In this document: positions 1-64,000 of the stretch, piece after piece
How the letters are laid out: each line of letters starts with the position of its first letter
Position numbering within the stretch: the stretch's first letter is position 1
Source of the DNA: Aquificaceae bacterium
GTDB taxonomy: Bacteria; Aquificota; Aquificia; Aquificales; Aquificaceae
Reading direction: 5' to 3'
Assembly (NCBI GenBank): GCA_037481935.1
Contig: JBBFKQ010000005.1
Location: 62,001-126,000 of the forward strand
Length of the DNA stretch: 64,000 bases
The notes under the pieces: model-generated
What the model was told of the DNA's origin: nothing
The model's database searches: none
Seen by the model: the letters and a program-made list of their open reading frames with translations, nothing else
Position numbers and translations under genes: made by a program

Positions 1-254
1 TTGAGAAAGAGATTGTAATGAACCTTTCCAACCTTTAACCCTTCTATGTTTCTGGAAGTCAGATACTGCAACTTGTCAAAGCCATCAAAAATCAACAGCC
101 TTCCCATATGGGATATGTCAAAAAGACCACAGGAGTTTCTGACAGCTCTTGCCTCTTCTGCTATTGAGGTGTATTCCAGGGGCATCTCCCATCCTGCAAA
201 CTGGAAAAACCTTGCACCAAGGGCTCTGTGCTGAGAGTAGAGGGGTGTTCTCAT
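1..254 (-). CDS. gcvT: Glycine cleavage system T protein, aminomethyltransferase (N-terminal part)
   Basis: Only the first 84 codons are in the window; the gene runs off the left edge. The product would move the aminomethyl carbon of glycine from the H-protein lipoyl arm to tetrahydrofolate. The N-terminus shows the typical start TPLYSQH, the GWEMPLEY stretch and the AVR...GLFDISHMG segment that opens the folate-binding domain of GcvT proteins. The ATG at 254 has no Shine-Dalgarno site; a TAAAAT box lies 6 bases upstream and overlaps the box of the divergent permease gene. Family call is secure; the remainder of the gene is not visible. Confidence 0.9.
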
Positions 255-270
255 ATTAAAATTTTAGCCT
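255..270. promoter_or_regulatory. 16-base divergent promoter region gcvT / lptF-like
   Basis: The palindrome TAAAATTTTA (257-266) gives a TAAAAT -10-like box on each strand: 8 bases before the plus-strand ATG at 271 and 6 bases before the minus-strand ATG at 254. No Shine-Dalgarno site fits in either direction. Promoter assignment is inference. Confidence 0.45.
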
Positions 271-1329
271 ATGCTCAACAGATACATTCTTCTCAACCAC
301 ATGAAGACCTTTCTGCTCCTTCTTATGGTTCTCATGGGTATACTCTACGTCTATCTTGTAGGTGAGGTTCTGCTCCTTTTCAAGGACAAAAGCCCCGATG
401 TTCTTCTCACTTATACGCTTAACTTTTTGCCTACGGCCTTCTTCTATTCAGGCGCTTTTGTGAATGCCCTTGCGCTGCTTGTGGCTTTCAGAAGACTTTT
501 TCAGAAGAAAATAGACCTTCTCCTGCAGAGCTTTGGTATCTCACCTCTGAGATTTTTTCTCTGGGTTCTGCTTTTTTCCCTTTTTCTTTCATTTCTTAAC
601 CTTCTGGGCAGTTTTCAGCTATACCCGGAAAGTCAGAGAAAGCTCTTCAGCATAGAGAAGGAATACAGGAAGGCAAAAGAAACGGAAAGCGGAATAGTTA
701 GAAATCTATGGCTTACAGAAGAAGAGAAGGGAGGGGTAAACTTTTACAACTTTGAACTTGTGGACCTTTCCACGGGTAAGGTGCACGGGTTCTATCTCCT
801 CAAGGTTAGGGAAGGGTCCATAAGGCAGATGGTTACTGCCAGCGCAGGAAGATGGGAAGGTAAAAGACTGGAGTTTTCTCAGGCGAGCCTTAGGGACCTT
901 GCCACTGGAGAGGAGAAGGTTCAAAAGTTTACCACTGACTTTCTTGAGCTTTCCCAGATAAGGCCACTCGCTGAAAAGCCAGAACACCTTTCCATAGGGG
1001 ATGTTTTTATCCTGAGCCTTCTAGGCGAGAAAATAGGCATTAACTACAGACAGTATGCCTACGAACTGGCAAAAAGGGTGCTCACTTCCTTGCTTCCCCT
1101 CTCTATGAGTCTTATAGTTGGCTGGGTTTATATAAGATGGCGACAGCTAAGGCTTGGGCTCTTTGCCCTCCTTCTGTCTTTCTCCTCTCACTGGTTTTTT
1201 ATAAATGCCATGAGGTCCATCATAGAGAATACGGACCTGAACCTTTACCTCACATACCTCATATACGTGCCCATACCTCTTGTGGCTTTAAAAGCACTTT
1301 ACGATTTGGGAAAAGGCTTCAGGGTCTAA
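271..1329 (+). CDS. lptF: LptF/LptG family LPS export permease
   Basis: Inner-membrane subunit of the Lpt system that extracts lipopolysaccharide and hands it to the periplasmic bridge. The 352 residues show the YjgP/YjgQ layout: three N-terminal membrane segments (about 8-34, 48-75, 88-115), a soluble periplasmic domain (about 120-260) and three C-terminal segments (about 267-290, 295-315, 322-345). Length matches the family. LptF and LptG cannot be told apart by eye, so the symbol is provisional; the partner is not in the window. The last 42 bases overlap the end of convergent tpiA. A diderm LPS-bearing cell is also implied by hldD and kdsA in this window. Confidence 0.85.
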   Translation: MLNRYILLNHMKTFLLLLMVLMGILYVYLVGEVLLLFKDKSPDVLLTYTLNFLPTAFFYSGAFVNALALLVAFRRLFQKKIDLLLQSFGISPLRFFLWVLLFSLFLSFLNLLGSFQLYPESQRKLFSIEKEYRKAKETESGIVRNLWLTEEEKGGVNFYNFELVDLSTGKVHGFYLLKVREGSIRQMVTASAGRWEGKRLEFSQASLRDLATGEEKVQKFTTDFLELSQIRPLAEKPEHLSIGDVFILSLLGEKIGINYRQYAYELAKRVLTSLLPLSMSLIVGWVYIRWRQLRLGLFALLLSFSSHWFFINAMRSIIENTDLNLYLTYLIYVPIPLVALKALYDLGKGFRV

Positions 1330-2028
1330 ACTGGCACCACCCACAAGCAGTCCATCCACATCCTTCATTTTCATAAAGTCCACTGAGTTTTTGGGGTTGA
1401 CGCTACCGCCGTAGAGAACCCTTGCCCTGTCAGAATGCTGGGGGTTTATCTGATAGAGCAGGTCTTTTATAAAGGCATGAACCAGCTGTGCATCCTCCGG
1501 GGTAGCGGGGTTTCCCGTGCCTATTGCCCACACGGGCTCGTAGGCTATATCTATGCTGTCCGTGTAGCCCTCAAGGCCAGAAAGGGCAAGCCTGACCTGA
1601 GCCTCCACCACCTTGAAGGTAAGCCCTGCCTCTCTCTCTTCAAGCCTTTCACCGACACAAAGCACAGGCCTTATGCCTGCCTTCAGGCAGGCAGTCAGCT
1701 TTCTGTTTATAAGCTCGTCAGACTCTCCAAATATCCACCTTCTCTCTGAATGTCCCACTATAACATAGGAGACTCCAAGTTCCCTAAGCATATCAAGAGA
1801 GACCTCACCTGTAAAGGCACCCTTAGGCTCATAATAGCAGTTCTGGGCGCCGAGCTTTATGTGGGTTTCTCTGAGCATATCCTGCGCCACGCAGAGGGAA
1901 GTAAAAGATGGACAGATAAGTATCTCCCTGTCTTTTATGTCTTCAACGAGGGGGATGAACTTCTTTAGATACTCCCCTGTTTGAGAGGGTGTGAGGTTCA
2001 TCTTCCAGTTTGCTGCTATGAGCTTCAT
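1288..2028 (-). CDS. tpiA: Triosephosphate isomerase
   Basis: Interconverts dihydroxyacetone phosphate and glyceraldehyde 3-phosphate in glycolysis/gluconeogenesis. The 246 residues carry NWKMN near the N-terminus (catalytic Lys9), the electrophile His93 in VGHSERR, the catalytic Glu164 in AYEPVWAIGTG and a C-terminal GGS phosphate loop. I start at ATG 2028, not GTG 2031, because MKLIAANWKMN is the canonical N-terminus and the TATAAT box then sits 7 bases upstream. The box overlaps the TAA of uppP. The 3' end overlaps the convergent LPS permease gene by 42 bases. Confidence 0.96.
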   Translation of the reverse strand: MKLIAANWKMNLTPSQTGEYLKKFIPLVEDIKDREILICPSFTSLCVAQDMLRETHIKLGAQNCYYEPKGAFTGEVSLDMLRELGVSYVIVGHSERRWIFGESDELINRKLTACLKAGIRPVLCVGERLEEREAGLTFKVVEAQVRLALSGLEGYTDSIDIAYEPVWAIGTGNPATPEDAQLVHAFIKDLLYQINPQHSDRARVLYGGSVNPKNSVDFMKMKDVDGLLVGGASLDPEAFSQIVKCF

Positions 2029-2035
2029 CACATAG

Positions 2036-2041
2036 ATTATA
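2036..2041 (-). promoter_or_regulatory. tpiA -10 box (TGCTATAAT) overlapping uppP stop
   Basis: TGCTATAAT reads on the minus strand with the hexamer at 2041-2036, 7 bases before ATG 2028. The uppP TAA stop (2039-2037) is the middle of the hexamer. Extended -10 form; no clear -35 or Shine-Dalgarno site. Confidence 0.6.
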
Positions 2042-2810
2042 GCAGAAAAAAGTAGGCGTAAGCCAGACCTATCCCTATTCTGTAAATACCGAAAGGAACA
2101 AAGGAATGTCTTGAGAGGAAGGCAAGAAGAGCTTTGACGCTCAGCAGGGCAAAAACAAAAGCGGTTAAAAAGCCTGCAGAGAGCACAAGCCAGTCCTGAG
2201 AGTGAAACTCTGAGTGGGATTTAAAAAGGTCGTAGGCGGTTGCTATGAGCATGGTGGGTGCTGCCAGGAGAAAGGAAAACTCGGCAGAGGCTTTTCTGTT
2301 AAGTCCCATGAACATACCGCCGATTATGGTTGAGGCAGAACGCGAAACTCCAGGCACCATGGCAAGGCTCTGGAAAAAGCCTATGGCGATGGCTCTCCTA
2401 TAGCTGAGCTCTCTGGCATCCTGAAGGGTGCAGAAGTTCTCACAGAGCCTGTCTGCAAAGAGGAGAAAAATTCCACCAAGAACAAGGGCCACAACAACCA
2501 CCACATCGTTTCCTATCAGCTGTTCTTTTATGAACCTGTAAAGGGTAAAGCCCAGGATTCCCGTGGGTAGAAAGGCAAGGGCTATCCTTTTCCACAGCTC
2601 GAAATCTGATACAAACCTTCTCCAGTAGATAAAGACAACAGCCAGTATGGAACCCAGTTGTATGGAAATTTCAAAGCTCTTGGTAAAGGTGTTGTGGGGC
2701 ACTCCAAGGAGGTGGGCCGTAAGTATTAGATGTCCGGTGGAAGACACGGGGAGAAACTCTGTTAGCCCCTCTACCGCTCCCATGATGAGGGCCTGGTTTA
2801 GGTCCATCAT
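2037..2810 (-). CDS. uppP: Undecaprenyl-diphosphatase (BacA/UppP)
   Basis: Membrane phosphatase that recycles undecaprenyl pyrophosphate to the monophosphate carrier used for peptidoglycan and LPS O-antigen. The 257 residues contain the two BacA signatures: EGLTEFLPVSSTGH (14-27) and PGVSRSAST (153-161; the second usually reads SRSGxT, here Ala replaces Gly). About seven hydrophobic segments are visible. Start ATG 2810 has GGAGG just upstream inside the rlmI end and overlaps the rlmI stop as ATGA, so the two are translationally coupled. Confidence 0.95.
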   Translation of the reverse strand: MMDLNQALIMGAVEGLTEFLPVSSTGHLILTAHLLGVPHNTFTKSFEISIQLGSILAVVFIYWRRFVSDFELWKRIALAFLPTGILGFTLYRFIKEQLIGNDVVVVVALVLGGIFLLFADRLCENFCTLQDARELSYRRAIAIGFFQSLAMVPGVSRSASTIIGGMFMGLNRKASAEFSFLLAAPTMLIATAYDLFKSHSEFHSQDWLVLSAGFLTAFVFALLSVKALLAFLSRHSFVPFGIYRIGIGLAYAYFFLL

Positions 2811-3982
2811 AGCACCTCCGCATATATTCCCTTCAGGTAAAGGGTGTTTGGCATCTGAAGAATCCAGGGATGGTCAAGGTCCTGAAAGCTCTCAGCCACT
2901 ATCCTGAGCTGCCTCTTTGTATCCTTCCCGGCAGATAGAAGGACCTCCAGCAAATGCTCTCTTGTTATATGAAAAGAGCAGGAGTATATGGCAAGGTATC
3001 CGCCAGGCTTTGTGATATGCAGACCTCTGACCAGAAGCTCCTTGTAGCCCCTGAGGGCATTGGGAACTGAGGCCCTGTTTTTTGCAAAGGAAGGGGGGTC
3101 TATCACCACAAGGTCAAACCTTCTACCCTCCTGATGGAATTTTCTGAGCAGGTCAAAGGCGTTAGCCTCTACCCACTCTATCCCTTCAAGTGCGTTGAGT
3201 TCTGCGTTTCTTCTGGCGACCTCAAGGGCAAGAGGAGAAAGGTCTACCCCTGTCACCTTCTCTGCGCCTGCCTTCTTCATGCTGAGGGCGAAACCACCTG
3301 TATGGCAGAAAACATCAAGACATTCGTCCCCAGGACGGACGAAGTTTCTTATGAGCCTTCTTGCCCACCTCTGGTCAAGGAAAAAGCCCGTTTTCTGCCC
3401 CTGCGGTATGTTTACTATGAACTTCAGGTCATGCTCCCATATGACTACCTCCTCCGGCACATGGCCGTATATAACACCGCCTCTTTCCCTGAAGCCCTCT
3501 ACCGAAGCCACATAATCGCTCACCTTTTCATATATACCTTTTGGGCTGAGAAGCTCCAAAAGGGCGGGGATTACCCACTCTCTCAGCCTGTTCATACCGT
3601 AGGTGGTAAACTCCACCACCACATACTCTCCGTATACGTCCACCACAAGCCCCGGGAGGAGGTCGCCTTCTGAATGAACGAGCCTGAAGGCATTGCTGTC
3701 CAGGTAAAGTCTTTTCCTGTATTCAAGAGCCTGCTGGAGCCTTTTCTTTATAAGTTCTTCATTTATCGGCTCCTCCTTGTCAAAGGAGAGTATCCTTACA
3801 CTTATGTTGGCAGAGGGATTTATGTAGCCATAGCCAAGGAACCTGCCTGCATAGTCTCTGACCACCACAAGGTCCCCTTTCTCTGGCTTCTTGGAATATC
3901 CTATTATCTCAGGTCTGTAAACCCAAGGGAAAAAGCCCTTTATCCTCTCCTCAACGCCAGGCTCCACCCTTACCTGTATCAT
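2807..3982 (-). CDS. rlmI: RlmI-like class I rRNA (cytosine-C5) methyltransferase
   Basis: SAM-dependent methyltransferase of the RlmI/YccW family, which in E. coli makes m5C1962 in 23S rRNA. Layout over 391 residues: N-terminal PUA RNA-binding domain (about 1-75), an EEHEAD-type middle domain, then the Rossmann fold with CHTGGFAL (226-233) as SAM motif I, GVDLS (245-249) and the DPPSF motif (295-299), followed by a YSCSFH strand holding the likely catalytic Cys. Start ATG 3982 overlaps the stop of the PfpI-like gene as ATGA. Exact target base is inferred from the family. Confidence 0.88.
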   Translation of the reverse strand: MIQVRVEPGVEERIKGFFPWVYRPEIIGYSKKPEKGDLVVVRDYAGRFLGYGYINPSANISVRILSFDKEEPINEELIKKRLQQALEYRKRLYLDSNAFRLVHSEGDLLPGLVVDVYGEYVVVEFTTYGMNRLREWVIPALLELLSPKGIYEKVSDYVASVEGFRERGGVIYGHVPEEVVIWEHDLKFIVNIPQGQKTGFFLDQRWARRLIRNFVRPGDECLDVFCHTGGFALSMKKAGAEKVTGVDLSPLALEVARRNAELNALEGIEWVEANAFDLLRKFHQEGRRFDLVVIDPPSFAKNRASVPNALRGYKELLVRGLHITKPGGYLAIYSCSFHITREHLLEVLLSAGKDTKRQLRIVAESFQDLDHPWILQMPNTLYLKGIYAEVL

Positions 3983-4530
3983 TCGTAGGCTACCAGCATC
4001 CTCCTGGCTACTTCCCTGGCCTTTTCTTTCCCAACAAGCCTCTCGGCAAGCTTCAGACCAAACTCAAGGGCAGTGCCAGGTCCCTGACTGGTAACTATGT
4101 TTTCATCCTCCACCACTGACCTGTCTACGAAGTGAGCTGGCTTTATCTCTTCAACAAGGGAGGGATAGACGGTAGCCCTTTTCCCTTCCAGCACGCCAAA
4201 CTTTGCCAGCGCGGTGGGTGCTGCACATATGGCACCTATCAGCTTTTTTTTCTCCTGCATATTTTTTATGAGCTTTTCTACCCTCTGGTCCTGCTTGAGC
4301 CTTTCCACACCACCCGCACCGCCGGGGAGTATGATTAGGTCAAGTTCATCAGGGTTGAGGCTGTCAACGGTTGTGTCGGGAACTATTTTTATGTTTCTTG
4401 CACTGGGCACTGGCTCGGGTGTGAGTCCCGCAATTATCACTTCCACGCCTGCACGCCTGAGCACGTCAATGGGTGCAACCGCTTCCACTTCTTCAAAGCC
4501 TTCTGCAAGGATTATGGCTACCTTTGGCAT
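3979..4530 (-). CDS. DJ-1/PfpI family protein
   Basis: 183-residue protein of the DJ-1/PfpI/ThiJ superfamily. The nucleophile-elbow Cys102 lies in GAICAAP, with LPGGAGG at 68-74 and the acidic GFEEVEA at 11-17 that positions the active-site Glu. Members act as glyoxalases/deglycases, chaperones or peptidases; which applies is not readable here. Start ATG 4530 is preceded by AAGGAGG with suitable spacing. It opens a tightly coupled set with rlmI and uppP (4-base overlaps). Confidence 0.88.
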   Translation of the reverse strand: MPKVAIILAEGFEEVEAVAPIDVLRRAGVEVIIAGLTPEPVPSARNIKIVPDTTVDSLNPDELDLIILPGGAGGVERLKQDQRVEKLIKNMQEKKKLIGAICAAPTALAKFGVLEGKRATVYPSLVEEIKPAHFVDRSVVEDENIVTSQGPGTALEFGLKLAERLVGKEKAREVARRMLVAYE

Positions 4531-4542
4531 GTCAAAACCTCC

Positions 4543-5517
4543 TTACTTTATTATCTCCCTCTCCCTTACCCTCGGGTCTATGATAGCAAGAAGTATATCC
4601 GCAATAAGGTTTCCTATAAGCAACATTATAGTGCCAATGTATAGCCCACCCATAACAAGGAAAAGGTCCTGAGAAAGCACTGCATCCAGCATAAGAGTTC
4701 CAAGCCCAGGCCAGCCAACTATTATTTCAATCAGAGCTGCGCCCGAGAGAAGTCCTGCCACTTCGTAACCTATGAGAGTGGTAAAGGGATTCATGGCATT
4801 CTTGAAAATATGCTTTGTGATAGTCCACTGGGAAACAGCTTTTGCTCTGAGCATAACCACCATGGGGCTGTTCTTTATCTCTATTACACTGCTTCTCATG
4901 AGCCTTACAAGCCCGGCTGAAGACACAAGGGTCAGGGTTAGAACAGGCACAAACATATGAGAAGCCAGGTCAACCACCTTCCCCCAGAGACTTAGCTTGT
5001 GAAAGTCAGGGCTGTAGGGACCACCCACGGGTAATTGTCCTGTCTTGGATACTATTACAAGAACAATGAAGGCAAGGAAAAAGGAAGGAAGGGACATGAA
5101 GGTATAACTGTAAGCCCTTATTATCCTGTCAGAGAGCTTTCCCTCTCTTAGCCCGGCCAGCATACCGAGGGGGACAGCGATTAGCCAGGAGAAAATGGTG
5201 GAAGTTACCGTTAGCAGAAGAGTGTTCCATACCCTTTCACCTATTAGCTGGCTTACGGGAGCGTGGTACTGAAAGCTGTATCCAAGGTCAAACTTCAGGG
5301 CGGATATGAGCCACTTTATGTATTGCATGAAGACATTCTGGTCAAGTCCATACTGCCTTTTCAGGGCTTCTATGGTCTCGGGGGATATTTGAGGGTTTAG
5401 CTTTAGCTGGTCAAGGTAATCTCCGGGTGCCAGCTTGATGATAAGAAAAGACAGAAAGGTAACACCCAGCAGGGTAAGGAATGCCTGAAATATCCTGTAG
5501 GAGAGAAACCACAACAT
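4543..5517 (-). CDS. DppB/OppB-type ABC transporter permease
   Basis: 324-residue inner-membrane permease of the dipeptide/oligopeptide/nickel ABC family. The N-terminus shows the FLSFLIIKLAPGD segment typical of DppB/NikB, then about six membrane helices and an EAA loop region with GLLSGAALIEIIVGWPGLG near residue 260. Length fits the family. No substrate-binding protein, second permease or ATPase gene lies nearby, so its partners must be elsewhere or it is an orphan. Start codon region overlaps the stop of the upstream DUF1232-type gene. Substrate unknown. Confidence 0.85.
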   Translation of the reverse strand: MLWFLSYRIFQAFLTLLGVTFLSFLIIKLAPGDYLDQLKLNPQISPETIEALKRQYGLDQNVFMQYIKWLISALKFDLGYSFQYHAPVSQLIGERVWNTLLLTVTSTIFSWLIAVPLGMLAGLREGKLSDRIIRAYSYTFMSLPSFFLAFIVLVIVSKTGQLPVGGPYSPDFHKLSLWGKVVDLASHMFVPVLTLTLVSSAGLVRLMRSSVIEIKNSPMVVMLRAKAVSQWTITKHIFKNAMNPFTTLIGYEVAGLLSGAALIEIIVGWPGLGTLMLDAVLSQDLFLVMGGLYIGTIMLLIGNLIADILLAIIDPRVREREIIK

Positions 5518-5879
5518 CAGAAGTAGTTGGCTATAAAGTGCCTGACTTCTGAGAAGTATCTTTCTATCTCTTCTCTGTGCTTGTTCTTTACATACCTGAT
5601 GAGCTTGTAGTCATCCCAGTATCCCAGGAAGGGTATTCTGTCCCTTATAGAGTCTCTGTCCTCTATAAAATAGAGCAGTGCAGCAATAAAATCTTTCCTT
5701 GCTTCTTCTTTAAGGTCAAACTCCTCATCGGAGAGAATCCTGAAAAGGAGTTTTGCATCAAGTATGAGGTTTCTCACATATTCCATGGTTGGTGGCACGC
5801 GCCTGAGCTTTTCTTCAAGAAGGCTTCTCAGCTCCCTTGTGCCTGTTTCCCTGTGGTATTTCCTGAGCTTTTCTTCCAT
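5517..5879 (-). CDS. DUF1232/YkvA-like small protein
   Basis: 120-residue protein with a charged helical N-terminal half and a C-terminal half (about 65-110) that resembles the DUF1232/YkvA domain: AALLYFIEDRDSIRDRIPFLGYWDDYKLI, where an Asp-rich turn follows a hydrophobic helix. Function of the family is unknown. The ATG at 5879 has no Shine-Dalgarno site; TGCTATAAT ends 9 bases upstream. It overlaps the permease gene by one base and is probably transcribed with it. Confidence 0.65.
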   Translation of the reverse strand: MEEKLRKYHRETGTRELRSLLEEKLRRVPPTMEYVRNLILDAKLLFRILSDEEFDLKEEARKDFIAALLYFIEDRDSIRDRIPFLGYWDDYKLIRYVKNKHREEIERYFSEVRHFIANYF

Positions 5880-5888
5880 AGAACTTTT

Positions 5889-5894
5889 ATTATA
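5889..5894 (-). promoter_or_regulatory. -10 box TGCTATAAT before DUF1232-like gene
   Basis: TATAAT on the minus strand preceded by TGC (extended -10), 9 bases from ATG 5879; no ribosome binding site between box and start. Confidence 0.55.
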
Positions 5895-5897
5895 GCA

Positions 5898-6308
5898 TTA
5901 CTTTAGAGCAAAAACTGTCTTGAGAAGCTCTACAAAGGCAGGGTTAAGAAGTGTTAAACCGACCACCACAAGACCTATAAGGACTTTGAGGAGAAGTTCC
6001 ACTCTGTCTATTCTCCGCCCAAGGTCAGATTCCACTTTGTTTATCCTATTTGTTAAATCTGCCTCCACCTTATCTATTATTTTCTCCAGCTCCAGTCTTA
6101 AAGACCTCATCTCTCCGTAAAACTCTTCTTTAGTAACAAGTTCCTTTTTGAGTTCATCCTTTATCTCTGCTTTTAGGAGAGGTTTTTGCTCCTTTACCTT
6201 CTCCTCAATGACCTTCAGACTTTCCTCAAGCACCTTTACAACTTTGTCTGCCTTTTCCTTTCCCAGTTCCTCTTCAAGGATCCTGTAGACCTCGTAGCTC
6301 ACCGCCAT
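5898..6308 (-). CDS. Coiled-coil protein with C-terminal membrane anchor (DUF1640-like)
   Basis: 136-residue protein. Residues about 1-100 are very rich in Glu, Lys and Leu with heptad spacing, forming a long coiled coil (KVEADLTNRINKVESDLGRRI). A single hydrophobic segment at about 108-130 ends the protein, so it is a C-terminally anchored coiled-coil protein. This resembles the DUF1640/CCDC90-like family frequent in thermophiles, but I cannot give a function. ATG 6308 lacks a Shine-Dalgarno site; TATAAT lies 8 bases upstream and contains the nadB stop codon. Confidence 0.65.
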   Translation of the reverse strand: MAVSYEVYRILEEELGKEKADKVVKVLEESLKVIEEKVKEQKPLLKAEIKDELKKELVTKEEFYGEMRSLRLELEKIIDKVEADLTNRINKVESDLGRRIDRVELLLKVLIGLVVVGLTLLNPAFVELLKTVFALK

Positions 6309-6316
6309 GATTTTAA

Positions 6317-6322
6317 ATTATA
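6317..6322 (-). promoter_or_regulatory. -10 box TATAAT overlapping nadB stop
   Basis: Minus-strand TATAAT, 8 bases before ATG 6308. The nadB TAA (6320-6318) forms positions 3-5 of the hexamer, the same register as at 2036, 9319 and 18344. Confidence 0.55.
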
Positions 6323-7826
6323 GCTCAACATCCAGCCTGTAAAAGCTATCCCTTCTAAACTCTTCCCTCTCACCAGGAAAGTCTCTCCTGTAATGCACGC
6401 CTCTGCTCTCTTCTCTCCACAGGGCTGAGTTGAGGGTTGCAAGGGCCACAAGGCTTATGTCAAGGAGCTGTCTGTTTTCCACGCTCCTTTCCCAGTTTTT
6501 CCAGCCCTCCAGCCATGTTCTGAGTTTTTCTATTGCCTCCCTGAGGCTTCCCTCCTCTCTCTCAAGACCACAGCTCTCCCAAATGAGCCTTCTGAGCTCT
6601 TCAAAGTTGTATGGGGGTTTCTGCCTCCCTTCCTTCTGAGAGGTGAAATCTGCATAAGAGGGTTTTAGAAATTCAAGGTCGTGGAATACTCTGTAGGCGG
6701 TTCTGTATCCGAAGACCACACCCTCAAGAAGAGAGTTAGAAGCAAGCCTGTTAGCTCCATGAACACCGGTGCAGGCACATTCACCCACCGCGTAAAGTCC
6801 GGGGAAAGTGGTTCTTCCATAAGAGTCCACTTCTATACCACCTATAAAGTAGTGAGCAGCCGGCGTTATGGGTATGGGCTGGATGTCCGGGTCATAGCCC
6901 CTCTCTTTCAGCATTGAATATATGGTAGGAAACCTCTGGGACAGGTTCATGCCCCTTTCCTTCAATGGTCTCATATCAAGGAACACCTCATCCCCCTCTC
7001 TGAGCTTCCTGTATATTGCCCTCGCCACCACGTCTCTGGGCTGGAGTTCATCAACGAACCTTTCTCCCTTCTGGTCCACAAGCACAGCACCCTCACCCCT
7101 TACCGCCTCAGATATGAGTATGTTTGTGTTCCTTACTACAGTAGGATGGAACTGAACAAACTCGGCGTTCAGGAGTGTTAACCCTTTCCTAAGGGCAATC
7201 CCCATTGCATCACCCCTTACTTTCACGGGGTTTGAAGTATGCAGAAACATGCTGGCTGCACCGCCTGTTGCCAGAACTAGGGCGGATGTCTTTATGAGCT
7301 TTAAATTCCCCTCATAGTAAAGAATCCCCTCCACCTTATCCTCACCCAGAACCTCTTGAAGCTCACCCATGATAACCCTTATGCCCATATCCCTGACCTT
7401 CTTCAGGAGAGCATCGTATATGGCCTTTCCTGTATAGTCTTTAACTTTGTAGACCCTCGGGAAGGAGTGTCCACCCTCTATGGTGGTATCCTCGTCAAAG
7501 GTAACACCCCATCTTCTGAGGTCTGCAAGCCTTTGAATACCCTCATCTACGAGAACCCTGAGCGTATCCTCCCTGCAAAGGCCTCTGCCCGCCCTCTGGG
7601 TATCAAGCATGTGAAGGTATGGGCTGTCCTGCGGGTGCACGGCACATGCTATGCCCCCCTGAGAGTAGTAAGTGTTTCCTATGCCCCTTGTGAGAATCAG
7701 GGGCTCAACGCCAAGCTCTTTGAGCACTATGGCGGTTGTGAGCCCTCCTATGCCACTCCCGCATACCACCACAGAGGCAGTCTCAGGGGGAAGCTTTGAG
7801 GTATCAAAGCTAAGAAAATACGCCAT
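6318..7826 (-). CDS. nadB: L-aspartate oxidase
   Basis: FAD enzyme that oxidises L-aspartate to iminoaspartate, first step of de novo NAD synthesis. The 502 residues show the FAD dinucleotide fold [10 protein letters not shown] (about 22-31), the FVQFHPT strand, GGI near the flavin and [14 protein letters not shown] (active-site Arg), as in NadB and fumarate-reductase flavoproteins. Length is near the family norm. The first 17 bases overlap the end of yvcK on the same strand. nadA/nadC are not in the window; pncB (salvage) is at 51.9-53.2 kb. Confidence 0.95.
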
Positions 7827-8787
7827 GCTTTCTGTATACTTCCACTATTAGGTCGGCAAGCCTTTTGGGGTCATGCCTGACAAAGTCCTCCTTCTCACCT
7901 ATAAGGTCTTCCGCATAGACCTCTATTCCCTCCCTTGCTATCCTCGCTATGTCTGGAATAACAGGCTCCTGCCTCTGTGCCATGTATCTTCTCAGCACCT
8001 GGTCAGAAGGCATCTTGGTGTTTACCAAGGCCACATCTACCTTCTCAATGCCTGTGTATTCTCTAAAGGCCCTTATGTGGTCATAGGCAGTAAAGCCGTC
8101 CGTTTCACCGGGCTGGGTCATGGCGTTGACCACAAAGACCTTTAGAGCAGGAGAATGAAGGACTGCCTCTCTTATATCAGATATGAGCAGGTTGGGGATT
8201 ATGCTGGTATAAAGGCTCCCCGGACCAAAGACCACCATGTCAGCAGATTCTATTTTTGCTACTGCATCTATGGGAGCCTTTACACCCTGAGGCTCTATCC
8301 ATATCTTTTTGAGCCTGACGCCATCGGACTTTCCATATTCGGTTATTTCTTCCTCACCACAGAGCATTCTGCCGTCGCTAAACTCTGCACAGAGCTGAAC
8401 GCTTTCAAGGGTTGCGGGTATTATCTCTCCCCTAGTCCTGAGTATCTGAGAGGCTATGTTTACCGCATGCATAAAACTGCCCGTTATCTCTGTGAGGGCA
8501 ACAAGAAAAAGGTTTCCAAAGGCATGTCCATCAAGCTCTCCACCCCTGAACCTAAACTGAAAAAGTTCCCTTATTATCTCTTCACTTTCTGACAGAGCCA
8601 CTATACAGTTTCTTATGTCCCCAGGAGCTGGCACGTTGTAGAGTTTTCTGAGCCTTCCGGTGCTCCCACCGCTGTCTGCCACAGTAACTATGGCGGAAAG
8701 GTCCTCTATTTCCCTGCCCACCTTTTCCTTGAGACCTCTCAGAAGGGTGGAAAGCCCCGTTCCTCCTCCTACGGCTACAAGCCTCAT
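7810..8787 (-). CDS. yvcK: YvcK/CofD family UDP-sugar-binding gluconeogenesis factor
   Basis: 325-residue protein of the YvcK family. The glycine-rich nucleotide-binding loop [13 protein letters not shown] is at 8-20, followed by [14 protein letters not shown], and [15 protein letters not shown] further on. In Firmicutes YvcK binds UDP-GlcNAc and is needed for growth on gluconeogenic carbon and for cell shape; the role in an autotroph-like thermophile is inference. The start has AAGGAGGTAGGT before ATG 8787, a strong site. It is divergent from the yceD-type gene across 47 bases and overlaps nadB. Confidence 0.9.
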
Positions 8788-8834
8788 ACCTACCTCCTTG
8801 AAATCTTCACAGGTCTGAAATATTTTAAACCATT
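8788..8834. promoter_or_regulatory. Divergent intergenic region yvcK / yceD-type gene
   Basis: 47 bases. The yvcK side holds AAGGAGG (minus strand). The plus side is AT-rich (TATTTTAA) just before ATG 8835 without a Shine-Dalgarno site. No stronger element is visible. Confidence 0.35.
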
Positions 8835-9323
8835 ATGGTAAAGCTGAACTTAAAGGAAATATTCAAGACCAGGAACAGGTTTTCGCAGAGCTACCTTTTC
8901 AAACCTGAGGATATAAAACTGCCTCCGGACCTCGGCGAGATAAGGGAGCCCATTAGCCTGTACGTGGAAATAACAAAGGAAAGGGGTGGATACAGGGTAT
9001 ACATGGAGATTGAAGGATATGTGGTGCTTGAGTGCAGCCGGTGCCTTACCATATACCAAAAGGATATTGGCAGAAGTGAGTCTATAAGAATAGAGCCATA
9101 TCCCACCAGAGATGTGCTTTATCTGAAGCCCTCAGAGCTTGAAGTATCCTTTTTTGAAGATGAGGAGGCCTTTGACCTTACACAGCTACTCAGGGAGCAG
9201 ATAATCCTCAGTATACCCACAAAGCCCTTGTGCAGCCCCGACTGCATGGCCGGTTTTCAGGAACAGCTTGAAAGCAGAGTTACAACGCTCGGTGACCTTC
9301 TTAAGAAGAGCAATATGTTATAA
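8835..9323 (+). CDS. YceD family (DUF177) protein
   Basis: 162-residue protein of the YceD/DUF177 family, commonly encoded just before rpmF and linked to 23S rRNA accumulation in bacteria and plastids. It shows the usual two cysteine pairs, LECSRC (Cys67, Cys70) and CSPDC (Cys133, Cys137), probably binding a metal. It is followed directly by rpmF-plsX-fabH, the classic order. The TAA stop lies inside a TATAAT box that seems to serve rpmF. Confidence 0.88.
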   Translation: MVKLNLKEIFKTRNRFSQSYLFKPEDIKLPPDLGEIREPISLYVEITKERGGYRVYMEIEGYVVLECSRCLTIYQKDIGRSESIRIEPYPTRDVLYLKPSELEVSFFEDEEAFDLTQLLREQIILSIPTKPLCSPDCMAGFQEQLESRVTTLGDLLKKSNML

Positions 9324-9324
9324 T
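9319..9324 (+). promoter_or_regulatory. rpmF promoter -10 (TGTTATAAT) overlapping the yceD-type stop
   Basis: TGTTATAAT at 9316-9324 is an extended -10; the stop codon TAA is 9321-9323. Unlike most boxes in the window it leaves room for a leader, and GGAGG (9346-9350) precedes the rpmF ATG. Confidence 0.55.
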
Positions 9325-9357
9325 ACAATCTTCACTATACCTTACGGAGGCTGTGAA

Positions 9358-9543
9358 ATGGCGGTTCCAAAGAGAAAGACTTCAAAATGGAGAAGAGACC
9401 AGAGAAGGGCCCAGAATTTCTTCTCTAAGTTGAAGAGTGGGTCGCTCGCAAACTGCCCCAACTGCGGTGAGCTAATGATGCCCCACAGAGCATGCCCTTA
9501 CTGCGGATACTACAAGGGTAGAGAAGTTCTCAAGACTTCATGA
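9358..9543 (+). CDS. rpmF: 50S ribosomal protein L32
   Basis: 61-residue L32. The start MAVPKRKTSKWRRDQRRA is canonical, and two CxxC pairs (Cys33/36, Cys46/49) form the zinc ribbon seen in L32 of many thermophiles. I start at ATG 9358, preceded by ACGGAGG, rather than at an upstream in-frame ATG that would add an unrelated extension. The stop overlaps the plsX start as ATGA. rpmF-plsX-fabH links ribosome and membrane synthesis. Confidence 0.97.
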   Translation: MAVPKRKTSKWRRDQRRAQNFFSKLKSGSLANCPNCGELMMPHRACPYCGYYKGREVLKTS

Positions 9544-10544
9544 CAAGAATAGCGGTTGACTGTATGGGGGGGGACTATGCCCCAGAGGAGATAGTAAAAG
9601 GCTGTATTCTTGCATACAGAGAGCTGGGCCTTGAAAGTGTGCTTGTGGGTGATGAGGAGAAAATAAGGCGTGTGCTCGAGAGGGAAAAGTTTGATAGTCT
9701 TGAGATAGTGCATGCACCTGATTTGGTGCAGATGCATGAACCACCCTCCAATGTGCTTAAAAAGAAGCTCTCTTCTCTCTTTGTGGCCGGTAAGCTGGTA
9801 AGAGAGGGTCTTGCGGATGGGCTTGTATCAGCAGGAAATACAGGTGCAGTTCTTACTGTAGGTAAGTTCGTTATTGGTTCTATTGAGGAACTGGAGCGTC
9901 CTGCCATAGGGGTTGCCCTTCCGAACCCTAAGGGGAAAACGGTCCTTATTGACGTGGGTGCTAATGTGGATTGCAAGCCAAAGCATCTTCTCCACTTTGC
10001 AGTCATAGGACACACCTACGCCGAGGAGATACTTGGTATAAAAAACCCCAGGGTGGGTATTCTCAGCATAGGAGAAGAAGAGGGCAAGGGCAATGAGCTG
10101 GTAAAGGAAACATACCCCCTTCTGAAGGCGAGCAGACTTAACTTTCTGGGCAATGCAGAAGGCAGGGACATATACGCAGGCACCTTTGATGTGATAGTGT
10201 GCGACGGCTTTGTGGGTAATGTTATACTCAAGGCAAGTGAGAGCCTTGGTTTTGCAGTGCTTCAGATGATAAAGGAAGAGGTGCAGAAAAGCCTCCTGGC
10301 AAAGCTGGGAGCAGTGCTTATGAAGCCTGCTCTCAACAACTTCAGGAAAAAGGCAGACTTCGCGGAGTATGGAGGCATACCCCTCCTGGGGGCTAAAAAG
10401 CCAGTCATAATAACCCACGGAAGGGCAAACGCAAAGGCCATAAGAAACGCCATAAGGGTTGCAAACGAATTTCTGACACATCACTTCAACGAAAGGCTTT
10501 CAGAGAACCTGAAAAATTTACTCCCACAAGAGGTAAAAGTCTGA
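9540..10544 (+). CDS. plsX: Phosphate acyltransferase PlsX
   Basis: Converts acyl-ACP and phosphate to acyl-phosphate, the donor for PlsY in phosphatidic acid synthesis; a peripheral membrane protein. The 334 residues start with the family signature DCMGGDYAPEEIVKG, followed by SAGNTGA and VGANVDCK. Codons for MGGD give a run of eight G (9566-9573). Coupled by 4-base overlap to rpmF and by a one-base overlap to fabH. Confidence 0.96.
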   Translation: MTRIAVDCMGGDYAPEEIVKGCILAYRELGLESVLVGDEEKIRRVLEREKFDSLEIVHAPDLVQMHEPPSNVLKKKLSSLFVAGKLVREGLADGLVSAGNTGAVLTVGKFVIGSIEELERPAIGVALPNPKGKTVLIDVGANVDCKPKHLLHFAVIGHTYAEEILGIKNPRVGILSIGEEEGKGNELVKETYPLLKASRLNFLGNAEGRDIYAGTFDVIVCDGFVGNVILKASESLGFAVLQMIKEEVQKSLLAKLGAVLMKPALNNFRKKADFAEYGGIPLLGAKKPVIITHGRANAKAIRNAIRVANEFLTHHFNERLSENLKNLLPQEVKV

Positions 10545-11470
10545 TGGGATTGACTATAAAGGGTATGGGCGACTATACGCCTCAGGAAGTGCTGACCAAC
10601 TTTGACCTTGAAAAGCTTGTGGACACCTCCGACGACTGGATAACCACAAGGACTGGCATAAAAGAAAGGAGAATAGCAAAGTCCGAGACCCTGACTGAAA
10701 TGGCTTACAGGGCAAGCCTTCAGGCACTTGAAGAAGCCGGTGTAAATCCAGAGGAGCTTGATGTAATAATTCTTGCAACCCTCACGCCTGACCTTGGCTT
10801 TCCCGCCAGCGCCTGTCTCCTGCAGGCAAGGCTCGGAGCTAGCAGGGCTTACGCCTTTGATATATCTGCAGCCTGCAGTGGCTTTCTCTACGGTCTTGAG
10901 ATAGCAAACTCTATGATTTCATCCGGAAAGGCAAAGCACATACTCCTTGTGGGTGCAGAAAAGCTCTCTCAGATAGTGGACTGGACGGACAGGTCTACCT
11001 GTGTTCTCTTTGGCGATGGTGCAGGTGCAGTGCTTCTGAGTTCTGAAGGTGATGGTGAGCTTCTCTCTTCTGTGATGCGTTCCGACGGAAATTACTGGGA
11101 AATCCTTTATGCGGAGAGGTGTGGCTACATTAAGATGAAGGGAAAGGAGCTCTTTAAGCTGGCGGTGCGTTCCATGGCGGAGGTATGTGAAGAGGTCCTC
11201 CAGAGGGCTGGGGTTTCCATAGAAGAGGTGAGCCTTCTTGTGCCACATCAGGCAAACATAAGAATCGTGCAGGCTCTTGCCGAAAGACTGGGAGTGCCCA
11301 CAGAGAAGGTATACTCCAATATACATAAATACGGAAACACAAGCGCCGCCTCCATTCCCATAGCTCTGCGTGAGGCATACAGAGAAGGAAGATTGAAGAA
11401 GGGCGACCTTGTTCTCCTGACTGCCATGGGCGGAGGGCTCACATGGGGAGCAAGCCTTCTGAGGTTCTGA
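10544..11470 (+). CDS. fabH: 3-oxoacyl-ACP synthase III (FabH)
   Basis: Starts fatty acid synthesis by condensing acetyl-CoA (or a branched acyl-CoA) with malonyl-ACP. The catalytic triad is visible: Cys111 in AACSGFLYG, His235 in VPHQANIRI and Asn265 in KYGNTSAAS. The GD-G loop FGDGAGAVLL is at about 156-165. 308 residues, slightly shorter than typical (about 315-330). Follows plsX directly; next gene starts 2 bases after its stop. Confidence 0.97.
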   Translation: MGLTIKGMGDYTPQEVLTNFDLEKLVDTSDDWITTRTGIKERRIAKSETLTEMAYRASLQALEEAGVNPEELDVIILATLTPDLGFPASACLLQARLGASRAYAFDISAACSGFLYGLEIANSMISSGKAKHILLVGAEKLSQIVDWTDRSTCVLFGDGAGAVLLSSEGDGELLSSVMRSDGNYWEILYAERCGYIKMKGKELFKLAVRSMAEVCEEVLQRAGVSIEEVSLLVPHQANIRIVQALAERLGVPTEKVYSNIHKYGNTSAASIPIALREAYREGRLKKGDLVLLTAMGGGLTWGASLLRF

Positions 11471-11471
11471 C

Positions 11472-12635
11472 TTGCGGTTTGATGCCATAGTTGTAGGCGG
11501 CGGTCCTGCCGGGGCCTCCTCCGCATACCACCTTTCCAGAAAGGGGCTGAAGGTCCTTCTCATTGAGAAAGAAAACCTCCCCAGGTTCAAACTCTGCGCA
11601 GGCTGTATTTCTGCGAGAGCCATTAGACTTCTGCCTGATGGATACCAGAGGTTGATACTTAACACCATAAGAGCCGGAAGGCTTGGATTCAGGGGCCTTG
11701 AGGAGACAAGAGCGGAGGCAGAAGGGGCTGTGGCCCACATAGTGGACAGAAGGGACTTTGACCACTTCCTGGTCTCAAAGGCTCTGGAGGCTGGTGCGGA
11801 GCTCCTCCGTGCAGAGTTTCTCGGCTTTGAGAGAGAGGATGAAGGCTACAGAGTATACACCTCATGGGGAACTTTTGAGGCAGACCTTCTTGTGGGTGCA
11901 GATGGCTTTTATTCAAAGGTGGCAAAGCTCTTGGGATACAGAAAAAAGAAATTTTTCAGAAGTCTTGAGCTCTTCACTGACGGGGACATGGAAGATGAAG
12001 TGCTGATTGAGACGGGGTATGTGGGAAGGGGATACCTCTGGGTTTTTCCTCATGGAGATGGCATAAGCCTCGGAGTCGCAAGCACCGGCAGGGAAGACCT
12101 GCTGAGAATTCTCAAGGATTACTCTGAAAAAAAGGGTATAAAATTCCACCATCCCAGGGGATGGCACATACCCTTTGTGGAAAGAGATGAAGACCTCCAT
12201 GCAGGCAGAGAGAGGATACTGCTTGTGGGAGACGCCGCAAACATGACTGACCCACTTCTTGGCGAGGGAATATACTATGCCCTCTGGGGAGGTAAGCTCC
12301 TTGCGGAGGCAATAGTGGAAAACCCTTCGGAACCCGTAGGGGCCTACAGAAAAAGGCTGAGGCCCCTTGTGCAGGAGCTCGTGTATGCAGGAAGGATTGC
12401 AAGGCTTGCCTATGCCTTTCAGAGTATATCCTACAGAATGGGTAAGGATTTTGCTCTCAAGAGTTTTTATAAACTTCTGACAGGGGAGAAGAGCTACAGA
12501 GACCTTTACTGGAGAGGGTTGCCGGGCTTTCTAAAACACTTGACTAAGGCCTGGCTAGGAGGTATAATGAAGCCCCATGAGGGTGGTAATAGGGGCAGTG
12601 CTTCTGAACGTGGGACTTTCACTGGCAAACGCTGA
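11472..12635 (+). CDS. Geranylgeranyl-reductase-like FAD-dependent oxidoreductase
   Basis: 387-residue flavoprotein. The N-terminal FAD fold reads VGGGPAGASSAYHLSRKG, followed by the KLCAGCIS segment typical of the geranylgeranyl reductase (ChlP/GGR) family, and LVGDAANMTDPLLGEGI (about 252-268) for FAD/phosphate binding. GGR-type enzymes saturate isoprenoid chains of lipids, quinones or chlorophyll; here a quinone or isoprenoid role is inference. The start is TTG 11472, two bases after the fabH stop, so it is probably cotranscribed with the lipid genes. Confidence 0.82.
   Translation: MRFDAIVVGGGPAGASSAYHLSRKGLKVLLIEKENLPRFKLCAGCISARAIRLLPDGYQRLILNTIRAGRLGFRGLEETRAEAEGAVAHIVDRRDFDHFLVSKALEAGAELLRAEFLGFEREDEGYRVYTSWGTFEADLLVGADGFYSKVAKLLGYRKKKFFRSLELFTDGDMEDEVLIETGYVGRGYLWVFPHGDGISLGVASTGREDLLRILKDYSEKKGIKFHHPRGWHIPFVERDEDLHAGRERILLVGDAANMTDPLLGEGIYYALWGGKLLAEAIVENPSEPVGAYRKRLRPLVQELVYAGRIARLAYAFQSISYRMGKDFALKSFYKLLTGEKSYRDLYWRGLPGFLKHLTKAWLGGIMKPHEGGNRGSASERGTFTGKR
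12563..12568 (+). promoter_or_regulatory. Internal -10 box before NlpC/P60 gene
   Basis: TATAAT within the 3' end of the flavoprotein gene, 8 bases before ATG 12577. A GGAGG (12558-12563) just ahead is too far (about 13 bases) for ideal initiation, so box or weak Shine-Dalgarno are both possible. Confidence 0.4.
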
Positions 12636-13095
12636 TGGAATTGTTCTAACCGCTCTGACCTACATGGAAAGACCCTATCAATTCGGTGCCAACGAGCTAT
12701 ACAGGATGGACTGCTCTGCCTTTGTTCAGAGAGTCTTTGAAGTAAACGGTATAAAGTTGCCAAGAAGCACTGCGGAACAGGCAAAGGTAGGAGTGCAGGT
12801 AGAACGGGACAGGCTAAGACCGGGAGACCTTCTCTTTTTCACCACCTACAGACCTGGACCATCCCATGTGGGCATATATTTGGGAAATGGTAGATTTGTG
12901 CATGCCAGCGAAAAGACAGGTATAACAGTAAGCAGAATTGATGAAACATACTGGCAGAGAAGGTTCCTCTTCGCAAGGAGGCTGGAACATAGCGCCAATG
13001 ATTACGCAAGGCTTGAAGGAAGGCAAACAGCTCGCACCATAACCCCAGAGGGCGATGAGATTGGAGACCTCATCTTCATACTTTCTAACCGTTAA
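12577..13095 (+). CDS. Secreted NlpC/P60 family peptidoglycan hydrolase
   Basis: 172-residue protein with a signal peptide (about 1-18, MRVVIGAVLLNVGLSLANA) and an NlpC/P60 domain: catalytic Cys46 in MDCSAFVQ and His97 in PSHVGIYLGNG, with RPGDLLFF between. The family cleaves gamma-D-Glu-diaminopimelate bonds in peptidoglycan stems. The start lies 59 bases inside the upstream flavoprotein gene in another frame; the signal peptide supports it. Its 3' end overlaps the convergent cysteine-cluster gene by 11 bases. Confidence 0.88.
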   Translation: MRVVIGAVLLNVGLSLANADGIVLTALTYMERPYQFGANELYRMDCSAFVQRVFEVNGIKLPRSTAEQAKVGVQVERDRLRPGDLLFFTTYRPGPSHVGIYLGNGRFVHASEKTGITVSRIDETYWQRRFLFARRLEHSANDYARLEGRQTARTITPEGDEIGDLIFILSNR

Positions 13096-13789
13096 TATAC
13101 CTTCTTATCAGGCGCTCCCAGTTCTGCAGGGAATTAAGGTGGGCGTAGATTACTTTGAGATATCCCTTTTCTGAAAGCCATCTGAGGGTATCCCCAGAAA
13201 GTTCAAAAAGTCTTTTCTCATCCACCATGTTAAAGGAGACCTCTACCCCCTCATAGCTAACCCTCCCGCCCACCACAAGCCCAAGGTCAAAAAGAAGGTT
13301 GATAAACTCCTCTGTCTGAGCCTTACCCTCCTCAAGTTTGAGAGAGTAAACATAGAAACCCTGCTCAAAGCAGGAGTTTATCAGCTGACCCTCCCAGATG
13401 GGTTCTCCTTCCAGTTCAGAGAAGCCAGGGCAGGTAAGGTCAAGGGCAAGATAGCCTCCACTTATGAAAAAAGGATACTGCCTGCATGTGTAGGGCTTTT
13501 CCTCCTCTAGAAGACAGCCAACACCATCCTTTAGATATATACAGCCCTTCCAGTCTTCCTTTAGCCTGAAGTATGCACAAAAAAGCCTCTGCTCCTTGCC
13601 CTCCTGGTCTACTTCTATGTTTATGACCACTGGAAAATGTCTTGAGAGGGATACAACTTCCTCAAGAACTACAAAAGTTCTATCAGGAATAAGGCAACAG
13701 CTGTGGGGGCATGCACCTTTGAGACATGACCACTTGAGGTTTATGTGTTTTTCTTGGTCAAGAAGTATGGTATTGGAGAAGAGCTTCAT
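13085..13789 (-). CDS. YkgJ-type cysteine-cluster protein
   Basis: 234-residue protein with the YkgJ-family pattern: Cys22-x4-Cys27-x3-Cys31-Cys32, then Cys71, Cys83, Cys92 and Cys102, the last in YTCRQYPF. These cysteines probably bind a metal (zinc or iron); the biochemical role is not established. Directly follows frr (4-base overlap) as last gene of the rpsB operon and converges on the NlpC/P60 gene. Confidence 0.75.
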   Translation of the reverse strand: MKLFSNTILLDQEKHINLKWSCLKGACPHSCCLIPDRTFVVLEEVVSLSRHFPVVINIEVDQEGKEQRLFCAYFRLKEDWKGCIYLKDGVGCLLEEEKPYTCRQYPFFISGGYLALDLTCPGFSELEGEPIWEGQLINSCFEQGFYVYSLKLEEGKAQTEEFINLLFDLGLVVGGRVSYEGVEVSFNMVDEKRLFELSGDTLRWLSEKGYLKVIYAHLNSLQNWERLIRRYING

Positions 13790-14331
13790 CCACCCATTAT
13801 CTCCTTTTCCTTAGCCTCTGCGAGCTGGTTTATCTCATCTATGTGTTTGTCAGTGAGCTTTTGTAGCTTTTCCAGAGCCCTCTTTATCTCATCCTCAGAT
13901 ACTCCCTCCAGCTCTTCAAGCATATCCTTCGCATCCCTCCTTATGTTCCTTACGGCTACCCTTGCCTCCTCCGCCATTTTATGGAGCATCTTGACAAGCT
14001 CTTTCCTTCTCTCCTGTGTAAGGGGCGGAAGTGTTATCCTGAGCACATTGCCCTGCCTCTGGGGAGTGAGGCTGAGGCTTTCCATTATTGCTTTCTCTAC
14101 GCTTGACACGGCGTTTGCATCCCACAACTGGACGGTTATCTGGTTCACATCAGTTATACTTATACTTCCAAGCTGTTTCAGTGGAACTCTTGAGCCGTAA
14201 TAATCAACTTTGAGCTCCTCCACCAGAGAGGTGCTTGCCCTACCAGTTCTCAGACCAGCTATTTCATTCTTAAAGTAGCTCACCGCCTTTTTCATGTCTT
14301 CTTCGACGCTCTTAAAAATATCCTCTATCAT
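13786..14331 (-). CDS. frr: Ribosome recycling factor
   Basis: Splits post-termination ribosomes together with EF-G. The 181 residues show the family pattern: GLRTGRAS (about 26-33), VDYYGSRVPLKQLGSI, an inner domain with NVLRITLPPLT, and a C-terminal three-helix tail KLTDKHIDEIN. Length is near the usual 185. It belongs to the conserved rpsB-tsf-pyrH-frr set, but here a restriction-modification pair separates it from pyrH; only 3 bases separate it from the methyltransferase gene. Confidence 0.97.
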   Translation of the reverse strand: MIEDIFKSVEEDMKKAVSYFKNEIAGLRTGRASTSLVEELKVDYYGSRVPLKQLGSISITDVNQITVQLWDANAVSSVEKAIMESLSLTPQRQGNVLRITLPPLTQERRKELVKMLHKMAEEARVAVRNIRRDAKDMLEELEGVSEDEIKRALEKLQKLTDKHIDEINQLAEAKEKEIMGG

Positions 14332-14334
14332 GCT

Positions 14335-15228
14335 CTAACCTCCTCTCGTGTATTCTTCTATCCTCCTCTTTGCAAGCTCCACATAGTCAGGGTTTATCTC
14401 ATATCCCACATAGAACCTTTCACACATAAGACTTGCTATGGCGGTCTGTCCACTACCCATGAAGGGGTCAAGCACCACATCACCTTTAAAGGTGTATAGC
14501 TGAATGAGCCTGTAGGGAAGCTCAATGGGAAAAGGTGCAGGGTGCCCCACCCTTTTTGCGCTCTCACTTTTCATATACCACACGCTTCTCGTAAAACTCA
14601 AAAACTCTTCTCTGCTTATGGTGTTTTCTCCTGTAGTTTTTCTCTCAAAGAAGCCCTTTGAAAAGATAAGAATATATTCGTGCTCATCCCTTATCACAGG
14701 GTTTTTTGCACTAAGCCATGTGCCCCATGCAGTTGAAGGAGCTCCTCCCCCCTGTTTTACCCATATTATCTCACCCCGCATCAAAAAACCTATATCAAGC
14801 ATATCCTGAATTATGTATGCGTGCAGAGGAATGTATGGTTTTCTACCGAGGTTTGCCACATTTATACACGCCCGCCCACCAGGAACAAGCACTCTATAAA
14901 CCTCTTTCCAGACTCTTTTTAGAAAATCCCTGTATTCCTCAAGGCTCATATCCATGTCGTAATCCTTACCCACATTGTAGGGCGGAGAGGTTACCATGAG
15001 GTGGATGCTACTATCGGGGACTTCTGTTATGCTTTCAGAAGACTTACAGAAAATAGCGTTTTTTAATTCCTCCGGAAATGGATTTTCTACCTCCTTCTGC
15101 TTGCTTTCTAGATGCCCACTAAAATCAGTATATAGTCTTCTATTGTAAAAACTTGCCGAGTCGTGAGCTATCCTTCCAGCAGAGCCGAAGGAACTTGTCT
15201 TTGTGCCTCTTCTTAATCTTCTGCCCAT
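14335..15228 (-). CDS. Type II DNA methyltransferase, beta class (N4-cytosine or N6-adenine)
   Basis: 297-residue SAM-dependent DNA methyltransferase. The amino-methylation motif IV TSPPYNVGKDY (SPPY at 81-84) comes before the SAM motif I DPFMGSG (254-260), the motif order of beta-class enzymes. SPPY is commonest in N4-cytosine enzymes. I start at ATG 15228 rather than TTG 15240. Start overlaps the end of the ThaI-like gene by 16 bases, so the two are translationally coupled and form a restriction-modification pair. Target site not readable; if the partner is ThaI-like it could be CGCG. Confidence 0.88.
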   Translation of the reverse strand: MGRRLRRGTKTSSFGSAGRIAHDSASFYNRRLYTDFSGHLESKQKEVENPFPEELKNAIFCKSSESITEVPDSSIHLMVTSPPYNVGKDYDMDMSLEEYRDFLKRVWKEVYRVLVPGGRACINVANLGRKPYIPLHAYIIQDMLDIGFLMRGEIIWVKQGGGAPSTAWGTWLSAKNPVIRDEHEYILIFSKGFFERKTTGENTISREEFLSFTRSVWYMKSESAKRVGHPAPFPIELPYRLIQLYTFKGDVVLDPFMGSGQTAIASLMCERFYVGYEINPDYVELAKRRIEEYTRGG

Positions 15229-15851
15229 ATCTCTATCCAACGCGTATAAGGATTATAGTTAAGTTCTCCTTCTATTTTCCAGTCTATACTTATTTTAAAC
15301 GGTGTTTTTTCTACACATGTTCTCAATGCATTAGCACTTATTTCTATGCCCCTTGGGTTCGTTCCCTGCTTCGGTAGTTTTATATATCCTTCTCTTCCAA
15401 GTTCCTCAAATACGGAATTTTGAATACTTAATGGTATATAAGCAAAAAATCCACTAAATCCCCAATTTATCTGCACAAAAAGAATATCTGAAGACGGGAG
15501 ATAGCTGTTGTAAAATTCATTGACCTTATCCCAATCAACAGTCCACTTTAACTTAACACCTGAAAATCCTTTACCAGTCTTAGTTTTTATAGATATAGGG
15601 TTTGCGTGCCCCTCTATCTTAACATCCGCCTCTGCCTCATTTACTGGCATGTCATACAGAACCTTATCTTCGCCAAACCTGTATATAAGAAAAGCTATTA
15701 TAGCCCTTTCTCTGAGCGTCCCAACCTCCATACCAGTGTGTCCGCCTCTGGACAGTTCTAACTCTGCTATCTTGAAGATGTAGGGCAATTTCTCTTTCAA
15801 TTTCTTCACCGATGATTCCTCTTTAAATATCTGTGCCAAAAGGTCACCCAT
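15213..15851 (-). CDS. ThaI-like type II restriction endonuclease
   Basis: 212-residue protein. I recognise the pattern of the ThaI family (CGCG-cutting enzyme of Thermoplasma): SRGGHTGMEVGTLRE (35-49), DVKIEGHANPISIKTKT (76-92), KWTVDWDKVNEFYNSYLPSSDIL and TNPRGIEISANAL. Asp76 followed by Ser87-x-Lys89 is a plausible PD-(D/E)xK-type catalytic set; this is inference. The start ATG 15851 follows the pyrH stop by 2 bases; an upstream extension would run inside pyrH. More AT-rich than the flanking operon, suggesting transfer. Family call moderate, restriction role likely from the linked methyltransferase. Confidence 0.68.
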   Translation of the reverse strand: MGDLLAQIFKEESSVKKLKEKLPYIFKIAELELSRGGHTGMEVGTLRERAIIAFLIYRFGEDKVLYDMPVNEAEADVKIEGHANPISIKTKTGKGFSGVKLKWTVDWDKVNEFYNSYLPSSDILFVQINWGFSGFFAYIPLSIQNSVFEELGREGYIKLPKQGTNPRGIEISANALRTCVEKTPFKISIDWKIEGELNYNPYTRWIEIWAED

Positions 15852-15853
15852 CC

Positions 15854-17436
<1,583 letters not shown>

Positions 17437-17438
17437 CC

Positions 17439-18263
17439 TCATTCCTCCTCTGCACCTTTGTCAATGTATTCGTATTTCTCAGACATCTCCATAGCTTTCT
17501 CAAAGAGCACCTTCTCCTCCTCTTCTACTGCAATAACCCTTCTCTTTGGCACTTCCACAGCAGCTTCTCCGAGGCTTTCCCTTCTCTGTTTACCTTCTAT
17601 AACCGCATCAGCTATCTTTGAGGTGAGAAGCTTTATGGATTTTATGGCGTCATCGTTCCCTGGCACGGGATAATCTATGAGGTCCGGGTCACAGTTGGAG
17701 TCTGCTATGGCAACCACTGTCACTCCCAGTTTTTTCGCCTCCTGGACTGCTATGGCTTCACGGACTGTGTCCACAACCCAGATTATGCTGGGAGGCCTTT
17801 CCATGTTCACTATGCCACCGTAGAGCTTCCTGAGCCTTTCCATCTTCCTCTTTAGCTCTCTTACCTCCTTTTTGGGAAGCACATCAAAAACACCTTCAGC
17901 CTCCATCCTCTCAAGGGTGTGGAGCTTCAGAATACTCTTACGAACAGTTCTGAAATTGGTCAGAAGTCCGCCCACCCACCTTTCGTTCACATAGGGCACA
18001 CCAGCCCTCTCTGCCTCTTCCTTTATAACATCCTTTGCCTGCTTTTTTGTGCCCACGAAGAGCACATCAGCTCCCTGTGCCACGTTGTCCGCTATAAAGT
18101 GGTATGCCTGCTCAAGGAATACCACCGTCTTGTTGAGGTCCACAATGTGTATGCCGTTGCGGACGCCATAGAGGTATGGTGCCATTTTGGGGTTCCAACG
18201 GCCCCTTGAGTGTCCAAAGTGGACACCCGCCTCTAAAAGGTCTCTCATAGAAACTACTGCCAT
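17439..18263 (-). CDS. rpsB: 30S ribosomal protein S2
   Basis: 274-residue S2. Canonical N-terminus [51 protein letters not shown] and [19 protein letters not shown] are present. A charged C-terminal tail of about 40 residues follows. I start at ATG 18263, preceded by AAGGAGG with 5-base spacing; an upstream GTG/ATG would include the ribosome binding site in the coding region. The leader carries a structured element (see separate entry) likely used for S2 autoregulation. Confidence 0.97.
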
Positions 18264-18337
18264 TTTCTCCTCCTTGGGTTTTGCCACCCTTTCCCAGACC
18301 CCTTATGGGGCAACCCAGTAGGGAAAGGTGCGGTCTT
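18264..18337 (-). promoter_or_regulatory. Structured rpsB mRNA leader, candidate S2 autoregulatory RNA
   Basis: On the mRNA, CACCTTTCCC (18330-18321) can pair with GGGAAAGGGTG (18295-18285, one bulged G), closing a second hairpin CCCC-ATAA-GGGG (18310-18307 with 18302-18299). GGGTT (18316-18312) can pair with AACCC (18280-18276), which touches the AAGGAGG site, giving a possible pseudoknot that would hide the ribosome binding site. S2 controls its own operon in E. coli; applying this here is inference. Confidence 0.5.
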
Positions 18338-18343
18338 ACAAAA

Positions 18344-18349
18344 ATTATA
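18344..18349 (-). promoter_or_regulatory. rpsB operon -10 box (TGCTATAAT) overlapping hslO stop
   Basis: Extended -10 TGCTATAAT on the minus strand; the hslO TAA (18347-18345) is positions 3-5 of the hexamer. Predicted start about 18337, giving a leader of about 75 bases. Confidence 0.65.
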
Positions 18350-19190
18350 GCATAAGCTGTTCCCTGCTGAAGCGGTATACTCTCTTGCAGAACTTGCACA
18401 CCACCTCCGCGGGACCTTCACTGAGTATGTCTTCAAGCTCTTCTTCCTGCAATAGCATAAGACTTGAACGAGCAATCTCTTCACTGCATGGACAGTAATA
18501 CTCCACCTCTTTCAGACCTATTAGCCTAGGCTCCATGCCCATGAGTATATGGATTGCAATGTCTTCAGGTCTCTGGTCTGCCAGCCTGAGGCTTTTCAGA
18601 TTCTGTTCAAGAAGGGCTATGCTCTTTTCAGATACACCTGAAAGCACCTGCACAAGATAACCTGTAGCATATGCGAGGCCATCCTTCTGACTGAGAGCCA
18701 TATCCAGATAACTTCTTGTCTGCTCAGACTGCTCAAAGTAAAAGGAAAGGGCTTCCTGAAAGTCTCTTCCCACCACCGGCACTATGCTGGTATAGGGTGT
18801 TCCAAGCCTGAGCTCTTTCACCACGCTTAGAGTGCCAGAGTTCCAGCATTCCTGTGGCTGCCCTTCCAGAAAACCCCTCACCCTGCCCTTACCATCTGCC
18901 TCAGCCACCACCACACCACAATCGTTCTGCACCTTGAGAAGAACCTTCTGAGGAGTTGCATGCTTTACAAGGGATGTGAGAAGAAGTGCCGATAACAGGG
19001 AATGACCGAGGGTCTCAAGACTTTTACCTTCAAGAGCGTGAACTCTTCTTGCTGTCTCTACGGTTCTCGTTGCTCGCAGGGCATAGACCCGAATCAGCTC
19101 TTCCCTTGGCACTGCTATTACCATATAGTCCTTGTCCTGAAAGTAGTTTTCAAGGTCGCTTCTTGTCTGAAGGTCCAGTTCTCTGAACAT
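18345..19190 (-). CDS. hslO: Redox-regulated chaperone Hsp33
   Basis: 281-residue Hsp33, a holdase activated by oxidation and heat. The C-terminal redox switch is complete: YYCPCSEE and VCKFCKR give the CxC and CxxC zinc ligands. N-terminal core shows the family pattern ALLLTSLVK and RGFLEGQP. Cotranscription with upstream ychF is possible (15-base gap). Its stop lies in the rpsB -10 box. Confidence 0.95.
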   Translation of the reverse strand: MFRELDLQTRSDLENYFQDKDYMVIAVPREELIRVYALRATRTVETARRVHALEGKSLETLGHSLLSALLLTSLVKHATPQKVLLKVQNDCGVVVAEADGKGRVRGFLEGQPQECWNSGTLSVVKELRLGTPYTSIVPVVGRDFQEALSFYFEQSEQTRSYLDMALSQKDGLAYATGYLVQVLSGVSEKSIALLEQNLKSLRLADQRPEDIAIHILMGMEPRLIGLKEVEYYCPCSEEIARSSLMLLQEEELEDILSEGPAEVVCKFCKRVYRFSREQLML

Positions 19191-19205
19191 ACTTATAAAG
19201 ATAGC

Positions 19206-20312
19206 TCATACATTGAACCTGAAGTAGATGATATCTCCATCCTTAACTTCATACTCTTTGCCCTCAAGCCTCAAAAGTCCGAGCTCCTTTGCCCTTGATA
19301 TGGAGCCGGCTTTTACGTAGTCTTCATAGTTTATGACCTCTGCCGCAATAAAGCCTCTCTCAAAGTCCGAGTGTATTTTACCCGCAGCCTGTGGTGCTTT
19401 GGTTCCCATTCTTACTGTCCATGCTCTCGCTTCCTTCTCCCCAGCTGTGAAGAAGGTTATGAGGTTAAGAAGTCCATAGGCTGACCTTATGAGCCTGTTT
19501 AGCCCGGGCTCCTCAAGTCCGTAAGATCTGAGAAGTTCCTCCTTTTCTTCTCTTTCAAGACCTATTAACTCTTCTTCAAGCCTTGCACATATAAGGACTG
19601 CGGGGGAACCCTCTTCCTTTGCGTATTCAAAAACTCTCCCGCTGAGCTCATTGCCTTCTGGCAGGTCAGACTCACTTACGTTTGCCACATACATGAGCGG
19701 TTTCACCGTAAGGAGGAAAAGGCTCTTTTTTGCATACTCAAGCACTTCTGAGGGCAATTCCTTTATGCGTTTCCTCAGAGGTTCCATATTTTCAAGAACT
19801 GCCTTTATAGACTCCAGCATTTCCAGCTCCTCCCTTGCCTTCTTATCTCCGAGCCTTGCGAGCTTTTCCACCTTTTCCAGCCTCTTTTCTACCGTCTCTA
19901 TGTCTTTTGCTATTAGCTCAAGGTCTATTATCTGAGCATCTCTTATGGGGTCCACAGTGCCCTCCACATGGACCACATGGGGATTCTCAAAACATCTGAG
20001 CACCATGGCTATAGCATCTACTTCCCTTATATGGGCAAGAAACTGGTTACCGAGGCCCTCACCCTTGCTTGCGTTTCTCACAAGCCCCGCAATATCCACA
20101 AACTCTATAAAGGTAGGGGTGACCTTCCTCGACCTTTCAAGCTCCGCTATTGCGTATAGTCTTTTATCTGGAACCTCAACTGTCCCAAGGTTTGGCTCAA
20201 TGGTGCAGAAGGGATAGTTGGCGGCAGCTGCCTTTGCAGACTGTATGAGGGCGTTAAAGAGGGTAGACTTGCCCACGTTGGGCAGTCCCACTATTCCCAC
20301 GCTCAGAGCCAT
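19206..20312 (-). CDS. ychF: Redox-regulated/ribosome-binding GTPase-family ATPase YchF
   Basis: 368-residue Obg-related P-loop NTPase. VGLPNVGKST (8-17) is G1, DIAGLV is G3, a coiled-coil insert covers about 130-165, and the C-terminal TGS domain ends with DGDIIYFRFNV. YchF proteins hydrolyse ATP preferentially, bind ribosomes and are linked to oxidative stress. ATG 20312 has no Shine-Dalgarno site but TATAAT 9 bases upstream. Confidence 0.96.
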   Translation of the reverse strand: MALSVGIVGLPNVGKSTLFNALIQSAKAAAANYPFCTIEPNLGTVEVPDKRLYAIAELERSRKVTPTFIEFVDIAGLVRNASKGEGLGNQFLAHIREVDAIAMVLRCFENPHVVHVEGTVDPIRDAQIIDLELIAKDIETVEKRLEKVEKLARLGDKKAREELEMLESIKAVLENMEPLRKRIKELPSEVLEYAKKSLFLLTVKPLMYVANVSESDLPEGNELSGRVFEYAKEEGSPAVLICARLEEELIGLEREEKEELLRSYGLEEPGLNRLIRSAYGLLNLITFFTAGEKEARAWTVRMGTKAPQAAGKIHSDFERGFIAAEVINYEDYVKAGSISRAKELGLLRLEGKEYEVKDGDIIYFRFNV

Positions 20313-20321
20313 AAGCTATTA

Positions 20322-20327
20322 ATTATA
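20322..20327 (-). promoter_or_regulatory. ychF -10 box
   Basis: TATAAT on the minus strand, 9 bases before ATG 20312 and 11 bases beyond the pilC stop; no Shine-Dalgarno site. Confidence 0.5.
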
Positions 20328-20337
20328 ATCTAAGGGC

Positions 20338-21570
20338 TTACTTTATCAACTCACCGAGCTTGAATATGGGCATGTAAAGGGCTATGAGGATGGCACCCAC
20401 TATCCCGCCTATAAAGACTATGAGCATGGGCTCTATGAGCTTAATCATACCTTCCACCGCCTTGTCAAACTCATCCTCATAAAACCTTGCTATTGTGTCC
20501 AGCATCTCATCCAGTCTTCCCGTATCCTCACCCACCCTTACCATGGCTATTATCAGCCTTGGAAACATTCCCGTCTTTTCAAGGGCCTTATGCATGGGCT
20601 CACCCTCTATGACCCCCTTCTTTGCAGACTCAAGGGCTTCTCTTATTATAACGTTCCCGGTTACCTGACCAGCTATTTCAAAGGCCCTTTCGAGCACCAC
20701 ACCGCTGGAAAAAAGGGCTGCCATGGTTCTTGCAAACTTTGCCATGGTGCTCTTCATTACAAGGTCACCCATTTTTGGAGCTCTGAGCATAAAGGAGTGC
20801 ACCGACTTTCTGAACTGATAGCTATTGTTCATCAAGAACCTGAAGAGCAGAGAAAAACCTACCACAAAGGCAAGTATGAAAAGGAGGTTTGACCTTAAAG
20901 CGTTGGATGCAGCTATGAGCATCTGAGTTGGGGCCGGTAGTTCTCCGCCAAGGGATGCGTATATTTCCCCGAAGGTGGGAACCAGAAAGTAAAGTATGCC
21001 TGTAACTATGGCAGTGGCTATTATGACCACAAAGGTGGGATAAAAGGCAGCGCTCTTTATCTTGCTTTTTATCATCGCCATTTTTTCGTAGTAATCGGCA
21101 GCCCTTATCAGGGCAACATCAAGATTACCGGTTTCTTCTCCCACCCTGACAAGATTAACTATGAATTTGGGGAAAACAGCTGGAAACTCCGCCATGGAGC
21201 TGGATATGGGCCTTCCCTCGCTTACCATGGTAGCTACCCTTTTACTGGCATCCGCAAGCCTTTTGCTGGGTAGCTGTTCCCCAAGTATGTTGAGGGCATC
21301 TATTATATTCAGTCCTGCATTTATCATAGTTCCCAGCTGCCTGCAGAATATGGACAGGTCTCTGTCGCTAACTTTACCGCCTGTCAGGGCTGTAAGCGTG
21401 GGCGGCTTCTTCTCCTTCTCTTCCTCTCCCCTTTCAAGTTTTACTATCTCTATAACACTCAAACCCCTCTGTTGCAGGTCTGCTATTAAAGTTTCCTGAG
21501 TTGGATAGTTTACCTCGCTTTCCACAAAAGACCCTGTTTCGTCAAAAGCTCTGTACTTGAACCTTGGCAT
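20338..21570 (-). CDS. pilC: Type IV pilus inner-membrane platform protein PilC/GspF
   Basis: 410-residue platform protein that couples pilus motor ATPases to assembly. Two T2SSF domains are visible: first about 70-195 (FCRQLGTMINAGLNIIDAL, then VRVGEETGNLDVAL), second about 275-400 (FARTMAALFSSGVVLERAF, VRVGEDTGRLDEML), each ending in a membrane helix. Directly follows pilT (2-base gap), so retraction motor and platform are coexpressed; pilB and pilin genes are elsewhere. Confidence 0.95.
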   Translation of the reverse strand: MPRFKYRAFDETGSFVESEVNYPTQETLIADLQQRGLSVIEIVKLERGEEEKEKKPPTLTALTGGKVSDRDLSIFCRQLGTMINAGLNIIDALNILGEQLPSKRLADASKRVATMVSEGRPISSSMAEFPAVFPKFIVNLVRVGEETGNLDVALIRAADYYEKMAMIKSKIKSAAFYPTFVVIIATAIVTGILYFLVPTFGEIYASLGGELPAPTQMLIAASNALRSNLLFILAFVVGFSLLFRFLMNNSYQFRKSVHSFMLRAPKMGDLVMKSTMAKFARTMAALFSSGVVLERAFEIAGQVTGNVIIREALESAKKGVIEGEPMHKALEKTGMFPRLIIAMVRVGEDTGRLDEMLDTIARFYEDEFDKAVEGMIKLIEPMLIVFIGGIVGAILIALYMPIFKLGELIK

Positions 21571-21572
21571 GT

Positions 21573-22676
21573 TCAGCCTCCTCTCTCAATCATTCTCTCC
21601 AGTTCTTTTATATCTGGTGAATACTTGTAAGCCTCTTCGAGAGATATAAGTCCTGCCTTGTAATGACCATACAGGGACTGGTTCATGGTCTGCATGCCTG
21701 TCTGAGCCTGACCGCTCTGCATGATGGCATAAATCTGTTGAAGCTTGTTCTCCCTTATAAGGTTTCTTATGGCAGTGTTTGGTATCATAAGCTCGTAGGC
21801 AAGGACCCTTCCACCACCAATCTTTGGTAGAAGCCTCTGTGATATGACTCCCTGAAGCACGAAGGAGAGCTGCACCCTCACCTGCTCCTGCTGTTCCGGA
21901 GGAAAAACGTCTATTATCCTCGTTATGGTGGATATGGCCGTATTGGTATGGAGGGTTCCGAAAACAAGGTGACCAGTTTCAGCAGCTCTCAGAGCAATCT
22001 CTATGGTCTCAAGGTCCCTCATCTCACCAACCAGTATGACATCTGGGTCCTCCCTCAGGGCTGCCCTCAGGGCCTCTGCAAAATTATGAACATCTTCACC
22101 TATTTCCCGCTGGTTTACTATACTCTTTCTGTGCTGGAACACATATTCTACCGGGTCTTCAATGGTTATTATATGGTAGGGAAAGGTCTCGTTTATATAG
22201 TTTATAAGTGATGCCAGTGTGGTAGTCTTTCCTGAACCTGTGGGTCCGGTGACAAGTATAAGACCCATGCTCTTGTGGCACAGGTCAAGGACCTTCTCCG
22301 TAAGACCTATCTCCTTTAGACTCATTATCTTGTATGGTAGTCTCCTAAAGGCGGCTGCAATTGCACCCCTCTGAAAAAAAACGTTTGCTCTGAAACGCCC
22401 AATATCCTTGACGCCAAAGGAGAAATCCACCTGTCCTTTCTCTTCAAGGGTTTTCCTGTGCCTTTCAGACATGACAGAGTAGGCAACTCTCTGAGTCATT
22501 TCTGGGGTTAATACGGGGTATTCAATAAGCTGTGTTATCCTTCCATCAACCCGCAGCACAGGTCTTGCTCCTGCTGTTATATGGATGTCTGAAGCGTTAA
22601 CCTGGACAGCCTTTTGAAGTATATCCGCAAGCCTAACATCTGCGGGTGATACGGCGATCTTTTCAGTAGGTGTCAT
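21573..22676 (-). CDS. pilT: Type IV pilus retraction ATPase PilT
   Basis: Hexameric ATPase that depolymerises type IV pili for twitching motility and DNA uptake. In 367 residues: Walker A GPTGSGKTT (about 143-151), Asp box ITIEDPVEYVF, Walker B DVILVGEMRD, His box TGHLVFGTLHTN, and the PilT-specific AIRNLIRENK near 303-312. ATG 22676 has AAAGGAGGG upstream. Divergent from purC; a TATAAT for purC lies in the 27-base gap. Confidence 0.96.
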   Translation of the reverse strand: MTPTEKIAVSPADVRLADILQKAVQVNASDIHITAGARPVLRVDGRITQLIEYPVLTPEMTQRVAYSVMSERHRKTLEEKGQVDFSFGVKDIGRFRANVFFQRGAIAAAFRRLPYKIMSLKEIGLTEKVLDLCHKSMGLILVTGPTGSGKTTTLASLINYINETFPYHIITIEDPVEYVFQHRKSIVNQREIGEDVHNFAEALRAALREDPDVILVGEMRDLETIEIALRAAETGHLVFGTLHTNTAISTITRIIDVFPPEQQEQVRVQLSFVLQGVISQRLLPKIGGGRVLAYELMIPNTAIRNLIRENKLQQIYAIMQSGQAQTGMQTMNQSLYGHYKAGLISLEEAYKYSPDIKELERMIERGG

Positions 22677-22690
22677 TTTATCCCTCCTTT

Positions 22691-22696
22691 TATAAT
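22691..22696 (+). promoter_or_regulatory. purC -10 box
   Basis: TATAAT ends 7 bases before the purC ATG at 22704; no Shine-Dalgarno site on this strand. The same bases form the spacer behind the pilT ribosome binding site on the other strand. Confidence 0.5.
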
Positions 22697-22703
22697 TAAT
22701 TAT

Positions 22704-23402
22704 ATGAAACTTCTCTATGAAGGCAAGGCAAAGAAAGTCTATGAGCTTGAGGGGGAGAAATGCCTTATATACTTCAAGGACACAGCCACAGCCTTTGACG
22801 CCACCAAGAGGGCTGAGGTTGAGGGAAAAGGTGTGCTCAACAATGCCATATCAAGTCTTATCTTCAAACTCCTTGAAGAAAAAGGCATAAGAACGCACTT
22901 TATAGAGCGTGTTTCTGAGAGGGAAATGCTTGTCTGGAGAGCCAGGAGGTTTGACCTGGAGGTGGTTGTAAGAAACATAACCGCAGGGAGTATATGCAAA
23001 AGACTCGGACTTAAAGAAGGAGAGAGGTTAAAAAGACCAATCGTTGAGCTCTTCTATAAGAATGACCAGCTACACGACCCTCTCATATGTTTTGAACATG
23101 TTCTTCTTCTTGGTATAACAAACAGAAGCACCTTAAGACAGATAACAGCAACTGCTCTTAAAGTGAACAGGATACTGAAGAGCTTCTTCAGGTCCCATGG
23201 GCTTTTGCTGGTAGACTTTAAGCTGGAGTTTGGCCTTCTTCCAGATAACACCCTTGCAGTGATAGATGAGATATCACCTGATACCTGCAGGCTCTGGGAT
23301 GCCAGAACAGGGGAGAAGCTGGACAAGGACAGGTTCAGGTTTGACCTTGGCGACCTGCTGGAAGGCTATAGAAAGGTTCTCGAGAAGGTTCAGGGCGGGT
23401 AA
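22704..23402 (+). CDS. purC: Phosphoribosylaminoimidazole-succinocarboxamide synthase (SAICAR synthetase)
   Basis: ATP-dependent ligation of aspartate to CAIR in purine synthesis. The 232 residues begin LLYEGKAKKVYE and contain KDTATAFDATKRAEVEGKG, VVVRNITAGSICKRLG and VIDEISPDTCRLWD, all family hallmarks. Starts without a Shine-Dalgarno site 7 bases after TATAAT. Its 3' end overlaps the convergent C39 protease gene by 13 bases. purN lies 0.9 kb on. Confidence 0.97.
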   Translation: MKLLYEGKAKKVYELEGEKCLIYFKDTATAFDATKRAEVEGKGVLNNAISSLIFKLLEEKGIRTHFIERVSEREMLVWRARRFDLEVVVRNITAGSICKRLGLKEGERLKRPIVELFYKNDQLHDPLICFEHVLLLGITNRSTLRQITATALKVNRILKSFFRSHGLLLVDFKLEFGLLPDNTLAVIDEISPDTCRLWDARTGEKLDKDRFRFDLGDLLEGYRKVLEKVQGG

Positions 23403-23869
23403 AGTATGAGAACAACCCTTCCCATCTTCGACCATACTCTGTCCAGTTCCTTTGCACTGATGGGCTTGCTGGCTTCATAGCCCGTGTGAACGAAGAATGT
23501 TTCATCTTTGTATCCCACAACCACCATGTAGTGGGGCAAGCTGACCCACAGTTTTCCCAGGTCCACAAGCACTATGGGAGGGATTCCCTCCTTCAGATAG
23601 TCCCTGAGCTCCTGTAGATTTGATACTTTTAATGAGGTCTTGAAGCCCCTTTCTCTGGCATATTTTTCAAGGTCTGTGATGAGAGCGCCCTTTAGCTTTG
23701 GGTCATATACCCTTTGCCCAATCTCTTCCTGAGACACCTCTACACCATAATATGCAAGGACAGAACTCAGAGAAGCAGGACCGCAAAACTGGTCCCGCTG
23801 CTTAACAAAGGGAACATCCAGATTCTTGGAGAATAAAAAAAGGGGAAAAAGAAGGAGGAGCAGGAACAT
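23390..23869 (-). CDS. Exported C39-type cysteine peptidase (PA2778-like)
   Basis: 159-residue protein with a short signal peptide (about 1-14) and a C39-like papain fold: catalytic Cys29 in QRDQFCGPASLSSVL with Gln27 as oxyanion residue, His113 in LPHYMVVVGY, followed by FFVHTGYE. It directly follows a PA2779-like gene (3-base gap); the two families are known neighbours in Pseudomonas (PA2778/PA2779). PA2778-type proteins also have TPR tails; this one lacks them. Substrate unknown. Confidence 0.75.
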   Translation of the reverse strand: MFLLLLLFPLFLFSKNLDVPFVKQRDQFCGPASLSSVLAYYGVEVSQEEIGQRVYDPKLKGALITDLEKYARERGFKTSLKVSNLQELRDYLKEGIPPIVLVDLGKLWVSLPHYMVVVGYKDETFFVHTGYEASKPISAKELDRVWSKMGRVVLILYPP

Positions 23870-23872
23870 TCC

Positions 23873-24265
23873 TCACCTTATGATTATCTCCTTGTTGAGG
23901 AGTTTGAGGAGTATGACGATAAGAATTGCCACTATGAGTATACCTATGGCAAGACCAACTCCATCACCACCAGCTAAAACTCTATCAGAAGCCTTTGCCA
24001 GCATGTGTATCTGCTCGTCGCTCATTTCTGAAAGCTTTTTTTCCACCTCTTCCTTTGTTAGGCCGTATGCCCTCAGTTTTTCCTGAAGCTGTTTGCTTTC
24101 CAGAACCTTCTGTATTTTCGCCATTTCCTCTTCCCTGCTCAGGTTGACAGCCTCAGAGGCAGGTTTGGAGCCCACGAGCCCGGCCACTGCAGGAGCCGCG
24201 TTGAAGGCAAAAAACCATCCAGCTGCTCCAAGCACGAGCACAGGTTTTCTTAAAAATCCCAGCAT
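23873..24265 (-). CDS. PA2779-like small membrane protein
   Basis: 130-residue protein: N-terminal signal/membrane segment with AAPAVAG, a conserved middle helix pair (KIQKVLESKQLQEKLRAYGLTKEEVEKKLSEMSDEQIHMLA) and a C-terminal membrane segment (about 100-123) with a GDGVGLAIGILIVAILIVILL run. This is the PA2779 (DUF6627-like) architecture. Function unknown; paired with the C39 peptidase, which may process or act next to it. ATG preceded by AGGAGGTGG. Confidence 0.72.
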   Translation of the reverse strand: MLGFLRKPVLVLGAAGWFFAFNAAPAVAGLVGSKPASEAVNLSREEEMAKIQKVLESKQLQEKLRAYGLTKEEVEKKLSEMSDEQIHMLAKASDRVLAGGDGVGLAIGILIVAILIVILLKLLNKEIIIR

Positions 24266-24299
24266 CTTTCCACCTCCTTGTCAGTTTTCTCTAATTATA

Positions 24300-24947
24300 T
24301 CAGAAGTGCTCAAGCTCAGGATTAAAGGGGAGTGTTCCGTATTTTGCCCCTTCTACTACCACCTTCCTCCCTTCAACCCTTACCCTTCCCTCTGAAATCC
24401 ACCTTATTACCTGCGGGAGTATTCTGTGCTCGTGGGCAAGTATCCTTTCAGAAAGACTATCTTCCGTGTCTTCTGGAAGCACTGGCACGCATGCCTGTGC
24501 TATAACTGGACCATTATCCAGCTCCTCTGTTACAAAATGAACGCTGCATCCGCTTATCTTTGCTCCGTATTCCAGAGCCTGCCTCTGGGCATGCATTCCC
24601 TGAAAGGCTGGTATTAAAGAAGGATGTATGTTAATCACCCTCATTGGGAAGTGTCTGAGGAAAAGGGGGGAAAGCACACGCATAAAACCGGCAAGAACTA
24701 TAAGCTCAACTCCGGCCTTCTTCATGGCTTCTACAAGAGCCCTCTCAAAATCCTCCTTGCTATCAAAATCCCTTCTCTTGGTAACTCTGTATGGAATTCC
24801 ATGCCTTACACATCTGTCTATTGCCTGAGCACCCTCTCTGTCACATATGACAAGAGCTATCCTGTCTTTGAGCCTCCCCGCCTCAATGGAGTCTATGATT
24901 GCCTGAAGGTTTGAACCACGCCCCGATACAAGAACTCCTAAATTCAT
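24300..24947 (-). CDS. purN: Phosphoribosylglycinamide formyltransferase (PurN)
   Basis: Transfers formyl from 10-formyl-THF to GAR in purine synthesis. Internal ATG 24947 gives the canonical start [17 protein letters not shown]; earlier in-frame ATG 24977 would add a 10-residue tail. Conserved LAGFMRVL, the catalytic loop with [11 protein letters not shown] and [18 protein letters not shown] are present, 215 residues. TATGAT lies 3 bases upstream of ATG, without Shine-Dalgarno site. Confidence 0.95.
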
Positions 24948-24993
24948 GTTATCATATTCTACTTCAAAGCAAGCCATAGAAGGAGGTTATAGA

Positions 24994-25596
24994 ATGAACG
25001 TGGAGTTTATAGGTAAGGGTATTGAGTGGACTGACTCAATGAAGGCCTTTGTAGAGGGTAAAGTTGAAAGGTTCAACAGGTTTTTAAAGGAAGCTGAGGA
25101 GGACCAGGTAGAGATTGTTGTGACCCTTTCTACCTCAAGAGCAAAACAGAAGGACTTTGCAGGTGAGAGTAGGCCAACCCTTTACAGGGTTGACATGGAC
25201 ATATACCTGAAGACCTGGGGTGGCGGAGCTCTGCACGCCTGGGATGAGGACATTGACCCCTTTTCAGCCCTTGACAGGGTGATGGATGAGATAGAGAGAC
25301 AGCTTATAAAGCTAAAGCAGAGAAGACATGAACTCAGACGCAGGGGTCACAAGATAAAGGAAGAGCTAATAATGGAAGAGATAAGACCCCATGAAGAGAG
25401 AGAAAGACCTCCTATTGTTGAAGAAGAGCTGGTAATAGAAAAACCCATGAGTGTGGAAGATGCGGTCTTTGAACTCCAGGGTTCTGGCATTTATTTCCTA
25501 CCCTTTCTAGATATAGAAACGGGCACCCTGAGAATAGTTTACAGAAAAAGAGGTGGGAATTACGGAGTTATAAATACTAAATGCAGGGGGTTATAG
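24994..25596 (+). CDS. hpf: Ribosome hibernation promoting factor, long form
   Basis: 200-residue long-type HPF that dimerises idle 70S ribosomes into 100S. N-terminal S30AE/YfiA domain (about 1-100, MNVEFIGKGIEWTDSMKAFVEGKVERF), linker, and C-terminal dimerisation domain (about 140-195, MSVEDAVFELQGSGIYFLPFLDIETG). ATG 24994 follows AGAAGGAGGTT, a good ribosome binding site; upstream in-frame ATG 24946 overlaps the divergent purN start and is rejected. Confidence 0.95.
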   Translation: MNVEFIGKGIEWTDSMKAFVEGKVERFNRFLKEAEEDQVEIVVTLSTSRAKQKDFAGESRPTLYRVDMDIYLKTWGGGALHAWDEDIDPFSALDRVMDEIERQLIKLKQRRHELRRRGHKIKEELIMEEIRPHEERERPPIVEEELVIEKPMSVEDAVFELQGSGIYFLPFLDIETGTLRIVYRKRGGNYGVINTKCRGL

Positions 25597-25616
25597 AGGG
25601 GTAGCCCCTCAGGGGC
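25596..25616. terminator. Hairpins between convergent hpf and lipoprotein genes
   Basis: GAGGGG-TAG-CCCCTC (25596-25610) and the overlapping GCCCC-TCA-GGGGC (25604-25616) are perfect stems and include both stop codons. There is no T-run, so a bidirectional terminator or convergent-transcript pause site is only a suggestion. Confidence 0.35.
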
Positions 25617-26007
25617 ATACTTCCCTCTCTTCAACCTTTACCACCTTACCATCCTGATAGTAGGTGGTCTTTACAATCCTGCAGTTACCTTTTGAAGCTA
25701 CAGGCTCGGCGTATACTCTCTCTCTTCCATCCTCTGACTTATACTCCACTGGCCTGTTCTGCATGGCAGCCTCCCTTGAAGCCCTTGCCGCTATCTCCGT
25801 AATAGTTCCACCAATGACTGCACCCAGAGCACCACCTATCACAGCTCCACGCCACCTGTTGTTCCTGTCTATGAGGGCACCAGCTATGGCACCACCCACT
25901 GCTCCAACAGTTGCCCCCTCATAGGTTCTCTGCGTGGTCACCTGACCGCAGGAAAAAAGAAAGCCTGCGGAGAAGACAGTCAATAGAAACAGTGCCTTCT
26001 TTTTCAT
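25609..26007 (-). CDS. Glycine-zipper outer-membrane lipoprotein
   Basis: 132 residues with a lipoprotein signal ending in the lipobox FLFSC (Cys20). Residues about 30-75 form a glycine zipper (GATVGAVGGAIAGALID, then GAVIGGALGAVIGGTI) with 4-residue Gly spacing like Slp/YMGG and Rickettsia 17-kDa antigen proteins. The C-terminal part is charged. Likely anchored in the outer membrane; role unknown. AAAGGAGGTGAT precedes ATG 26007. Confidence 0.8.
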   Translation of the reverse strand: MKKKALFLLTVFSAGFLFSCGQVTTQRTYEGATVGAVGGAIAGALIDRNNRWRGAVIGGALGAVIGGTITEIAARASREAAMQNRPVEYKSEDGRERVYAEPVASKGNCRIVKTTYYQDGKVVKVEEREVCP

Positions 26008-26011
26008 TTTA

Positions 26012-26764
26012 TCACCTCCTTTCTTTACTTAATAATATACTCTCTTCCATTAAAACTTCCTTAAAAATGCTGATGGACTGCCATCCCCTCCGGTCAAGGT
26101 CATAATCAAGGCAGAGGGTGAAGTAATCCCTCAATTCCTCATGGTCATAACCTTTAACCTTAATCCTGCCCTGCTCAAGGTCATGGTAGAACTCTTCTCT
26201 TGACCTCCTACATTGTTCTTCTATAAAGCTGTCCAGCCAGACAGGGGCATCCTTTCTGACAAGGAAAAGAGCAAAGACAAAGGGAAGACCATGTAGCCGG
26301 AACCACTCTTCACCGAGGTCATAGACATAAGGCCACTTGCCGGATAACTTTTCCCTTATAGCCTCATCTCCTATGAGCATCAGAGCTTCGGCCCTGTGCC
26401 TTTCTTCCACAAGTTCTGGTTCATTCTGATAAACTTTTCTCACAAGGTAAAGGGCCAGCACTCTGGATGTCATGGATGCAGGCGTAAGATAGAGGCTTTT
26501 TATAAGTTCAATGGGCTCTCTTGAAAAGATAAGAACAGAACAGGCTCTTTTCTTGGAGGATATGGATACACCCGGCACTACCCTGTATTCCTCCGGGTGT
26601 AGTAAGAATTCAACGGAAGAGACTATTCCCGCCTGTATCTTATTTTCTCTGAGCCTTTTAACCAGGTCTGAGGGGTGTCCTTCAAGAAGACCAACTCTGG
26701 AGGTATCCCAGCGGTAAAACAGGGGGAGTGTATTCAGATAGCCCACTTTGCCAATCCTCAGCAT
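26012..26764 (-). CDS. mqnA: Chorismate dehydratase MqnA (futalosine menaquinone pathway)
   Basis: Dehydrates chorismate to 3-enolpyruvylbenzoate, first step of the futalosine route to menaquinone. The 250-residue protein has the periplasmic-binding-like fold of MqnA/MqnD with the MqnA start IGKVGYLNTLPLFYR (4-18), AGIVSSVEFL (48-57) and SRVLALYLVRKVY. Aquificales use demethylmenathioquinone/menaquinone-type electron carriers, consistent. Start overlaps the trpD stop by one base (TAATG). Confidence 0.9.
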   Translation of the reverse strand: MLRIGKVGYLNTLPLFYRWDTSRVGLLEGHPSDLVKRLRENKIQAGIVSSVEFLLHPEEYRVVPGVSISSKKRACSVLIFSREPIELIKSLYLTPASMTSRVLALYLVRKVYQNEPELVEERHRAEALMLIGDEAIREKLSGKWPYVYDLGEEWFRLHGLPFVFALFLVRKDAPVWLDSFIEEQCRRSREEFYHDLEQGRIKVKGYDHEELRDYFTLCLDYDLDRRGWQSISIFKEVLMEESILLSKERR

Positions 26765-27777
26765 TAGATTCGCTTTGATAGCTCTATAAAGTCCTGCAGT
26801 TTTCTGTATGCTTTGCCAGATTGTATGGATTCCTTGGCGATTTCAAGGGCCGTGTTCCTGTCTTCGGTGATACCTGAAACCAGGATTCCAAACATAGAAT
26901 TTATTAAAACCATAAAATAAGCGGGTGAAACCTCTCCCTTAAGCACAGAAAGGACTATTTTTGAGCTTTCATCCACAGAAGACGCCCTTATGTATTCCAC
27001 CGGGTAAGTCCTGAATCCCATCTCTTCAGGATGAAAGTCATAGAGGAAAACTTCCCCATCTTTCAGCTCTGCAATGCGTGTAGGGGCGCTTATGGAAACC
27101 TCATCCATGCCATCTTTACCATGCACCACGAAGGCTCTTTTTATTCCCACGCCCCTCAGGGCAAAGGCTACCTTGTCCACAAGATGGTCTGAAAATACTC
27201 CAAGAAGCTGTCTTCTTGCATCTGCAGGGTTTGAAAGGGGACCTATAAGGTTAAAGATGGAACGCAGTCCCACCTCTCTCCTTGGACCTATGACCCTTTT
27301 CATGGCTGGATGGAACATGGGTGCAAACATAAAGCCTATACCTATCTCCTCAATCATGGTCTTTACCTGCTCAGGTCCGAGGTCTATCCTTGCACCGAGG
27401 TGTTCAAGAAGGTCTGCACTGCCGCTTTTTGAAGACACGGACCTGTTTCCATGCTTGGCAACCCTTATGCCTGCACCCGCAAGCACAAAGGCTACAGCGG
27501 TTGACACATTGAAGGTCTCCGACATATCCCCACCTGTTCCACATGTGTCCACAAGGTTTTCCCTGTCCTCTACCTCTACTCTCGTTGCCTTTTCTCTGAA
27601 AAAACTGGCCGCCCCCTCTATCTCCTCAGGAGTCTCTCCCTTCATCTTTGTGCCCATTATGAAGGCACCTATCTGGGCATCGGTGGCTCTGCCTTCCACT
27701 ATGTCTTCCAGCGCCTGCCTGACCTCTTCTCTGGTGAGGTTCTTGAACTCTGAAAGTTTTCTGAGCAGTTCCTTCAT
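26764..27777 (-). CDS. trpD: Anthranilate phosphoribosyltransferase
   Basis: Transfers phosphoribosyl from PRPP to anthranilate in tryptophan synthesis. The 337 residues contain DTCGTGGD (77-84), the PRPP-binding KHGNRSVSSKSGSADLLE and FMFAPMFHPAMKRVIGPRREVG. No fused glutamine amidotransferase domain. Coupled to mqnA, linking two chorismate-using routes. TAAAAT lies 8 bases before ATG 27777 and there is no Shine-Dalgarno site. Confidence 0.97.
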   Translation of the reverse strand: MKELLRKLSEFKNLTREEVRQALEDIVEGRATDAQIGAFIMGTKMKGETPEEIEGAASFFREKATRVEVEDRENLVDTCGTGGDMSETFNVSTAVAFVLAGAGIRVAKHGNRSVSSKSGSADLLEHLGARIDLGPEQVKTMIEEIGIGFMFAPMFHPAMKRVIGPRREVGLRSIFNLIGPLSNPADARRQLLGVFSDHLVDKVAFALRGVGIKRAFVVHGKDGMDEVSISAPTRIAELKDGEVFLYDFHPEEMGFRTYPVEYIRASSVDESSKIVLSVLKGEVSPAYFMVLINSMFGILVSGITEDRNTALEIAKESIQSGKAYRKLQDFIELSKRI

Positions 27778-27886
27778 AAGCTAAGATTTTAAACCAGAGT
27801 ATGTTTGAATTCTTCAAAGGATAGAGGGCTGGCCCTTTGAAAAGTTCAAACTTTCACCTTACTGAACTGTTTTATGATAAAAGACC
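27778..27886. promoter_or_regulatory. Divergent trpD / selD control region with inverted repeats
   Basis: 109 bases. -10-like boxes: TAAAAT (27791-27786, minus, 8 bases before trpD ATG) and TATGAT (27873-27878, plus, 8 bases before selD ATG). Between them TTCAAAGG (27813-27820) repeats inverted as CCTTTGAA (27834-27841); inside it AGGGC-TG-GCCCT (27825-27836) is a second hairpin; TGAAA...TTTCA (27838-27856) is a third, imperfect one. Operator function is inference. Confidence 0.4.
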
Positions 27887-28900
27887 ATGGAGCTTTTGAG
27901 GCTTGTGAGGGCGTCGGGCTGAGCCAGTAAGCTGGGTCCGGCGGACCTGGAGGAGCTTGTAAAAGGGCTTGAGCTCTACGTGGACCAGAACACCCTTGTG
28001 GGTGTGGGCGATGATGCGGGAGTCTACTCTTTTGGTGGAAATGTCTTTGTGCACACGGTGGACTTTATAACTCCTGTAGTGAACGACCCATACCTGTGGG
28101 GTGCCATATCCACCGCCAACTCTCTGAGCGATGTTTACGCCATGGGATGCAGACCTCTGAACGCTCTGGCTATTGTAGGCTTCAACAACTGCGAGCTTGA
28201 AGTAGAAGTTCTGAAAGAAGTTATGAGAGGCTGTGCCGAAAAGTTGAGAGAGGCGAAGACAGTGCTTCTTGGAGGGCATACCATTGACGATAAAGAGCCC
28301 AAGTTTGGGCTTGCAGTCATGGGCGTGTGCGAGGAAGGTAAGTATCTCACTCAGCAGGGAGCAAAGCCCGGAGAGCTTCTTGCACTCACAAAGCCTGTGG
28401 GCGTGGGAATCCTCACCAAGGCTATAAAGGAAGGAAAGCTGAAAGAAAGGGATATAAGCCACGCCATAGAATACATGCTCATGCTAAACGACAGAGCCTC
28501 TCTTTTAGCAAGGGAGTTTGCCAGTGCATGCACCGATGTGACTGGCTTTGGACTTCTGGGACATGCCTACAACATAGCCAGAAGGTCAGGCGTAAGGCTT
28601 GCCATAGACTTCTCTGCTGTGCCAGTTTATGATGAGGCTGTTCACTTTGTAAGGCAAAAGCTCTATCCCAAGGGTGCCATGGACAACTATAACTTTGTGA
28701 AGGGACATCTCCTTGAGGATGGGCTTGAGTGGTGGAGGCTTCTGCTCCTTTCTGACCCTGTTACCTCAGGTGGGCTTCTCTTTAGCTTTTCAGAAGATAA
28801 GAGAGAGGAGCTTCTCAGGAGGGCTCAGGAGCTTGGTGTAAGTGTGTGGTTTGTGGGAAGGGTGGAGGAGGGAGAGGGGCTCAGGGTCTACCGCTCTTAG
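27887..28900 (+). CDS. selD: Selenide, water dikinase; selenoprotein with in-frame UGA
   Basis: Makes selenophosphate from selenide and ATP. The reading frame starts at ATG 27887 and continues through TGA at 27920-27922, codon 12, in the sequence ASG[12 protein letters not shown], where other SelD proteins have Cys or Sec in GCxxK. Lys15 and the [14 protein letters not shown]-binding segment follow. 337 residues, the usual length. Starting after the TGA (e.g. 27980) would remove the catalytic loop. A hairpin right after the TGA fits a bacterial SECIS. Its stop overlaps convergent leuA by 4 bases. Confidence 0.92.
27920..27958 (+). promoter_or_regulatory. UGA codon and candidate SECIS hairpin in selD mRNA
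   Basis: After the TGA (27920-27922), AAGCT (27929-27933) pairs with AGCTT (27954-27958) and GGGTCC (27934-27939) with GGACCT (27943-27948), leaving apical loop GGC (27940-27942) about 17 bases after the TGA and a 3' bulge GGAGG. Size, distance and a G in the loop match bacterial SECIS elements bound by SelB. Confidence 0.75.
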
Positions 28901-30456
28901 ACTGTTCCCTCTCTTCTCAGGTTCTCTCTGGAGAGTATGTAGCTTTTTCTCATCATTGCCCTGTTGAGGGCATCCACAAAGCCGTTTACGCTCGCCCTTA
29001 TTATGTCCACATCCACTCCCCTTCCACTGGCACGCACTCCATTTAGCTCAATCACAAGCCTTGACTCCGCCTGTGCATCCGTGTTGGGTGTGAGAGCCTT
29101 GATGGAGAAGTCCAGGAGCTCTGGCTCTATCTCCAGCGCCTTCTGTATTGCCCTTATTATAGCGTCCACGGGTCCATTGCCGGTGGATGTGGCGGTCCTT
29201 TCTTCTCCCCTGAAGGAGAGCACCACAGTAGCGGTTGGTAGAAGCCTGTCTCCCGTCTGCACCTGGTAGTGAAGGACTCTTATGGGCTCTTCCTCTTCGT
29301 GCTTTACAAACTCTTCATAAACAAGGGCTTCTATGTCCTCTTCGTAGACCTCCTTCTTCTTATCTGCCAGCGCCTTGAACTTTTCAAATATCCTGTCAAG
29401 GTCTTCCTCTGTGAACTCAAAGCCCATTTCTTTTAGCTTGCTCTTGAGGGCATGTCTGCCAGAGTGCTTGCCAAGGATTATGCGCGTTGAGGGAAAGCCT
29501 ACATCCTCTGGAGACATTATCTCGTAGGTGAGGGGGTTTGCCAGCACGCCGTGTTGGTGTATGCCCGATTCGTGTGCAAAGGCGTTGTCGCCCACCACTG
29601 CCTTGTTGGGCTGGACAAAACTCCCCGTTATTCTACACAGAAGCCTGCTTGTTCTGTATAGCTCCTTTGTGTTTATGCCCGTGTAAAGTCCTCCAAAGAA
29701 GTCCTTGCGGACCTTAAGAGCCATAACGATTTCTTCCAGTGCAGCGTTTCCCGCCCTCTCTCCTATACCGTTTATGGTGCACTCCACCTGTCTTGCTCCG
29801 TGCTTTACCGCCATGAGAGAGTTGGCAACAGCCATGCCAAGGTCATCGTGGCAGTGCACGCTTATTATTGCCCTGTCTATGTTGGGCACCTTGTTCCTTA
29901 TGCCCTCTATGAGGTCTGCAAACTCCTCAGGCACTGTGTAGCCAACCGTGTCTGGTATGTTTATCACAGTGGCACCCGCCTTTATGGCGGTCTCTATGAC
30001 CCTGTATAGGAAGTCCCTCTGGCTTCTGGTGGCATCCTCGCAGGAAAACTCCACCTCATCCGTAAATCTACGAGCATACTCCACCGCCCTTTTTGCCCTC
30101 TGGAGCACCTCTTCAGGAGAAAGCCTGAGCTTATACTTCATGTGAATTTCTGAAGTGGCTATGAAGGTATGAATTCTTTTTCTCTCTGCAGGTGCGAGAG
30201 CCTGACCTGCCAGCTCTATGTCCTTCTCAAGGGCTCTGGCAAGGGAGCATATGACGGGTCCTTTTACCTCCTGCGCTATGAGCTGGACCGCATCAAAGTC
30301 TCCCCTTGAAGCGGCCGCAAAACCCGCCTCTATCACATCCACCCCAAGCCTTGCAAGCTGATGTGCCATCTGCAGTTTCTCTTCTGTAGTCATAGAAAAG
30401 CCCGGTGCCTGCTCTCCGTCTCTGAGAGTGGTGTCAAAGATGTATACCCTGTCCAT
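28897..30456 (-). CDS. leuA: 2-isopropylmalate synthase
   Basis: Condenses acetyl-CoA with 2-ketoisovalerate, first committed step of leucine synthesis. 519 residues: [16 protein letters not shown] (8-23) with the metal-binding Asp, catalytic core to about 325 with [12 protein letters not shown] and the HESGIHQ segment, then a C-terminal LeuA allosteric domain (about 385-500) containing GNGPVDA for leucine feedback. GGAGGTAAGGA precedes ATG 30456. Confidence 0.95.
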
Positions 30457-30491
30457 TCCTTACCTCCTTGTAAATGATAATAATTTGCAAT

Positions 30492-31103
30492 TCACTTTTT
30501 GTCAAGAGAAAGAGCAGAAGATATACACTCTCTCGTAGCAACCACTATCTCACCATCTCCACCGGAAAAACTCAAGGACCTGTCCGTAAGATAGCACACA
30601 CCTGCAAGCCAGCAGGCAATCGCATCCAGCTCATCCTGTGAGTATCCTCTTCTCTCAAGTTTCAAGGGAAGGCTCATGTAAAAGCCCAGTATGGCAACTC
30701 TGTCTTTCCTGTCAAGCCCGAGAATATCGTAGAGCGCACCCGGAAAGGTTTCAAAGACCTGAGCTCCTCCTTTTCTCAGGCTCTCTGCCAGTCTCATGGC
30801 TCTCTCTGTGAGCATTCTCATTGGACCGAGCGTCACGGGGAAAAACCTGTGCCCGTGCTTTCTCAGAAGAAGGTCACACTCTCTGAAATGTGGACCCCTC
30901 TCATGGAGGCTTTTTCTTCCCGCTGGAATAGAAAGGGGGGCATCTATCATCACAAGTGAAAACCTGCTGGCAAGTTCAAGTATCTCTTCATCAGTGTATA
31001 GCACGCCCACCTTAAGCTTCCCCTCTTCCCAGTAGGCATAGCCCGTTTTTCTTTTTGGACTTCCCGCAAGGTCAAGACCGAGGATTTTCTCCAAGCCTCT
31101 CAA
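30492..31103 (-). CDS. DUF429 family protein
   Basis: Protein of about 203 residues if started at TTG 31103 (just before LRGLEKILGLDLAGS); the open frame continues upstream to 31217 inside hldD, but that part has no family similarity. Conserved points are GLDLAGSPKRKTGYA, the VMIDAPLSIP strand and CDLLLRKHGHRFFP, the pattern of DUF429, predicted RNase-H-like nuclease fold. Function unknown. It overlaps the end of hldD by 32 bases; start choice is uncertain (TTG 31094 also possible). Confidence 0.65.
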   Translation of the reverse strand: MRGLEKILGLDLAGSPKRKTGYAYWEEGKLKVGVLYTDEEILELASRFSLVMIDAPLSIPAGRKSLHERGPHFRECDLLLRKHGHRFFPVTLGPMRMLTERAMRLAESLRKGGAQVFETFPGALYDILGLDRKDRVAILGFYMSLPLKLERRGYSQDELDAIACWLAGVCYLTDRSLSFSGGDGEIVVATRECISSALSLDKK

Positions 31104-32004
31104 GGTATTCCCGTATACCCTCCTCAAGGCTATACTGGGGTTCGTAGCCAAGGAGCCTCTTTGCCTTTGAGATATCCGCTTGCGTGTGATATTGATAGAA
31201 GTCGTAGGGGCAATCAAAATACTCAGGCTGATAGTTCATACCAAGATAGTAGTTCAGTATAGAAACTATCTCGTTAAAGCTCCGAGCCTGACCGGTGGCT
31301 ATGTTAAATATTCCAGAAACATCCTTCTCAAAGGCCAGAAGGTTTGCCCTCACCACATCCTCCAAGTAGACGAAGTCTCTCTTCTGTTCTCCCCATTTAA
31401 AAAGTCTAGGACGTTTACCCTCTTTCATCTGTCTGTATATCTGATAAACCATACTTGCAGTCTTTCCCTTATAGTGCTCTCCAGGACCGTAGACATTGAA
31501 GTATCTCAGACCAACAACCTGAACCTCTGTGTGTCTTTCCATAAAACCCATGGCTATCCTGTCCATCATGAGCTTGGAAAAGCCGTAGATGTTCTCCGGC
31601 TTTAACCCCTCCTCTTCCCTCATTGGTGGGGGGGTGTTGCCATAAACTCCTGCAGAGGAGGCATAGATGAGTTTGGCTTCCCAATGAAGGCAGGCATCGA
31701 GTATATACCTCATGCTGTCTGCATTGACACTGAGCATTCTATTCTGGTCCATAACTGTCGTATCCGTTATGGCTCCCTGATGAAAGACAGCATCAAAGTG
31801 ATGGCTATTCTTGAGCCATTCCCAGAGATGCGGGTCTGATAAGTCCCCCGTTATAACTTCACCGCTGAAGCCCACAAGGTTTTTAAAGTGTCCAGAAGAA
31901 AAATCGTCAAGCACATAAACCCTTGAAACCTGGTATTTTTTCTCAAGAGCCTTTGCAAGATTTGAGCCTATAAAGCCAGCACCACCGGTAACCAGAAATC
32001 TCAT
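31072..32004 (-). CDS. hldD: ADP-L-glycero-D-manno-heptose-6-epimerase
   Basis: Extended short-chain dehydrogenase that makes ADP-L-glycero-D-manno-heptose for the LPS inner core. 310 residues: NAD-binding GGAGFIGSN (7-15), catalytic YGFSK (YxxxK), and features typical of HldD/RfaD rather than GalE: KGKTASMVYQ, RLFKWGEQKRDFVY and HTQADISKAKRLLGYEPQ. Start overlaps the yidC stop by 4 bases. Together with kdsA it indicates heptose/Kdo LPS. Confidence 0.92.
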   Translation of the reverse strand: MRFLVTGGAGFIGSNLAKALEKKYQVSRVYVLDDFSSGHFKNLVGFSGEVITGDLSDPHLWEWLKNSHHFDAVFHQGAITDTTVMDQNRMLSVNADSMRYILDACLHWEAKLIYASSAGVYGNTPPPMREEEGLKPENIYGFSKLMMDRIAMGFMERHTEVQVVGLRYFNVYGPGEHYKGKTASMVYQIYRQMKEGKRPRLFKWGEQKRDFVYLEDVVRANLLAFEKDVSGIFNIATGQARSFNEIVSILNYYLGMNYQPEYFDCPYDFYQYHTQADISKAKRLLGYEPQYSLEEGIREYLERLGENPRS

Positions 32005-33500
32005 TTTTTCTTCCTCTTCTTCTGAGACTGCGAGGGCTTACCCTTGAAGGTCAACTTCTTTATTATGTAGGTCTGTCCAAGGTTAAAAACATTGTTGAGA
32101 GTCCAGTAGAGAACAAGACCCGCAGGAAAACTGGCAAAGAGGAAGGTGAAGACCACAGAGGTTATTATCATTATGTAATTCTGGGATTTTTCTGGGCTTG
32201 GGCTTATGAACTGCTGGGCTATCATGGTGACACCCATCAAAATGGGCAGTATGTAGTAGGGGTCTTTCTGAGCAAGGCTCTGTATCCAGAGAAACTTGGC
32301 AAGCTGAAGGTCTGTGGTTATGGTGAGAACTTTATAGAGGGCAAAAAATACAGGTATCTGAAGGAGTATGGGAAGGCATCCCGACATGGGATTGAAGCCC
32401 ACCTCACTGTATAGCTTCATCATTTCTTCCTGAAACTTTGCAGGATCGTTTTTATACTTCTCTTTGAGCTCCTGCATCTTTGGGGCTAGCTCTGCCATTT
32501 TGCCCATGGCAACCGTGCTCTTGTATGTGAGGGGGAACATGAGAAGCCTCACAATAAGGGTCAGGGCAAATATGGAAACAACCCATGAGTGAAGATGCTC
32601 GTATATCCAGTACATGAAAATGAAAAGAGGCTTGACTATTAGCCTTAAGGTGCCAAAGTCTATCACATCAGACAGACCTATTTCTCTGAGTCTTGAATAC
32701 TCCTTGGCACCCGCGTAAAAGATTAATTCACCCCGAGGCTTCACCAGTGTAAGAGTCTCCTGTCCCTGCAGTCTGTATATGGCAACAGCGTCTATATTCC
32801 CAGAAAAGCCCTTGAAGTAGTATCTGCTCTCCTCACCTGCAAAGCCTATCTGTCCAGTTATGAGCTCCCTGCCCTCAACTTTTTTAGGGTCTAACCTTTC
32901 CACCTTATCACCTATCCTAATTACTGGACCAGAGTGGGTAAAGAAGTCATCCTCTTTGACGCGCATGCCTGAGTTTACAAAGACAGGGGGCAGTCCACTA
33001 CTTTCCAGCCTGAGAGTAAAGTAGTTGCCTCTGTATTCAAGAATTTTTCTTAGCTCAAAACTTCCCGACTTGAGGGTGGCAATTATTTTATTGCCCTCGG
33101 TCCTTATCTCGTAGGGTGAGAAGTTCAGAAGAAGGTCAGTCTCTGGCTCACCTGTGAAGACCTCAAGTGGATATATGCCAAGCCTTTTCTCCTCATCGGT
33201 AATCAGTTCCTTCCCATATCTTCTGTCTACAAGGCTCACAACCCTCGCACCCTCCTCCGAGAGCACGAGAATAAACTTCTCAAAGTCAAAGGTCTTCAGA
33301 GCTCTGGGCTTTCGCTCCTCTCTATTTGTTCCGAGGAGGAGGGATGGAACCTCCTGAGGCCTTTCTTCTACCTTCTCCTGTGGTTGTGGTGCTGGCTGAG
33401 GAGCAAAGAAGATGAGGTATGCCTGGTAACCAAAAAGAAATAGAGTCATTACCGCGAAGATTACCAGCAGTCCTCTTAAGTCCAAATCCTTCTTTTCCAT
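32001..33500 (-). CDS. yidC: Membrane protein insertase YidC
   Basis: 499-residue Gram-negative-type YidC: N-terminal membrane anchor (about 8-30), a large periplasmic domain (about 50-290), then the conserved five-helix insertase core (about 300-480) with the hydrophilic-groove Arg in LTLIVRLLMFPLTYKS and PMSGCLPILLQIPVFFALYKVL. Basic C-terminal tail (KRKKK) for ribosome contact. Works on substrates such as AtpE, encoded next door. Adjoins yidD by one base. Confidence 0.96.
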   Translation of the reverse strand: MEKKDLDLRGLLVIFAVMTLFLFGYQAYLIFFAPQPAPQPQEKVEERPQEVPSLLLGTNREERKPRALKTFDFEKFILVLSEEGARVVSLVDRRYGKELITDEEKRLGIYPLEVFTGEPETDLLLNFSPYEIRTEGNKIIATLKSGSFELRKILEYRGNYFTLRLESSGLPPVFVNSGMRVKEDDFFTHSGPVIRIGDKVERLDPKKVEGRELITGQIGFAGEESRYYFKGFSGNIDAVAIYRLQGQETLTLVKPRGELIFYAGAKEYSRLREIGLSDVIDFGTLRLIVKPLFIFMYWIYEHLHSWVVSIFALTLIVRLLMFPLTYKSTVAMGKMAELAPKMQELKEKYKNDPAKFQEEMMKLYSEVGFNPMSGCLPILLQIPVFFALYKVLTITTDLQLAKFLWIQSLAQKDPYYILPILMGVTMIAQQFISPSPEKSQNYIMIITSVVFTFLFASFPAGLVLYWTLNNVFNLGQTYIIKKLTFKGKPSQSQKKRKKK

Positions 33501-33706
33501 CAGGGATAGTCCACTCCACCCTTAGAAAAGGGGTTACACCTTATAATTCTCCATATAGCTTTGAGCATACCTTTAACAACTCCATGCTTTTCAACTGCCA
33601 TTATGGCGTAGTTGGAGCATGTGGGATAATACCTGCAACTTGGTGGATAAAGCGGCGATATAAAAATCTGCCAGAGTCTCAAAAATCCAACAACCGCCTT
33701 CTTCAA
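33500..33706 (-). CDS. yidD: YidD, membrane protein insertion efficiency factor
   Basis: 68-residue protein with the diagnostic core [29 protein letters not shown] (Cys23, Cys29, Cys33-type pattern) and [14 protein letters not shown]. It assists YidC-dependent insertion. The start is TTG 33706, which overlaps the rpmH stop as TTGA. In most bacteria rnpA lies between rpmH and yidD; here there is no space for it. Confidence 0.95.
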
Positions 33707-33846
33707 GGTGTCAACCTTTTCCTTCCTTTCTGCCTTCTCCTTTTAATAATAGACCTTCCGCTCTTAGTTTCCATTCTGGCAAGGAAACCACTTTTGCGTT
33801 TACGCTTCAGGTTTGAAGTTCGTGTTACATTTCTCTGAGTTGCCAT
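33703..33846 (-). CDS. rpmH: 50S ribosomal protein L34
   Basis: 47-residue, highly basic protein read from ATG 33846: starts [20 protein letters not shown] and continues [18 protein letters not shown] with the end KGRKRLTP; this is the universal L34 pattern. GGAGGTTAAGG lies just upstream. It is followed by yidD with a 4-base overlap (TTGA), with no rnpA. Confidence 0.97.
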
Positions 33847-33865
33847 CCTTAACCTCCAGAATCAT

Positions 33866-33883
33866 AAAAGGGGGAGGACCCCC
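33866..33883 (-). terminator. Intrinsic terminator after atpE
   Basis: On the minus strand GGGGG (33883-33879), loop TCCT, CCCCC (33874-33870), then TTTTAT. The stem begins right after the atpE stop and precedes the rpmH ribosome binding site. Short stem, so leakage into rpmH is possible. Confidence 0.6.
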
Positions 33884-34877
<994 letters not shown>

Positions 34878-34908
34878 GGCATAGAAATTATACCATAAAA
34901 TTCCATGC
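34878..34908. promoter_or_regulatory. Divergent promoter region atpB / P-type ATPase
   Basis: 31 bases. Minus-strand TATAAT (34892-34887) is 9 bases before the atpB ATG; plus-strand TAAAAT (34896-34901) is 7 bases before ATG 34909. Neither gene has a Shine-Dalgarno site here. Confidence 0.5.
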
Positions 34909-37407
34909 ATGCATTACAGAAGTCCAGAAGATAGTCTGATAGAGCTGAACACCACCCCTGAAGGGCTCAATGAAAGGGAGGTAGAGAAGAGGCTTGCCCT
35001 CTTTGGCTATAACACACTTAGGGAAGAGAGAGAAAGCAAGCTCAGGGTGCTCGTAAGGCAGTTTACCAGCCCTTTTGTTCTTATACTTCTCATAGCCGGG
35101 TTTATCGCCTTCTTTCTAGGAGACCTGAAGGATGCACTGGTAGTGTATGGTATTCTCTTGGTGAATGGGCTTCTGGGCTTTTATCAGGAACTCAGAGCCA
35201 TAGCTTCAATAGAGGCTCTTAAGTCCCTGACCGCCCCTAAGGTAAGGGTAATAAGGGAAGGTAGAGAAAAGGAAATAGACGGCAAAGAACTCGTGCCAGG
35301 AGACCTTGTTCTGCTGGGTGAGGGAGATGTGGTGCCAGCGGACATAAGGCTCATAGAAAGTGCAGGGCTCATGGTGGATGAAGCCATGCTCACAGGAGAG
35401 TCCTTACCCGTTGAAAAGGAGGCTGGCACGGTGCTGGCGGAGGATACACCCCTGCATGCGAGAAGCAACTGTCTTTATAAGGGGACAACGGTGGTAAGGG
35501 GTAGGGGGCTTGGTGTAGTCTTTGCCACTGGAAGGAACACAGAACTTGGCAAAATAGCCCAGAGGGTGCAGGAAAGGTCTCCGGAAAGCCCCCTGACAAA
35601 AGCCCTGAGCAGCTTTGGAAAAAGGTGGATATTTATCCTGCTTGCACTTCTCTCCCTGCTCGTGGCCGTGGGAGTTCTTCAGGGCAGAGATGCAAAGACC
35701 ATTGTTTTCTTCGCCATAGCCCAGCTGGTGTCTGCGGTTCCTGAGGGTCTTCCAATCGTGGTTACCATAGCCCTCGTGGTTGGTGCAGTGAGGCTCTCAA
35801 GGGAGAAGGTTCTCGTCAAATACCTGCCAGCTGTTGAGACCCTTGGAAGTGCCACCTACATATGCTCCGATAAAACCGGCACTATAACTCTGGGTAAACT
35901 CAGCGTTAAGGAGTATGTTGCCTATGATAAAAGAAGGCTTTTTATCGGTGCAGCCCTGTGCAACGATGCAGACGGTCTGAGGGGTGACCCTCTGGAACTG
36001 GCCCTTCTGGAGTGGCTGGAAAAAGAGAGAGTAAACTGGGAAGCACTGAGAAAGGGATACGAAAGGGTATGGGAGCATCCCTTTGACACAAAAAGGAGGC
36101 TTATGGCAGTTATCGTATCTGACGGCTCAGGTGCTTTTGATTTCTACGTAAAGGGTGCTCTTGAAAGCCTTGCAGGCATGTGTGAGAAGGGTTGTCCTCG
36201 GGAAGTCCAGCAGGCTCACGACAGGCTGGCGGAGGAGGGGCTGAGGGTTCTGGCTTTTGGACATACAAAACTCAGAGAGATACCAAAAAGTGTGGATGAT
36301 GTGAGGATTGACCTTGTTGGCCTTGTTGGGTTTCTTGACCCTCCAAAAGAGGGGGTCAAGGAGGCGGTTGAAACCGCAAAGACCGCAGGCATAAGAGTAA
36401 TCATGGTTACCGGGGACAATCTACTGACGGCAAGGGCTATAGGCAGGATGGTTGGGATTTATGGAGAAAATGACATAGCCATAGAGGGCAAGGAGCTTGA
36501 AAAATACAGCGATGAAGAACTCTACAACCTGCTTAAAAAAGTCAGCGTTGTGGCAAGGGCAACACCGGAGGACAAATACAGGATAGTGAAGGTTCTACAG
36601 TCAAAGGGTGAGATAGTGGCAGTAACTGGTGATGGTGCCAACGATGCACCCGCTCTCAGGGTGGCAGACCTTGGCATTGCCATGGGCTCAGGGTCTCAGG
36701 CGGCAAAGGACGCCGCCAAGATGGTCATAGTGGACAACAACCTTGCCATAATAGTGAACGCAATAAGGAGGGGCAGGCTCATCGCTAAGAACATAGCCAA
36801 AGTTATAAGGTATTTACTCTCTGCCAACTCCTTCCAGATTTTTTACAACTCCATGGCCATAATCACGGGCCTCCCTCTTCCCCTCTATCCCACCCAGATA
36901 CTCTGGATAAACCTCGTCACCGACGGTGTTCAGGATAAAGCCTATCCCTTTACAAAGTATGAAGGCAATCCAATGAAGGAGAAGCCTAAAAACCCTGTGA
37001 GAGTGTTCATGGGCAGGGAGCAGTTCCTTGCAGTTGCCTACAATGGACTTCTCATGGCGGTGATGCACTACTTTCTTTTCCTTTACCTTCTAAAGTTATA
37101 CCCCTACGAGACTGCACTGACTATTAGCTTTACCTCCGCAGTGGTAAGTCAGTGGGCAGTGGGCATTCAGGAGGTGGGGGAAAAGCCTTTTTTCAGGAAC
37201 CCTCTTGAATATATCAGGTTGAACCCTTACGTTTACCTTGGTATACTACTTGGAGCCTTCCTTCAGCTTCTTGCGGTAACCATTATTGCGGATTATTTCC
37301 ATGCAGTCCTTCTATGGCCAGAACATCTGCCCTACGCCCTGGTTCTGCCCCTTCTTACCTTTGCAGGAATAGAAGTGAGAAAATGGCTTCTTTACTGGAA
37401 AAGATAG
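34909..37407 (+). CDS. P2-type cation-transporting ATPase (Ca2+-ATPase-like)
   Basis: 832-residue P-type ATPase. Order: cation ATPase N-terminal domain, actuator loop TGESLPVEK, M4 motif VPEGLP (Glu279), phosphorylation Asp321 in CSDKTGTIT (normally TLT), nucleotide domain, GDGANDAPAL hinge, M5-M6 with NLVTD (668-672). PEGLP and NLVTD place it in the P2 (SERCA/SPCA/Na,K) group. In M5 the position of SERCA Glu771 is Gln643, so one calcium site is altered. Ion not assigned. Overlaps convergent arsA-like gene by 16 bases. Confidence 0.85.
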   Translation: MHYRSPEDSLIELNTTPEGLNEREVEKRLALFGYNTLREERESKLRVLVRQFTSPFVLILLIAGFIAFFLGDLKDALVVYGILLVNGLLGFYQELRAIASIEALKSLTAPKVRVIREGREKEIDGKELVPGDLVLLGEGDVVPADIRLIESAGLMVDEAMLTGESLPVEKEAGTVLAEDTPLHARSNCLYKGTTVVRGRGLGVVFATGRNTELGKIAQRVQERSPESPLTKALSSFGKRWIFILLALLSLLVAVGVLQGRDAKTIVFFAIAQLVSAVPEGLPIVVTIALVVGAVRLSREKVLVKYLPAVETLGSATYICSDKTGTITLGKLSVKEYVAYDKRRLFIGAALCNDADGLRGDPLELALLEWLEKERVNWEALRKGYERVWEHPFDTKRRLMAVIVSDGSGAFDFYVKGALESLAGMCEKGCPREVQQAHDRLAEEGLRVLAFGHTKLREIPKSVDDVRIDLVGLVGFLDPPKEGVKEAVETAKTAGIRVIMVTGDNLLTARAIGRMVGIYGENDIAIEGKELEKYSDEELYNLLKKVSVVARATPEDKYRIVKVLQSKGEIVAVTGDGANDAPALRVADLGIAMGSGSQAAKDAAKMVIVDNNLAIIVNAIRRGRLIAKNIAKVIRYLLSANSFQIFYNSMAIITGLPLPLYPTQILWINLVTDGVQDKAYPFTKYEGNPMKEKPKNPVRVFMGREQFLAVAYNGLLMAVMHYFLFLYLLKLYPYETALTISFTSAVVSQWAVGIQEVGEKPFFRNPLEYIRLNPYVYLGILLGAFLQLLAVTIIADYFHAVLLWPEHLPYALVLPLLTFAGIEVRKWLLYWKR

Positions 37408-38201
37408 GTCACCAGCTCTTCCACAGGTAGCCTTCTGAGAGATTCAATACTGTAAGGCCTTTCCTGCTCTGGAATCTTTATGCAGTCGCATTCCATAGAC
37501 TTCCAGCGGTTAAGAACCAGCTGAACACGCATATCTTTTAGCCTGTTTTCTATATCTCTGGCTTCCTGCATAGACAGGGGCTCTTCGTTCGCCACTGCAA
37601 AGACCACAGTTTTTTCCCTGAAGATTTTCACAAGAGTGTCCAACCGTTTTCTTCTGTCCTCTATAAGCTCCGAGAGTCCATCTCTTCTTCCCATAAAAGC
37701 CTCTACCTTTCCCCTTTCCTCCGCCACCTTTTTTAAGAACTCAAACCATCCACCAACCATATGGGCGGTCTCAAAAAGCCTGAGCATCTGACCTGTGGGG
37801 GCAGAGTCCACGATTACAGAGGGAAACTCCATACAGTAATCCACAATTCTGTCAAGCACTGCGGTCTCAAGGGCTGTGGGGGAGTTTTTGAGATACTTTA
37901 CATATTCCCTTATGCCAGACCTGACCCTAGGCAAGATATCAGTAAGGGCAGAAAGAACCCTGTCTGTATACTCCTCCACAAGCCTGCTGGCATCAAGTTC
38001 AATAGCAAAGAAGTTTTCCTTCAACCTCTTCAAAGAGGGTCCCACCTGCACGCCGAGTATACCAGAAAGTGAGTGAGCGGGGTCAATGGAGACAAGAAGA
38101 GTTTTCTCCCTTTCTGATAGCCTCAGGGCTGTGGCACAGGCAAGAGTGCTTTTTCCCACACCTCCCTTACCTCCAAAGAATACAAGCCTCTTCAACAGCA
38201 C
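37392..38201 (-). CDS. ArsA/Get3 family ATPase
   Basis: 269-residue deviant Walker A ATPase: FGGKGGVGKST (9-19, signature Lys at 11), SIDPAHSL switch region, IVDSAPTGQMLRLF (Walker B area) and an A-loop ANEEPLSMQEA. Single-domain, shorter than arsenite-pump ArsA (about 580) and most Get3 (about 320-400). A CxC pair MECDC is near residue 244. No arsB or arsR nearby, so arsenite extrusion is unlikely; targeting or assembly of membrane proteins is an alternative. Start GTG 38201 overlaps the upstream Cys-Cys-stop gene by 10 bases. Confidence 0.82.
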   Translation of the reverse strand: MLLKRLVFFGGKGGVGKSTLACATALRLSEREKTLLVSIDPAHSLSGILGVQVGPSLKRLKENFFAIELDASRLVEEYTDRVLSALTDILPRVRSGIREYVKYLKNSPTALETAVLDRIVDYCMEFPSVIVDSAPTGQMLRLFETAHMVGGWFEFLKKVAEERGKVEAFMGRRDGLSELIEDRRKRLDTLVKIFREKTVVFAVANEEPLSMQEARDIENRLKDMRVQLVLNRWKSMECDCIKIPEQERPYSIESLRRLPVEELVTYLFQ

Positions 38202-38428
38202 GGCAGGAAGTCTAAACTGACCATCTCAAGTCCAAGACTTTTGTGCCAGAGATGGAACTCCTGAAACATGTAAGGGTAGAGGTCAAGGACATAAATGCCC
38301 AGAGGATTGTCGAGCCCAAAGTAATCAAGAAAAAGAGACAGGAGAAGGAGGTCCCTTGTGTAGGAATAGGAGACCTCCAGCGGTTTTTTAAACTGCAGGT
38401 CTATAAAGCCTTTTAATATATCCCTCAT
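38192..38428 (-). CDS. Small protein ending in Cys-Cys (CC-star type)
   Basis: 78-residue protein without a recognisable catalytic motif; hydrophobic and aromatic middle (LLLLSLFLDYFGLDNPLG) and a C-terminus LDFLPCC followed directly by the stop. It matches my memory of small 'CC-star' proteins encoded beside ArsA-family ATPases, but I cannot verify this. It sits between the cytochrome c and ArsA genes with 4- and 10-base overlaps, so the three are cotranslated. The terminal Cys pair could bind metal or a partner. Confidence 0.55.
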   Translation of the reverse strand: MRDILKGFIDLQFKKPLEVSYSYTRDLLLLSLFLDYFGLDNPLGIYVLDLYPYMFQEFHLWHKSLGLEMVSLDFLPCC

Positions 38429-38910
38429 TTAAGGCTGAGCACCCACCTGGCGAGGTCCCTTGCCTCCTGCTCCGTAACATTTTGTGGGGGCATAGGAACC
38501 TGACCCCACACACCCACACCGCCGTTTTTTATCCTTTTAGCAAGTTCCTCCTCTATGTTGGGCTGTCCTGCAAACCTCTTTGCAACATCCTTAAAAGCAG
38601 GTCCGACCTTTTTGGCGTTTATGTCATGACAGGCAAAGCATCCCTTCTGCTGGGCAAAGGCCTGCATGTCCTTGACCTGAGCAGTTGCTTGGGGAGCTGG
38701 TACTTTAGCCTCCTGCTGTGTGGGCTTCTCTTCTGCCTTTGGTTGTTCAGCAGGCTTTTGTTCTGCCTGAGGCTGTGCCTCCTGCTGAGCTGGTTTCTGC
38801 TCTGCCTGTGTAGCAGGCTGCTCAGTTTTGGGCTGTTCTGCAGGTTTCTGTTGGCAAGAAAAGGCAAGCACCGCTCCAGAAACCATAGCAAAATAGATGA
38901 ACCCTCTCAT
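38425..38910 (-). CDS. Lipoprotein monoheme cytochrome c
   Basis: 161 residues: lipoprotein signal with lipobox AFSC (Cys19), a low-complexity linker of Pro/Glu/Gln/Ala/Lys (about 20-76) with repeated AEQKPAEQPK-type units, then a class I cytochrome c domain with CFACH (Cys91, Cys94, His95) and axial Met140 in QVPMPPQNV. Probably membrane-tethered c-551/552-type electron carrier with a flexible arm. AAGGAGGT precedes the ATG. First gene of a three-gene unit with the CC-ended protein and ArsA-type ATPase. Confidence 0.92.
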   Translation of the reverse strand: MRGFIYFAMVSGAVLAFSCQQKPAEQPKTEQPATQAEQKPAQQEAQPQAEQKPAEQPKAEEKPTQQEAKVPAPQATAQVKDMQAFAQQKGCFACHDINAKKVGPAFKDVAKRFAGQPNIEEELAKRIKNGGVGVWGQVPMPPQNVTEQEARDLARWVLSLK

Positions 38911-38994
38911 CGCCAGACCTCCTTGCTTTAATGAAAAGAGTATATGCCATGAAAAATTAAAATTTGATGAAAATTTGGCTTATAATCTTTAGCC
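38911..38994. promoter_or_regulatory. Divergent region cytochrome c / fabZ
   Basis: 84 bases. Plus strand: TATAAT (38981-38986) ends 8 bases before the fabZ ATG, no Shine-Dalgarno site. Minus strand: TATACT (38944-38939) at a normal distance before AAGGAGGT and the cytochrome ATG, i.e. a leadered gene. Confidence 0.5.
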
Positions 38995-39444
38995 ATGCTG
39001 GAAACAAGGGAGATAATGGAAATCCTGCCTCACAGATACCCTATACTTCTCGTTGACAGGATAATAGAGATTGAAACTGGAAAAAGAATAGTGGGACTCA
39101 AAAACGTATCCGCGAACGAACCTGTCTTCCAGGGCCATTTTCCTGGCTTTCCTCTTATGCCAGGGGTATACCTGCTCGAAGCCATGGCTCAGGTGGGGGG
39201 AATTCTTATGATAAAGTCCCTGGGGCTTGAGATAGGGAAATATGCAATAGTCTTTGCTGGAATTGACGAGGCAAGATTTAAAAGACCAGTGTATCCCGGA
39301 GACCAGCTCCTCATGGAGCTTGAGGTTATATCCCTGAAGAAGAGTCTTTCCAAGATGAAGGGCACCGCAAGGGTAAACTCTGAAGTGGTGGCCACCGCAG
39401 TTCTGTATGCGGCAGCCAGAGAGCTTAAAGACTTAAGACGCTGA
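38995..39444 (+). CDS. fabZ: 3-hydroxyacyl-ACP dehydratase FabZ
   Basis: Dehydrates 3-hydroxyacyl-ACP in fatty acid elongation. 149 residues, hot-dog fold: [13 protein letters not shown] (11-23), the catalytic His in [22 protein letters not shown] with the downstream Glu. Length typical. Overlaps the convergent helix-turn-helix gene by 12 bases. Not next to lpxA/lpxC as in many Gram-negatives. Confidence 0.96.
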
Positions 39445-39678
39445 GGCCTCCTCAAGGGCTTTCAGCCCCTTACTTGTCAGGGTATAGGCATCAGCCTCTA
39501 CCTGAAGAAAGCCTGCCTGAGTTAGCTCCCTCAGAGAACTTCTTACTTGAAAGAGAGGGCGGCCCGTTATCTGAGCCGCTTCCTGAGGGCTTACCTTACC
39601 CTTATCCTTGACAAGCTTGAGAAAGGACAGAGCCCTTTCGGAAAGCTTTCCATCCGGGCTTACGCATCCCATGCTCAT
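39433..39678 (-). CDS. Small winged-helix DNA-binding protein
   Basis: 81 residues forming one winged-helix domain: helix [15 protein letters not shown], then [47 protein letters not shown], the typical helix-turn-helix plus beta wing. No effector domain or metal-binding cysteines except Cys5. It starts 3 bases after the peroxiredoxin stop and is likely cotranscribed with it, which hints at a role in oxidative-stress or local regulation; target unknown. Confidence 0.65.
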
Positions 39679-39681
39679 GGC

Positions 39682-40356
39682 TTACCCCAGCTTTTTCTTG
39701 CAGAAATACCAGTCTGCGCATTCGTAGCCATCCCTGAGCCTCTTTATCGCATCCTCATAGGTGACTGGTGGCGGCACGATTACCTTGGTGTTTTCCTCGG
39801 TGAATTCCCATGTCTGTGGTGTGGGCACCCAGTCTGCAGGTGTAGCCACTCCATGCGCATCTGCGGTCTGGAGGGCATCTATGAGCCTGAGTATCTCTCT
39901 CATATTTCTTCCAGCAGACAGCGGGTAGTAGATTATGGCTCTTATCTTTCCGTTTGGGTCTACAATGAACACAGCCCTGACTGTGGCGGTGGAGCTTTCC
40001 CCGGGGTGAAGCATACCGTAGAGCCTTGCCACTTTGCCGTCAGCATCCGCCACTATGGGGAAGGGTATATCCACGCCCAGTTTTTCCTTGATATTCATCA
40101 CCCATGCGATGTGGGAGAAGTTGCTGTCAATGCTCAGCCCCAGAAGCTGGACGTTCCTCTTCTGAAACTCTTCGTAGAGCCTGGCAAAGCCCATAAACTC
40201 TGTGGTGCATACAGGTGTAAAGTCTGCTGGGTGTGAGAAGAAAACAACCCACTGACCCTGAAAGTCCTCAGGGAATCTTATAGGCCCCATGGTGGTCTGG
40301 GCCTCAAAAGCGGGTGCCTGGTCTCCTATCCTTGGCATGCTGACTACCTGCTCCAT
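39682..40356 (-). CDS. Peroxiredoxin of archaeal (Prx6-like) type
   Basis: 224 residues reducing H2O2 and organic peroxides. Peroxidatic Cys50 in DFTPVCTTEF, C-terminal Prx arm with Cys213 and Cys219 in ECADWYFC, as in the Aeropyrum thioredoxin peroxidase where the second Cys resolves the disulfide. The best canonical promoter of the window is upstream: TTGCAA (40419-40414), 16 bases, TATAAT (40397-40392), then AAGGAGGT and ATG. Confidence 0.94.
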   Translation of the reverse strand: MEQVVSMPRIGDQAPAFEAQTTMGPIRFPEDFQGQWVVFFSHPADFTPVCTTEFMGFARLYEEFQKRNVQLLGLSIDSNFSHIAWVMNIKEKLGVDIPFPIVADADGKVARLYGMLHPGESSTATVRAVFIVDPNGKIRAIIYYPLSAGRNMREILRLIDALQTADAHGVATPADWVPTPQTWEFTEENTKVIVPPPVTYEDAIKRLRDGYECADWYFCKKKLG

Positions 40357-40391
40357 GTTTCTACCTCCTTAAAAGAATTTTGATATATAGT

Positions 40392-40419
40392 ATTATAAGT
40401 ATATGCGAATAATTTGCAA
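40392..40419 (-). promoter_or_regulatory. Peroxiredoxin promoter with -35 and -10
   Basis: Minus strand TTGCAA (40419-40414), spacer 16, TATAAT (40397-40392), then a leader of about 30 bases and AAGGAGGT. Remainder of the 103-base gap to valS is AT-rich without other features. Confidence 0.6.
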
Positions 40420-40459
40420 GATGACGAAAATCATAATAACTAATGAAATTTGACAGAAC

Positions 40460-43400
40460 CTATACTACACGCTTAAGAAGCGCCAGAAGGTTCTCCACCT
40501 TTTCCCTTTCTTGCATCAGTTCCGCCAGGTTTTCCCTTGCCTTCTGCACCTCCTCCTCTGGAGCCCTTTTGAGGAAGTTTTCGTTGCTGAGCTTCTGCTG
40601 GAGGCTCTGAAGGGACTTTTCTATCTCAGATAGCCTCTTTGAATAGGAGCTTATGAGTTCTTCCACTTTTATGCCTTCTTCCACTGGCAGGTAAAACTCA
40701 AAGTCCTTAGAAAAGCCTGCAACGCAGTTTGATGGTTCCTCAACCACCTCTTCAAGGCTTTCCAGCCTGGCAAGGCTAAGGATGTGGGGCAGGAATTCGT
40801 GCACCAGCTGTCTGCTTTCGCCAGCTCTGTAATATAGCTTAACCTTCCTTGAAGGCTCAATCCTTAGGTCGCTCCTCAGAGACCTTATGGAGGATACAAT
40901 TTCTTTTATTCTTTCTACCTTCTTCTCCGCCTCTTCATAGACCTCTTTAGGGTTAAACTGAGGATAGTCGGTCAGGGATATACTCTCTCTGTGTGCAACT
41001 GGAAGGTTCTGCCACAAGTCCTCTGTAATAAAGGGCATGAAGGGGTGCAAAAGCCTGAGGGTTTTTTCAAAAACAGTAAGCAAGGTTGCCTGAACGGTTA
41101 TCTTTTCAGCCCTTATCCTCTCATCCTGCGCCCTTCTCTCTTCCTCTGGAAGGTTCTCATCCGGCTTGGCGTAGAGCCTGAGTTTTGAAAACTCAATATA
41201 CCAGTCGCAGAATTCACTCCAAACAAACTCGTAAAGCTCTCTCGCCGCCTCTGAAAACTCGTATTCTGACAGAGCCCTGTTTACCTTCTCTGCTGTTTTG
41301 TTGAGCCTGGTTATAATCCAGAGGTCTTCAGGTCTGGGGGGTGCAAAGTAGGGAAGGCTGGAAAGAAGGTCTGGCTGGAGGTTCATGAGGATAAACCTGC
41401 CTGCGTTCCAGAGTTTGTTGGCAAAGTGCTTGTAGCCCTCAAAGCGCTTTTCAGAGAGCCTTATGTCCCTGCCCTGCTGGGTAAGTATGGCAAGGGTAAA
41501 CCGCAGGGCATCCGCACCGTATTTTTCCACTATGTCAAGGGGGTCTATCACATTTCCCTTTGTCTTTGACATTTTCTGACCCTTCTCGTCCCTTATGAGA
41601 GCATGGATGTATACATCCCTGAAGGGAACATCTTCCATGAAAAAGGTGCCCATCATCACCATACGGGCAACCCAGAAAAAGATAATATCAAAGCCCGTCA
41701 CAAGAAGGTCGGTGGGATAGAGCTTCTTGAGGTCTTCCGCCTGCTCGGGCCAGCCAAAAACACCAAAGGGCCAGAGAGCTGAAGAAAACCACGTATCCAG
41801 CACATCCCTTTCCTGCACCAGCCTTTCAGAACCACACTTCTTACATCTGAGAACAAAGTGGTAGGTCTTTTTCCTACTGTCATACCTGTATCTACTCTTC
41901 TTCTCTGTGAGTATGGCCATAGGGTTAAGGTCCTGAGTAAAAAACAATCTCAGGGAGTTGGCATCTACCTCTGTGGAGTGGTATCTGTGGAAAGCAAACT
42001 TCTTGTAAAAGTCAAGAACGGTCATCTCTGGGTGGACAAAGCTGGGGGAGTTGAGAATCTGCGAGACCTCTTCCGGGGTAAACTCCTCGCTTATTTTGCC
42101 ATCCGCTATGAGGTTAAATATGAGCTTGTCGTAGACCCTGTCAAAGTCTTCGTCGGTAAACACATTCTCGTGTCCGCAATCCTGACAGTACCAGACTGGT
42201 ATTCTGTGCCCCCACCATATCTGACGGGATATGCACCAGTCCCTGAGGTTTTCCATCCACCCAATGTAAATCTTTGCCCAGTTCTCCGGGATGAACTTTA
42301 TAAGCCCTTCTTTTACCACTTTTATGGCGGTATCTTTTATCCTCGGGTCTGAGACCTTCAGAAACCACTGGGTAGAAACAAAGGGCTCAAGAACAGTTTT
42401 ACAGCGGTAGCACTTGCCCACCGCATGCCTGTGGCTTTCCACCTTTTCAAGAAGTCCAAGAGCTTCAAGCTCCTCCACGATTTTCTTTCTTGCCGTGTAT
42501 CTATCCTGTCCTGCAAACCTGCCTGCATTCTCGTTCATGCATGCAAACTGGTCCATCACCTGCACGAGGGGAAGGCCATGGTCTTTACCTATTTCAAAGT
42601 CCAGAGGGTCATGAGCAGGCGTTATCTTGACCGCGCCCGTGCCAAACTCAGGCTTTACCCTCTCGTCTGCTATGATGGGTATAAGGGGCTCCACCTCAGA
42701 GCCGTCCATTGCCCTTCTTTTCCATTCCACGAGAGGAAGCCTTATACTTCTGCCCACAAAAGCCTTGTAGCGTTCGTCCTCTGGGTGGACAGCTACCGCC
42801 GTGTCTCCCAGCATAGTCTCAGGACGGGTAGTGGCAACGGTGATGTAGCCGGAGCCATCCTCAAGTGGATATCTTATGTAGTAGAGCTTGCCTTCTTCCT
42901 CCTCGTGCTCCACCTCAAGGTCAGAGAGGGCTGTCAGGTCTTTGGGACACCAGCTTACCATATATTCTCCCCTGTATATAAGACCCTCTTCGTAGAGCCT
43001 TCTGAAGGCGTATCTGACCGCCCTTGAAAAGCCTTCATCCAAGGTAAACCTTTCTCTCTTCCAGTCCACACTCACGCCGAGCTTTTCAAGCTGTTCTCTT
43101 ATGGCTTTCCTTGACTGTGGAACCCAATCCCAGACTTTTTTGAGGAACTCTTCTCTTCCTATATCAAGCCTGCTTATGCCCTTCTCCTGAAGCTGTCTGT
43201 CTACCACATACTGTGTGGCGATGCCTGCATGGTCAAAGCCAGGCACCCACACCACGCTCCTGCCCAGCATCCTCTGCCAGCGGCAGACAATGTCCTGCAG
43301 GGTGGCGTTCAGGGCATGGCCCATGTGAAGAGAGCCGGTCACGTTAGGCGGTGGAATGACCACCGAAAACCTATTTTCAGAAGACGGGTCTTTTACAGAG

Positions 43401-43477
43401 TAAAGAGCCTTCTCTATCCATCTCTTTGAGTGCCTGTCCTCTACTTCCCTGTGGTTATACTGCCCTATGTCCTTCAT
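40460..43477 (-). CDS. valS: Valyl-tRNA synthetase
   Basis: 1005-residue class I synthetase. PPPNVTGSLHMGHAL gives the HIGH motif (about 41-55), KMSKTKGN the KMSKS motif (near 535), CP1 editing domain between, anticodon-binding helical domain about 640-800 and a C-terminal coiled coil (about 935-1003). Somewhat longer than the usual 880-950; extra length appears in the insert around residues 445-530, which includes a CxxC pair (CKKCG). ATG 43477 is 9 bases after TATAAT (TGCTATAAT) without a Shine-Dalgarno site. Confidence 0.96.
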   Translation of the reverse strand: MKDIGQYNHREVEDRHSKRWIEKALYSVKDPSSENRFSVVIPPPNVTGSLHMGHALNATLQDIVCRWQRMLGRSVVWVPGFDHAGIATQYVVDRQLQEKGISRLDIGREEFLKKVWDWVPQSRKAIREQLEKLGVSVDWKRERFTLDEGFSRAVRYAFRRLYEEGLIYRGEYMVSWCPKDLTALSDLEVEHEEEEGKLYYIRYPLEDGSGYITVATTRPETMLGDTAVAVHPEDERYKAFVGRSIRLPLVEWKRRAMDGSEVEPLIPIIADERVKPEFGTGAVKITPAHDPLDFEIGKDHGLPLVQVMDQFACMNENAGRFAGQDRYTARKKIVEELEALGLLEKVESHRHAVGKCYRCKTVLEPFVSTQWFLKVSDPRIKDTAIKVVKEGLIKFIPENWAKIYIGWMENLRDWCISRQIWWGHRIPVWYCQDCGHENVFTDEDFDRVYDKLIFNLIADGKISEEFTPEEVSQILNSPSFVHPEMTVLDFYKKFAFHRYHSTEVDANSLRLFFTQDLNPMAILTEKKSRYRYDSRKKTYHFVLRCKKCGSERLVQERDVLDTWFSSALWPFGVFGWPEQAEDLKKLYPTDLLVTGFDIIFFWVARMVMMGTFFMEDVPFRDVYIHALIRDEKGQKMSKTKGNVIDPLDIVEKYGADALRFTLAILTQQGRDIRLSEKRFEGYKHFANKLWNAGRFILMNLQPDLLSSLPYFAPPRPEDLWIITRLNKTAEKVNRALSEYEFSEAARELYEFVWSEFCDWYIEFSKLRLYAKPDENLPEEERRAQDERIRAEKITVQATLLTVFEKTLRLLHPFMPFITEDLWQNLPVAHRESISLTDYPQFNPKEVYEEAEKKVERIKEIVSSIRSLRSDLRIEPSRKVKLYYRAGESRQLVHEFLPHILSLARLESLEEVVEEPSNCVAGFSKDFEFYLPVEEGIKVEELISSYSKRLSEIEKSLQSLQQKLSNENFLKRAPEEEVQKARENLAELMQEREKVENLLALLKRVV

Positions 43478-43486
43478 AAGGAAAGG

Positions 43487-43532
43487 ATTATAGCACCTTC
43501 TTCATTATTTCTTAACGGTCAAAGATTAGAAT
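43487..43532. promoter_or_regulatory. Divergent promoters valS / second P-type ATPase
   Basis: Minus TGCTATAAT (hexamer 43492-43487) lies 9 bases before valS ATG; plus TAGAAT (43527-43532) lies 8 bases before ATG 43541. No Shine-Dalgarno site on either side. Confidence 0.5.
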
Positions 43533-43540
43533 AAGAGTGT

Positions 43541-45961
43541 ATGTCCTATAGAGGTCTAAGTCATGAGGAAGTAGACAGAAGATTAAAGCTATACGGATAC
43601 AATAGCTTGAGAGAAAGAAGGTCATCAGACCTTCAACTTTTCCTTTCTCAGTTTAAAAACCCCTTCATATACCTGCTGATTCTCACAGCTACCTTCTCAT
43701 ACATCCTCGGTGAGACTACAGATACCCTCATAATCCTTCTGATTCTTCTAATCTCTGGTTTTATAGGCTTCCTGCAGGAAAGGTCTGCAAACAGGTCCGT
43801 GGAAAAACTCCTCAGTAGAGTAAAGACCACAGCTATTGTAATTAGAGAGGGGGAAAGGAGAGAAGTTCCGGTTGAGGAAGTGGTTGTTGACGATATTGTG
43901 GTCCTGACTGCAGGCCGCATAGTCCCTGCAGATATTCTTCTCATAGAAGCAAAGGATTTATTCGTAGACGAAGCCTTTCTCACCGGTGAGGCGTATCCCG
44001 TAGAAAAGCGTGAAGGTGAAAGGACTTACATGGGCACGAGTGTCATAAGCGGCTACGGTATTGGTAGAGTTGAAAAGACAGGAAGGAACACGCGATACGG
44101 CCAGGTTGTTGAGAAACTAAAGCATGGAAAAGAAGAAACGGACTTTGAAAAGGGGCTCAGAAACCTTGGTTTTGTTCTATTGCAGATAGCTTCAGCTATG
44201 GTAATAGTGGTCTTTGCAATAAACGCTCATCTCCACAAGGGTGTAATCGACTCCCTTCTATATGCTCTTTCTGTTGGCATAGGGATAACACCCTTTCTGC
44301 TACCGGTTATTGTGAATGTAACCCTTTCTCACAGCGCGAGACTTATAGCAACAAGAGGAATAATAACCAGAAGGCTCTCCTCCCTTTACAATCTAGGGAA
44401 CATGACCATACTCTGCACAGACAAGACAGGAACCCTGACTCAGGGGAAGATGGATGTTCTGGCCTTTCTAAACGCCCTTGGAAAGGAGGATGAAAAAGTC
44501 AGACTTTATGCCTGTCTTAACGCCATGATGCAGACTGGCTACAGAAATCCAATAGACGAAGCCATTAAGTCAAAGTTTAACAAAGAATACCTGGAGGATT
44601 TTACAAAGGCAGATGAAATACCCTTTGATTTTCAGAGAAAAAGGCTTTCCATACTTGTCAGAACAAAAGAAGGGAATTTTATACTCATCACAAAAGGAGC
44701 ATATAAAAACATACTTGAAGTATGCTCTTACGCCTCAGTTGAAGGTAGAATCTTAAGAATAGAAGAATTAAAGGGTAAGATTGAAGAAATCTATCAGAGA
44801 TATAGCGAACAGGGATACAAAGTCATAGCTCTAGCATATAAAGACCTCAGAAAAGATAATATCGCCTACACTGATGAAAGAGAGATGATATTTGGAGGAT
44901 TTATAGTGCTTCATGACCCGATAAAGCAAGACTCAAAGAAAACTATTCAGGAATTAATGGCTCTTGGAGTTGATTTAAGAATAGTAACGGGAGACAATAT
45001 ACTCGTAGCCAAAAAATTTGCAAAGGATTTGGGTCTCCCAGAGAAAATTATATCCGGTGAAGAGCTGAGAAAATATCCAGCGGAGGCTTTGACAGCAATA
45101 GTCAGGGATTTTTATGTTTTTGCAGAACTTGACCCCATGCAGAAGGAAGACATAGTTCTTGCATTAAGAAGGCTTGGTCATGTGGTGGGTTATATGGGCG
45201 ATGGTGCCAATGATTTGCTTGCTATGAGAGCATCAGATGTTGCACTGTCTGTGGAAAATGCAATGGATGTGGTCAAAGAGTCTGCAGATATCGTTTTTTC
45301 AAACCCAGACCTTGCAGGCATAAGGGAAGCAATTGTTGAGGGGAGGAGAGCCTTTTTGAACAGTATGAAGTATTCAAGAATACAGACAAGCTCCAATTTT
45401 GGAAACATGTTGTCTGTGTTGGGTGCTTCCTTTCTTGTGCCTTTCATCCCACTTCTTCCCTATCAGGTTTTAACTTTGAATCTTCTTGCAGACCTATCTT
45501 TCCTGACCCTTCCATCTGATAATGTGGATGAGGAAAAGCTTAAAAAACCAACCTCCTGGGACTTATCAAAGCTCAAGAAGTTTATCGTCTTTTTTGGTCC
45601 TGTAAGCTCTATCTTTGATTACGCAACCTTCTTCTACGCCATGCATATACTCAGGGCAGGGCCGGATACATTCAGGTCTCTCTGGTTTCTTGAAAGCCTT
45701 GTCACTCAGAGCCTCGTCCTCCTCTTCTTAAGAACTGATAAAACTGCCTTTTTACAGAGCAGGCCCTCTAAGGCTCTTGTGCTTACAGTCCTCGGAGTCT
45801 TGAGCTCTGGAGTTTTCCTCCTCTATTCACCCTTTGGAAGGCTCCTTGGGCTATATCCTCTTGGTGTAGAGCAGCTCATCTTCGTGTTCATAGTGACGCT
45901 CTCTTACGTTTTTCTTGTGGAGATGGTAAAAAGGTTATATGCTGCGAGACTCAGTAATTAA
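43541..45961 (+). CDS. P3B-like (MgtA-type) P-type ATPase
   Basis: 806-residue P-type ATPase. TGEAYPVEK actuator loop, phosphorylation Asp294 in CTDKTGTLT, GDGANDLLAM hinge, then M5-M6 with SSNFGNMLSVLGASFLVPF, NLLADLS (647-653) and FFGPVSSIFDYATF, the MgtA/P3B pattern. M4 reads GITPFLLP: the MgtA Glu is Phe252 here, and the hinge has LLAM instead of APAL. Mg2+ transport is suggested by family but the altered site makes the ion uncertain. Overlaps the convergent thioredoxin-fold gene by 11 bases. Confidence 0.82.
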   Translation: MSYRGLSHEEVDRRLKLYGYNSLRERRSSDLQLFLSQFKNPFIYLLILTATFSYILGETTDTLIILLILLISGFIGFLQERSANRSVEKLLSRVKTTAIVIREGERREVPVEEVVVDDIVVLTAGRIVPADILLIEAKDLFVDEAFLTGEAYPVEKREGERTYMGTSVISGYGIGRVEKTGRNTRYGQVVEKLKHGKEETDFEKGLRNLGFVLLQIASAMVIVVFAINAHLHKGVIDSLLYALSVGIGITPFLLPVIVNVTLSHSARLIATRGIITRRLSSLYNLGNMTILCTDKTGTLTQGKMDVLAFLNALGKEDEKVRLYACLNAMMQTGYRNPIDEAIKSKFNKEYLEDFTKADEIPFDFQRKRLSILVRTKEGNFILITKGAYKNILEVCSYASVEGRILRIEELKGKIEEIYQRYSEQGYKVIALAYKDLRKDNIAYTDEREMIFGGFIVLHDPIKQDSKKTIQELMALGVDLRIVTGDNILVAKKFAKDLGLPEKIISGEELRKYPAEALTAIVRDFYVFAELDPMQKEDIVLALRRLGHVVGYMGDGANDLLAMRASDVALSVENAMDVVKESADIVFSNPDLAGIREAIVEGRRAFLNSMKYSRIQTSSNFGNMLSVLGASFLVPFIPLLPYQVLTLNLLADLSFLTLPSDNVDEEKLKKPTSWDLSKLKKFIVFFGPVSSIFDYATFFYAMHILRAGPDTFRSLWFLESLVTQSLVLLFLRTDKTAFLQSRPSKALVLTVLGVLSSGVFLLYSPFGRLLGLYPLGVEQLIFVFIVTLSYVFLVEMVKRLYAARLSN

Positions 45962-46391
45962 GTCCTGGTGAACTCCTCACAAACCTACCCCTCTCGTCAA
46001 AGATAAAGGTGGAGGGCAGAAAGGTTATGGGAAAGTGGTCGTTGAACCTGACCTCTGTGTCCACAAGGGTGAGAAAACGCGGTTCTATGTTGAGCTCTCT
46101 GTAGCTCTTGAGAACATCCTCGGGCTCCATGGCGACCGCATAGGAGATGATAAGGTATTCCTTCTTTTCTTCCACGAGCCTGTTTAGCTTCTTCAGATGC
46201 TCGCTGTGCCCGGCGCAGGTCCTGCTCCATACGTAAAGGATAATGGGTCTGCCCTTTAAGTCTGAAAGGTATACGCCCCTGCCCTCAAGGTCTCTGACCT
46301 GCACCCTGGGCAGGGTGTCCCGTGAGCAGGAAAGGAGTAAAAAAAGGGGGAGGAGAAAGAAGACACGGGCAAAGTATCTAAACGCGGGCAA
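45951..46391 (-). CDS. Thioredoxin-fold (TlpA/SCO-like) lipoprotein with CxxH
   Basis: About 146 residues from TTG 46391, chosen because AAGGA lies 8 bases upstream and the product begins with a compact lipoprotein signal; TTG 46415 is possible. Lipobox LLLSC (Cys22). Thioredoxin-like fold: LEGRGVYLSDLKGRPIILYVWSRTC then LPSTFIFDERGRFV with the cis-Pro. The active site is Cys59-Ala-Gly-His62 instead of CxxC, so classic disulfide exchange is doubtful; metal binding or a mixed-disulfide role is possible. Overlaps thrC by 14 bases. Confidence 0.72.
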   Translation of the reverse strand: MPAFRYFARVFFLLPLFLLLSCSRDTLPRVQVRDLEGRGVYLSDLKGRPIILYVWSRTCAGHSEHLKKLNRLVEEKKEYLIISYAVAMEPEDVLKSYRELNIEPRFLTLVDTEVRFNDHFPITFLPSTFIFDERGRFVRSSPGLNY

Positions 46392-47607
46392 GTATCTTTT
46401 CCTTAAAGTCCGCAAGGCTCGGTTTTATATGTATAGTCTCTTTCAGATGATTGTCAAGAACTTCCATGGTCTTGTATCCGTTGCCTGTAATGTAGGCGAC
46501 CACCACCTCGTCCCTTCTGAAGGCTCCCCTCTGGGCGAGCTTTTTGAGGACTGCTATGGTTGTCCCACCGGCGGTCTCTGTGAATATACCTTCTGTCTCC
46601 GCAAGGAGTTTGATGCCATCTATTATTTCCTCGTCAGTGGCAGTTTCCCAGTCTCCTCCGCTTTCCCTTGTGACCTGTAGTGCGTATATGCCGTCTGCGG
46701 GGTTTCCTATGGCTATGGACTTGGCAATGGTGTTGGGACGCACGGGGATTATGTAGTCTCTGCCTTCTTTCCAGGCGCTTGCTATTGGGGAGCAACCTTC
46801 CGCCTGAGCTCCGTATACTCTAGTCCTGAGCTCCTCTATAAGACCCACCTTCAGGAGCTCTTTTAAACCTTTCCATATTTTGGTAACCAATGAGCCTGAG
46901 GCTGCAGGTGCCACCACAGCATCGGGAGCCTTCCAGCCCAACTGTTCCACCACCTCAAAGGCAAGGGTCTTTGAGCCTTCTGCGTAGAAGGGTCTTATGT
47001 TTATGTTCACAAAGGCCCACTGAAGCTCGCTGGCAATCTCAGAGCAGAGCCTGTTCACATCGTCATAAGTGCCCTCCACCGCAACCACTGTGGGAGCAAA
47101 GACAAGGCTACCATATATCTTCTGGGATTCGAGGTTTGCAGGTATAAAGACAAAACAGTTGAGGCCTGCCTGTGCAGAATGGCTCGCCACCGAATTGGCA
47201 AGGTTTCCTGTAGAGGCGCATGCGGCAGTATCAAAGCCAAACTCCATAGCCTTGGATATGGCAACGGATACGACCCTGTCCTTGAAGGAGAGCGTGGGAT
47301 GGTTTACCGAATCGTCCTTAATATACAGGTTTTCAAGCCCCAGCATTCTCCCCAGGTTCTCCGCCTTCCTGAGAGGCGTAAAGCCGGCACTCAGCCCCAC
47401 TCTTGGCTTCTCCACCGGCAGAAGGTCTATGTATCTCCAGAGGCTTTTTGGACCTTTCTCTATACTTTCCCTGCTTATTTTCCCTTTTATCTCATCGTAG
47501 TCATAGACTACCTCCAGAGGTCCAAAACAGAACTCGCACACGTGCATGGGTTCTATGGAATACTCCCTTCCGCATTCCCTGCATTTGAGTCCCAGAACCT
47601 TTGCCAT
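46378..47607 (-). CDS. thrC: Threonine synthase
   Basis: PLP enzyme turning O-phosphohomoserine into threonine. I start at ATG 47607 (MAKVLGLKCRECG) after GGAGGTAGC; the open frame upstream is unrelated. 409 residues: N-terminal Cys ribbon CRECG...CEFCFG (about 10-30), HPTLSFKDRV with the PLP Lys, CASTGNLANSVA and TAGGTTIA. The N-terminal rubredoxin-like cysteines occur in many thermophile ThrC. Divergent from the coiled-coil nuclease-like gene over 53 bases. Confidence 0.95.
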   Translation of the reverse strand: MAKVLGLKCRECGREYSIEPMHVCEFCFGPLEVVYDYDEIKGKISRESIEKGPKSLWRYIDLLPVEKPRVGLSAGFTPLRKAENLGRMLGLENLYIKDDSVNHPTLSFKDRVVSVAISKAMEFGFDTAACASTGNLANSVASHSAQAGLNCFVFIPANLESQKIYGSLVFAPTVVAVEGTYDDVNRLCSEIASELQWAFVNINIRPFYAEGSKTLAFEVVEQLGWKAPDAVVAPAASGSLVTKIWKGLKELLKVGLIEELRTRVYGAQAEGCSPIASAWKEGRDYIIPVRPNTIAKSIAIGNPADGIYALQVTRESGGDWETATDEEIIDGIKLLAETEGIFTETAGGTTIAVLKKLAQRGAFRRDEVVVAYITGNGYKTMEVLDNHLKETIHIKPSLADFKEKILARV

Positions 47608-47660
47608 TTTGCTACCTCCACAGGAGTATGAAGTAAAGATAATATAATATAAGCTAAGAC

Positions 47661-48407
47661 ATGGCAAAAAAAGTTTTTGTTGAGAAGGCAAAGAGGTTTT
47701 TGAAAAATGTTCTGCAAGAGCCTGAACTCCGGGAGTATGTAATAAGAGAGCTCTCTACGCACTTTGCGGACAAGGAAAAAACAGAGGACAACCTTGAAAA
47801 GCTATACAGAGAAGTGGTCAGGATAGGTGATGAGCTTGTAAGGCTCAGAGAAGAACAGGAAAAGGGGTGGCAGGAGCAGAGCGCCCTTTGGCAGGAGCAA
47901 AACAGACGATGGGAAGTGCAGGAAAGACGCTGGGAGGAACAGCAGAAAATAAACAGGGAGCTTATAGAGGAGATAAAGAAACTCCATAGGAAGTATGACA
48001 CAGGTACAGATGCTCAGGGTGCAAGGTGGGGACTAAGGGCTGAAAGCTCCTTCAGAGAAGCCATAAAAGGCATACTGGAAGAGGATTTTCCTGTAAAGGT
48101 AGAGAGATACCTCGCCTATGATGAAGAGGGAGAAGTTTTTGGAAAACCCCACCAGATAGAGCTTGACCTTATAATAAAGAACGGGAAAACCATACTGGCA
48201 GAGATAAAGTCTTCCATGAGCAAGTCTGACGTTTTTGTGCTAAAGAGGACGGTGGACTTCTATAAGAAGAAGGAAGGTAGAGAATTAGACAGAGTTCTCG
48301 TCATATTCCCGATGGTAGATTCAAAAGCAATGGAACTTGCAGAGGAATATGGCTTTGAGGCTTATTCCTATCCAGAAGATGTGGAGGGCTTGAATGAAAA
48401 ACAGTGA
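47661..48407 (+). CDS. Coiled-coil, PD-(D/E)XK-like protein (DUF3782 type)
   Basis: 248 residues. N-terminal helix, then a strong coiled coil (about 35-115) rich in Glu/Gln/Arg/Trp with repeating units EEQ-W-EQ, and a C-terminal domain with ELDLIIKNGKTILAEIKSS, i.e. Asp followed by E-I-K, the core of PD-(D/E)XK nuclease-fold proteins. The architecture matches DUF3782 proteins, common in thermophiles and of unknown function. TATAAT lies 12 bases before ATG. Last 14 bases overlap hemL. Confidence 0.72.
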   Translation: MAKKVFVEKAKRFLKNVLQEPELREYVIRELSTHFADKEKTEDNLEKLYREVVRIGDELVRLREEQEKGWQEQSALWQEQNRRWEVQERRWEEQQKINRELIEEIKKLHRKYDTGTDAQGARWGLRAESSFREAIKGILEEDFPVKVERYLAYDEEGEVFGKPHQIELDLIIKNGKTILAEIKSSMSKSDVFVLKRTVDFYKKKEGRELDRVLVIFPMVDSKAMELAEEYGFEAYSYPEDVEGLNEKQ

Positions 48408-49668
48408 ACTTTTTGAAAGGGCAAGGACCCTCATGCCTGGAGGTGTGAGCTCTCCCGTAAGGGCTTTCAAGGCGGTTGGTGGTGAGCCCATAATAGTCTC
48501 AAGGGCTCAGGGCTCAAGGCTGTGGGATGTGGAGGGCAAGGAATACATAGACTTTCTCATGTCCTGGGGACCCCTTATTCTGGGGCATGCGCATCCTGCA
48601 GTGGTTTCTGCCCTTCAGGAGCAGGCAAGGAAAGGTCTATCTTACGGGCTTACAAACGAGCATGAGATAACTCTTGCAAAGCTTGTGGTTTCTGCTATGC
48701 CCTCTGTGGAGATGGTGAGGTTTGTCTCCTCTGGCACTGAGGCAACCATGTCCGCCATAAGGCTGGCAAGGGGCTACACGAAAAGAAAATACGTGGTCAA
48801 GTTTGACGGATGCTACCACGGGCATGCTGACTCTTTACTGGTGAGTGCAGGCTCAGGCGTTGCCACGCTGGGCATTCCGGGCACTCCAGGAGTGCCAGAG
48901 GAGATAGCAAGTCTGACCCTCGTTATTCCTTACAACAACACGGAGGCCCTTGAGGAAGTTTTCAGGAAATATGGAGAAAATATTGCCTGCGTGATAGTGG
49001 AGCCCGTGGCGGGCAACATGGGAGTGGTTCTGCCAAAGCCCGGTTTTTTGGAGAGCATAAGGGAGATAACCAGAAGGTATGGTGCACTTGTCATATGCGA
49101 TGAGGTGATAACCAACTTCAGGCTTTCAAAGGGCGGGGCTCAGGAGCTACTGGGTAGAGACCCAGATATAACCTGCATGGGAAAGATACTGGGTGGTGGT
49201 ATGCCACTGGGTGCCTACGGAGGAAGAAAAGAAATCATGCAGATGATAGCACCAGAAGGACCCGTCTATCAGGCGGGAACACTTTCTGGCAACCCCCTCT
49301 CTGTGGTGGCAGGCATTGCAACCCTTACAGAGCTTTTCAGACTAAACCCTTACGAAGAGCTTGAAAGGCTCACAAATAGGTTGACATCAGGCATTTCGGA
49401 GATACTCACAGAAAAGGGCATACCCCACAGGATAAACCAGATAGCCTCCATGTTTACCCTCTTCTTCACAGAGGAGGAGGTCTACGATTACGAGACTGCC
49501 AAAAAGTCAGATAGAGAACTCTTTGGAAGGTTCTTCAGAAGCCTGCTGAAGGAGGGTGTTCTTATACCGCCCGCTCAGTTTGAGGCGTGGTTTTTGAGCA
49601 CAGCCCACACAGAAGAAGATATAGACCTTGCCCTTGAAAGAATAGAAAGGGCAGTATCAGAGCTCTGA
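48394..49668 (+). CDS. hemL: Glutamate-1-semialdehyde 2,1-aminomutase
   Basis: PLP enzyme forming 5-aminolevulinate, C5 route of tetrapyrrole synthesis. 424 residues with PGGVSSPVRAFK (14-25), SGTEATMSAIRLARG, CDEVITNFR and the PLP Lys in CMGKILGGGMPLGAYGG. Supplies heme for cytochromes such as the one at 38.4 kb. Coupled to the upstream nuclease-like gene by overlap; convergent with slt with one base between stops. Confidence 0.97.
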   Translation: MKNSELFERARTLMPGGVSSPVRAFKAVGGEPIIVSRAQGSRLWDVEGKEYIDFLMSWGPLILGHAHPAVVSALQEQARKGLSYGLTNEHEITLAKLVVSAMPSVEMVRFVSSGTEATMSAIRLARGYTKRKYVVKFDGCYHGHADSLLVSAGSGVATLGIPGTPGVPEEIASLTLVIPYNNTEALEEVFRKYGENIACVIVEPVAGNMGVVLPKPGFLESIREITRRYGALVICDEVITNFRLSKGGAQELLGRDPDITCMGKILGGGMPLGAYGGRKEIMQMIAPEGPVYQAGTLSGNPLSVVAGIATLTELFRLNPYEELERLTNRLTSGISEILTEKGIPHRINQIASMFTLFFTEEEVYDYETAKKSDRELFGRFFRSLLKEGVLIPPAQFEAWFLSTAHTEEDIDLALERIERAVSEL

Positions 49669-49686
49669 GTTATCTGAGAAGCTCTG
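49658..49686. other. Hairpin spanning convergent hemL / lytic transglycosylase ends
   Basis: CAGAGCT (49658-49664) and AGCTCTG (49680-49686) are inverted repeats around both stop codons, loop 15 bases. No T-run. Could slow converging polymerases; unproven. Confidence 0.3.
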
Positions 49687-51319
49687 AATAGACATAGTAG
49701 TTATACATGACCCTTTTCACATAGTCCCTGGTCTCCCGGATGGGGATGGTTTCTATAAAGAGATACTGGTCTTCATGTTGAGGCCAGCTTCTTACCCTTG
49801 TGGGTCCAGCGTTGTAGCTGGCGAGCGTTCTCACAAGGTCTCCCTTCCACTGGTCAAGCAGGTATCTCAGATAGGCGGCACCAAGGGTTATGTTGGTCTC
49901 TGGGTCGTAGATGTTTCTTATGCGTATGCCTTCCCTTCTTGCCACATACTGGGCAGTGCTGTCTATGAGTTGCATGAGCCCCCTGGCGTTTGCCACGGAT
50001 ACTGCATAAGGGTCAAACAAGCTTTCCTGCCTCATTACCGCGTATATGAGAGCACTTTCTATGGAGTATTTTTCAGAGGCTTTTTCTACCTTACCTCTGA
50101 AAGGTCTGGGAAAGGCTACCGCATTGTAAACAAAACTACCATAGCCATACTTTCTCACGGCAAGTCTGACAGCAAGATGCGGGTCAAGACGCGATATGGC
50201 AATCACATCAGAGGAGGTTAAATCCCTCAGCCTCTTAAAAGCCTCAAGCCTTGCGTATTCTGGAAAACCTGCCTCCCATATAGCCTTTACCACTCCTGCG
50301 GTTTTCGGCAGGCTCTCGTCCTCCATCACAACCCTCAAAGCCCTGCTCGCCACCGGAAGACCCAGCATGGAGCTGGCAACTGCATGGTAAAATCCCGCCC
50401 CATTGGAGGCCTTTACAAGATACTCACTCGCATCCTCCCTTCTGAGAAGTATGGCACACTTGTATGCCCAGAAGTTGCCCGTAGATGCCTCATCTCTGGT
50501 CTGTGAGTATTTCACAGAGGCTAAAAAGTGCTCAAAGGCTTTTGCGTAATCTCCCAGAGCATAGTAGGATAAGCCCAGGTTAAAATCCCTTCTGTAGGAG
50601 GGTTCCATGCGCAGGAAAAAGTTTATAGCTTCCTGAAAATTTCCCCTTTGCACGTTCAGCCTTCCAAGCCTGAAAAGGATATCAGAGACCAGATTTCTGT
50701 CTACAATGGAAGAAAGAAGTTCCTCCGTCTTCTCCCTCTGCTCCAGCTCGTAATACATAACTGCAAGCTCAGCCCTGGCCCTGCTGTCCCTGCACTCCTG
50801 AAAGGTCTGAAGAGCTTTTTCACTCTCCCTCAGGGCTCTGAGAGAGGTGCCCAGCATAAAACATACCTTCTGAAAATCCAGACCTTCAAGAAGTGCAACA
50901 ACTTCTCTGTAATACCTTCTCCTGAAAAGTTCCTCTGACGCCGTAAGGGCTTCCTCAGGGCTAAGTTCTATATACTGGATAAACCCTCTGAAAAGCACAG
51001 GAGACTTCAGAAAGCCTGCCTTCGGGTCAAGATTAAGTTCCCTCCAGAGGTTCAGATATTCTTCTCTGTATTCCTCTTTCAGATTTCTTGGGTTTAGCTC
51101 CATGAGAAGCCTGCCTGCCTCTTCCTTTTTTCCCCTCAGCACTGCATCCTTTGCCAGGAAAAACATAAGGTCATCTCTGAAAACTGCATCCGGGTATTCT
51201 TTAAGAATTCTTTGCCCCAGGATGGGGTCTCTGTTCTCCAGGTAAGCCATAAAAAGACGATACTCCCCCGGCAGCTGAGCAAATACGAAAAGGGGAAGAA
51301 GCAGTAGCAGCAGGAACAT
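49670..51319 (-). CDS. Soluble-type lytic murein transglycosylase (Slt)
   Basis: 549 residues, exported (signal peptide about 1-15). TPR-like superhelical repeats over about 60-400, then the Slt catalytic domain (about 405-545) with the catalytic Glu in MRQESLFDPYAVS, GLMQLI, NITLGAAYLRYLL and ASYNAGPTRV. Cleaves glycan strands of peptidoglycan forming 1,6-anhydromuramyl ends. Layout matches Slt70. Last gene in an apparent minus-strand run beginning near accA. Confidence 0.9.
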   Translation of the reverse strand: MFLLLLLLPLFVFAQLPGEYRLFMAYLENRDPILGQRILKEYPDAVFRDDLMFFLAKDAVLRGKKEEAGRLLMELNPRNLKEEYREEYLNLWRELNLDPKAGFLKSPVLFRGFIQYIELSPEEALTASEELFRRRYYREVVALLEGLDFQKVCFMLGTSLRALRESEKALQTFQECRDSRARAELAVMYYELEQREKTEELLSSIVDRNLVSDILFRLGRLNVQRGNFQEAINFFLRMEPSYRRDFNLGLSYYALGDYAKAFEHFLASVKYSQTRDEASTGNFWAYKCAILLRREDASEYLVKASNGAGFYHAVASSMLGLPVASRALRVVMEDESLPKTAGVVKAIWEAGFPEYARLEAFKRLRDLTSSDVIAISRLDPHLAVRLAVRKYGYGSFVYNAVAFPRPFRGKVEKASEKYSIESALIYAVMRQESLFDPYAVSVANARGLMQLIDSTAQYVARREGIRIRNIYDPETNITLGAAYLRYLLDQWKGDLVRTLASYNAGPTRVRSWPQHEDQYLFIETIPIRETRDYVKRVMYNYYVYSELLR

Positions 51320-51320
51320 A

Positions 51321-51728
51321 TCAGCTAATATATGTGATTATTAGCAGAACGAGAATTCCAAGGAAGAGGTTTACCCAGATGAGGTTAGGGATGTGTGAAA
51401 GCTTTTCTTTCCTGAAGAGGAAAAGATAAATGTAGGCGAATACGAGCGTCATAAGTGCAAATATAAAGAGCTTAGCATGAAACAGTGGGTTATCAGAAAA
51501 GTCTCTCCTGTAGCCATGCCAGATACCCATGCCTGTTATAAAGAGGACAAGTATAGAAAGCCAGACTGCCGGAAAGAACCTGGAAAACACGGCACGAAGT
51601 AGCCTGAGCCTCTGTTCTTCCTGAGAAAGCTCCCTCAGAGAGGGCTTGAGAAAAAGCAGGCTGTAGACCATCCCCCCTATCCACACTGCGGCAAAGAGAA
51701 TATGGAGAAACTCCAGCGACTTAATCAT
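51321..51728 (-). CDS. Four-helix membrane protein (CopD-like)
   Basis: 135 residues with four membrane segments (about 3-25, 45-68, 80-103, 110-133). LEFLHILFAAVWIGGMVY at the start has the His-x6-Trp-x-Gly-Gly pattern found in CopD and related heme- or copper-linked membrane proteins. Exact family is uncertain; function unknown. Start overlaps the rpoZ stop by 8 bases, and it ends one base before slt. Confidence 0.55.
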   Translation of the reverse strand: MIKSLEFLHILFAAVWIGGMVYSLLFLKPSLRELSQEEQRLRLLRAVFSRFFPAVWLSILVLFITGMGIWHGYRRDFSDNPLFHAKLFIFALMTLVFAYIYLFLFRKEKLSHIPNLIWVNLFLGILVLLIITYIS

Positions 51729-51951
51729 TCTCAGAGCCCCTTTTGAGCCTCACAACCTGCACTTTCCCCTGAGCTATGTCCTCTATGGCCTGAAAGGTCT
51801 TTTTTATGAGCTCACCCCTTGTCCTGTCTCTTACAAAAATGTCTTCACCCCTTTCCAGAAGCTGGCTTACCCTTCTGGCCGCTGCATGCACAAGCTCATA
51901 CCTTGAAGACACCCTCTTAAGTGCTTCCTCTATACTGGGTCTTTTGCTCAT
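51721..51951 (-). CDS. rpoZ: RNA polymerase omega subunit
   Basis: 76 residues: MSKRPSIEEALKRVSSRYELVHAAARRVSQL matches omega, whose conserved region holds the R-Y/F-x-L-V...A-x-R-A pattern that latches beta prime. I choose ATG 51951 with AAAGGAGG 7 bases upstream over TTG 51957. Sits between pncB and a membrane protein gene, with a 4-base-scale coupling to pncB. Confidence 0.85.
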   Translation of the reverse strand: MSKRPSIEEALKRVSSRYELVHAAARRVSQLLERGEDIFVRDRTRGELIKKTFQAIEDIAQGKVQVVRLKRGSEND

Positions 51952-51953
51952 TC

Positions 51954-53219
51954 TCAAACCTCCTTTAATAGAACATTATACTCCTTTTCCCTTCTGAGGG
52001 ACTTCAGCCACGGGGGCATACGGGAGATTTCCTCCAGGAAGATTTCTCTTATCTCTTTTAGAGTAGGCAGAGGCTTTATCAGGCTCCCTTCTTTACATAC
52101 GGGCTCCACAAGCCCACCATCCCTGTAGGGAATTACCTCATCGTAAGACATGAAACCTCCTTCATAATGCCTTACAACCTGCCTCTTGTAGGGAAAGGTC
52201 TGTTTTCCCGGGCTCAGCTTGAACTTTGGTTTTCCTTCATACTCTACAAGCTTGTAGGCTATGTCAAGGTATGGGGCATCTGCAGAGGTCAGGACTTTTG
52301 TGCCAACACCAAAAATATCCACGGGTGCACCCTGCGAGATAAGATATTGCAGATCTTCCTCATCAAGTCCACCGCTGACCAGTATCTTTATGTCCTTGAA
52401 GCCCTCAGCATCAAAAAGCTCCCTTACGCTTCTGCATAAACTCAGAAGGTCTCCGCTGTCAATTCTTACCCCAACAACTCTTATGCCTTCCTTCATCAGC
52501 CTTAAAGTCTTCCTTGCACCCTCAAGAGTATCATAAGTGTCTATAAGAAAAAGGGCCCTTTCTGGAAAGCTCCTCGCAAAAGCTCTGAAGGCTTCCTCCT
52601 CTTCTTCAAATACCATAACAAAAGAGTGGGCCATGGTGCCAAAGACTGGAATTCCGTATTTCCTGCCTGCCTCGAGGTTTGAAGTGCCGGCAAAGCCCGT
52701 CATATAGCAGGCTCTTGCTGAGTAAAGTCCAGCGTCAAGTCCGTGGGCCCTTCTCAGACCAAAATCCACAAGTGTTCTGCCTCCTGATGCCAGGTAGGAC
52801 CTTGCAGCCTTGGAGGCAATTAGAGTGTTGAAGTGGATGATGTTTATAACAAGAGTTTCCAGTATCTGCACCTCTGGTAGAGACCCCTCAATCTGAACCA
52901 GAGGCTCCTTCTGAAAGACTATCTTTCCCTCCCCTATTGCATAGAGGTCTCCCCTGAACTGGTATTCCTCAAGATAATCTAAAAACCAGCTTTTAAAAAT
53001 GCCAAGAGACTTTATGTATTTTAGCTCCTCATCACCAAACCTAAATTCACCAAGAGATTCAAGCAGGGGCTCAAGACCACAGGAAAGGAGAAAGTTTCTG
53101 TTCTCTGGAAGTTTTCTCACAAAAAGGCTAAAAACTGCCCTCCCTGTTTTACCAGCCTCAAGGTAAGCCTGAGCCATGGTAAGCTCATAAAGGTCTGTAA
53201 AGAGGGCCTTTGATGGCAT
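51954..53219 (-). CDS. pncB: Nicotinate phosphoribosyltransferase
   Basis: NAD salvage from nicotinate. 421 residues: TDLYELTMAQAYLEAG (9-24), DFGLRRAHGLDAG, GTSNLEAG, GTMAHSFVM with the catalytic His, and IDTYDTLEGARK, ending with GGLDEEDLQYL and GVGTKV. Complements nadB at 6.3 kb. The upstream GH57 stop is within TAAAAT, 6 bases before ATG 53219. Confidence 0.95.
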   Translation of the reverse strand: MPSKALFTDLYELTMAQAYLEAGKTGRAVFSLFVRKLPENRNFLLSCGLEPLLESLGEFRFGDEELKYIKSLGIFKSWFLDYLEEYQFRGDLYAIGEGKIVFQKEPLVQIEGSLPEVQILETLVINIIHFNTLIASKAARSYLASGGRTLVDFGLRRAHGLDAGLYSARACYMTGFAGTSNLEAGRKYGIPVFGTMAHSFVMVFEEEEEAFRAFARSFPERALFLIDTYDTLEGARKTLRLMKEGIRVVGVRIDSGDLLSLCRSVRELFDAEGFKDIKILVSGGLDEEDLQYLISQGAPVDIFGVGTKVLTSADAPYLDIAYKLVEYEGKPKFKLSPGKQTFPYKRQVVRHYEGGFMSYDEVIPYRDGGLVEPVCKEGSLIKPLPTLKEIREIFLEEISRMPPWLKSLRREKEYNVLLKEV

Positions 53220-53228
53220 AGTAGTATT

Positions 53229-55256
53229 TTATGCAAATTCCAGAAGGTTCAGAGTCTCGGGACTCAGCCTTCCCCTGTTTTCCCATGCCCAGTTCTGAAG
53301 CTCCCAGAGGGTTACCATAAGCTCATACTTTCCCACAGTCCTGTTGTAGTCTCTGACGAAGGCAACTATCCTTTTCACCTCCTCCTCCGATATATCCTGC
53401 AGAACCTTCCTGCCTATGTATCTTTCCAGCAAGAATTTCATGGAGGCATCTCTTATGTTAATCTCAAGGCTGTCTGCTTTCTCCAGAACCCTCTCAAGGG
53501 TATCCACAGGAGTCAGTTCCCTCAGAAGAAGATATAGCCTGAGCTTCAGGTAAGCTTCAACCTGCTGAGCTATGAGATTCCCCGCCTCAAAGTATTTGCC
53601 CCGTGCATGCATGAGCAGGTCTTCAAGGAGAAGTTCATAGCTCTCAGTGAAGTTTACATCTTCCTGAAGATATCCAAGGGCCCAGTGGTCAAGTAGCCAT
53701 CCCAGCAGAGGCTGAGGCACTCTGTCAGCATCAAACTCTTTCAGGTCTTCTACTCCCTCAAACTCCTCTTCCGTCTCCATGTCCCTGATATAAACCTTCC
53801 ATGGTTCAAAGCCTTCCACCCTGTAATAAAACTTGCCAAGAGTCCCCTCTTGAGGAATTACATCAGACAGCTCAAGGGCTGCTATGGAGGTTATAAGGTC
53901 ATTGCCCTCAACCCTCTGAGGCAGGACAAGTCTCTGCCATACTCCAAGACCGTTACCGTAAGATTGCAGGTTGCTTGGAGCGGTGGAAAGCACCATGAGA
54001 AATCTTTCTTCAAGCTCTCCATCACCGACGAGGTCCATGGCTTTCTTTGCAAAGAGAAGGTTTTTAACAGCCTCTATGCCTGAAATGTCAGCAAAGAACC
54101 AGCCATCTGAAGAAAAGGCATAGCTGATGTATTTGTAGGCATAGAGATGCTTAAAAAGCTCTCTTCTCTCTTCTATGCTAAGAGGTCTTTTTGCGTTAAC
54201 CTGTAGATACTCCTCCTTTGAGCCTCCAAGGAGAAGGTCTACAAAGTTAAAGAGGGCCTTTTGCGGGTCTTTTGTGTATTGTTCAAGAACCCTGAAAAGT
54301 CTTTCCTTTACAGAGGACCTGACCAGTTCAAGGGCTTCTCTCATGGGTCCTCGCCAGAGTTGGTGCCAGCCGGGCATGCCCCCTGTAGCACAGCCACAAT
54401 CAGACCTCCACCTTTCCACACCGTGGGCACAGCTCCAGGAAGTAAACTCCCATATCTCTGTCTCGCCCTCAGGACGCATATTCATGGACACACTCTCTAG
54501 GGTCTTCATGCCCGGGTGGTTCTCCAGAAGGTAGGCAAGCCCCATCTCACCGAACTTTTTGTGATGGCCAAAGGTCTCGCCGTCCACCGCGATAAGGGTG
54601 ATGCCTTTTCTTGCCTTTGTTCTGTTTATAACTTCTTCCATGTTGTTTATCAGGTCGCCAAAGGCTATACCATGAGAGAGCTCCCCGTCGTAGACAAATA
54701 TGTCTATGTGCCCCTCCGGAAGGCTATGCCTGAGATAGCTACCCCTCGCCTTTACCTGATGGGGTGCGAGTATCACATAGCCAATGCCATGCCTCACCAG
54801 GAGGGATAGGGTCCTTCTATCCACTGCAAGCTCTGGAAGCCAGAAGCCCCTGGGCTTCCTTCCAAATATCCTCTCAAAGGCCCTTATACCCCAGACTATC
54901 TGAACTTCTCTGTCCTCTTCTGGGTCAAGGGGAAGTATGGTGTGGTTAAAGCCAGTGGCTATGGCGTTTTCCCCCACACTTCTCAGTCTATCAACAAACC
55001 ACGGCTTTTCTCTCAGGAGCCAGGAGAGAAGGCTGAAGGTGAAGTTAAAACTCACGTGCTGGTAGTTGTTGACTATTTTCAGTATCTTGCCATCCCTTCT
55101 GTAGTGGGCGTAGAGGTTGGGAAGATAGGATTCTCTGAATATTCTCTCATTCCAGTTTTCAAAAGGATGAGCGGTAGGCTCTACAGGAATAAGACCGAGA
55201 TAGGGGTTTTCTCTTGGCGGTTGATGAAAGTGACAGTGAACACACAGAAGACTCAT
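53229..55256 (-). CDS. Glycoside hydrolase family 57 (DUF3536-type)
   Basis: 675 residues. N-terminal GH57 motif CVHCHFHQPPRENP (5-18), LPELAVDRRTL, DGETFGHHKKFGE and SWSCAHGVERWRSDCGC, followed by a helical DUF3536 part with NLQSYGNGLGVWQ. GH57 enzymes are alpha-amylases, amylopullulanases or glucan-modifying enzymes of thermophiles, acting here presumably on glycogen-like storage glucan. No signal peptide, so cytoplasmic. Start overlaps accA stop by 4 bases. Confidence 0.85.
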   Translation of the reverse strand: MSLLCVHCHFHQPPRENPYLGLIPVEPTAHPFENWNERIFRESYLPNLYAHYRRDGKILKIVNNYQHVSFNFTFSLLSWLLREKPWFVDRLRSVGENAIATGFNHTILPLDPEEDREVQIVWGIRAFERIFGRKPRGFWLPELAVDRRTLSLLVRHGIGYVILAPHQVKARGSYLRHSLPEGHIDIFVYDGELSHGIAFGDLINNMEEVINRTKARKGITLIAVDGETFGHHKKFGEMGLAYLLENHPGMKTLESVSMNMRPEGETEIWEFTSWSCAHGVERWRSDCGCATGGMPGWHQLWRGPMREALELVRSSVKERLFRVLEQYTKDPQKALFNFVDLLLGGSKEEYLQVNAKRPLSIEERRELFKHLYAYKYISYAFSSDGWFFADISGIEAVKNLLFAKKAMDLVGDGELEERFLMVLSTAPSNLQSYGNGLGVWQRLVLPQRVEGNDLITSIAALELSDVIPQEGTLGKFYYRVEGFEPWKVYIRDMETEEEFEGVEDLKEFDADRVPQPLLGWLLDHWALGYLQEDVNFTESYELLLEDLLMHARGKYFEAGNLIAQQVEAYLKLRLYLLLRELTPVDTLERVLEKADSLEINIRDASMKFLLERYIGRKVLQDISEEEVKRIVAFVRDYNRTVGKYELMVTLWELQNWAWENRGRLSPETLNLLEFA

Positions 55257-56203
55257 AACTCCACAAAGGCACCCATCTTTTCAAACTTCCCTATTCTGTC
55301 CTGGAGGAGCTCTTCCCGCTCCATGTTCAGAAGCTCGGTAAGACATCTTTTGAGAAAGCGCTTGAGAATCCTTGCACTCCTTCTGTGGTCCCAGTGTGCT
55401 GCACCAAGAGGCTCTGGCACTATGGCGTCAATGACTCCCAGCTTCAGAAGGTCCTGAGCTGTAAGCTTGAGGGCCCTTGATGCCTCCTTTACCTTGCTCT
55501 GGTCCTTCCAGAGGATTGCCGCACAGCCCTCTGGGGATATTACTGAGTATACGGCATTTTCCAGCATAAGTATCCTGTTGGCAACCCCGAGGGCAAGTGC
55601 ACCACCAGATCCGCCCTCCCCTATTATTACCGCAATGGTTGGAACTTTTAACTGACCAAAGGTATAGAGGCTCTGGGCTATGGCCTCCGACTGTCCCCTC
55701 TCCTCTGCACCAATACCCGGATAGGCTCCCGGCGTATCTATTAGGGTTATAACAGGCATCCGGTATCTCTCAGCCAGCCTTGCTACCCTTATGGCCTTCC
55801 TGTATCCCTCAGGATGAGGCATGCCAAAGTTTCTCTCCATCTTCTCCTTGGTTGTCCTTCCCTTCTCTTGTCCTATCACTGCCACAGGAAGACTGTCAAG
55901 GTAGCCAAAGCCCGCCACCACAGCCTTGTCATCCCCAAAGCATCTGTCTCCATGAAGCTCTGTAAAGTTTCCAAACAAAAGGTTTATGTAATCCATGGCA
56001 TGCGGCCTCTGAGGATGTCTTGCTAGGAGAACCCTCTCCCATGGGTCAAGTTTTGAATACACTTCCTTACTTTTCTTCAGAAACTCCCTCTGGAGTTTTC
56101 TTAGTTCTCTCTCCTTTTCTCTGTCTCCAAGGTTATAGAGCCTTCTGAGCTGGTCTATCTTCTGATGAATCTCCTGAAGGTCCCTTTCAAAGTCTAAAAA
56201 CAT
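55253..56203 (-). CDS. accA: Acetyl-CoA carboxylase carboxyltransferase subunit alpha
   Basis: Carboxyl transfer from biotin to acetyl-CoA giving malonyl-CoA, first step of fatty acid synthesis. 316 residues with the HPQRPHAMDYI, LHGDRCFGDDKAVVAGFG, HPEGYRKA and IIGEGGSGGALALGVANR segments typical of AccA. ATG 56203 follows TGGTATAAT by 7 bases, and that box starts right after the CCA of tRNA-Val. Pathway partners here: fabH, fabZ, plsX. Confidence 0.96.
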   Translation of the reverse strand: MFLDFERDLQEIHQKIDQLRRLYNLGDREKERELRKLQREFLKKSKEVYSKLDPWERVLLARHPQRPHAMDYINLLFGNFTELHGDRCFGDDKAVVAGFGYLDSLPVAVIGQEKGRTTKEKMERNFGMPHPEGYRKAIRVARLAERYRMPVITLIDTPGAYPGIGAEERGQSEAIAQSLYTFGQLKVPTIAVIIGEGGSGGALALGVANRILMLENAVYSVISPEGCAAILWKDQSKVKEASRALKLTAQDLLKLGVIDAIVPEPLGAAHWDHRRSARILKRFLKRCLTELLNMEREELLQDRIGKFEKMGAFVEL

Positions 56204-56210
56204 CGGGAAG

Positions 56211-56216
56211 ATTATA
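56211..56216 (-). promoter_or_regulatory. accA -10 box directly behind tRNA-Val
   Basis: TGGTATAAT on the minus strand, hexamer 56216-56211, 7 bases before accA ATG; its TGG starts with the base after tRNA position CCA. No Shine-Dalgarno site. Confidence 0.55.
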
Positions 56217-56219
56217 CCA

Positions 56220-56295
56220 TGGTAGGCGCGGGCGGATTTGAACCGCCGACCTCTGGCGTGTCGGGCCAGCGCTCTGCCAGCTGAGCTACGCGCCT
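56220..56295 (-). tRNA. tRNA-Val (anticodon GAC), CCA encoded
   Basis: Cloverleaf by hand: acceptor AGGCGCG/CGCGCCT, TA, D stem GCTC/GAGC, anticodon stem CTGGC/GCCAG with loop CCGACAC (anticodon GAC at loop positions 3-5, reading GUC/GUU valine codons), variable AGGTC, T stem GGCGG/CCGCC with TTCAAAT, discriminator A and CCA. 76 bases including CCA. The 5' end is only about 5 bases from the predicted transcription start of the shared divergent promoter. Confidence 0.97.
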
Positions 56296-56314
56296 TATGA
56301 TTTATAATTATAGC
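56296..56314. promoter_or_regulatory. 19-base divergent promoter tRNA-Val / gmk
   Basis: Palindrome TATAATTATA (56303-56312) gives TATAAT on each strand: plus hexamer 56303-56308, 6 bases before gmk ATG 56315; minus hexamer 56312-56307 (TGCTATAAT) before the tRNA. -35 elements would lie inside the opposite gene. Confidence 0.6.
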
Positions 56315-56950
56315 ATGCTCTTCGTTCTTTCTGCACCCTCTGGGACTGGTAAAACTACAGTAGCAGAAAGGCTTCTAAAAACCTGTCCAGGAGTAAGAAG
56401 GATAGTAACCGCAACTACAAGGCAAAAAAGAGAAGGAGAGAGGCACGGTGTTGATTACATTTTCATGGACAGGCGAGAGTTTGAAGAAAGGATAAAGGAG
56501 GGTTACTTTCTTGAATACGCAGATGTATACGGTAACTACTACGGCACGCCCAGGGACCAGGTTCTCAAAAACGAAGAGGAAGGGGGAGACTCTCTACTCG
56601 TTATAGATGTGCAGGGTGCAAACAGTGTAAAAAAAGCCTATCCCCAGAGCATACTCCTCTTTCTTATGCCTCCAAGCCTTGAAGAACTTAGAAGAAGGCT
56701 CCTGAGCAGGGGCTATGGCAGGGAGAATCTGGAGCAGAGGCTCAGGAAAGCCGAAGAAGAGATAGCCTGTGCCAGGCATTTTGATTACATAGTGGTAAAC
56801 GAATTCATAGACAAGACTGTGGAGGCTTTGCATACCATAATAATTGCCCAGAGGTATAGAAAGGAAAGTTTTCTAAAAAGTCCGGGGCTTGGCGATGAGA
56901 ATATCATACTGGCGCTTCAGAAAAAGCCCTGCTCTATTTTTGAAATATGA
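56315..56950 (+). CDS. gmk: Guanylate kinase
   Basis: Phosphorylates GMP to GDP. P-loop APSGTGKTT near the start, then TATTRQKREGERHGVDYIF, EYADVYGNYYGTP and DVQGANSVKK. I start at ATG 56315, giving MLFVLSAPSGTGKT; the upstream ATG 56297 would read through the -10 box and the tRNA boundary. 211 residues, usual length. The last about 25 residues (ENIILALQKKP) diverge. Confidence 0.95.
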   Translation: MLFVLSAPSGTGKTTVAERLLKTCPGVRRIVTATTRQKREGERHGVDYIFMDRREFEERIKEGYFLEYADVYGNYYGTPRDQVLKNEEEGGDSLLVIDVQGANSVKKAYPQSILLFLMPPSLEELRRRLLSRGYGRENLEQRLRKAEEEIACARHFDYIVVNEFIDKTVEALHTIIIAQRYRKESFLKSPGLGDENIILALQKKPCSIFEI

Positions 56951-56966
56951 CTTGCTTTGTTCATGT

Positions 56967-56972
56967 TATAAT
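56967..56972 (+). promoter_or_regulatory. -10 box TGTTATAAT before CoA-binding protein gene
   Basis: Extended -10; TATAAT ends 8 bases before ATG 56981. No Shine-Dalgarno site. Confidence 0.55.
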
Positions 56973-56980
56973 ACTTTCTT

Positions 56981-57400
56981 ATGAAAGAACTCCACCATCC
57001 TCACAGTGACGATGCTTTTAAGGTGCTGAAAGAGTCAAGAGTGGTGGCAGTGATAGGCATTTCTCCAGACCCGGAAAGGCCCTCTTACTATGTGACCGAA
57101 AGGGTCATATCAAAGGGTATTCATAAAGTCTACCTTGTGAACCCCAAGTATGCAGGGCAGGAAATACTGGGTGTTAAGGTCCTTTCTTCCCTTTCTGATG
57201 TGCCAGAGACTGTGGATATTGTCAACGTTTTCAGAAACCCGGCACACATAGAGCCCATCCTTCAGGAGGCCCTTCAGGTGGGGGCAAGGTGTGTGTGGCT
57301 TCAGCCTGGCTGTGAAAACCCTGAGGTTATAGAAAAGTATAAGGATAAAATAAACATAGTCTGGAACGCCTGTATAGGCGTTGAGGCAGGTTATCTTTAA
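56981..57400 (+). CDS. CoA-binding domain protein (YccU-like)
   Basis: 139-residue single Rossmann domain related to the CoA-binding half of succinyl-CoA synthetase alpha: VAVIGISPDPERPSYYV, VYLVNPKY, VDIVNVFRNPAHI, VWLQPGCENPEV. YccU-type proteins are widespread with no proven activity. Leaderless-type start 8 bases after TGTTATAAT. Last gene before an AT-rich island. Confidence 0.88.
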   Translation: MKELHHPHSDDAFKVLKESRVVAVIGISPDPERPSYYVTERVISKGIHKVYLVNPKYAGQEILGVKVLSSLSDVPETVDIVNVFRNPAHIEPILQEALQVGARCVWLQPGCENPEVIEKYKDKINIVWNACIGVEAGYL

Positions 57401-57468
57401 AGGTTAGTAAATTCCAACGTGTTGATTCCTTTCAATAAGTCAGCCCTCATGATTTTCTCAGACCTTGC
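57401..57468. other. Junction between core genes and AT-rich island
   Basis: 68 bases between convergent genes. I see no integrase site, direct repeat or terminator. Confidence 0.3.
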
Positions 57469-58437
57469 TTAGAAAAGCAATTTAGACAAAAGTTTGTCTT
57501 TAAGCTTATGATACACTAACATCAACTTGTAAAACTTAGAAGCCTTTATTGCATGAAGCTCTGTTATTTGCTCTTCATACTTTAGTTTCTCCTCTTCACA
57601 CTGTTTCCAGAGTTCAAACTTCTCTTTATGAAGTCTTGCTATTTCCGTATCTCTCTTGCTCAATTCATCTTCTAGATACCTTGCATAACCTATGATGTGG
57701 TATATGTGTTTAACTTTGCTGTATTTGTAGAATTCTTGACCTCTCGCAAAGATATCTCCCATCACATATTGAACAATCTCTGATAGATCCCAATTATCCT
57801 CGAGCAATATAAAGCTTTCATAATATTTTGCATTCTGCCCGAAAATAAACCCATTAAATTTTCTTACAGCAAGGTTAAAAAATTCAGCATTACTGATTAG
57901 AGCAGAGCATTCACTGTATATGTGCAGGGCTTGAACAATCGTATCAACATAACTTGATATATCTATATTAAAATTTCCGGGAATATAGCTATACACAGAA
58001 TAAAAAGCGAACTTTTTGGGATAAAGCTTAATATGTAAGTTTGTGCATACTTCACCTATGGCTCTGTTGTCTTGATGAAAGTCAAACACAGCAGGGCACA
58101 AAATTAGGTCTATACCTTTTTGCAATAGGAAATCTGTCAGCTCTTGCTCTAAGCTTTCTTTGTATTCTTTCAACCTGTTGCTGGGATACTTCCAGAATTC
58201 TGCATGATTATATCCGAGCATTTCCTTAACCATGGTCACTTTATCTATCCAAGCTTCTGAAGTGTGCTTTCCTCCATAGTCTGATAAAAACAAAACACTA
58301 ACATCTTTACCACATTCCACCAAGAAGCGTATACTACCACCACACCCTAAAAGTTCATCACCGGGGCGTGGAGCAATTACCAGCACATTTCTTATCCTTT
58401 CTATATCCCATTCCTTTTGTTTAATAAGCTCAGCCAT
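57469..58437 (-). CDS. PIG-L family protein with altered active site and C-terminal coiled coil
   Basis: 322 residues. The N-terminal 220 residues have the PIG-L/LmbE deacetylase fold: VIAPRPGDELLGCGG (20-34) and FHQDNRAIG (120-128). In active enzymes the first motif reads PHPDDE; here Arg24 replaces the zinc His and Gly26 the catalytic Asp, while Asp27-Glu28 and His121 remain. A coiled coil of about 50 residues (255-305) follows. It could be an inactive homolog or use another metal set. Start overlaps the GT4 gene by 37 bases, so both likely act on one glycan. Confidence 0.75.
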   Translation of the reverse strand: MAELIKQKEWDIERIRNVLVIAPRPGDELLGCGGSIRFLVECGKDVSVLFLSDYGGKHTSEAWIDKVTMVKEMLGYNHAEFWKYPSNRLKEYKESLEQELTDFLLQKGIDLILCPAVFDFHQDNRAIGEVCTNLHIKLYPKKFAFYSVYSYIPGNFNIDISSYVDTIVQALHIYSECSALISNAEFFNLAVRKFNGFIFGQNAKYYESFILLEDNWDLSEIVQYVMGDIFARGQEFYKYSKVKHIYHIIGYARYLEDELSKRDTEIARLHKEKFELWKQCEEEKLKYEEQITELHAIKASKFYKLMLVYHKLKDKLLSKLLF

Positions 58438-59465
58438 TTTCTTTTCCAGATCTCCTTGTTAAAGAATTTATTAGCTATATACCTTCCATACCTCCTTATA
58501 TGTTTTCTAAAGTTTATGTCTTCTACCAGTTTGATTATCTCCATAAACCTATCTACCGTATCCAGAGTGTTTTTTTGATTTGGTTCACCAAGACTTAGAT
58601 GAGGTAATAATTTTGATAAACCGTTGAAGATACCAGTTTCGTAAGCAATAACTGGCCTACCGCATGCAAGTGCCTCCACAGAAGTGAACCCAAAGCCCTC
58701 GTACCTGGAGGGAAAAAACACGAAGTCAACTTTGTTGTATATGTAAGGCATATCTTCATGAGGTATACTTTTATACGTTTGGATTTCTTCTATCTCAGCA
58801 TATTCTCTTAATCCACCTGTGGATAAACACTGTACCCATTCTATATAGGTTTGCGTTCTCTTGTACACTTCAATAAATATATCATAGCCCTTGGTGGCAT
58901 CAGTTCTACCAACATATAATCCTTTAAGCTTTTTGCTTTTGCTAAATTCGTTTTCTAAATTCAAAGGCTTAAAGACATTTGTATCAACAAAGTTTCTTAT
59001 AGTGATTATTCTTCCCGTCCTAAAATGTCTACGTAGGCTTGAAGTAACACTTGAACTAACAGACACCACTTTCTTACCTGAATATGTGAAATCTTCCATT
59101 AAACCAAGCCTATAATAAAAGTCAAGATAATCACACTTATTTAGAAAATTCCGGCATACATTTGCAATATCACGATATACACCATGACAGATATTTAAAA
59201 TTTTATTAATGTCCATCTCAATAAAGGCCCCATATATAGAATTACTTATTATAAAATCATACTTGTCTGCTTTTTCTTTGATTATACGAGCATGATTATA
59301 ATAATCTTCAAGTTTATAGGGCGTGAGCCCATGTTTTTCAAAGAAATCCACATCCACATGCCAGCCTTCTTCCTTCAATACGCCATACAAATTTAAGACA
59401 TAAGTTTCTATACCCCCGCTCCATTGAAACGGGTTGGGGCCTGTTACTATAAGAACACTACCCAT
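58401..59465 (-). CDS. GT4 family glycosyltransferase
   Basis: 354 residues, GT-B fold. N-terminal GGIETYVLNLYGVL, middle RNFVDTNVFKPL, GLYVGRTDATKGYDIF and the C-terminal E-x7-E nucleotide-sugar motif EGFGFTSVEALACGRPVIAYE. Retaining glycosyltransferase of family GT4; donor and acceptor unknown. Opens the minus-strand pair with the PIG-L-like gene. Divergent from the double GT over 119 bases. Confidence 0.88.
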   Translation of the reverse strand: MGSVLIVTGPNPFQWSGGIETYVLNLYGVLKEEGWHVDVDFFEKHGLTPYKLEDYYNHARIIKEKADKYDFIISNSIYGAFIEMDINKILNICHGVYRDIANVCRNFLNKCDYLDFYYRLGLMEDFTYSGKKVVSVSSSVTSSLRRHFRTGRIITIRNFVDTNVFKPLNLENEFSKSKKLKGLYVGRTDATKGYDIFIEVYKRTQTYIEWVQCLSTGGLREYAEIEEIQTYKSIPHEDMPYIYNKVDFVFFPSRYEGFGFTSVEALACGRPVIAYETGIFNGLSKLLPHLSLGEPNQKNTLDTVDRFMEIIKLVEDINFRKHIRRYGRYIANKFFNKEIWKRKWLSLLNKRNGI

Positions 59466-59584
59466 TTGGAATCCTTAGCAGCACATAAGCTTGTTGATAT
59501 TATACATTAACATATAGAATGGTAGTATAATTATCTTTCAAATGACATATTCGACAAGGTTTTTAAGTTTGGAGGCGCCATTCT
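59466..59584. promoter_or_regulatory. Divergent promoter region in the glycan island
   Basis: 119 bases. Minus TATAAT (59504-59499) and plus TATAAT (59526-59531) both sit at normal distance with leaders; TTGGAGG precedes the plus-strand ATG and AAGGATT the minus-strand one. This leadered layout differs from the leaderless style outside the island. Confidence 0.5.
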
Positions 59585-62287
59585 ATGAAGGAAGGTAAAA
59601 ATATAATTCTTGTGCATAAAGTTTTCCCCATTAACCTTGAAGGTGTGTCGGGTGGGGCTGAAACCGTCATGCTCGAAATGGCGCAGGCCCTTAAAAATAG
59701 AGGCTGGAATGTTTATTTTTTTGGACATTTTCTCAATTTAAACGCTTATTTTGAGGGTATAAATTTTATAAATTTTGGAGAAGACTTTCAACTTGCTGAA
59801 GTTTTCAAAAATTACAAAAATATTGAATTTGAAGCCTGTATTTCCGTTCACGCATTTCCAATAAAGGTTTTACTGAGCTTCAACAATATCAGAAGATTCT
59901 TTCTGTATCCTCATGATATGAGTTTTATAGAGCACAGAGTTAGCCCAGAATTTATCAATAAGCACGTGGACGGTGTCATATGTTTATCAGAATATCAGAA
60001 GAATGCTTATGCTGAATGGGGTATAGTGCAAGATAAACTAATAAAGATTCCATACGGTATAGATACAGAATTTTACAAGCCAACACCTCACGTCAAGAGA
60101 AATCATAAAAAAATAATGTTTGCAGGAGCTACAATAAGGTCTAAGGGCATATATGTGTTGATAGATGCATTTAAGAAACTCAAAAAGGATATGGAAGATG
60201 TCGAGTTGCATATATATGGAGACTCAAGCCTTTGGGGACTTGAAGAAAACGTTGATAGTAGAATTAACATTCCAGGATTATTCTTTCACGGCAAAGTCGG
60301 CAAATCTGAACTGATAAAAGCATACAGTGAATCTGCTTTGTGTATAGTACCTACAATACCAGAACTATACAAGGAATCTCTGCCTAGGTCTGCCATTGAG
60401 GCTCAGGCGTGTGGCTGTCCTGTAGTAGGGTCAGAAAGTGGAGGTTTACCAGAAACCTTTTTGCACACAAAAACAGGATTTCTTGTCAAACCAATTAATG
60501 TAGATAACCTTTATAAAGTTATAAAGACTGCTATAGGCGATGAAGAAAGATTGAAAAAGATGTCAGAAAATGCCATGAAATTTGTAAGAGAAAATTTTTC
60601 AATGGATAAACAAATCAAACAGCTTGAAGAATACATCTTATCAATAAAACCTGAACTAAATAAAATAGATAGAATAAGCTATAATAATTTAAACATTCTT
60701 TTCTATGTAGAAGTTCCTCTCATGCCTTCAAAAACTTCTTCATGTAGAAGAAACTACGAAATACTTAAAACTCTGCTTGATTTAGGAGCTAGAGTGACAT
60801 ACTCTCATGGTTTTTTCGTAAAAGGTTCAGAAAAAGAAATAAAAGAACTCTTGCATATTTACAAAAATTTCAACATAAGGAGTCCGTTATACGAAAATTT
60901 TTCCATGATTGGTTTTCACGATATTCTATGGATAACAGAGGTATGGGACTACAGGAGACTTCGCAAGGCTGTTGGTTTGGCAAGAAGGGCTAAACTCGTA
61001 TACAACATGCCTGTAGTGTACGATGCTATGGACAGCCTATACAAGCATTATGATAGAGCCAAACTTGCGGGGGAAATTCTAAAGGAGAAAGAGCTTGAAT
61101 CCATAAAAATACTAGAACAAGAAATGTATAAACTCGCTGACATAGTTATTGTTGTCTCTGAAGAGGAAAAAAACTACATAGTTGAAAATTTTGATATATC
61201 TCCTGAAAAAATTGTCATAGTAAGAAATATTCATGATCCAGCCGAATATTCTCATAATTATGGTAAGACTGTATGTTTTGTAGGCGGATTGATGAACTTC
61301 AATAACCTCTTGGCTATTAAGTTTTTTCTCAATAATATATACCATCATGTTCTGAAAAAAGACTCTGATATAGAGTTTTATGTAATTGGTGATAGAACAG
61401 AAATGTTAAAGCTTGAAGAACTGGTAGAAGATAAGAGCTTATTAGAACTTTATAGAAATAAAGTTCATTTCATAGGCTGGATAGAGGATGTGGGTAAAGA
61501 ATTGAAAAGGCATGCCCTTACAGTTGCCCCAATGGTTTCCGGCTCTGGTATAAAGGGTAAAATACTGAACAGTCTTGAATATGGTGTGCCTGTTGTAACA
61601 ACACCTCTGGGTGCCGAAGGTCTTCCAGAGATCACAAAATCTGGCATAGTTATAGCGGAAGGTCCAGAAGAGTTTGCTAAAAAAGTAGTAGAAATAGTAA
61701 AAAACGATGAGTTAAGATGGTCACTGTCTAGAAAAGCCACAGCATACGTAAAAGAATGGTTCTCTAAAGATAGAGCCAGAGAAACTCTTGAACGTATTTT
61801 GCCGATGATTCAAAAAGCTATAAGGGTAAACTTTGCCTTGGCAAGACCTTACAGATATAAACTTGTGGATGACTACAATCTAATCCTGCCAGAAAATTAC
61901 ACACGCGTGGATGACCTTATGGAGGTAATTGGTATGACTCTAGACCAACATAGGTATGAATATCCTGACATAATTCGCTTCAGTTATCTAGATATTTATA
62001 ATACAGAACCTTGGTTGAAACCAGATGCTATAAATGAGGGATCTTGGTTTAGCATATGCGCATGCATGCCTGCTCTTGTAAGGAAGGGCGTGGAGCTTAC
62101 CATGCTTGAGGGGGGCAGATTAACTTATGTATATTCGGACTTACCAATTTGTTATATGGAGCATTCTGCAAGAGATGTAAGAAATAAAATTATAGAATTT
62201 GGCCTTAAATATAAAATGTTGTTTAAAAAACATCCTTTGGTTGAAAAAATGGCAAAAAAAATATATGAATATTTAAGAAAACAATGA
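59585..62287 (+). CDS. Tandem double GT4 glycosyltransferase with extra C-terminal domain
   Basis: 900 residues. Domain 1 (about 1-355) is a full GT4 unit: GGAETVMLEMAQAL, KIMFAGATIRSKGIYVLIDAF and the E-x7-E motif in KESLPRSAIEAQACGCPVVG. Domain 2 (about 366-735) is a second GT-B unit with VYDAMDSLYKHYDR, VCFVGGLMNFNN and GSGIKGKILNSLEYGVPVV. The last about 165 residues (LARPYRYKLVDDYN..., SICACMPALVRKG) match nothing I know. It may add two sugars in turn. Ribosome binding site GGAGG 10 bases before ATG. Confidence 0.82.
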   Translation: MKEGKNIILVHKVFPINLEGVSGGAETVMLEMAQALKNRGWNVYFFGHFLNLNAYFEGINFINFGEDFQLAEVFKNYKNIEFEACISVHAFPIKVLLSFNNIRRFFLYPHDMSFIEHRVSPEFINKHVDGVICLSEYQKNAYAEWGIVQDKLIKIPYGIDTEFYKPTPHVKRNHKKIMFAGATIRSKGIYVLIDAFKKLKKDMEDVELHIYGDSSLWGLEENVDSRINIPGLFFHGKVGKSELIKAYSESALCIVPTIPELYKESLPRSAIEAQACGCPVVGSESGGLPETFLHTKTGFLVKPINVDNLYKVIKTAIGDEERLKKMSENAMKFVRENFSMDKQIKQLEEYILSIKPELNKIDRISYNNLNILFYVEVPLMPSKTSSCRRNYEILKTLLDLGARVTYSHGFFVKGSEKEIKELLHIYKNFNIRSPLYENFSMIGFHDILWITEVWDYRRLRKAVGLARRAKLVYNMPVVYDAMDSLYKHYDRAKLAGEILKEKELESIKILEQEMYKLADIVIVVSEEEKNYIVENFDISPEKIVIVRNIHDPAEYSHNYGKTVCFVGGLMNFNNLLAIKFFLNNIYHHVLKKDSDIEFYVIGDRTEMLKLEELVEDKSLLELYRNKVHFIGWIEDVGKELKRHALTVAPMVSGSGIKGKILNSLEYGVPVVTTPLGAEGLPEITKSGIVIAEGPEEFAKKVVEIVKNDELRWSLSRKATAYVKEWFSKDRARETLERILPMIQKAIRVNFALARPYRYKLVDDYNLILPENYTRVDDLMEVIGMTLDQHRYEYPDIIRFSYLDIYNTEPWLKPDAINEGSWFSICACMPALVRKGVELTMLEGGRLTYVYSDLPICYMEHSARDVRNKIIEFGLKYKMLFKKHPLVEKMAKKIYEYLRKQ

Positions 62288-62302
62288 AATATTAAAGCAT
62301 AT

Positions 62303-63364
62303 TCAGAATACCACCATATTATCTATATGCATTACTTCTTCCTTGCTGGTCTTTAAAATCTTTTTTACTTCCTCTCCTTTTTTTCTGATGATTCTCAACA
62401 CCTCCTCGAAGCTGAAGTTTACCCTTCCCTTTCCTACGAGAAAGCCTCTCTCGTCGTAGAGAACCACCACATCTCCCCTCTGAAAGGCACCTTCTACTTT
62501 CCTTATGCCGGCAGGAAGAAGGCTTTTTCCCTGCTTTATGGCTCTGTATGCCCCTTCATCTATGTATATGGCACCTTTTGGTTCTTCAAGCATGGCGAGG
62601 GCTTTTTTACCCTCTTTAAGAGGTTTTGGAGATGGCCTGAAATAGGTGCCAGCAGTCCTTCCTTCCATAATCTGAAGGAGGCTGTCATTCTTGCCAGTTA
62701 TCACCACCGGAATACCAAGCCTGATGGCTATGCGTGAGGCAGTTATCTTGCTCAGCATACCGCCAGTGCCAAACTGGGAGTTTACACCCTTTACAAGATG
62801 GAGAACACCATCCACATCCTCCACCAGAGGCACAACCCTGCCCTCTTCATCCAAGAGCCCACCTGCAGTGGAAAAGACCACTATAAGGTCGGCCTTCATC
62901 ATGTAAGCGGTGTGAACTGCAAGAAAGTCGTTATCTCCAAAAAGAAGCTCAGATATGGCTACCGTGTCGTTTTCGTTTATTATGGGCACTATACCAAGAG
63001 AAAGCATACTGCTGAGGGCGTTTTTTGCGTTCTGAAACTTTTCTCTATCCTTGAAAATATCTGCAGTGAGAAGAGCCTGACCTACTGTCAGTCCATAGTT
63101 GGAAAAGACCATATCGTAAAGGTGCATAAGGTATGCCTGGCCAACGCCCGCCACTGCCTGCTTTATGCTGAGTTCTCCCGGCCTTTCGCCCAGGCCGAGC
63201 TTTTTTACTCCACAGAGAACTGCCCCAGATGAGACTATTAGAGCCCTGTGATTTTTTTCTCTCAGTTTCTTTACCTCCCCTGCAAGCCTTGAGAGAAAGC
63301 TCAGGTCTATGTCCCCCTCCTCTGTCTGTATGAGGTTTGAACCAATCTTCACCACAAGAAGCAT
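62303..63364 (-). CDS. proB: Glutamate 5-kinase
   Basis: Phosphorylates glutamate at the start of proline synthesis. 353 residues: amino acid kinase domain (about 1-255) with KIGSNLI, IVSSGAV, INENDTVA and FGDNDFLAVHTA, ASRIA and a C-terminal PUA domain (about 275-350). ATG 63364 is 4 bases after TATAAT, so the mRNA is probably leaderless. Returns to core GC content after the island. Confidence 0.96.
   Translation of the reverse strand: MLLVVKIGSNLIQTEEGDIDLSFLSRLAGEVKKLREKNHRALIVSSGAVLCGVKKLGLGERPGELSIKQAVAGVGQAYLMHLYDMVFSNYGLTVGQALLTADIFKDREKFQNAKNALSSMLSLGIVPIINENDTVAISELLFGDNDFLAVHTAYMMKADLIVVFSTAGGLLDEEGRVVPLVEDVDGVLHLVKGVNSQFGTGGMLSKITASRIAIRLGIPVVITGKNDSLLQIMEGRTAGTYFRPSPKPLKEGKKALAMLEEPKGAIYIDEGAYRAIKQGKSLLPAGIRKVEGAFQRGDVVVLYDERGFLVGKGRVNFSFEEVLRIIRKKGEEVKKILKTSKEEVMHIDNMVVF

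Positions 63365-64000
<636 letters not shown>

Follow-up and report, generated by a model that had tools for sequence, protein, structure and literature searches.

Background

ThaI, from Thermoplasma acidophilum, cleaves CG/CG; in work by Firczuk dating from 2011, R.ThaI reportedly uses Glu54, Asp82 and Lys93 for catalysis and Met47 for intercalation. Kobayashi and co-workers described mobile type II restriction-modification (RM) systems, with insertion occurring with or without target duplication as well as linked rearrangements (PMC3874152, PMC3031569). That RM pairs occur in operons and that RM systems move by insertion is known in outline (PMC3031569, PMC3874152). Oliveira et al. (2014) further observed that solitary genes rarely arise by in-place degradation and that RM turnover is fast though RM systems are rare on mobile elements, how this happens being a question that they stated as open (PMC4176335).

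This study concerns a pair of genes located between pyrH and frr in a thermophilic Aquificaceae bacterium. A limited literature search retrieved no paper describing an RM pair at this junction. Our overall reading, to which we assign a probability of roughly 0.7, is that of an intact ThaI-type pair, long resident between pyrH and frr, that would be expressed from the host operon, decays in place and can be transferred together with an adjacent housekeeping gene.

Genes and borders of the locus

The window (i.e. the whole stretch of 64,000 nucleotides that was analysed, from species G000) displayed the order rpsB-tsf-pyrH-[REase-MTase]-frr on its minus strand. Genes rpsB (ribosomal protein S2, 17439-18287) and tsf (elongation factor Ts, 16573-17442) were recognised from their open reading frames, sequence, gene order and phylum homologues. 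The upstream neighbour pyrH (UMP kinase, 15854-16573) matched TIGR02075 with 318 bits, and the downstream neighbour frr (ribosome recycling factor, 13786-14331) matched TIGR00496 above its cut-off. Between them lie a putative ThaI-family type II restriction endonuclease of 212 amino acids (REase, 15213-15851) and its putative cognate methyltransferase of the beta class (MTase, 14335-15228). The original prediction of such a pair within this operon was confirmed. The REase covered the complete PF15514 ThaI profile (positions 1-203 of 203, 239.8 bits for a cut-off of 25, E 3.2e-71) and matched crystallised ThaI (PDB 3ndh, E 1.7e-61) and PADLOC REase_II (E 4e-64); the MTase matched PF01555 (E 4e-45) and PADLOC MTase_II (E 7e-133).

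Key residues were conserved in both proteins. REase residues Glu48, Asp76, Lys89 and Met41 aligned to the four R.ThaI positions mentioned above (3ndh alignment, with a deduced numbering offset) and were invariant across six homologues. The MTase displayed motif TSPPY (80-84) followed by DPFMGSG (254-260), both of them showing little or no variation among 15 aligned homologues, which suggests an enzyme of the N4/N6 type (N4mC or N6mA), SPPY hinting at N4mC. By analogy with ThaI, CGCG would be the site cut by the REase and protected by the MTase. Adjacency of the two genes recurred in genomes G003, G028, G042, G079 and G086 as well as in other phyla. Judging from its sequence, the locus is a complete ThaI-type type II RM pair with intact predicted catalytic residues.

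The borders of the pair were very tight. The REase ATG (15851) lies 2 bp past the pyrH stop and frr starts 3 bp past the MTase stop (14335). The Shine-Dalgarno sequence of frr is made of the final MTase codons GGA GGT TAG, contained in the MTase 3' tail (14331-14348, GGAGGTTAGAGCATG) that was delimited from the junction sequence and from the remnant found in G007 (see below). A TTG codon at 15240 is a possible MTase start; yet MTase homologues start at the ATG equivalent to 15228 (MGRR/MARR), hence an REase/MTase overlap of 16 bp and not 28 bp. The pair is as closely joined to pyrH and frr as had been predicted, and overlaps couple it to its neighbours. Spacing was nevertheless dropped as a sign of unusual insertion, because tight packing is general in this genome: gaps of 5 bp or less separated 26 of the window's 40 co-directional neighbour pairs, and further PF01555 MTases likewise occurred within tight gene strings. 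The unusual feature is which genes are parted, not how tightly they are spaced. Beyond the pair, a SapC/zinc-chelating-like gene (13085-13789) overlaps the frr end; at this position, it was encountered in G000, G007 and G013 only.

Proposed expression from the host operon

Between positions 13000 and 19300, promoter-like matches amounted to 7 (6.8 in shuffles) and terminator-like matches to 3 (5.2 in shuffles). These counts are at chance level, so that the predicted absence of visible promoters and terminators between the genes holds, albeit as weak evidence. The pair would be read on the rpsB-tsf-pyrH-frr transcript, without promoter or terminator of its own, and its translation would be coupled to that of neighbours pyrH and frr. 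Its dose might then follow growth rate, as originally proposed.

Alternatively, the pair may possess its own promoter, for instance within the REase gene and ahead of the MTase, its seat in the operon being incidental to expression. Two promoter-like coding-strand matches (10/12) were indeed present inside the REase gene, one of them with its end at 15252, at a distance of 24 bp from the MTase ATG that follows, and a separate promoter for the MTase is known in the RM operons of EcoRI and Eco29I (PMC3874152). However, promoter-like matches were as numerous in shuffles, and the TATAAT near the MTase corresponds to Tyr-Asn-Pro codons and was missing in G003, G042 and G079. We consider this alternative improbable and retain expression from the host operon.

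The pyrH-frr junction across the phylum

The survey covered 136 genomes of the phylum. In 68 genomes, pyrH and frr were directly adjacent, with no gap larger than 96 bp, in agreement with the predicted interruption of a conserved and essential gene order; in 35 further genomes, frr was absent from the stretch examined, being located elsewhere or lost to a contig end. ThaI relatives occurred in 9/136 genomes and, as the proposed comparison of the junction revealed, most relatives were devoid of the pair. Besides the window species G000, the genomes considered below include its congeners G003, G007, G013 and G006 (the latter without the pair), Hydrogenobacter genomes G019, G034 and G079, G042 from the Hydrogenothermaceae, and G028 from another genus. 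Genomes G013 and G007 consist of one contig each; the assemblies of G079, G019 and G028 are fragmented drafts, and at least some of them are MAGs.

Occupied pyrH-frr junctions were found in G000, G003, G013 and G028. The pair was complete in G003 and in G028, which represents a second genus and whose pyrH lies at a contig edge. In G013, the MTase came straight after pyrH and the REase was missing. Genome G007 displayed pyrH, the terminal 36 bp of the MTase gene and then frr; this remnant was 100% identical to the G013 MTase (E 4e-14), retained the frr Shine-Dalgarno and is readable as a short ATG-started frame. A third genus, Hydrogenobacter, provided G019 and its sister G034. In G019, the MTase was intact and the REase following pyrH was broken, without any usual start codon where members of the family begin and with its C-terminus deleted; frr was not located downstream. 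In G034, pyrH was followed by only a stretch of about 14 bp similar to the beginning of the REase gene, a weaker scar call. Gene order after frr was common to G000, G003, G007 and G013 and absent from other congeners, which suggests that these four probably form one clade. Single-gene trees did not reject their monophyly (AU p 0.16-0.41), support being not strong.

These states contradict the original prediction that loss of the system would be hard: the MTase-only junction of G013, the 36-bp scar of G007, the broken REase of G019 and the REase-like stretch of G034 indicate that loss recurs in sister genomes, leaving that expectation unsupported. The sequences of these junctions show that loss in place can recur, provided that the start signal of frr survives. 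Junction copies have decayed in place in two ways, i.e. by deletion of the REase with retention of the MTase, or by removal of the whole pair except for a scar bearing the frr signal, and such decay explains part of the patchy distribution. The idea that an essential operon shields a selfish pair from loss is corrected accordingly: it is the start signal of the following essential gene that has to be preserved. Sister species form a natural series at this locus, from complete to REase-less, scar and empty, within which G013 provides a case of a solitary MTase that originated in place.

Age and arrival at the junction

Divergence of the junction copies was close to that of host genes. MTase identity reached 80% between G000 and G003 (tsf 87%, pyrH 89%), 73% between G000 and G019 (tsf 77%, pyrH 75%) and 93% between G003 and G013 (tsf 92%, pyrH 97%), and for these copies MTase and host trees were compatible, with weak inner branches. 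Residence at the junction is therefore probably old. Two other comparisons departed from the host pattern, since MTases displayed 97% identity between G019 and G086 and 92% between G079 and G042, i.e. across genera or families. At the DNA level, the copies of the pair were 96% and 91% identical, respectively, and this excess identity points to transfer across genera or families. The original prediction had opposed an ancient presence to insertion, and each side of this opposition kept some ground: copies in two genera diverge like host genes, whereas most relatives lack the pair.

Independent arrivals behind pyrH may have taken place in three lineages, namely the genus of the window, Hydrogenobacter (G019 and G034) and the genus of G028, in which case highly expressed essential operons would perhaps be favoured as landing places. 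The high DNA identities just mentioned make horizontal transfer of the ThaI family clear, several other junctions hold the same family, and genomes between the occupied lineages were mostly empty. Yet three flush hits at one stop codon would be improbable by chance, given the many co-directional junctions available. Moreover, MTase divergence among junction copies stays near that of the hosts, and the branching of G028, G019 and the window's genus follows the host order, although several inner branches are weak. Separate arrivals thus seem rather unlikely, and these sequence comparisons favour a single old arrival with many subsequent losses.

Other junctions and apparent transfer with flanking DNA

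Outside pyrH-frr, the family occupied diverse junctions. In G079, the REase ATG came immediately after the stop codon of accC (biotin carboxylase) and the MTase spanned the Shine-Dalgarno of pycB; in relatives, the accC-pycB gap was empty and measured 12-30 bp. The pair of G042 was located between rpiB and glyA (12-20 bp apart in relatives), and Candidatus Chrysopegis kryptomonas carried its pair at the gatA-sucD junction. In these three cases, the placement was just as flush as at pyrH-frr. In Zixiibacteriota, an MTase had a 4-bp overlap with a biotin carboxylase gene. In G008 (L065, G008:C3, 1040-1560), a ThaI REase remnant directly after accC was followed by non-RM sequence and by glyA instead of pycB; judging from its sequence, this accC-glyA site formerly held RM genes and was rearranged. 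A G008-like donor was considered for the glyA gene of G042 and rejected, this gene being Hydrogenothermaceae-like throughout.

Partner genes also varied. In G045 (L062, G045:C106, 3198-4966), an MTase 66% identical to that of the window was found after alaS together with an unrelated ORF of 289 amino acids, which had no Pfam match at 1e-5; a swap of REase with the same MTase is possible. An Armatimonadetes contig (L181, 4761-5624) carried a ThaI-family REase ahead of mutS2 without adjacent MTase, an apparent solitary REase.

The G079 copy provided the clearest view on transfer. Over its stretch 7964-9863, which includes accC, identity was 81-84% with the window's genus but 75-77% with its own. 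The accC gene grouped with the window's genus (100/99), a G079-G080 clade being rejected (AU p 2.8e-74), whereas pycB grouped with Hydrogenobacter (opposite rejected, p 0.001), only its first 180 bp leaning toward the window's genus. It appears from this that the pair arrived together with its upstream neighbour, as homologous recombination predicts. Simple contamination is unlikely, because the contig is Hydrogenobacter-like on both sides of the region, with such sequence extending over kilobases both upstream, before the accC tract, and downstream, past the pair. These sequence relationships indicate that the G079 pair came with flanking host DNA, from a donor outside the sampled genomes and with a local assembly chimera as a possible complication. 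In this one relative, there is thus evidence that the pair moved with neighbouring host DNA, which bears on how RM systems move. By extension to a wider route, pairs could reach new hosts by recombination with an adjacent housekeeping gene, no transposase being needed.

ThaI relatives were absent from 50,697 phage and 72,556 plasmid records. An IMG/VR viral contig (L222, 3992-4600) encoded a 39% ThaI relative, and carriage by viruses may therefore occur. Inspection by eye of G000, G003, G079 and G042 against empty sites revealed neither terminal inverted repeats nor target-site duplications, although old duplications may have eroded.

Selection and activity

Both genes of the pair are under purifying selection. 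Comparison of G000 with G003 yielded dN/dS values of 0.11 (REase) and 0.07 (MTase), whereas pyrH and frr had values of 0.04-0.05, synonymous sites being near saturation. The orphan MTase of G013 displayed 8 amino-acid changes of its own, including Gly118Glu and Gly275Cys, against 2 in G003, for 15 versus 18 third-position changes; these small numbers suggest relaxed constraint after loss of the REase.

Site avoidance gave no support for activity. The observed/expected ratio of CGCG was 0.49 in G000 and 0.14 in G006, and the site was depleted in all congeners sampled, most strongly in one without the pair; CGCG avoidance was hence discarded as a sign of activity. In G000 (window plus stretches L202-L205), observed/expected ratios were as low as 0.08 for GATC and 0.06 for GTAC, and these sites were also depleted in G003 and G013; this strong depletion suggests other long-lived restriction activities.

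The pair of the window species might be a functionless, decaying remnant, as could be imagined from the frequent decay at this junction (G013, G007, G019 and G034) and from the non-specific CGCG avoidance. However, both ORFs are intact, all alignment-invariant residues of REase and MTase are present and dN/dS is low, which makes a remnant very unlikely. We instead envisage an ordinary ThaI-type pair, whether defensive or selfish, which would be kept for long periods and lost through deletions that spare the frr start signal.

Comparison with known systems

More generally, ThaI pairs could be regarded as "operon-junction" elements, devoid of transposase and expression signals, that would use a host stop codon and a Shine-Dalgarno sequence as borders and would spread by homologous recombination via flanking genes. 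This generalisation is tentative, and we hold it to be doubtful rather than probable; if true, it would help to answer how RM turnover can be fast despite rarity on mobile elements.

The window pair resembles the ThaI system of Thermoplasma acidophilum (R.ThaI, 3ndh, PF15514) by the full-length homology of its REase, its catalytic core and its MTase partner of the N4/N6 type. This likeness is drawn from the proteins; the window pair distinguishes itself by its host, an Aquificaceae bacterium, and by the essential translation genes on either side of it. With the solitary MTases of Oliveira et al. (2014, PMC4176335), the common trait is the G013 MTase without REase, but here complete, MTase-only and scar states were encountered at one junction in sister species. 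Finally, the patchy distribution, movement among genomes and presence of RM genes in operons recall the mobile RM systems of Kobayashi and co-workers. In contrast to these, neither a long target duplication nor a transposase was seen here; the cassette fits from the upstream stop codon to the downstream Shine-Dalgarno and, in G079, the neighbouring gene appears to have moved along with it.

Follow-up and report, generated by a model that had tools for sequence, protein, structure and literature searches.

An inserted AT-rich glycan gene cassette with a degenerate PIG-L-type protein in an Aquificaceae genome

Two kinds of described systems come closest to the locus considered here. According to two studies, the lipid-linked chain of ABC-exported O antigens is built by a double-glycosyltransferase polymerase, by separate glycosyltransferases and by a protein that combines a head with a coiled coil, and an extra domain of Wzt reads the finished chain end (PMC11231755, PMC3482155). 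The LmbE-type enzymes share an HXD1D2 motif and a further H, of which two His and one Asp are the metal ligands and D1 is the general base; in PMC4101496, this set is common to all ten enzymes of its Table 1. The locus described below recalls both. It lies in a 64-kb stretch of DNA, which was analysed as a whole and is termed the window, from an Aquificaceae-type genome of 1.69 Mb in 26 contigs. The relevant features are as follows:

56981..57400, plus strand: left flank, CoA-binding protein (Pfam)
57401..62302, 4,902 bp: AT-rich insert that separates the stop codon of the CoA-binding gene from that of proB (empty-site comparison and composition)
57469..58437, minus strand: PIG-L/LmbE-fold protein, 322 aa, with a degenerate HXDD+H site and a predicted long C-terminal helix, residues 242-321 (Pfam PF02585, alignments, model, fold search)
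58401..58437, minus strand: the 3' end of the GT4 gene overlaps the 5' end of the PIG-L gene by 37 nt (likewise 37 nt in 6/6 related pairs)
58401..59465, minus strand: GT4 glycosyltransferase, 354 aa (Pfam PF00534/PF13692/PF13439, alignments)
59585..62287, plus strand: double GT4 glycosyltransferase, 900 aa, plus a C-terminal part of ~150 aa (Pfam, two glycosyltransferase stretches)
62303..63364, minus strand: right flank, proB, glutamate 5-kinase with AA_kinase and PUA domains (Pfam)

The insert and its empty site

The segment 57401-62302 is a real insertion. By the ORF list and Pfam, it consists of three ORFs, namely a PIG-L-type gene and a GT4 gene on the minus strand and a gene for a two-module GT4 chain on the plus strand, which agrees with the preliminary description of an AT-rich three-gene glycan island with a stand-alone glycosyltransferase, a double glycosyltransferase and a PIG-L-like protein. 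In 500-nt blocks, the insert has a GC content of 35.3%, as compared to a mean of 46.8% for the whole window, and its three genes range from 34.9 to 35.9%, below the minimum of 40.5% among the other 45 window ORFs of at least 200 aa (mean 47.8%, sd 2.7). The comparison of codon usage, which had been suggested along with that of GC content, likewise sets the insert apart: the codon-usage distance of its three pooled genes is 0.156, whereas 500 equally large sets of randomly drawn native genes reach 0.073 at most. The further claim that promoters become leadered was not borne out, as a consensus scan found 14 promoter-like sites versus 19.7 +/- 4.7 in shuffles. Two other places in the window are unusual in their composition. 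A P-type ATPase-like gene at 43541-45961, named by reading its sequence, has 42% GC and includes a block of 35.6%, the lowest value outside the island, and an ORF at 39547-40236 has the most unusual codon use of the 45 native ORFs (0.164) and may be spurious.

The flanking genes were searched in 61 genomes (the own genome and 60 others) and are adjacent in 16 relatives, all of which were fetched. In 15 of these 16, the site is empty, with the CoA-binding gene and proB arranged tail to tail and separated by 2-13 nt. The sixteenth relative, G013, carries a different insert of 483 nt at the junction (L095:2400-2882, 36% GC), with one ORF of 147 aa that has no Pfam match. The empty sites together with this insert imply that the convergent junction has taken at least two different AT-rich inserts, and it may be a repeated landing place. 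Among the 13 congeners, which include two genomes of low completeness (G001, 75%, and G011, 65%), the junction was seen in 12 (11 empty, one with the other insert), and G005 yielded neither flanking gene; at the thresholds of the phylum search, none of the 13 has the PIG-L, GT4 or double GT4 gene of the insert. The comparison of the gmk-proB interval in relatives thus did not find the same genes with the same composition conserved at this site across the family, which had been named as the outcome that would speak against an exchangeable island. The empty site, the absence from 13/13 congeners and the occurrence of related genes elsewhere in the genomes of other genera all fit the island as it had been described, and the empty sites and the composition point to horizontal transfer of the cassette. 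A mobile element was considered and rejected, as there is no recombinase among the ORFs and there are no end-to-end flanking direct repeats. The double GT4 has no match in plasmids, and the PIG-L protein none in phages. Surface-glycan cassettes are commonly gained and lost, and the insertion in itself is therefore ordinary.

Glycosyltransferases and a PIG-L-type protein without its metal site

In the 900-aa protein, matches to PF00534, PF13692 and PF13439 occur in two stretches, which represent two GT4 modules; the structure model of its C-terminal part has a mean pLDDT of 31.7 and no usable fold. This double GT4 is present in 5 of 136 phylum genomes, namely the own genome and G019, G034, G079 and G080, the latter four all of genus g7, and it is 55-57% identical to the two Hydrogenobacter-group copies that were aligned. 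In the g7 loci, the double GT4 gene and the GT4-PIG-L pair converge, with two genes between them. Close relatives of the 354-aa GT4 were found in 7 of the 136 genomes, i.e. in the same five, in G021 and in G028, in which a contig end truncates the gene. As read from its sequence, the window GT4 has an intact EX7E motif, which we take to be the relevant motif of such enzymes. In the tree, it groups with G021 of genus g9 (91/90), whose locus has two other glycosyltransferases and no double GT4. The window PIG-L protein groups with its own-genome paralog (92/92), and G021 follows weakly (75/83, long branch). As the kin of the three genes thus differ, with the double GT4 shared only with g7, the GT4 related to G021 and the PIG-L protein to its own paralog, the island is best read as a mosaic. 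In G034, two tandem GT4 copies lie upstream of the PIG-L gene (L091:13315-15471), and their grouping in the tree (97/99) points to a duplication of recent date.

At E values up to 1e-12, 12 of the 136 phylum genomes have PIG-L relatives. In six of these, a long form with the C-terminal part adjoins the GT4 gene, and the other relatives are shorter frames of 228-235 aa or part of a 929-aa frame (G093). A scan of the named genomes with the window PIG-L sequence found no relative. In all six loci of the pair, which represent three genera (G000, the own genome, and G019, G034, G079, G080, G021), the PIG-L gene begins 37 nt before the GT4 gene ends, although this count depends on the start choice for G080 and G021, where the frame has an earlier start codon than the one at 37 nt. 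The fixed overlap suggests that the two genes are translationally coupled.

That the PIG-L protein belongs to the LmbE-type fold is indicated by its match to PF02585 (E 5.8e-10, 40.2 bits, cutoff 28.2) and by a Foldseek search with its model, in which the top PDB matches are LmbE-type deacetylases; the mean pLDDT of this model is only 54.8, with values mostly of 64-92 in the head (residues 11-149), a poor middle and a C-terminal helix at 242-321. An assignment to bacillithiol genes was rejected, as the BshA/BshB matches scored 30.6 versus 182.5 and 38.8 and 99.6 versus 273.7, the NCBIfam cut-offs. Three codons mark the degenerate site:

58366..58368, minus strand: codon of residue 24, Arg in place of the expected metal-ligand His (alignment; motif as given in PMC4101496)
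58360..58362, minus strand: codon of residue 26, Gly in place of the expected general-base Asp (alignment)
58066..58068, minus strand: codon of residue 124, Asn in place of the expected metal-ligand His (alignment)

The protein has R-P-G-D at the HXDD position and N at the last ligand (residues 24, 26, 27 and 124), which means that one of four site residues is kept, and that the general base is missing in the alignment along with two of the three metal ligands. Residue 27 is still the ligand Asp, and the conserved Glu as well as the His-x-Asp in the second motif are likewise kept. The G021 protein, for which Pfam gives no match, has D-P-R-D; a conserved His close by is replaced by Ser, and the last His is retained. 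The loss of H and D1 in these two lineages may be due to one event or two. All four site residues are intact in the four g7 proteins and in the same-genome paralog. As HXD1D2 + H is not found in the window protein, we do not file it as a deacetylase, and the loss of the classical metal site makes it probable that it is a non-catalytic partner, which would act structurally via its C-terminal helical part. Among the papers listed in our literature searches, none has a title on a PIG-L pseudoenzyme, and those listed for Wzt, terminators, coiled coils and polysaccharide chains do not use the word deacetylase.

Does the protein still have a role, or is it decaying? A selective loss of the catalytic site, which could serve as a pseudoenzyme signature, is unsupported for the window and G021 proteins (p=1 for both): in the window protein, 3/7 catalytic residues are lost versus 12/29 of the other invariant head residues. 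Compared with its relatives, the window protein lacks about 20 residues at the C-terminus, a C-terminal heptad pattern is significant in 2/7 homologs (the C6 paralog and G021) with p=0.10 for the window protein, and neither its amphipathic tail nor its coiled coil reaches significance. These observations together mean that decay is possible. Both glycosyltransferases could be active while the PIG-L protein is a passenger whose head site was lost as nothing needs it, perhaps after the paralog took over. In favour of this are the equal rate at which catalytic and other invariant head residues have been lost, the shortened C-terminus, the longer branch to the window protein (1.01 versus 0.67 for the paralog) and the intact paralog in the same genome. 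On the other hand, the frame is open across 322 codons, the start and the 37-nt overlap are preserved, and 8/10 coil/tail invariants are kept as compared to 21/36 in the head (p=0.28). Moreover, G021 represents a second lineage that also lost site residues, yet it keeps 9/10 coil/tail versus 16/36 head invariants (p=0.013). We regard decay as unlikely, but as an explanation that deserves serious attention, and return to a non-catalytic partner as the preferred reading of the PIG-L protein.

Co-occurrence with a Wzm/Wzt exporter

Genes for a Wzm permease and a Wzt ATPase are present in the host genome on a contig other than that of the cassette. There, a second AT-rich island (L093; 34% GC as compared to 48% in its flanks) lies within type II secretion-like genes and encodes Wzt (ABC_tran and Wzt_C), an ABC-2 permease (ABC2_membrane), an initiating-type sugar transferase (Bac_transf), a glycosyltransferase, a GNAT protein and the intact PIG-L paralog. 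When the own Wzt was searched in the 136 phylum genomes, 19 had a match at 1e-50. The six best matches, delimited by a threshold that was set after the matches were seen, all reach E values of at most 7.5e-120 (identity 48-54%, leaving the own copy aside), the next best being at 41% identity and 5e-85, and the six genomes are exactly those with the intact GT4-PIG-L pair (6/136). The naive chance of this exact co-occurrence is about 1 in 8e9, but the cut was chosen afterwards and four of the genomes belong to one genus, so that only about three independent gains are represented. Both the pair and this Wzt subfamily are absent from G027 of genus g7 and from 13/13 congeners of the window genome; a possible exception is G028, which has the GT4 relative but no Wzt at 1e-50. 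In none of the genomes seen does the exporter lie next to the cassette. The earlier suggestion that the cassette may complete a glycan made elsewhere gains indirect support from the own-genome exporter island and from the exact match between the genomes with the pair and those with a Wzt subfamily whose gene lies at a different locus. The degenerate PIG-L site, the fixed overlap and the mosaic make-up of the island had no place in that earlier description.

Some surroundings of these exporter genes may be mentioned. Wzt directly follows a pseudopilin-type gene in two genera (L093:5666-7290 and L188:9261-10898; T2SSG in one, a weak match to N_methyl in the other), type II secretion-like genes are interleaved with the exporter island at L093:531-14829, together with a second PilM-like/T2SSF set at 32% GC, and a fused cytidylyltransferase-aminotransferase of 678 aa, which looks like activated amino-sugar-acid synthesis, is encoded near Wzt in a Hydrogenobacter genome (L186:4859-6895).

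We propose, with a confidence that is evenly balanced, that the insert is an acquired mosaic glycan-assembly cassette that serves a Wzm/Wzt-exported surface polysaccharide and includes a non-catalytic PIG-L partner. Most likely, the two glycosyltransferase proteins would act in the cytoplasm to elongate a lipid-linked glycan, possibly with the double GT4 as a polymerase-like enzyme, and the Wzm/Wzt exporter from the other locus would then move the glycan out. Any deacetylation could be carried out by the intact PIG-L paralog of the exporter island. A more far-reaching idea, which is speculative and rather doubtful, is that PIG-L proteins extended by a C-terminal helical part and co-translated with GT4 represent a new kind of chain-end or chain-length factor in the making of Wzm/Wzt-exported glycans, in which the head would deacetylate the chain end in most lineages and would have become a non-catalytic scaffold or reader, i.e. 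a pseudoenzyme, in the window and G021 lineages.

What alternatives exist for such a link to the exporter? The cassette could, as had also been suggested at first, glycosylate a surface or secreted protein, such as a pilin, pseudopilin, S-layer protein or flagellin, without any ABC exporter. The small number of its genes and the position of Wzt next to a pseudopilin-type gene in two genera would be in line with this, but neither an acceptor protein nor an oligosaccharyltransferase or a flagellar protein is encoded in the insert, and the statistical link is with the exporter ATPase, which makes protein glycosylation improbable. Quite improbable, too, is a modification of the LPS core or of another short glycolipid that is unrelated to Wzm/Wzt, with a co-occurrence that results from shared ancestry and transfer-rich strains. 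The restriction of the pair to three genera, with four of six genomes from one genus, and the lack of linkage between cassette loci and Wzt could be explained in this way, but genus members without the pair are also without that Wzt (G027 and the 13/13 congeners of the window genome). Finally, it is very unlikely that the window PIG-L protein is still an active deacetylase with a rearranged metal site, as it lacks H, D1 and also the last H, and ten of ten Table 1 enzymes in PMC4101496 use HXD1D2 + H, even though Asp 27, the conserved Glu and the second-motif His-x-Asp remain and the Pfam PIG-L threshold is still passed.

With regard to the proposed exporter-linked cassette, a PIG-L pseudoenzyme that is locked to a glycosyltransferase by a fixed overlap and that tracks one exporter ATPase across unlinked loci could matter. 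If the link holds, it would introduce a testable new kind of helper in the assembly of ABC-exported glycans, and split glycan pathways of thermophiles could be traced by co-occurrence.

Comparison with known systems

In its layout, the cassette resembles an ABC-exported O-antigen system, which is a likeness rather than an established membership. As in the E. coli O9a system of WbdA, WbdD, Wzm and Wzt, there are a protein with two GT4 modules, a separate GT4 and an enzyme-fold head with a C-terminal helical region, and a Wzt with a C-terminal Wzt_C domain is encoded in the same genomes. The head differs from that of O9a, however, as it has a PIG-L fold that is apparently dead in the window protein and is neither a kinase nor a methyltransferase; furthermore, the exporter and assembly genes are unlinked, and the coiled coil of the window protein is without statistical support. 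With the LmbE-like/PIG-L deacetylases (TT1542, BshB, diacetylchitobiose deacetylase), the window PIG-L protein shares the fold and the family profile, but it has an extra C-terminal helix, and its gene overlaps that of a glycosyltransferase. The g7 locus, as represented by Hydrogenobacter sp. RSWP5 (L125) and by the 1.74-Mb genome G080, likewise has a double GT4, and its GT4 and PIG-L genes have the same 37-nt overlap. It lies at another chromosomal site, its genes converge with two genes between them, whereas those of the window diverge, and its PIG-L site is intact.
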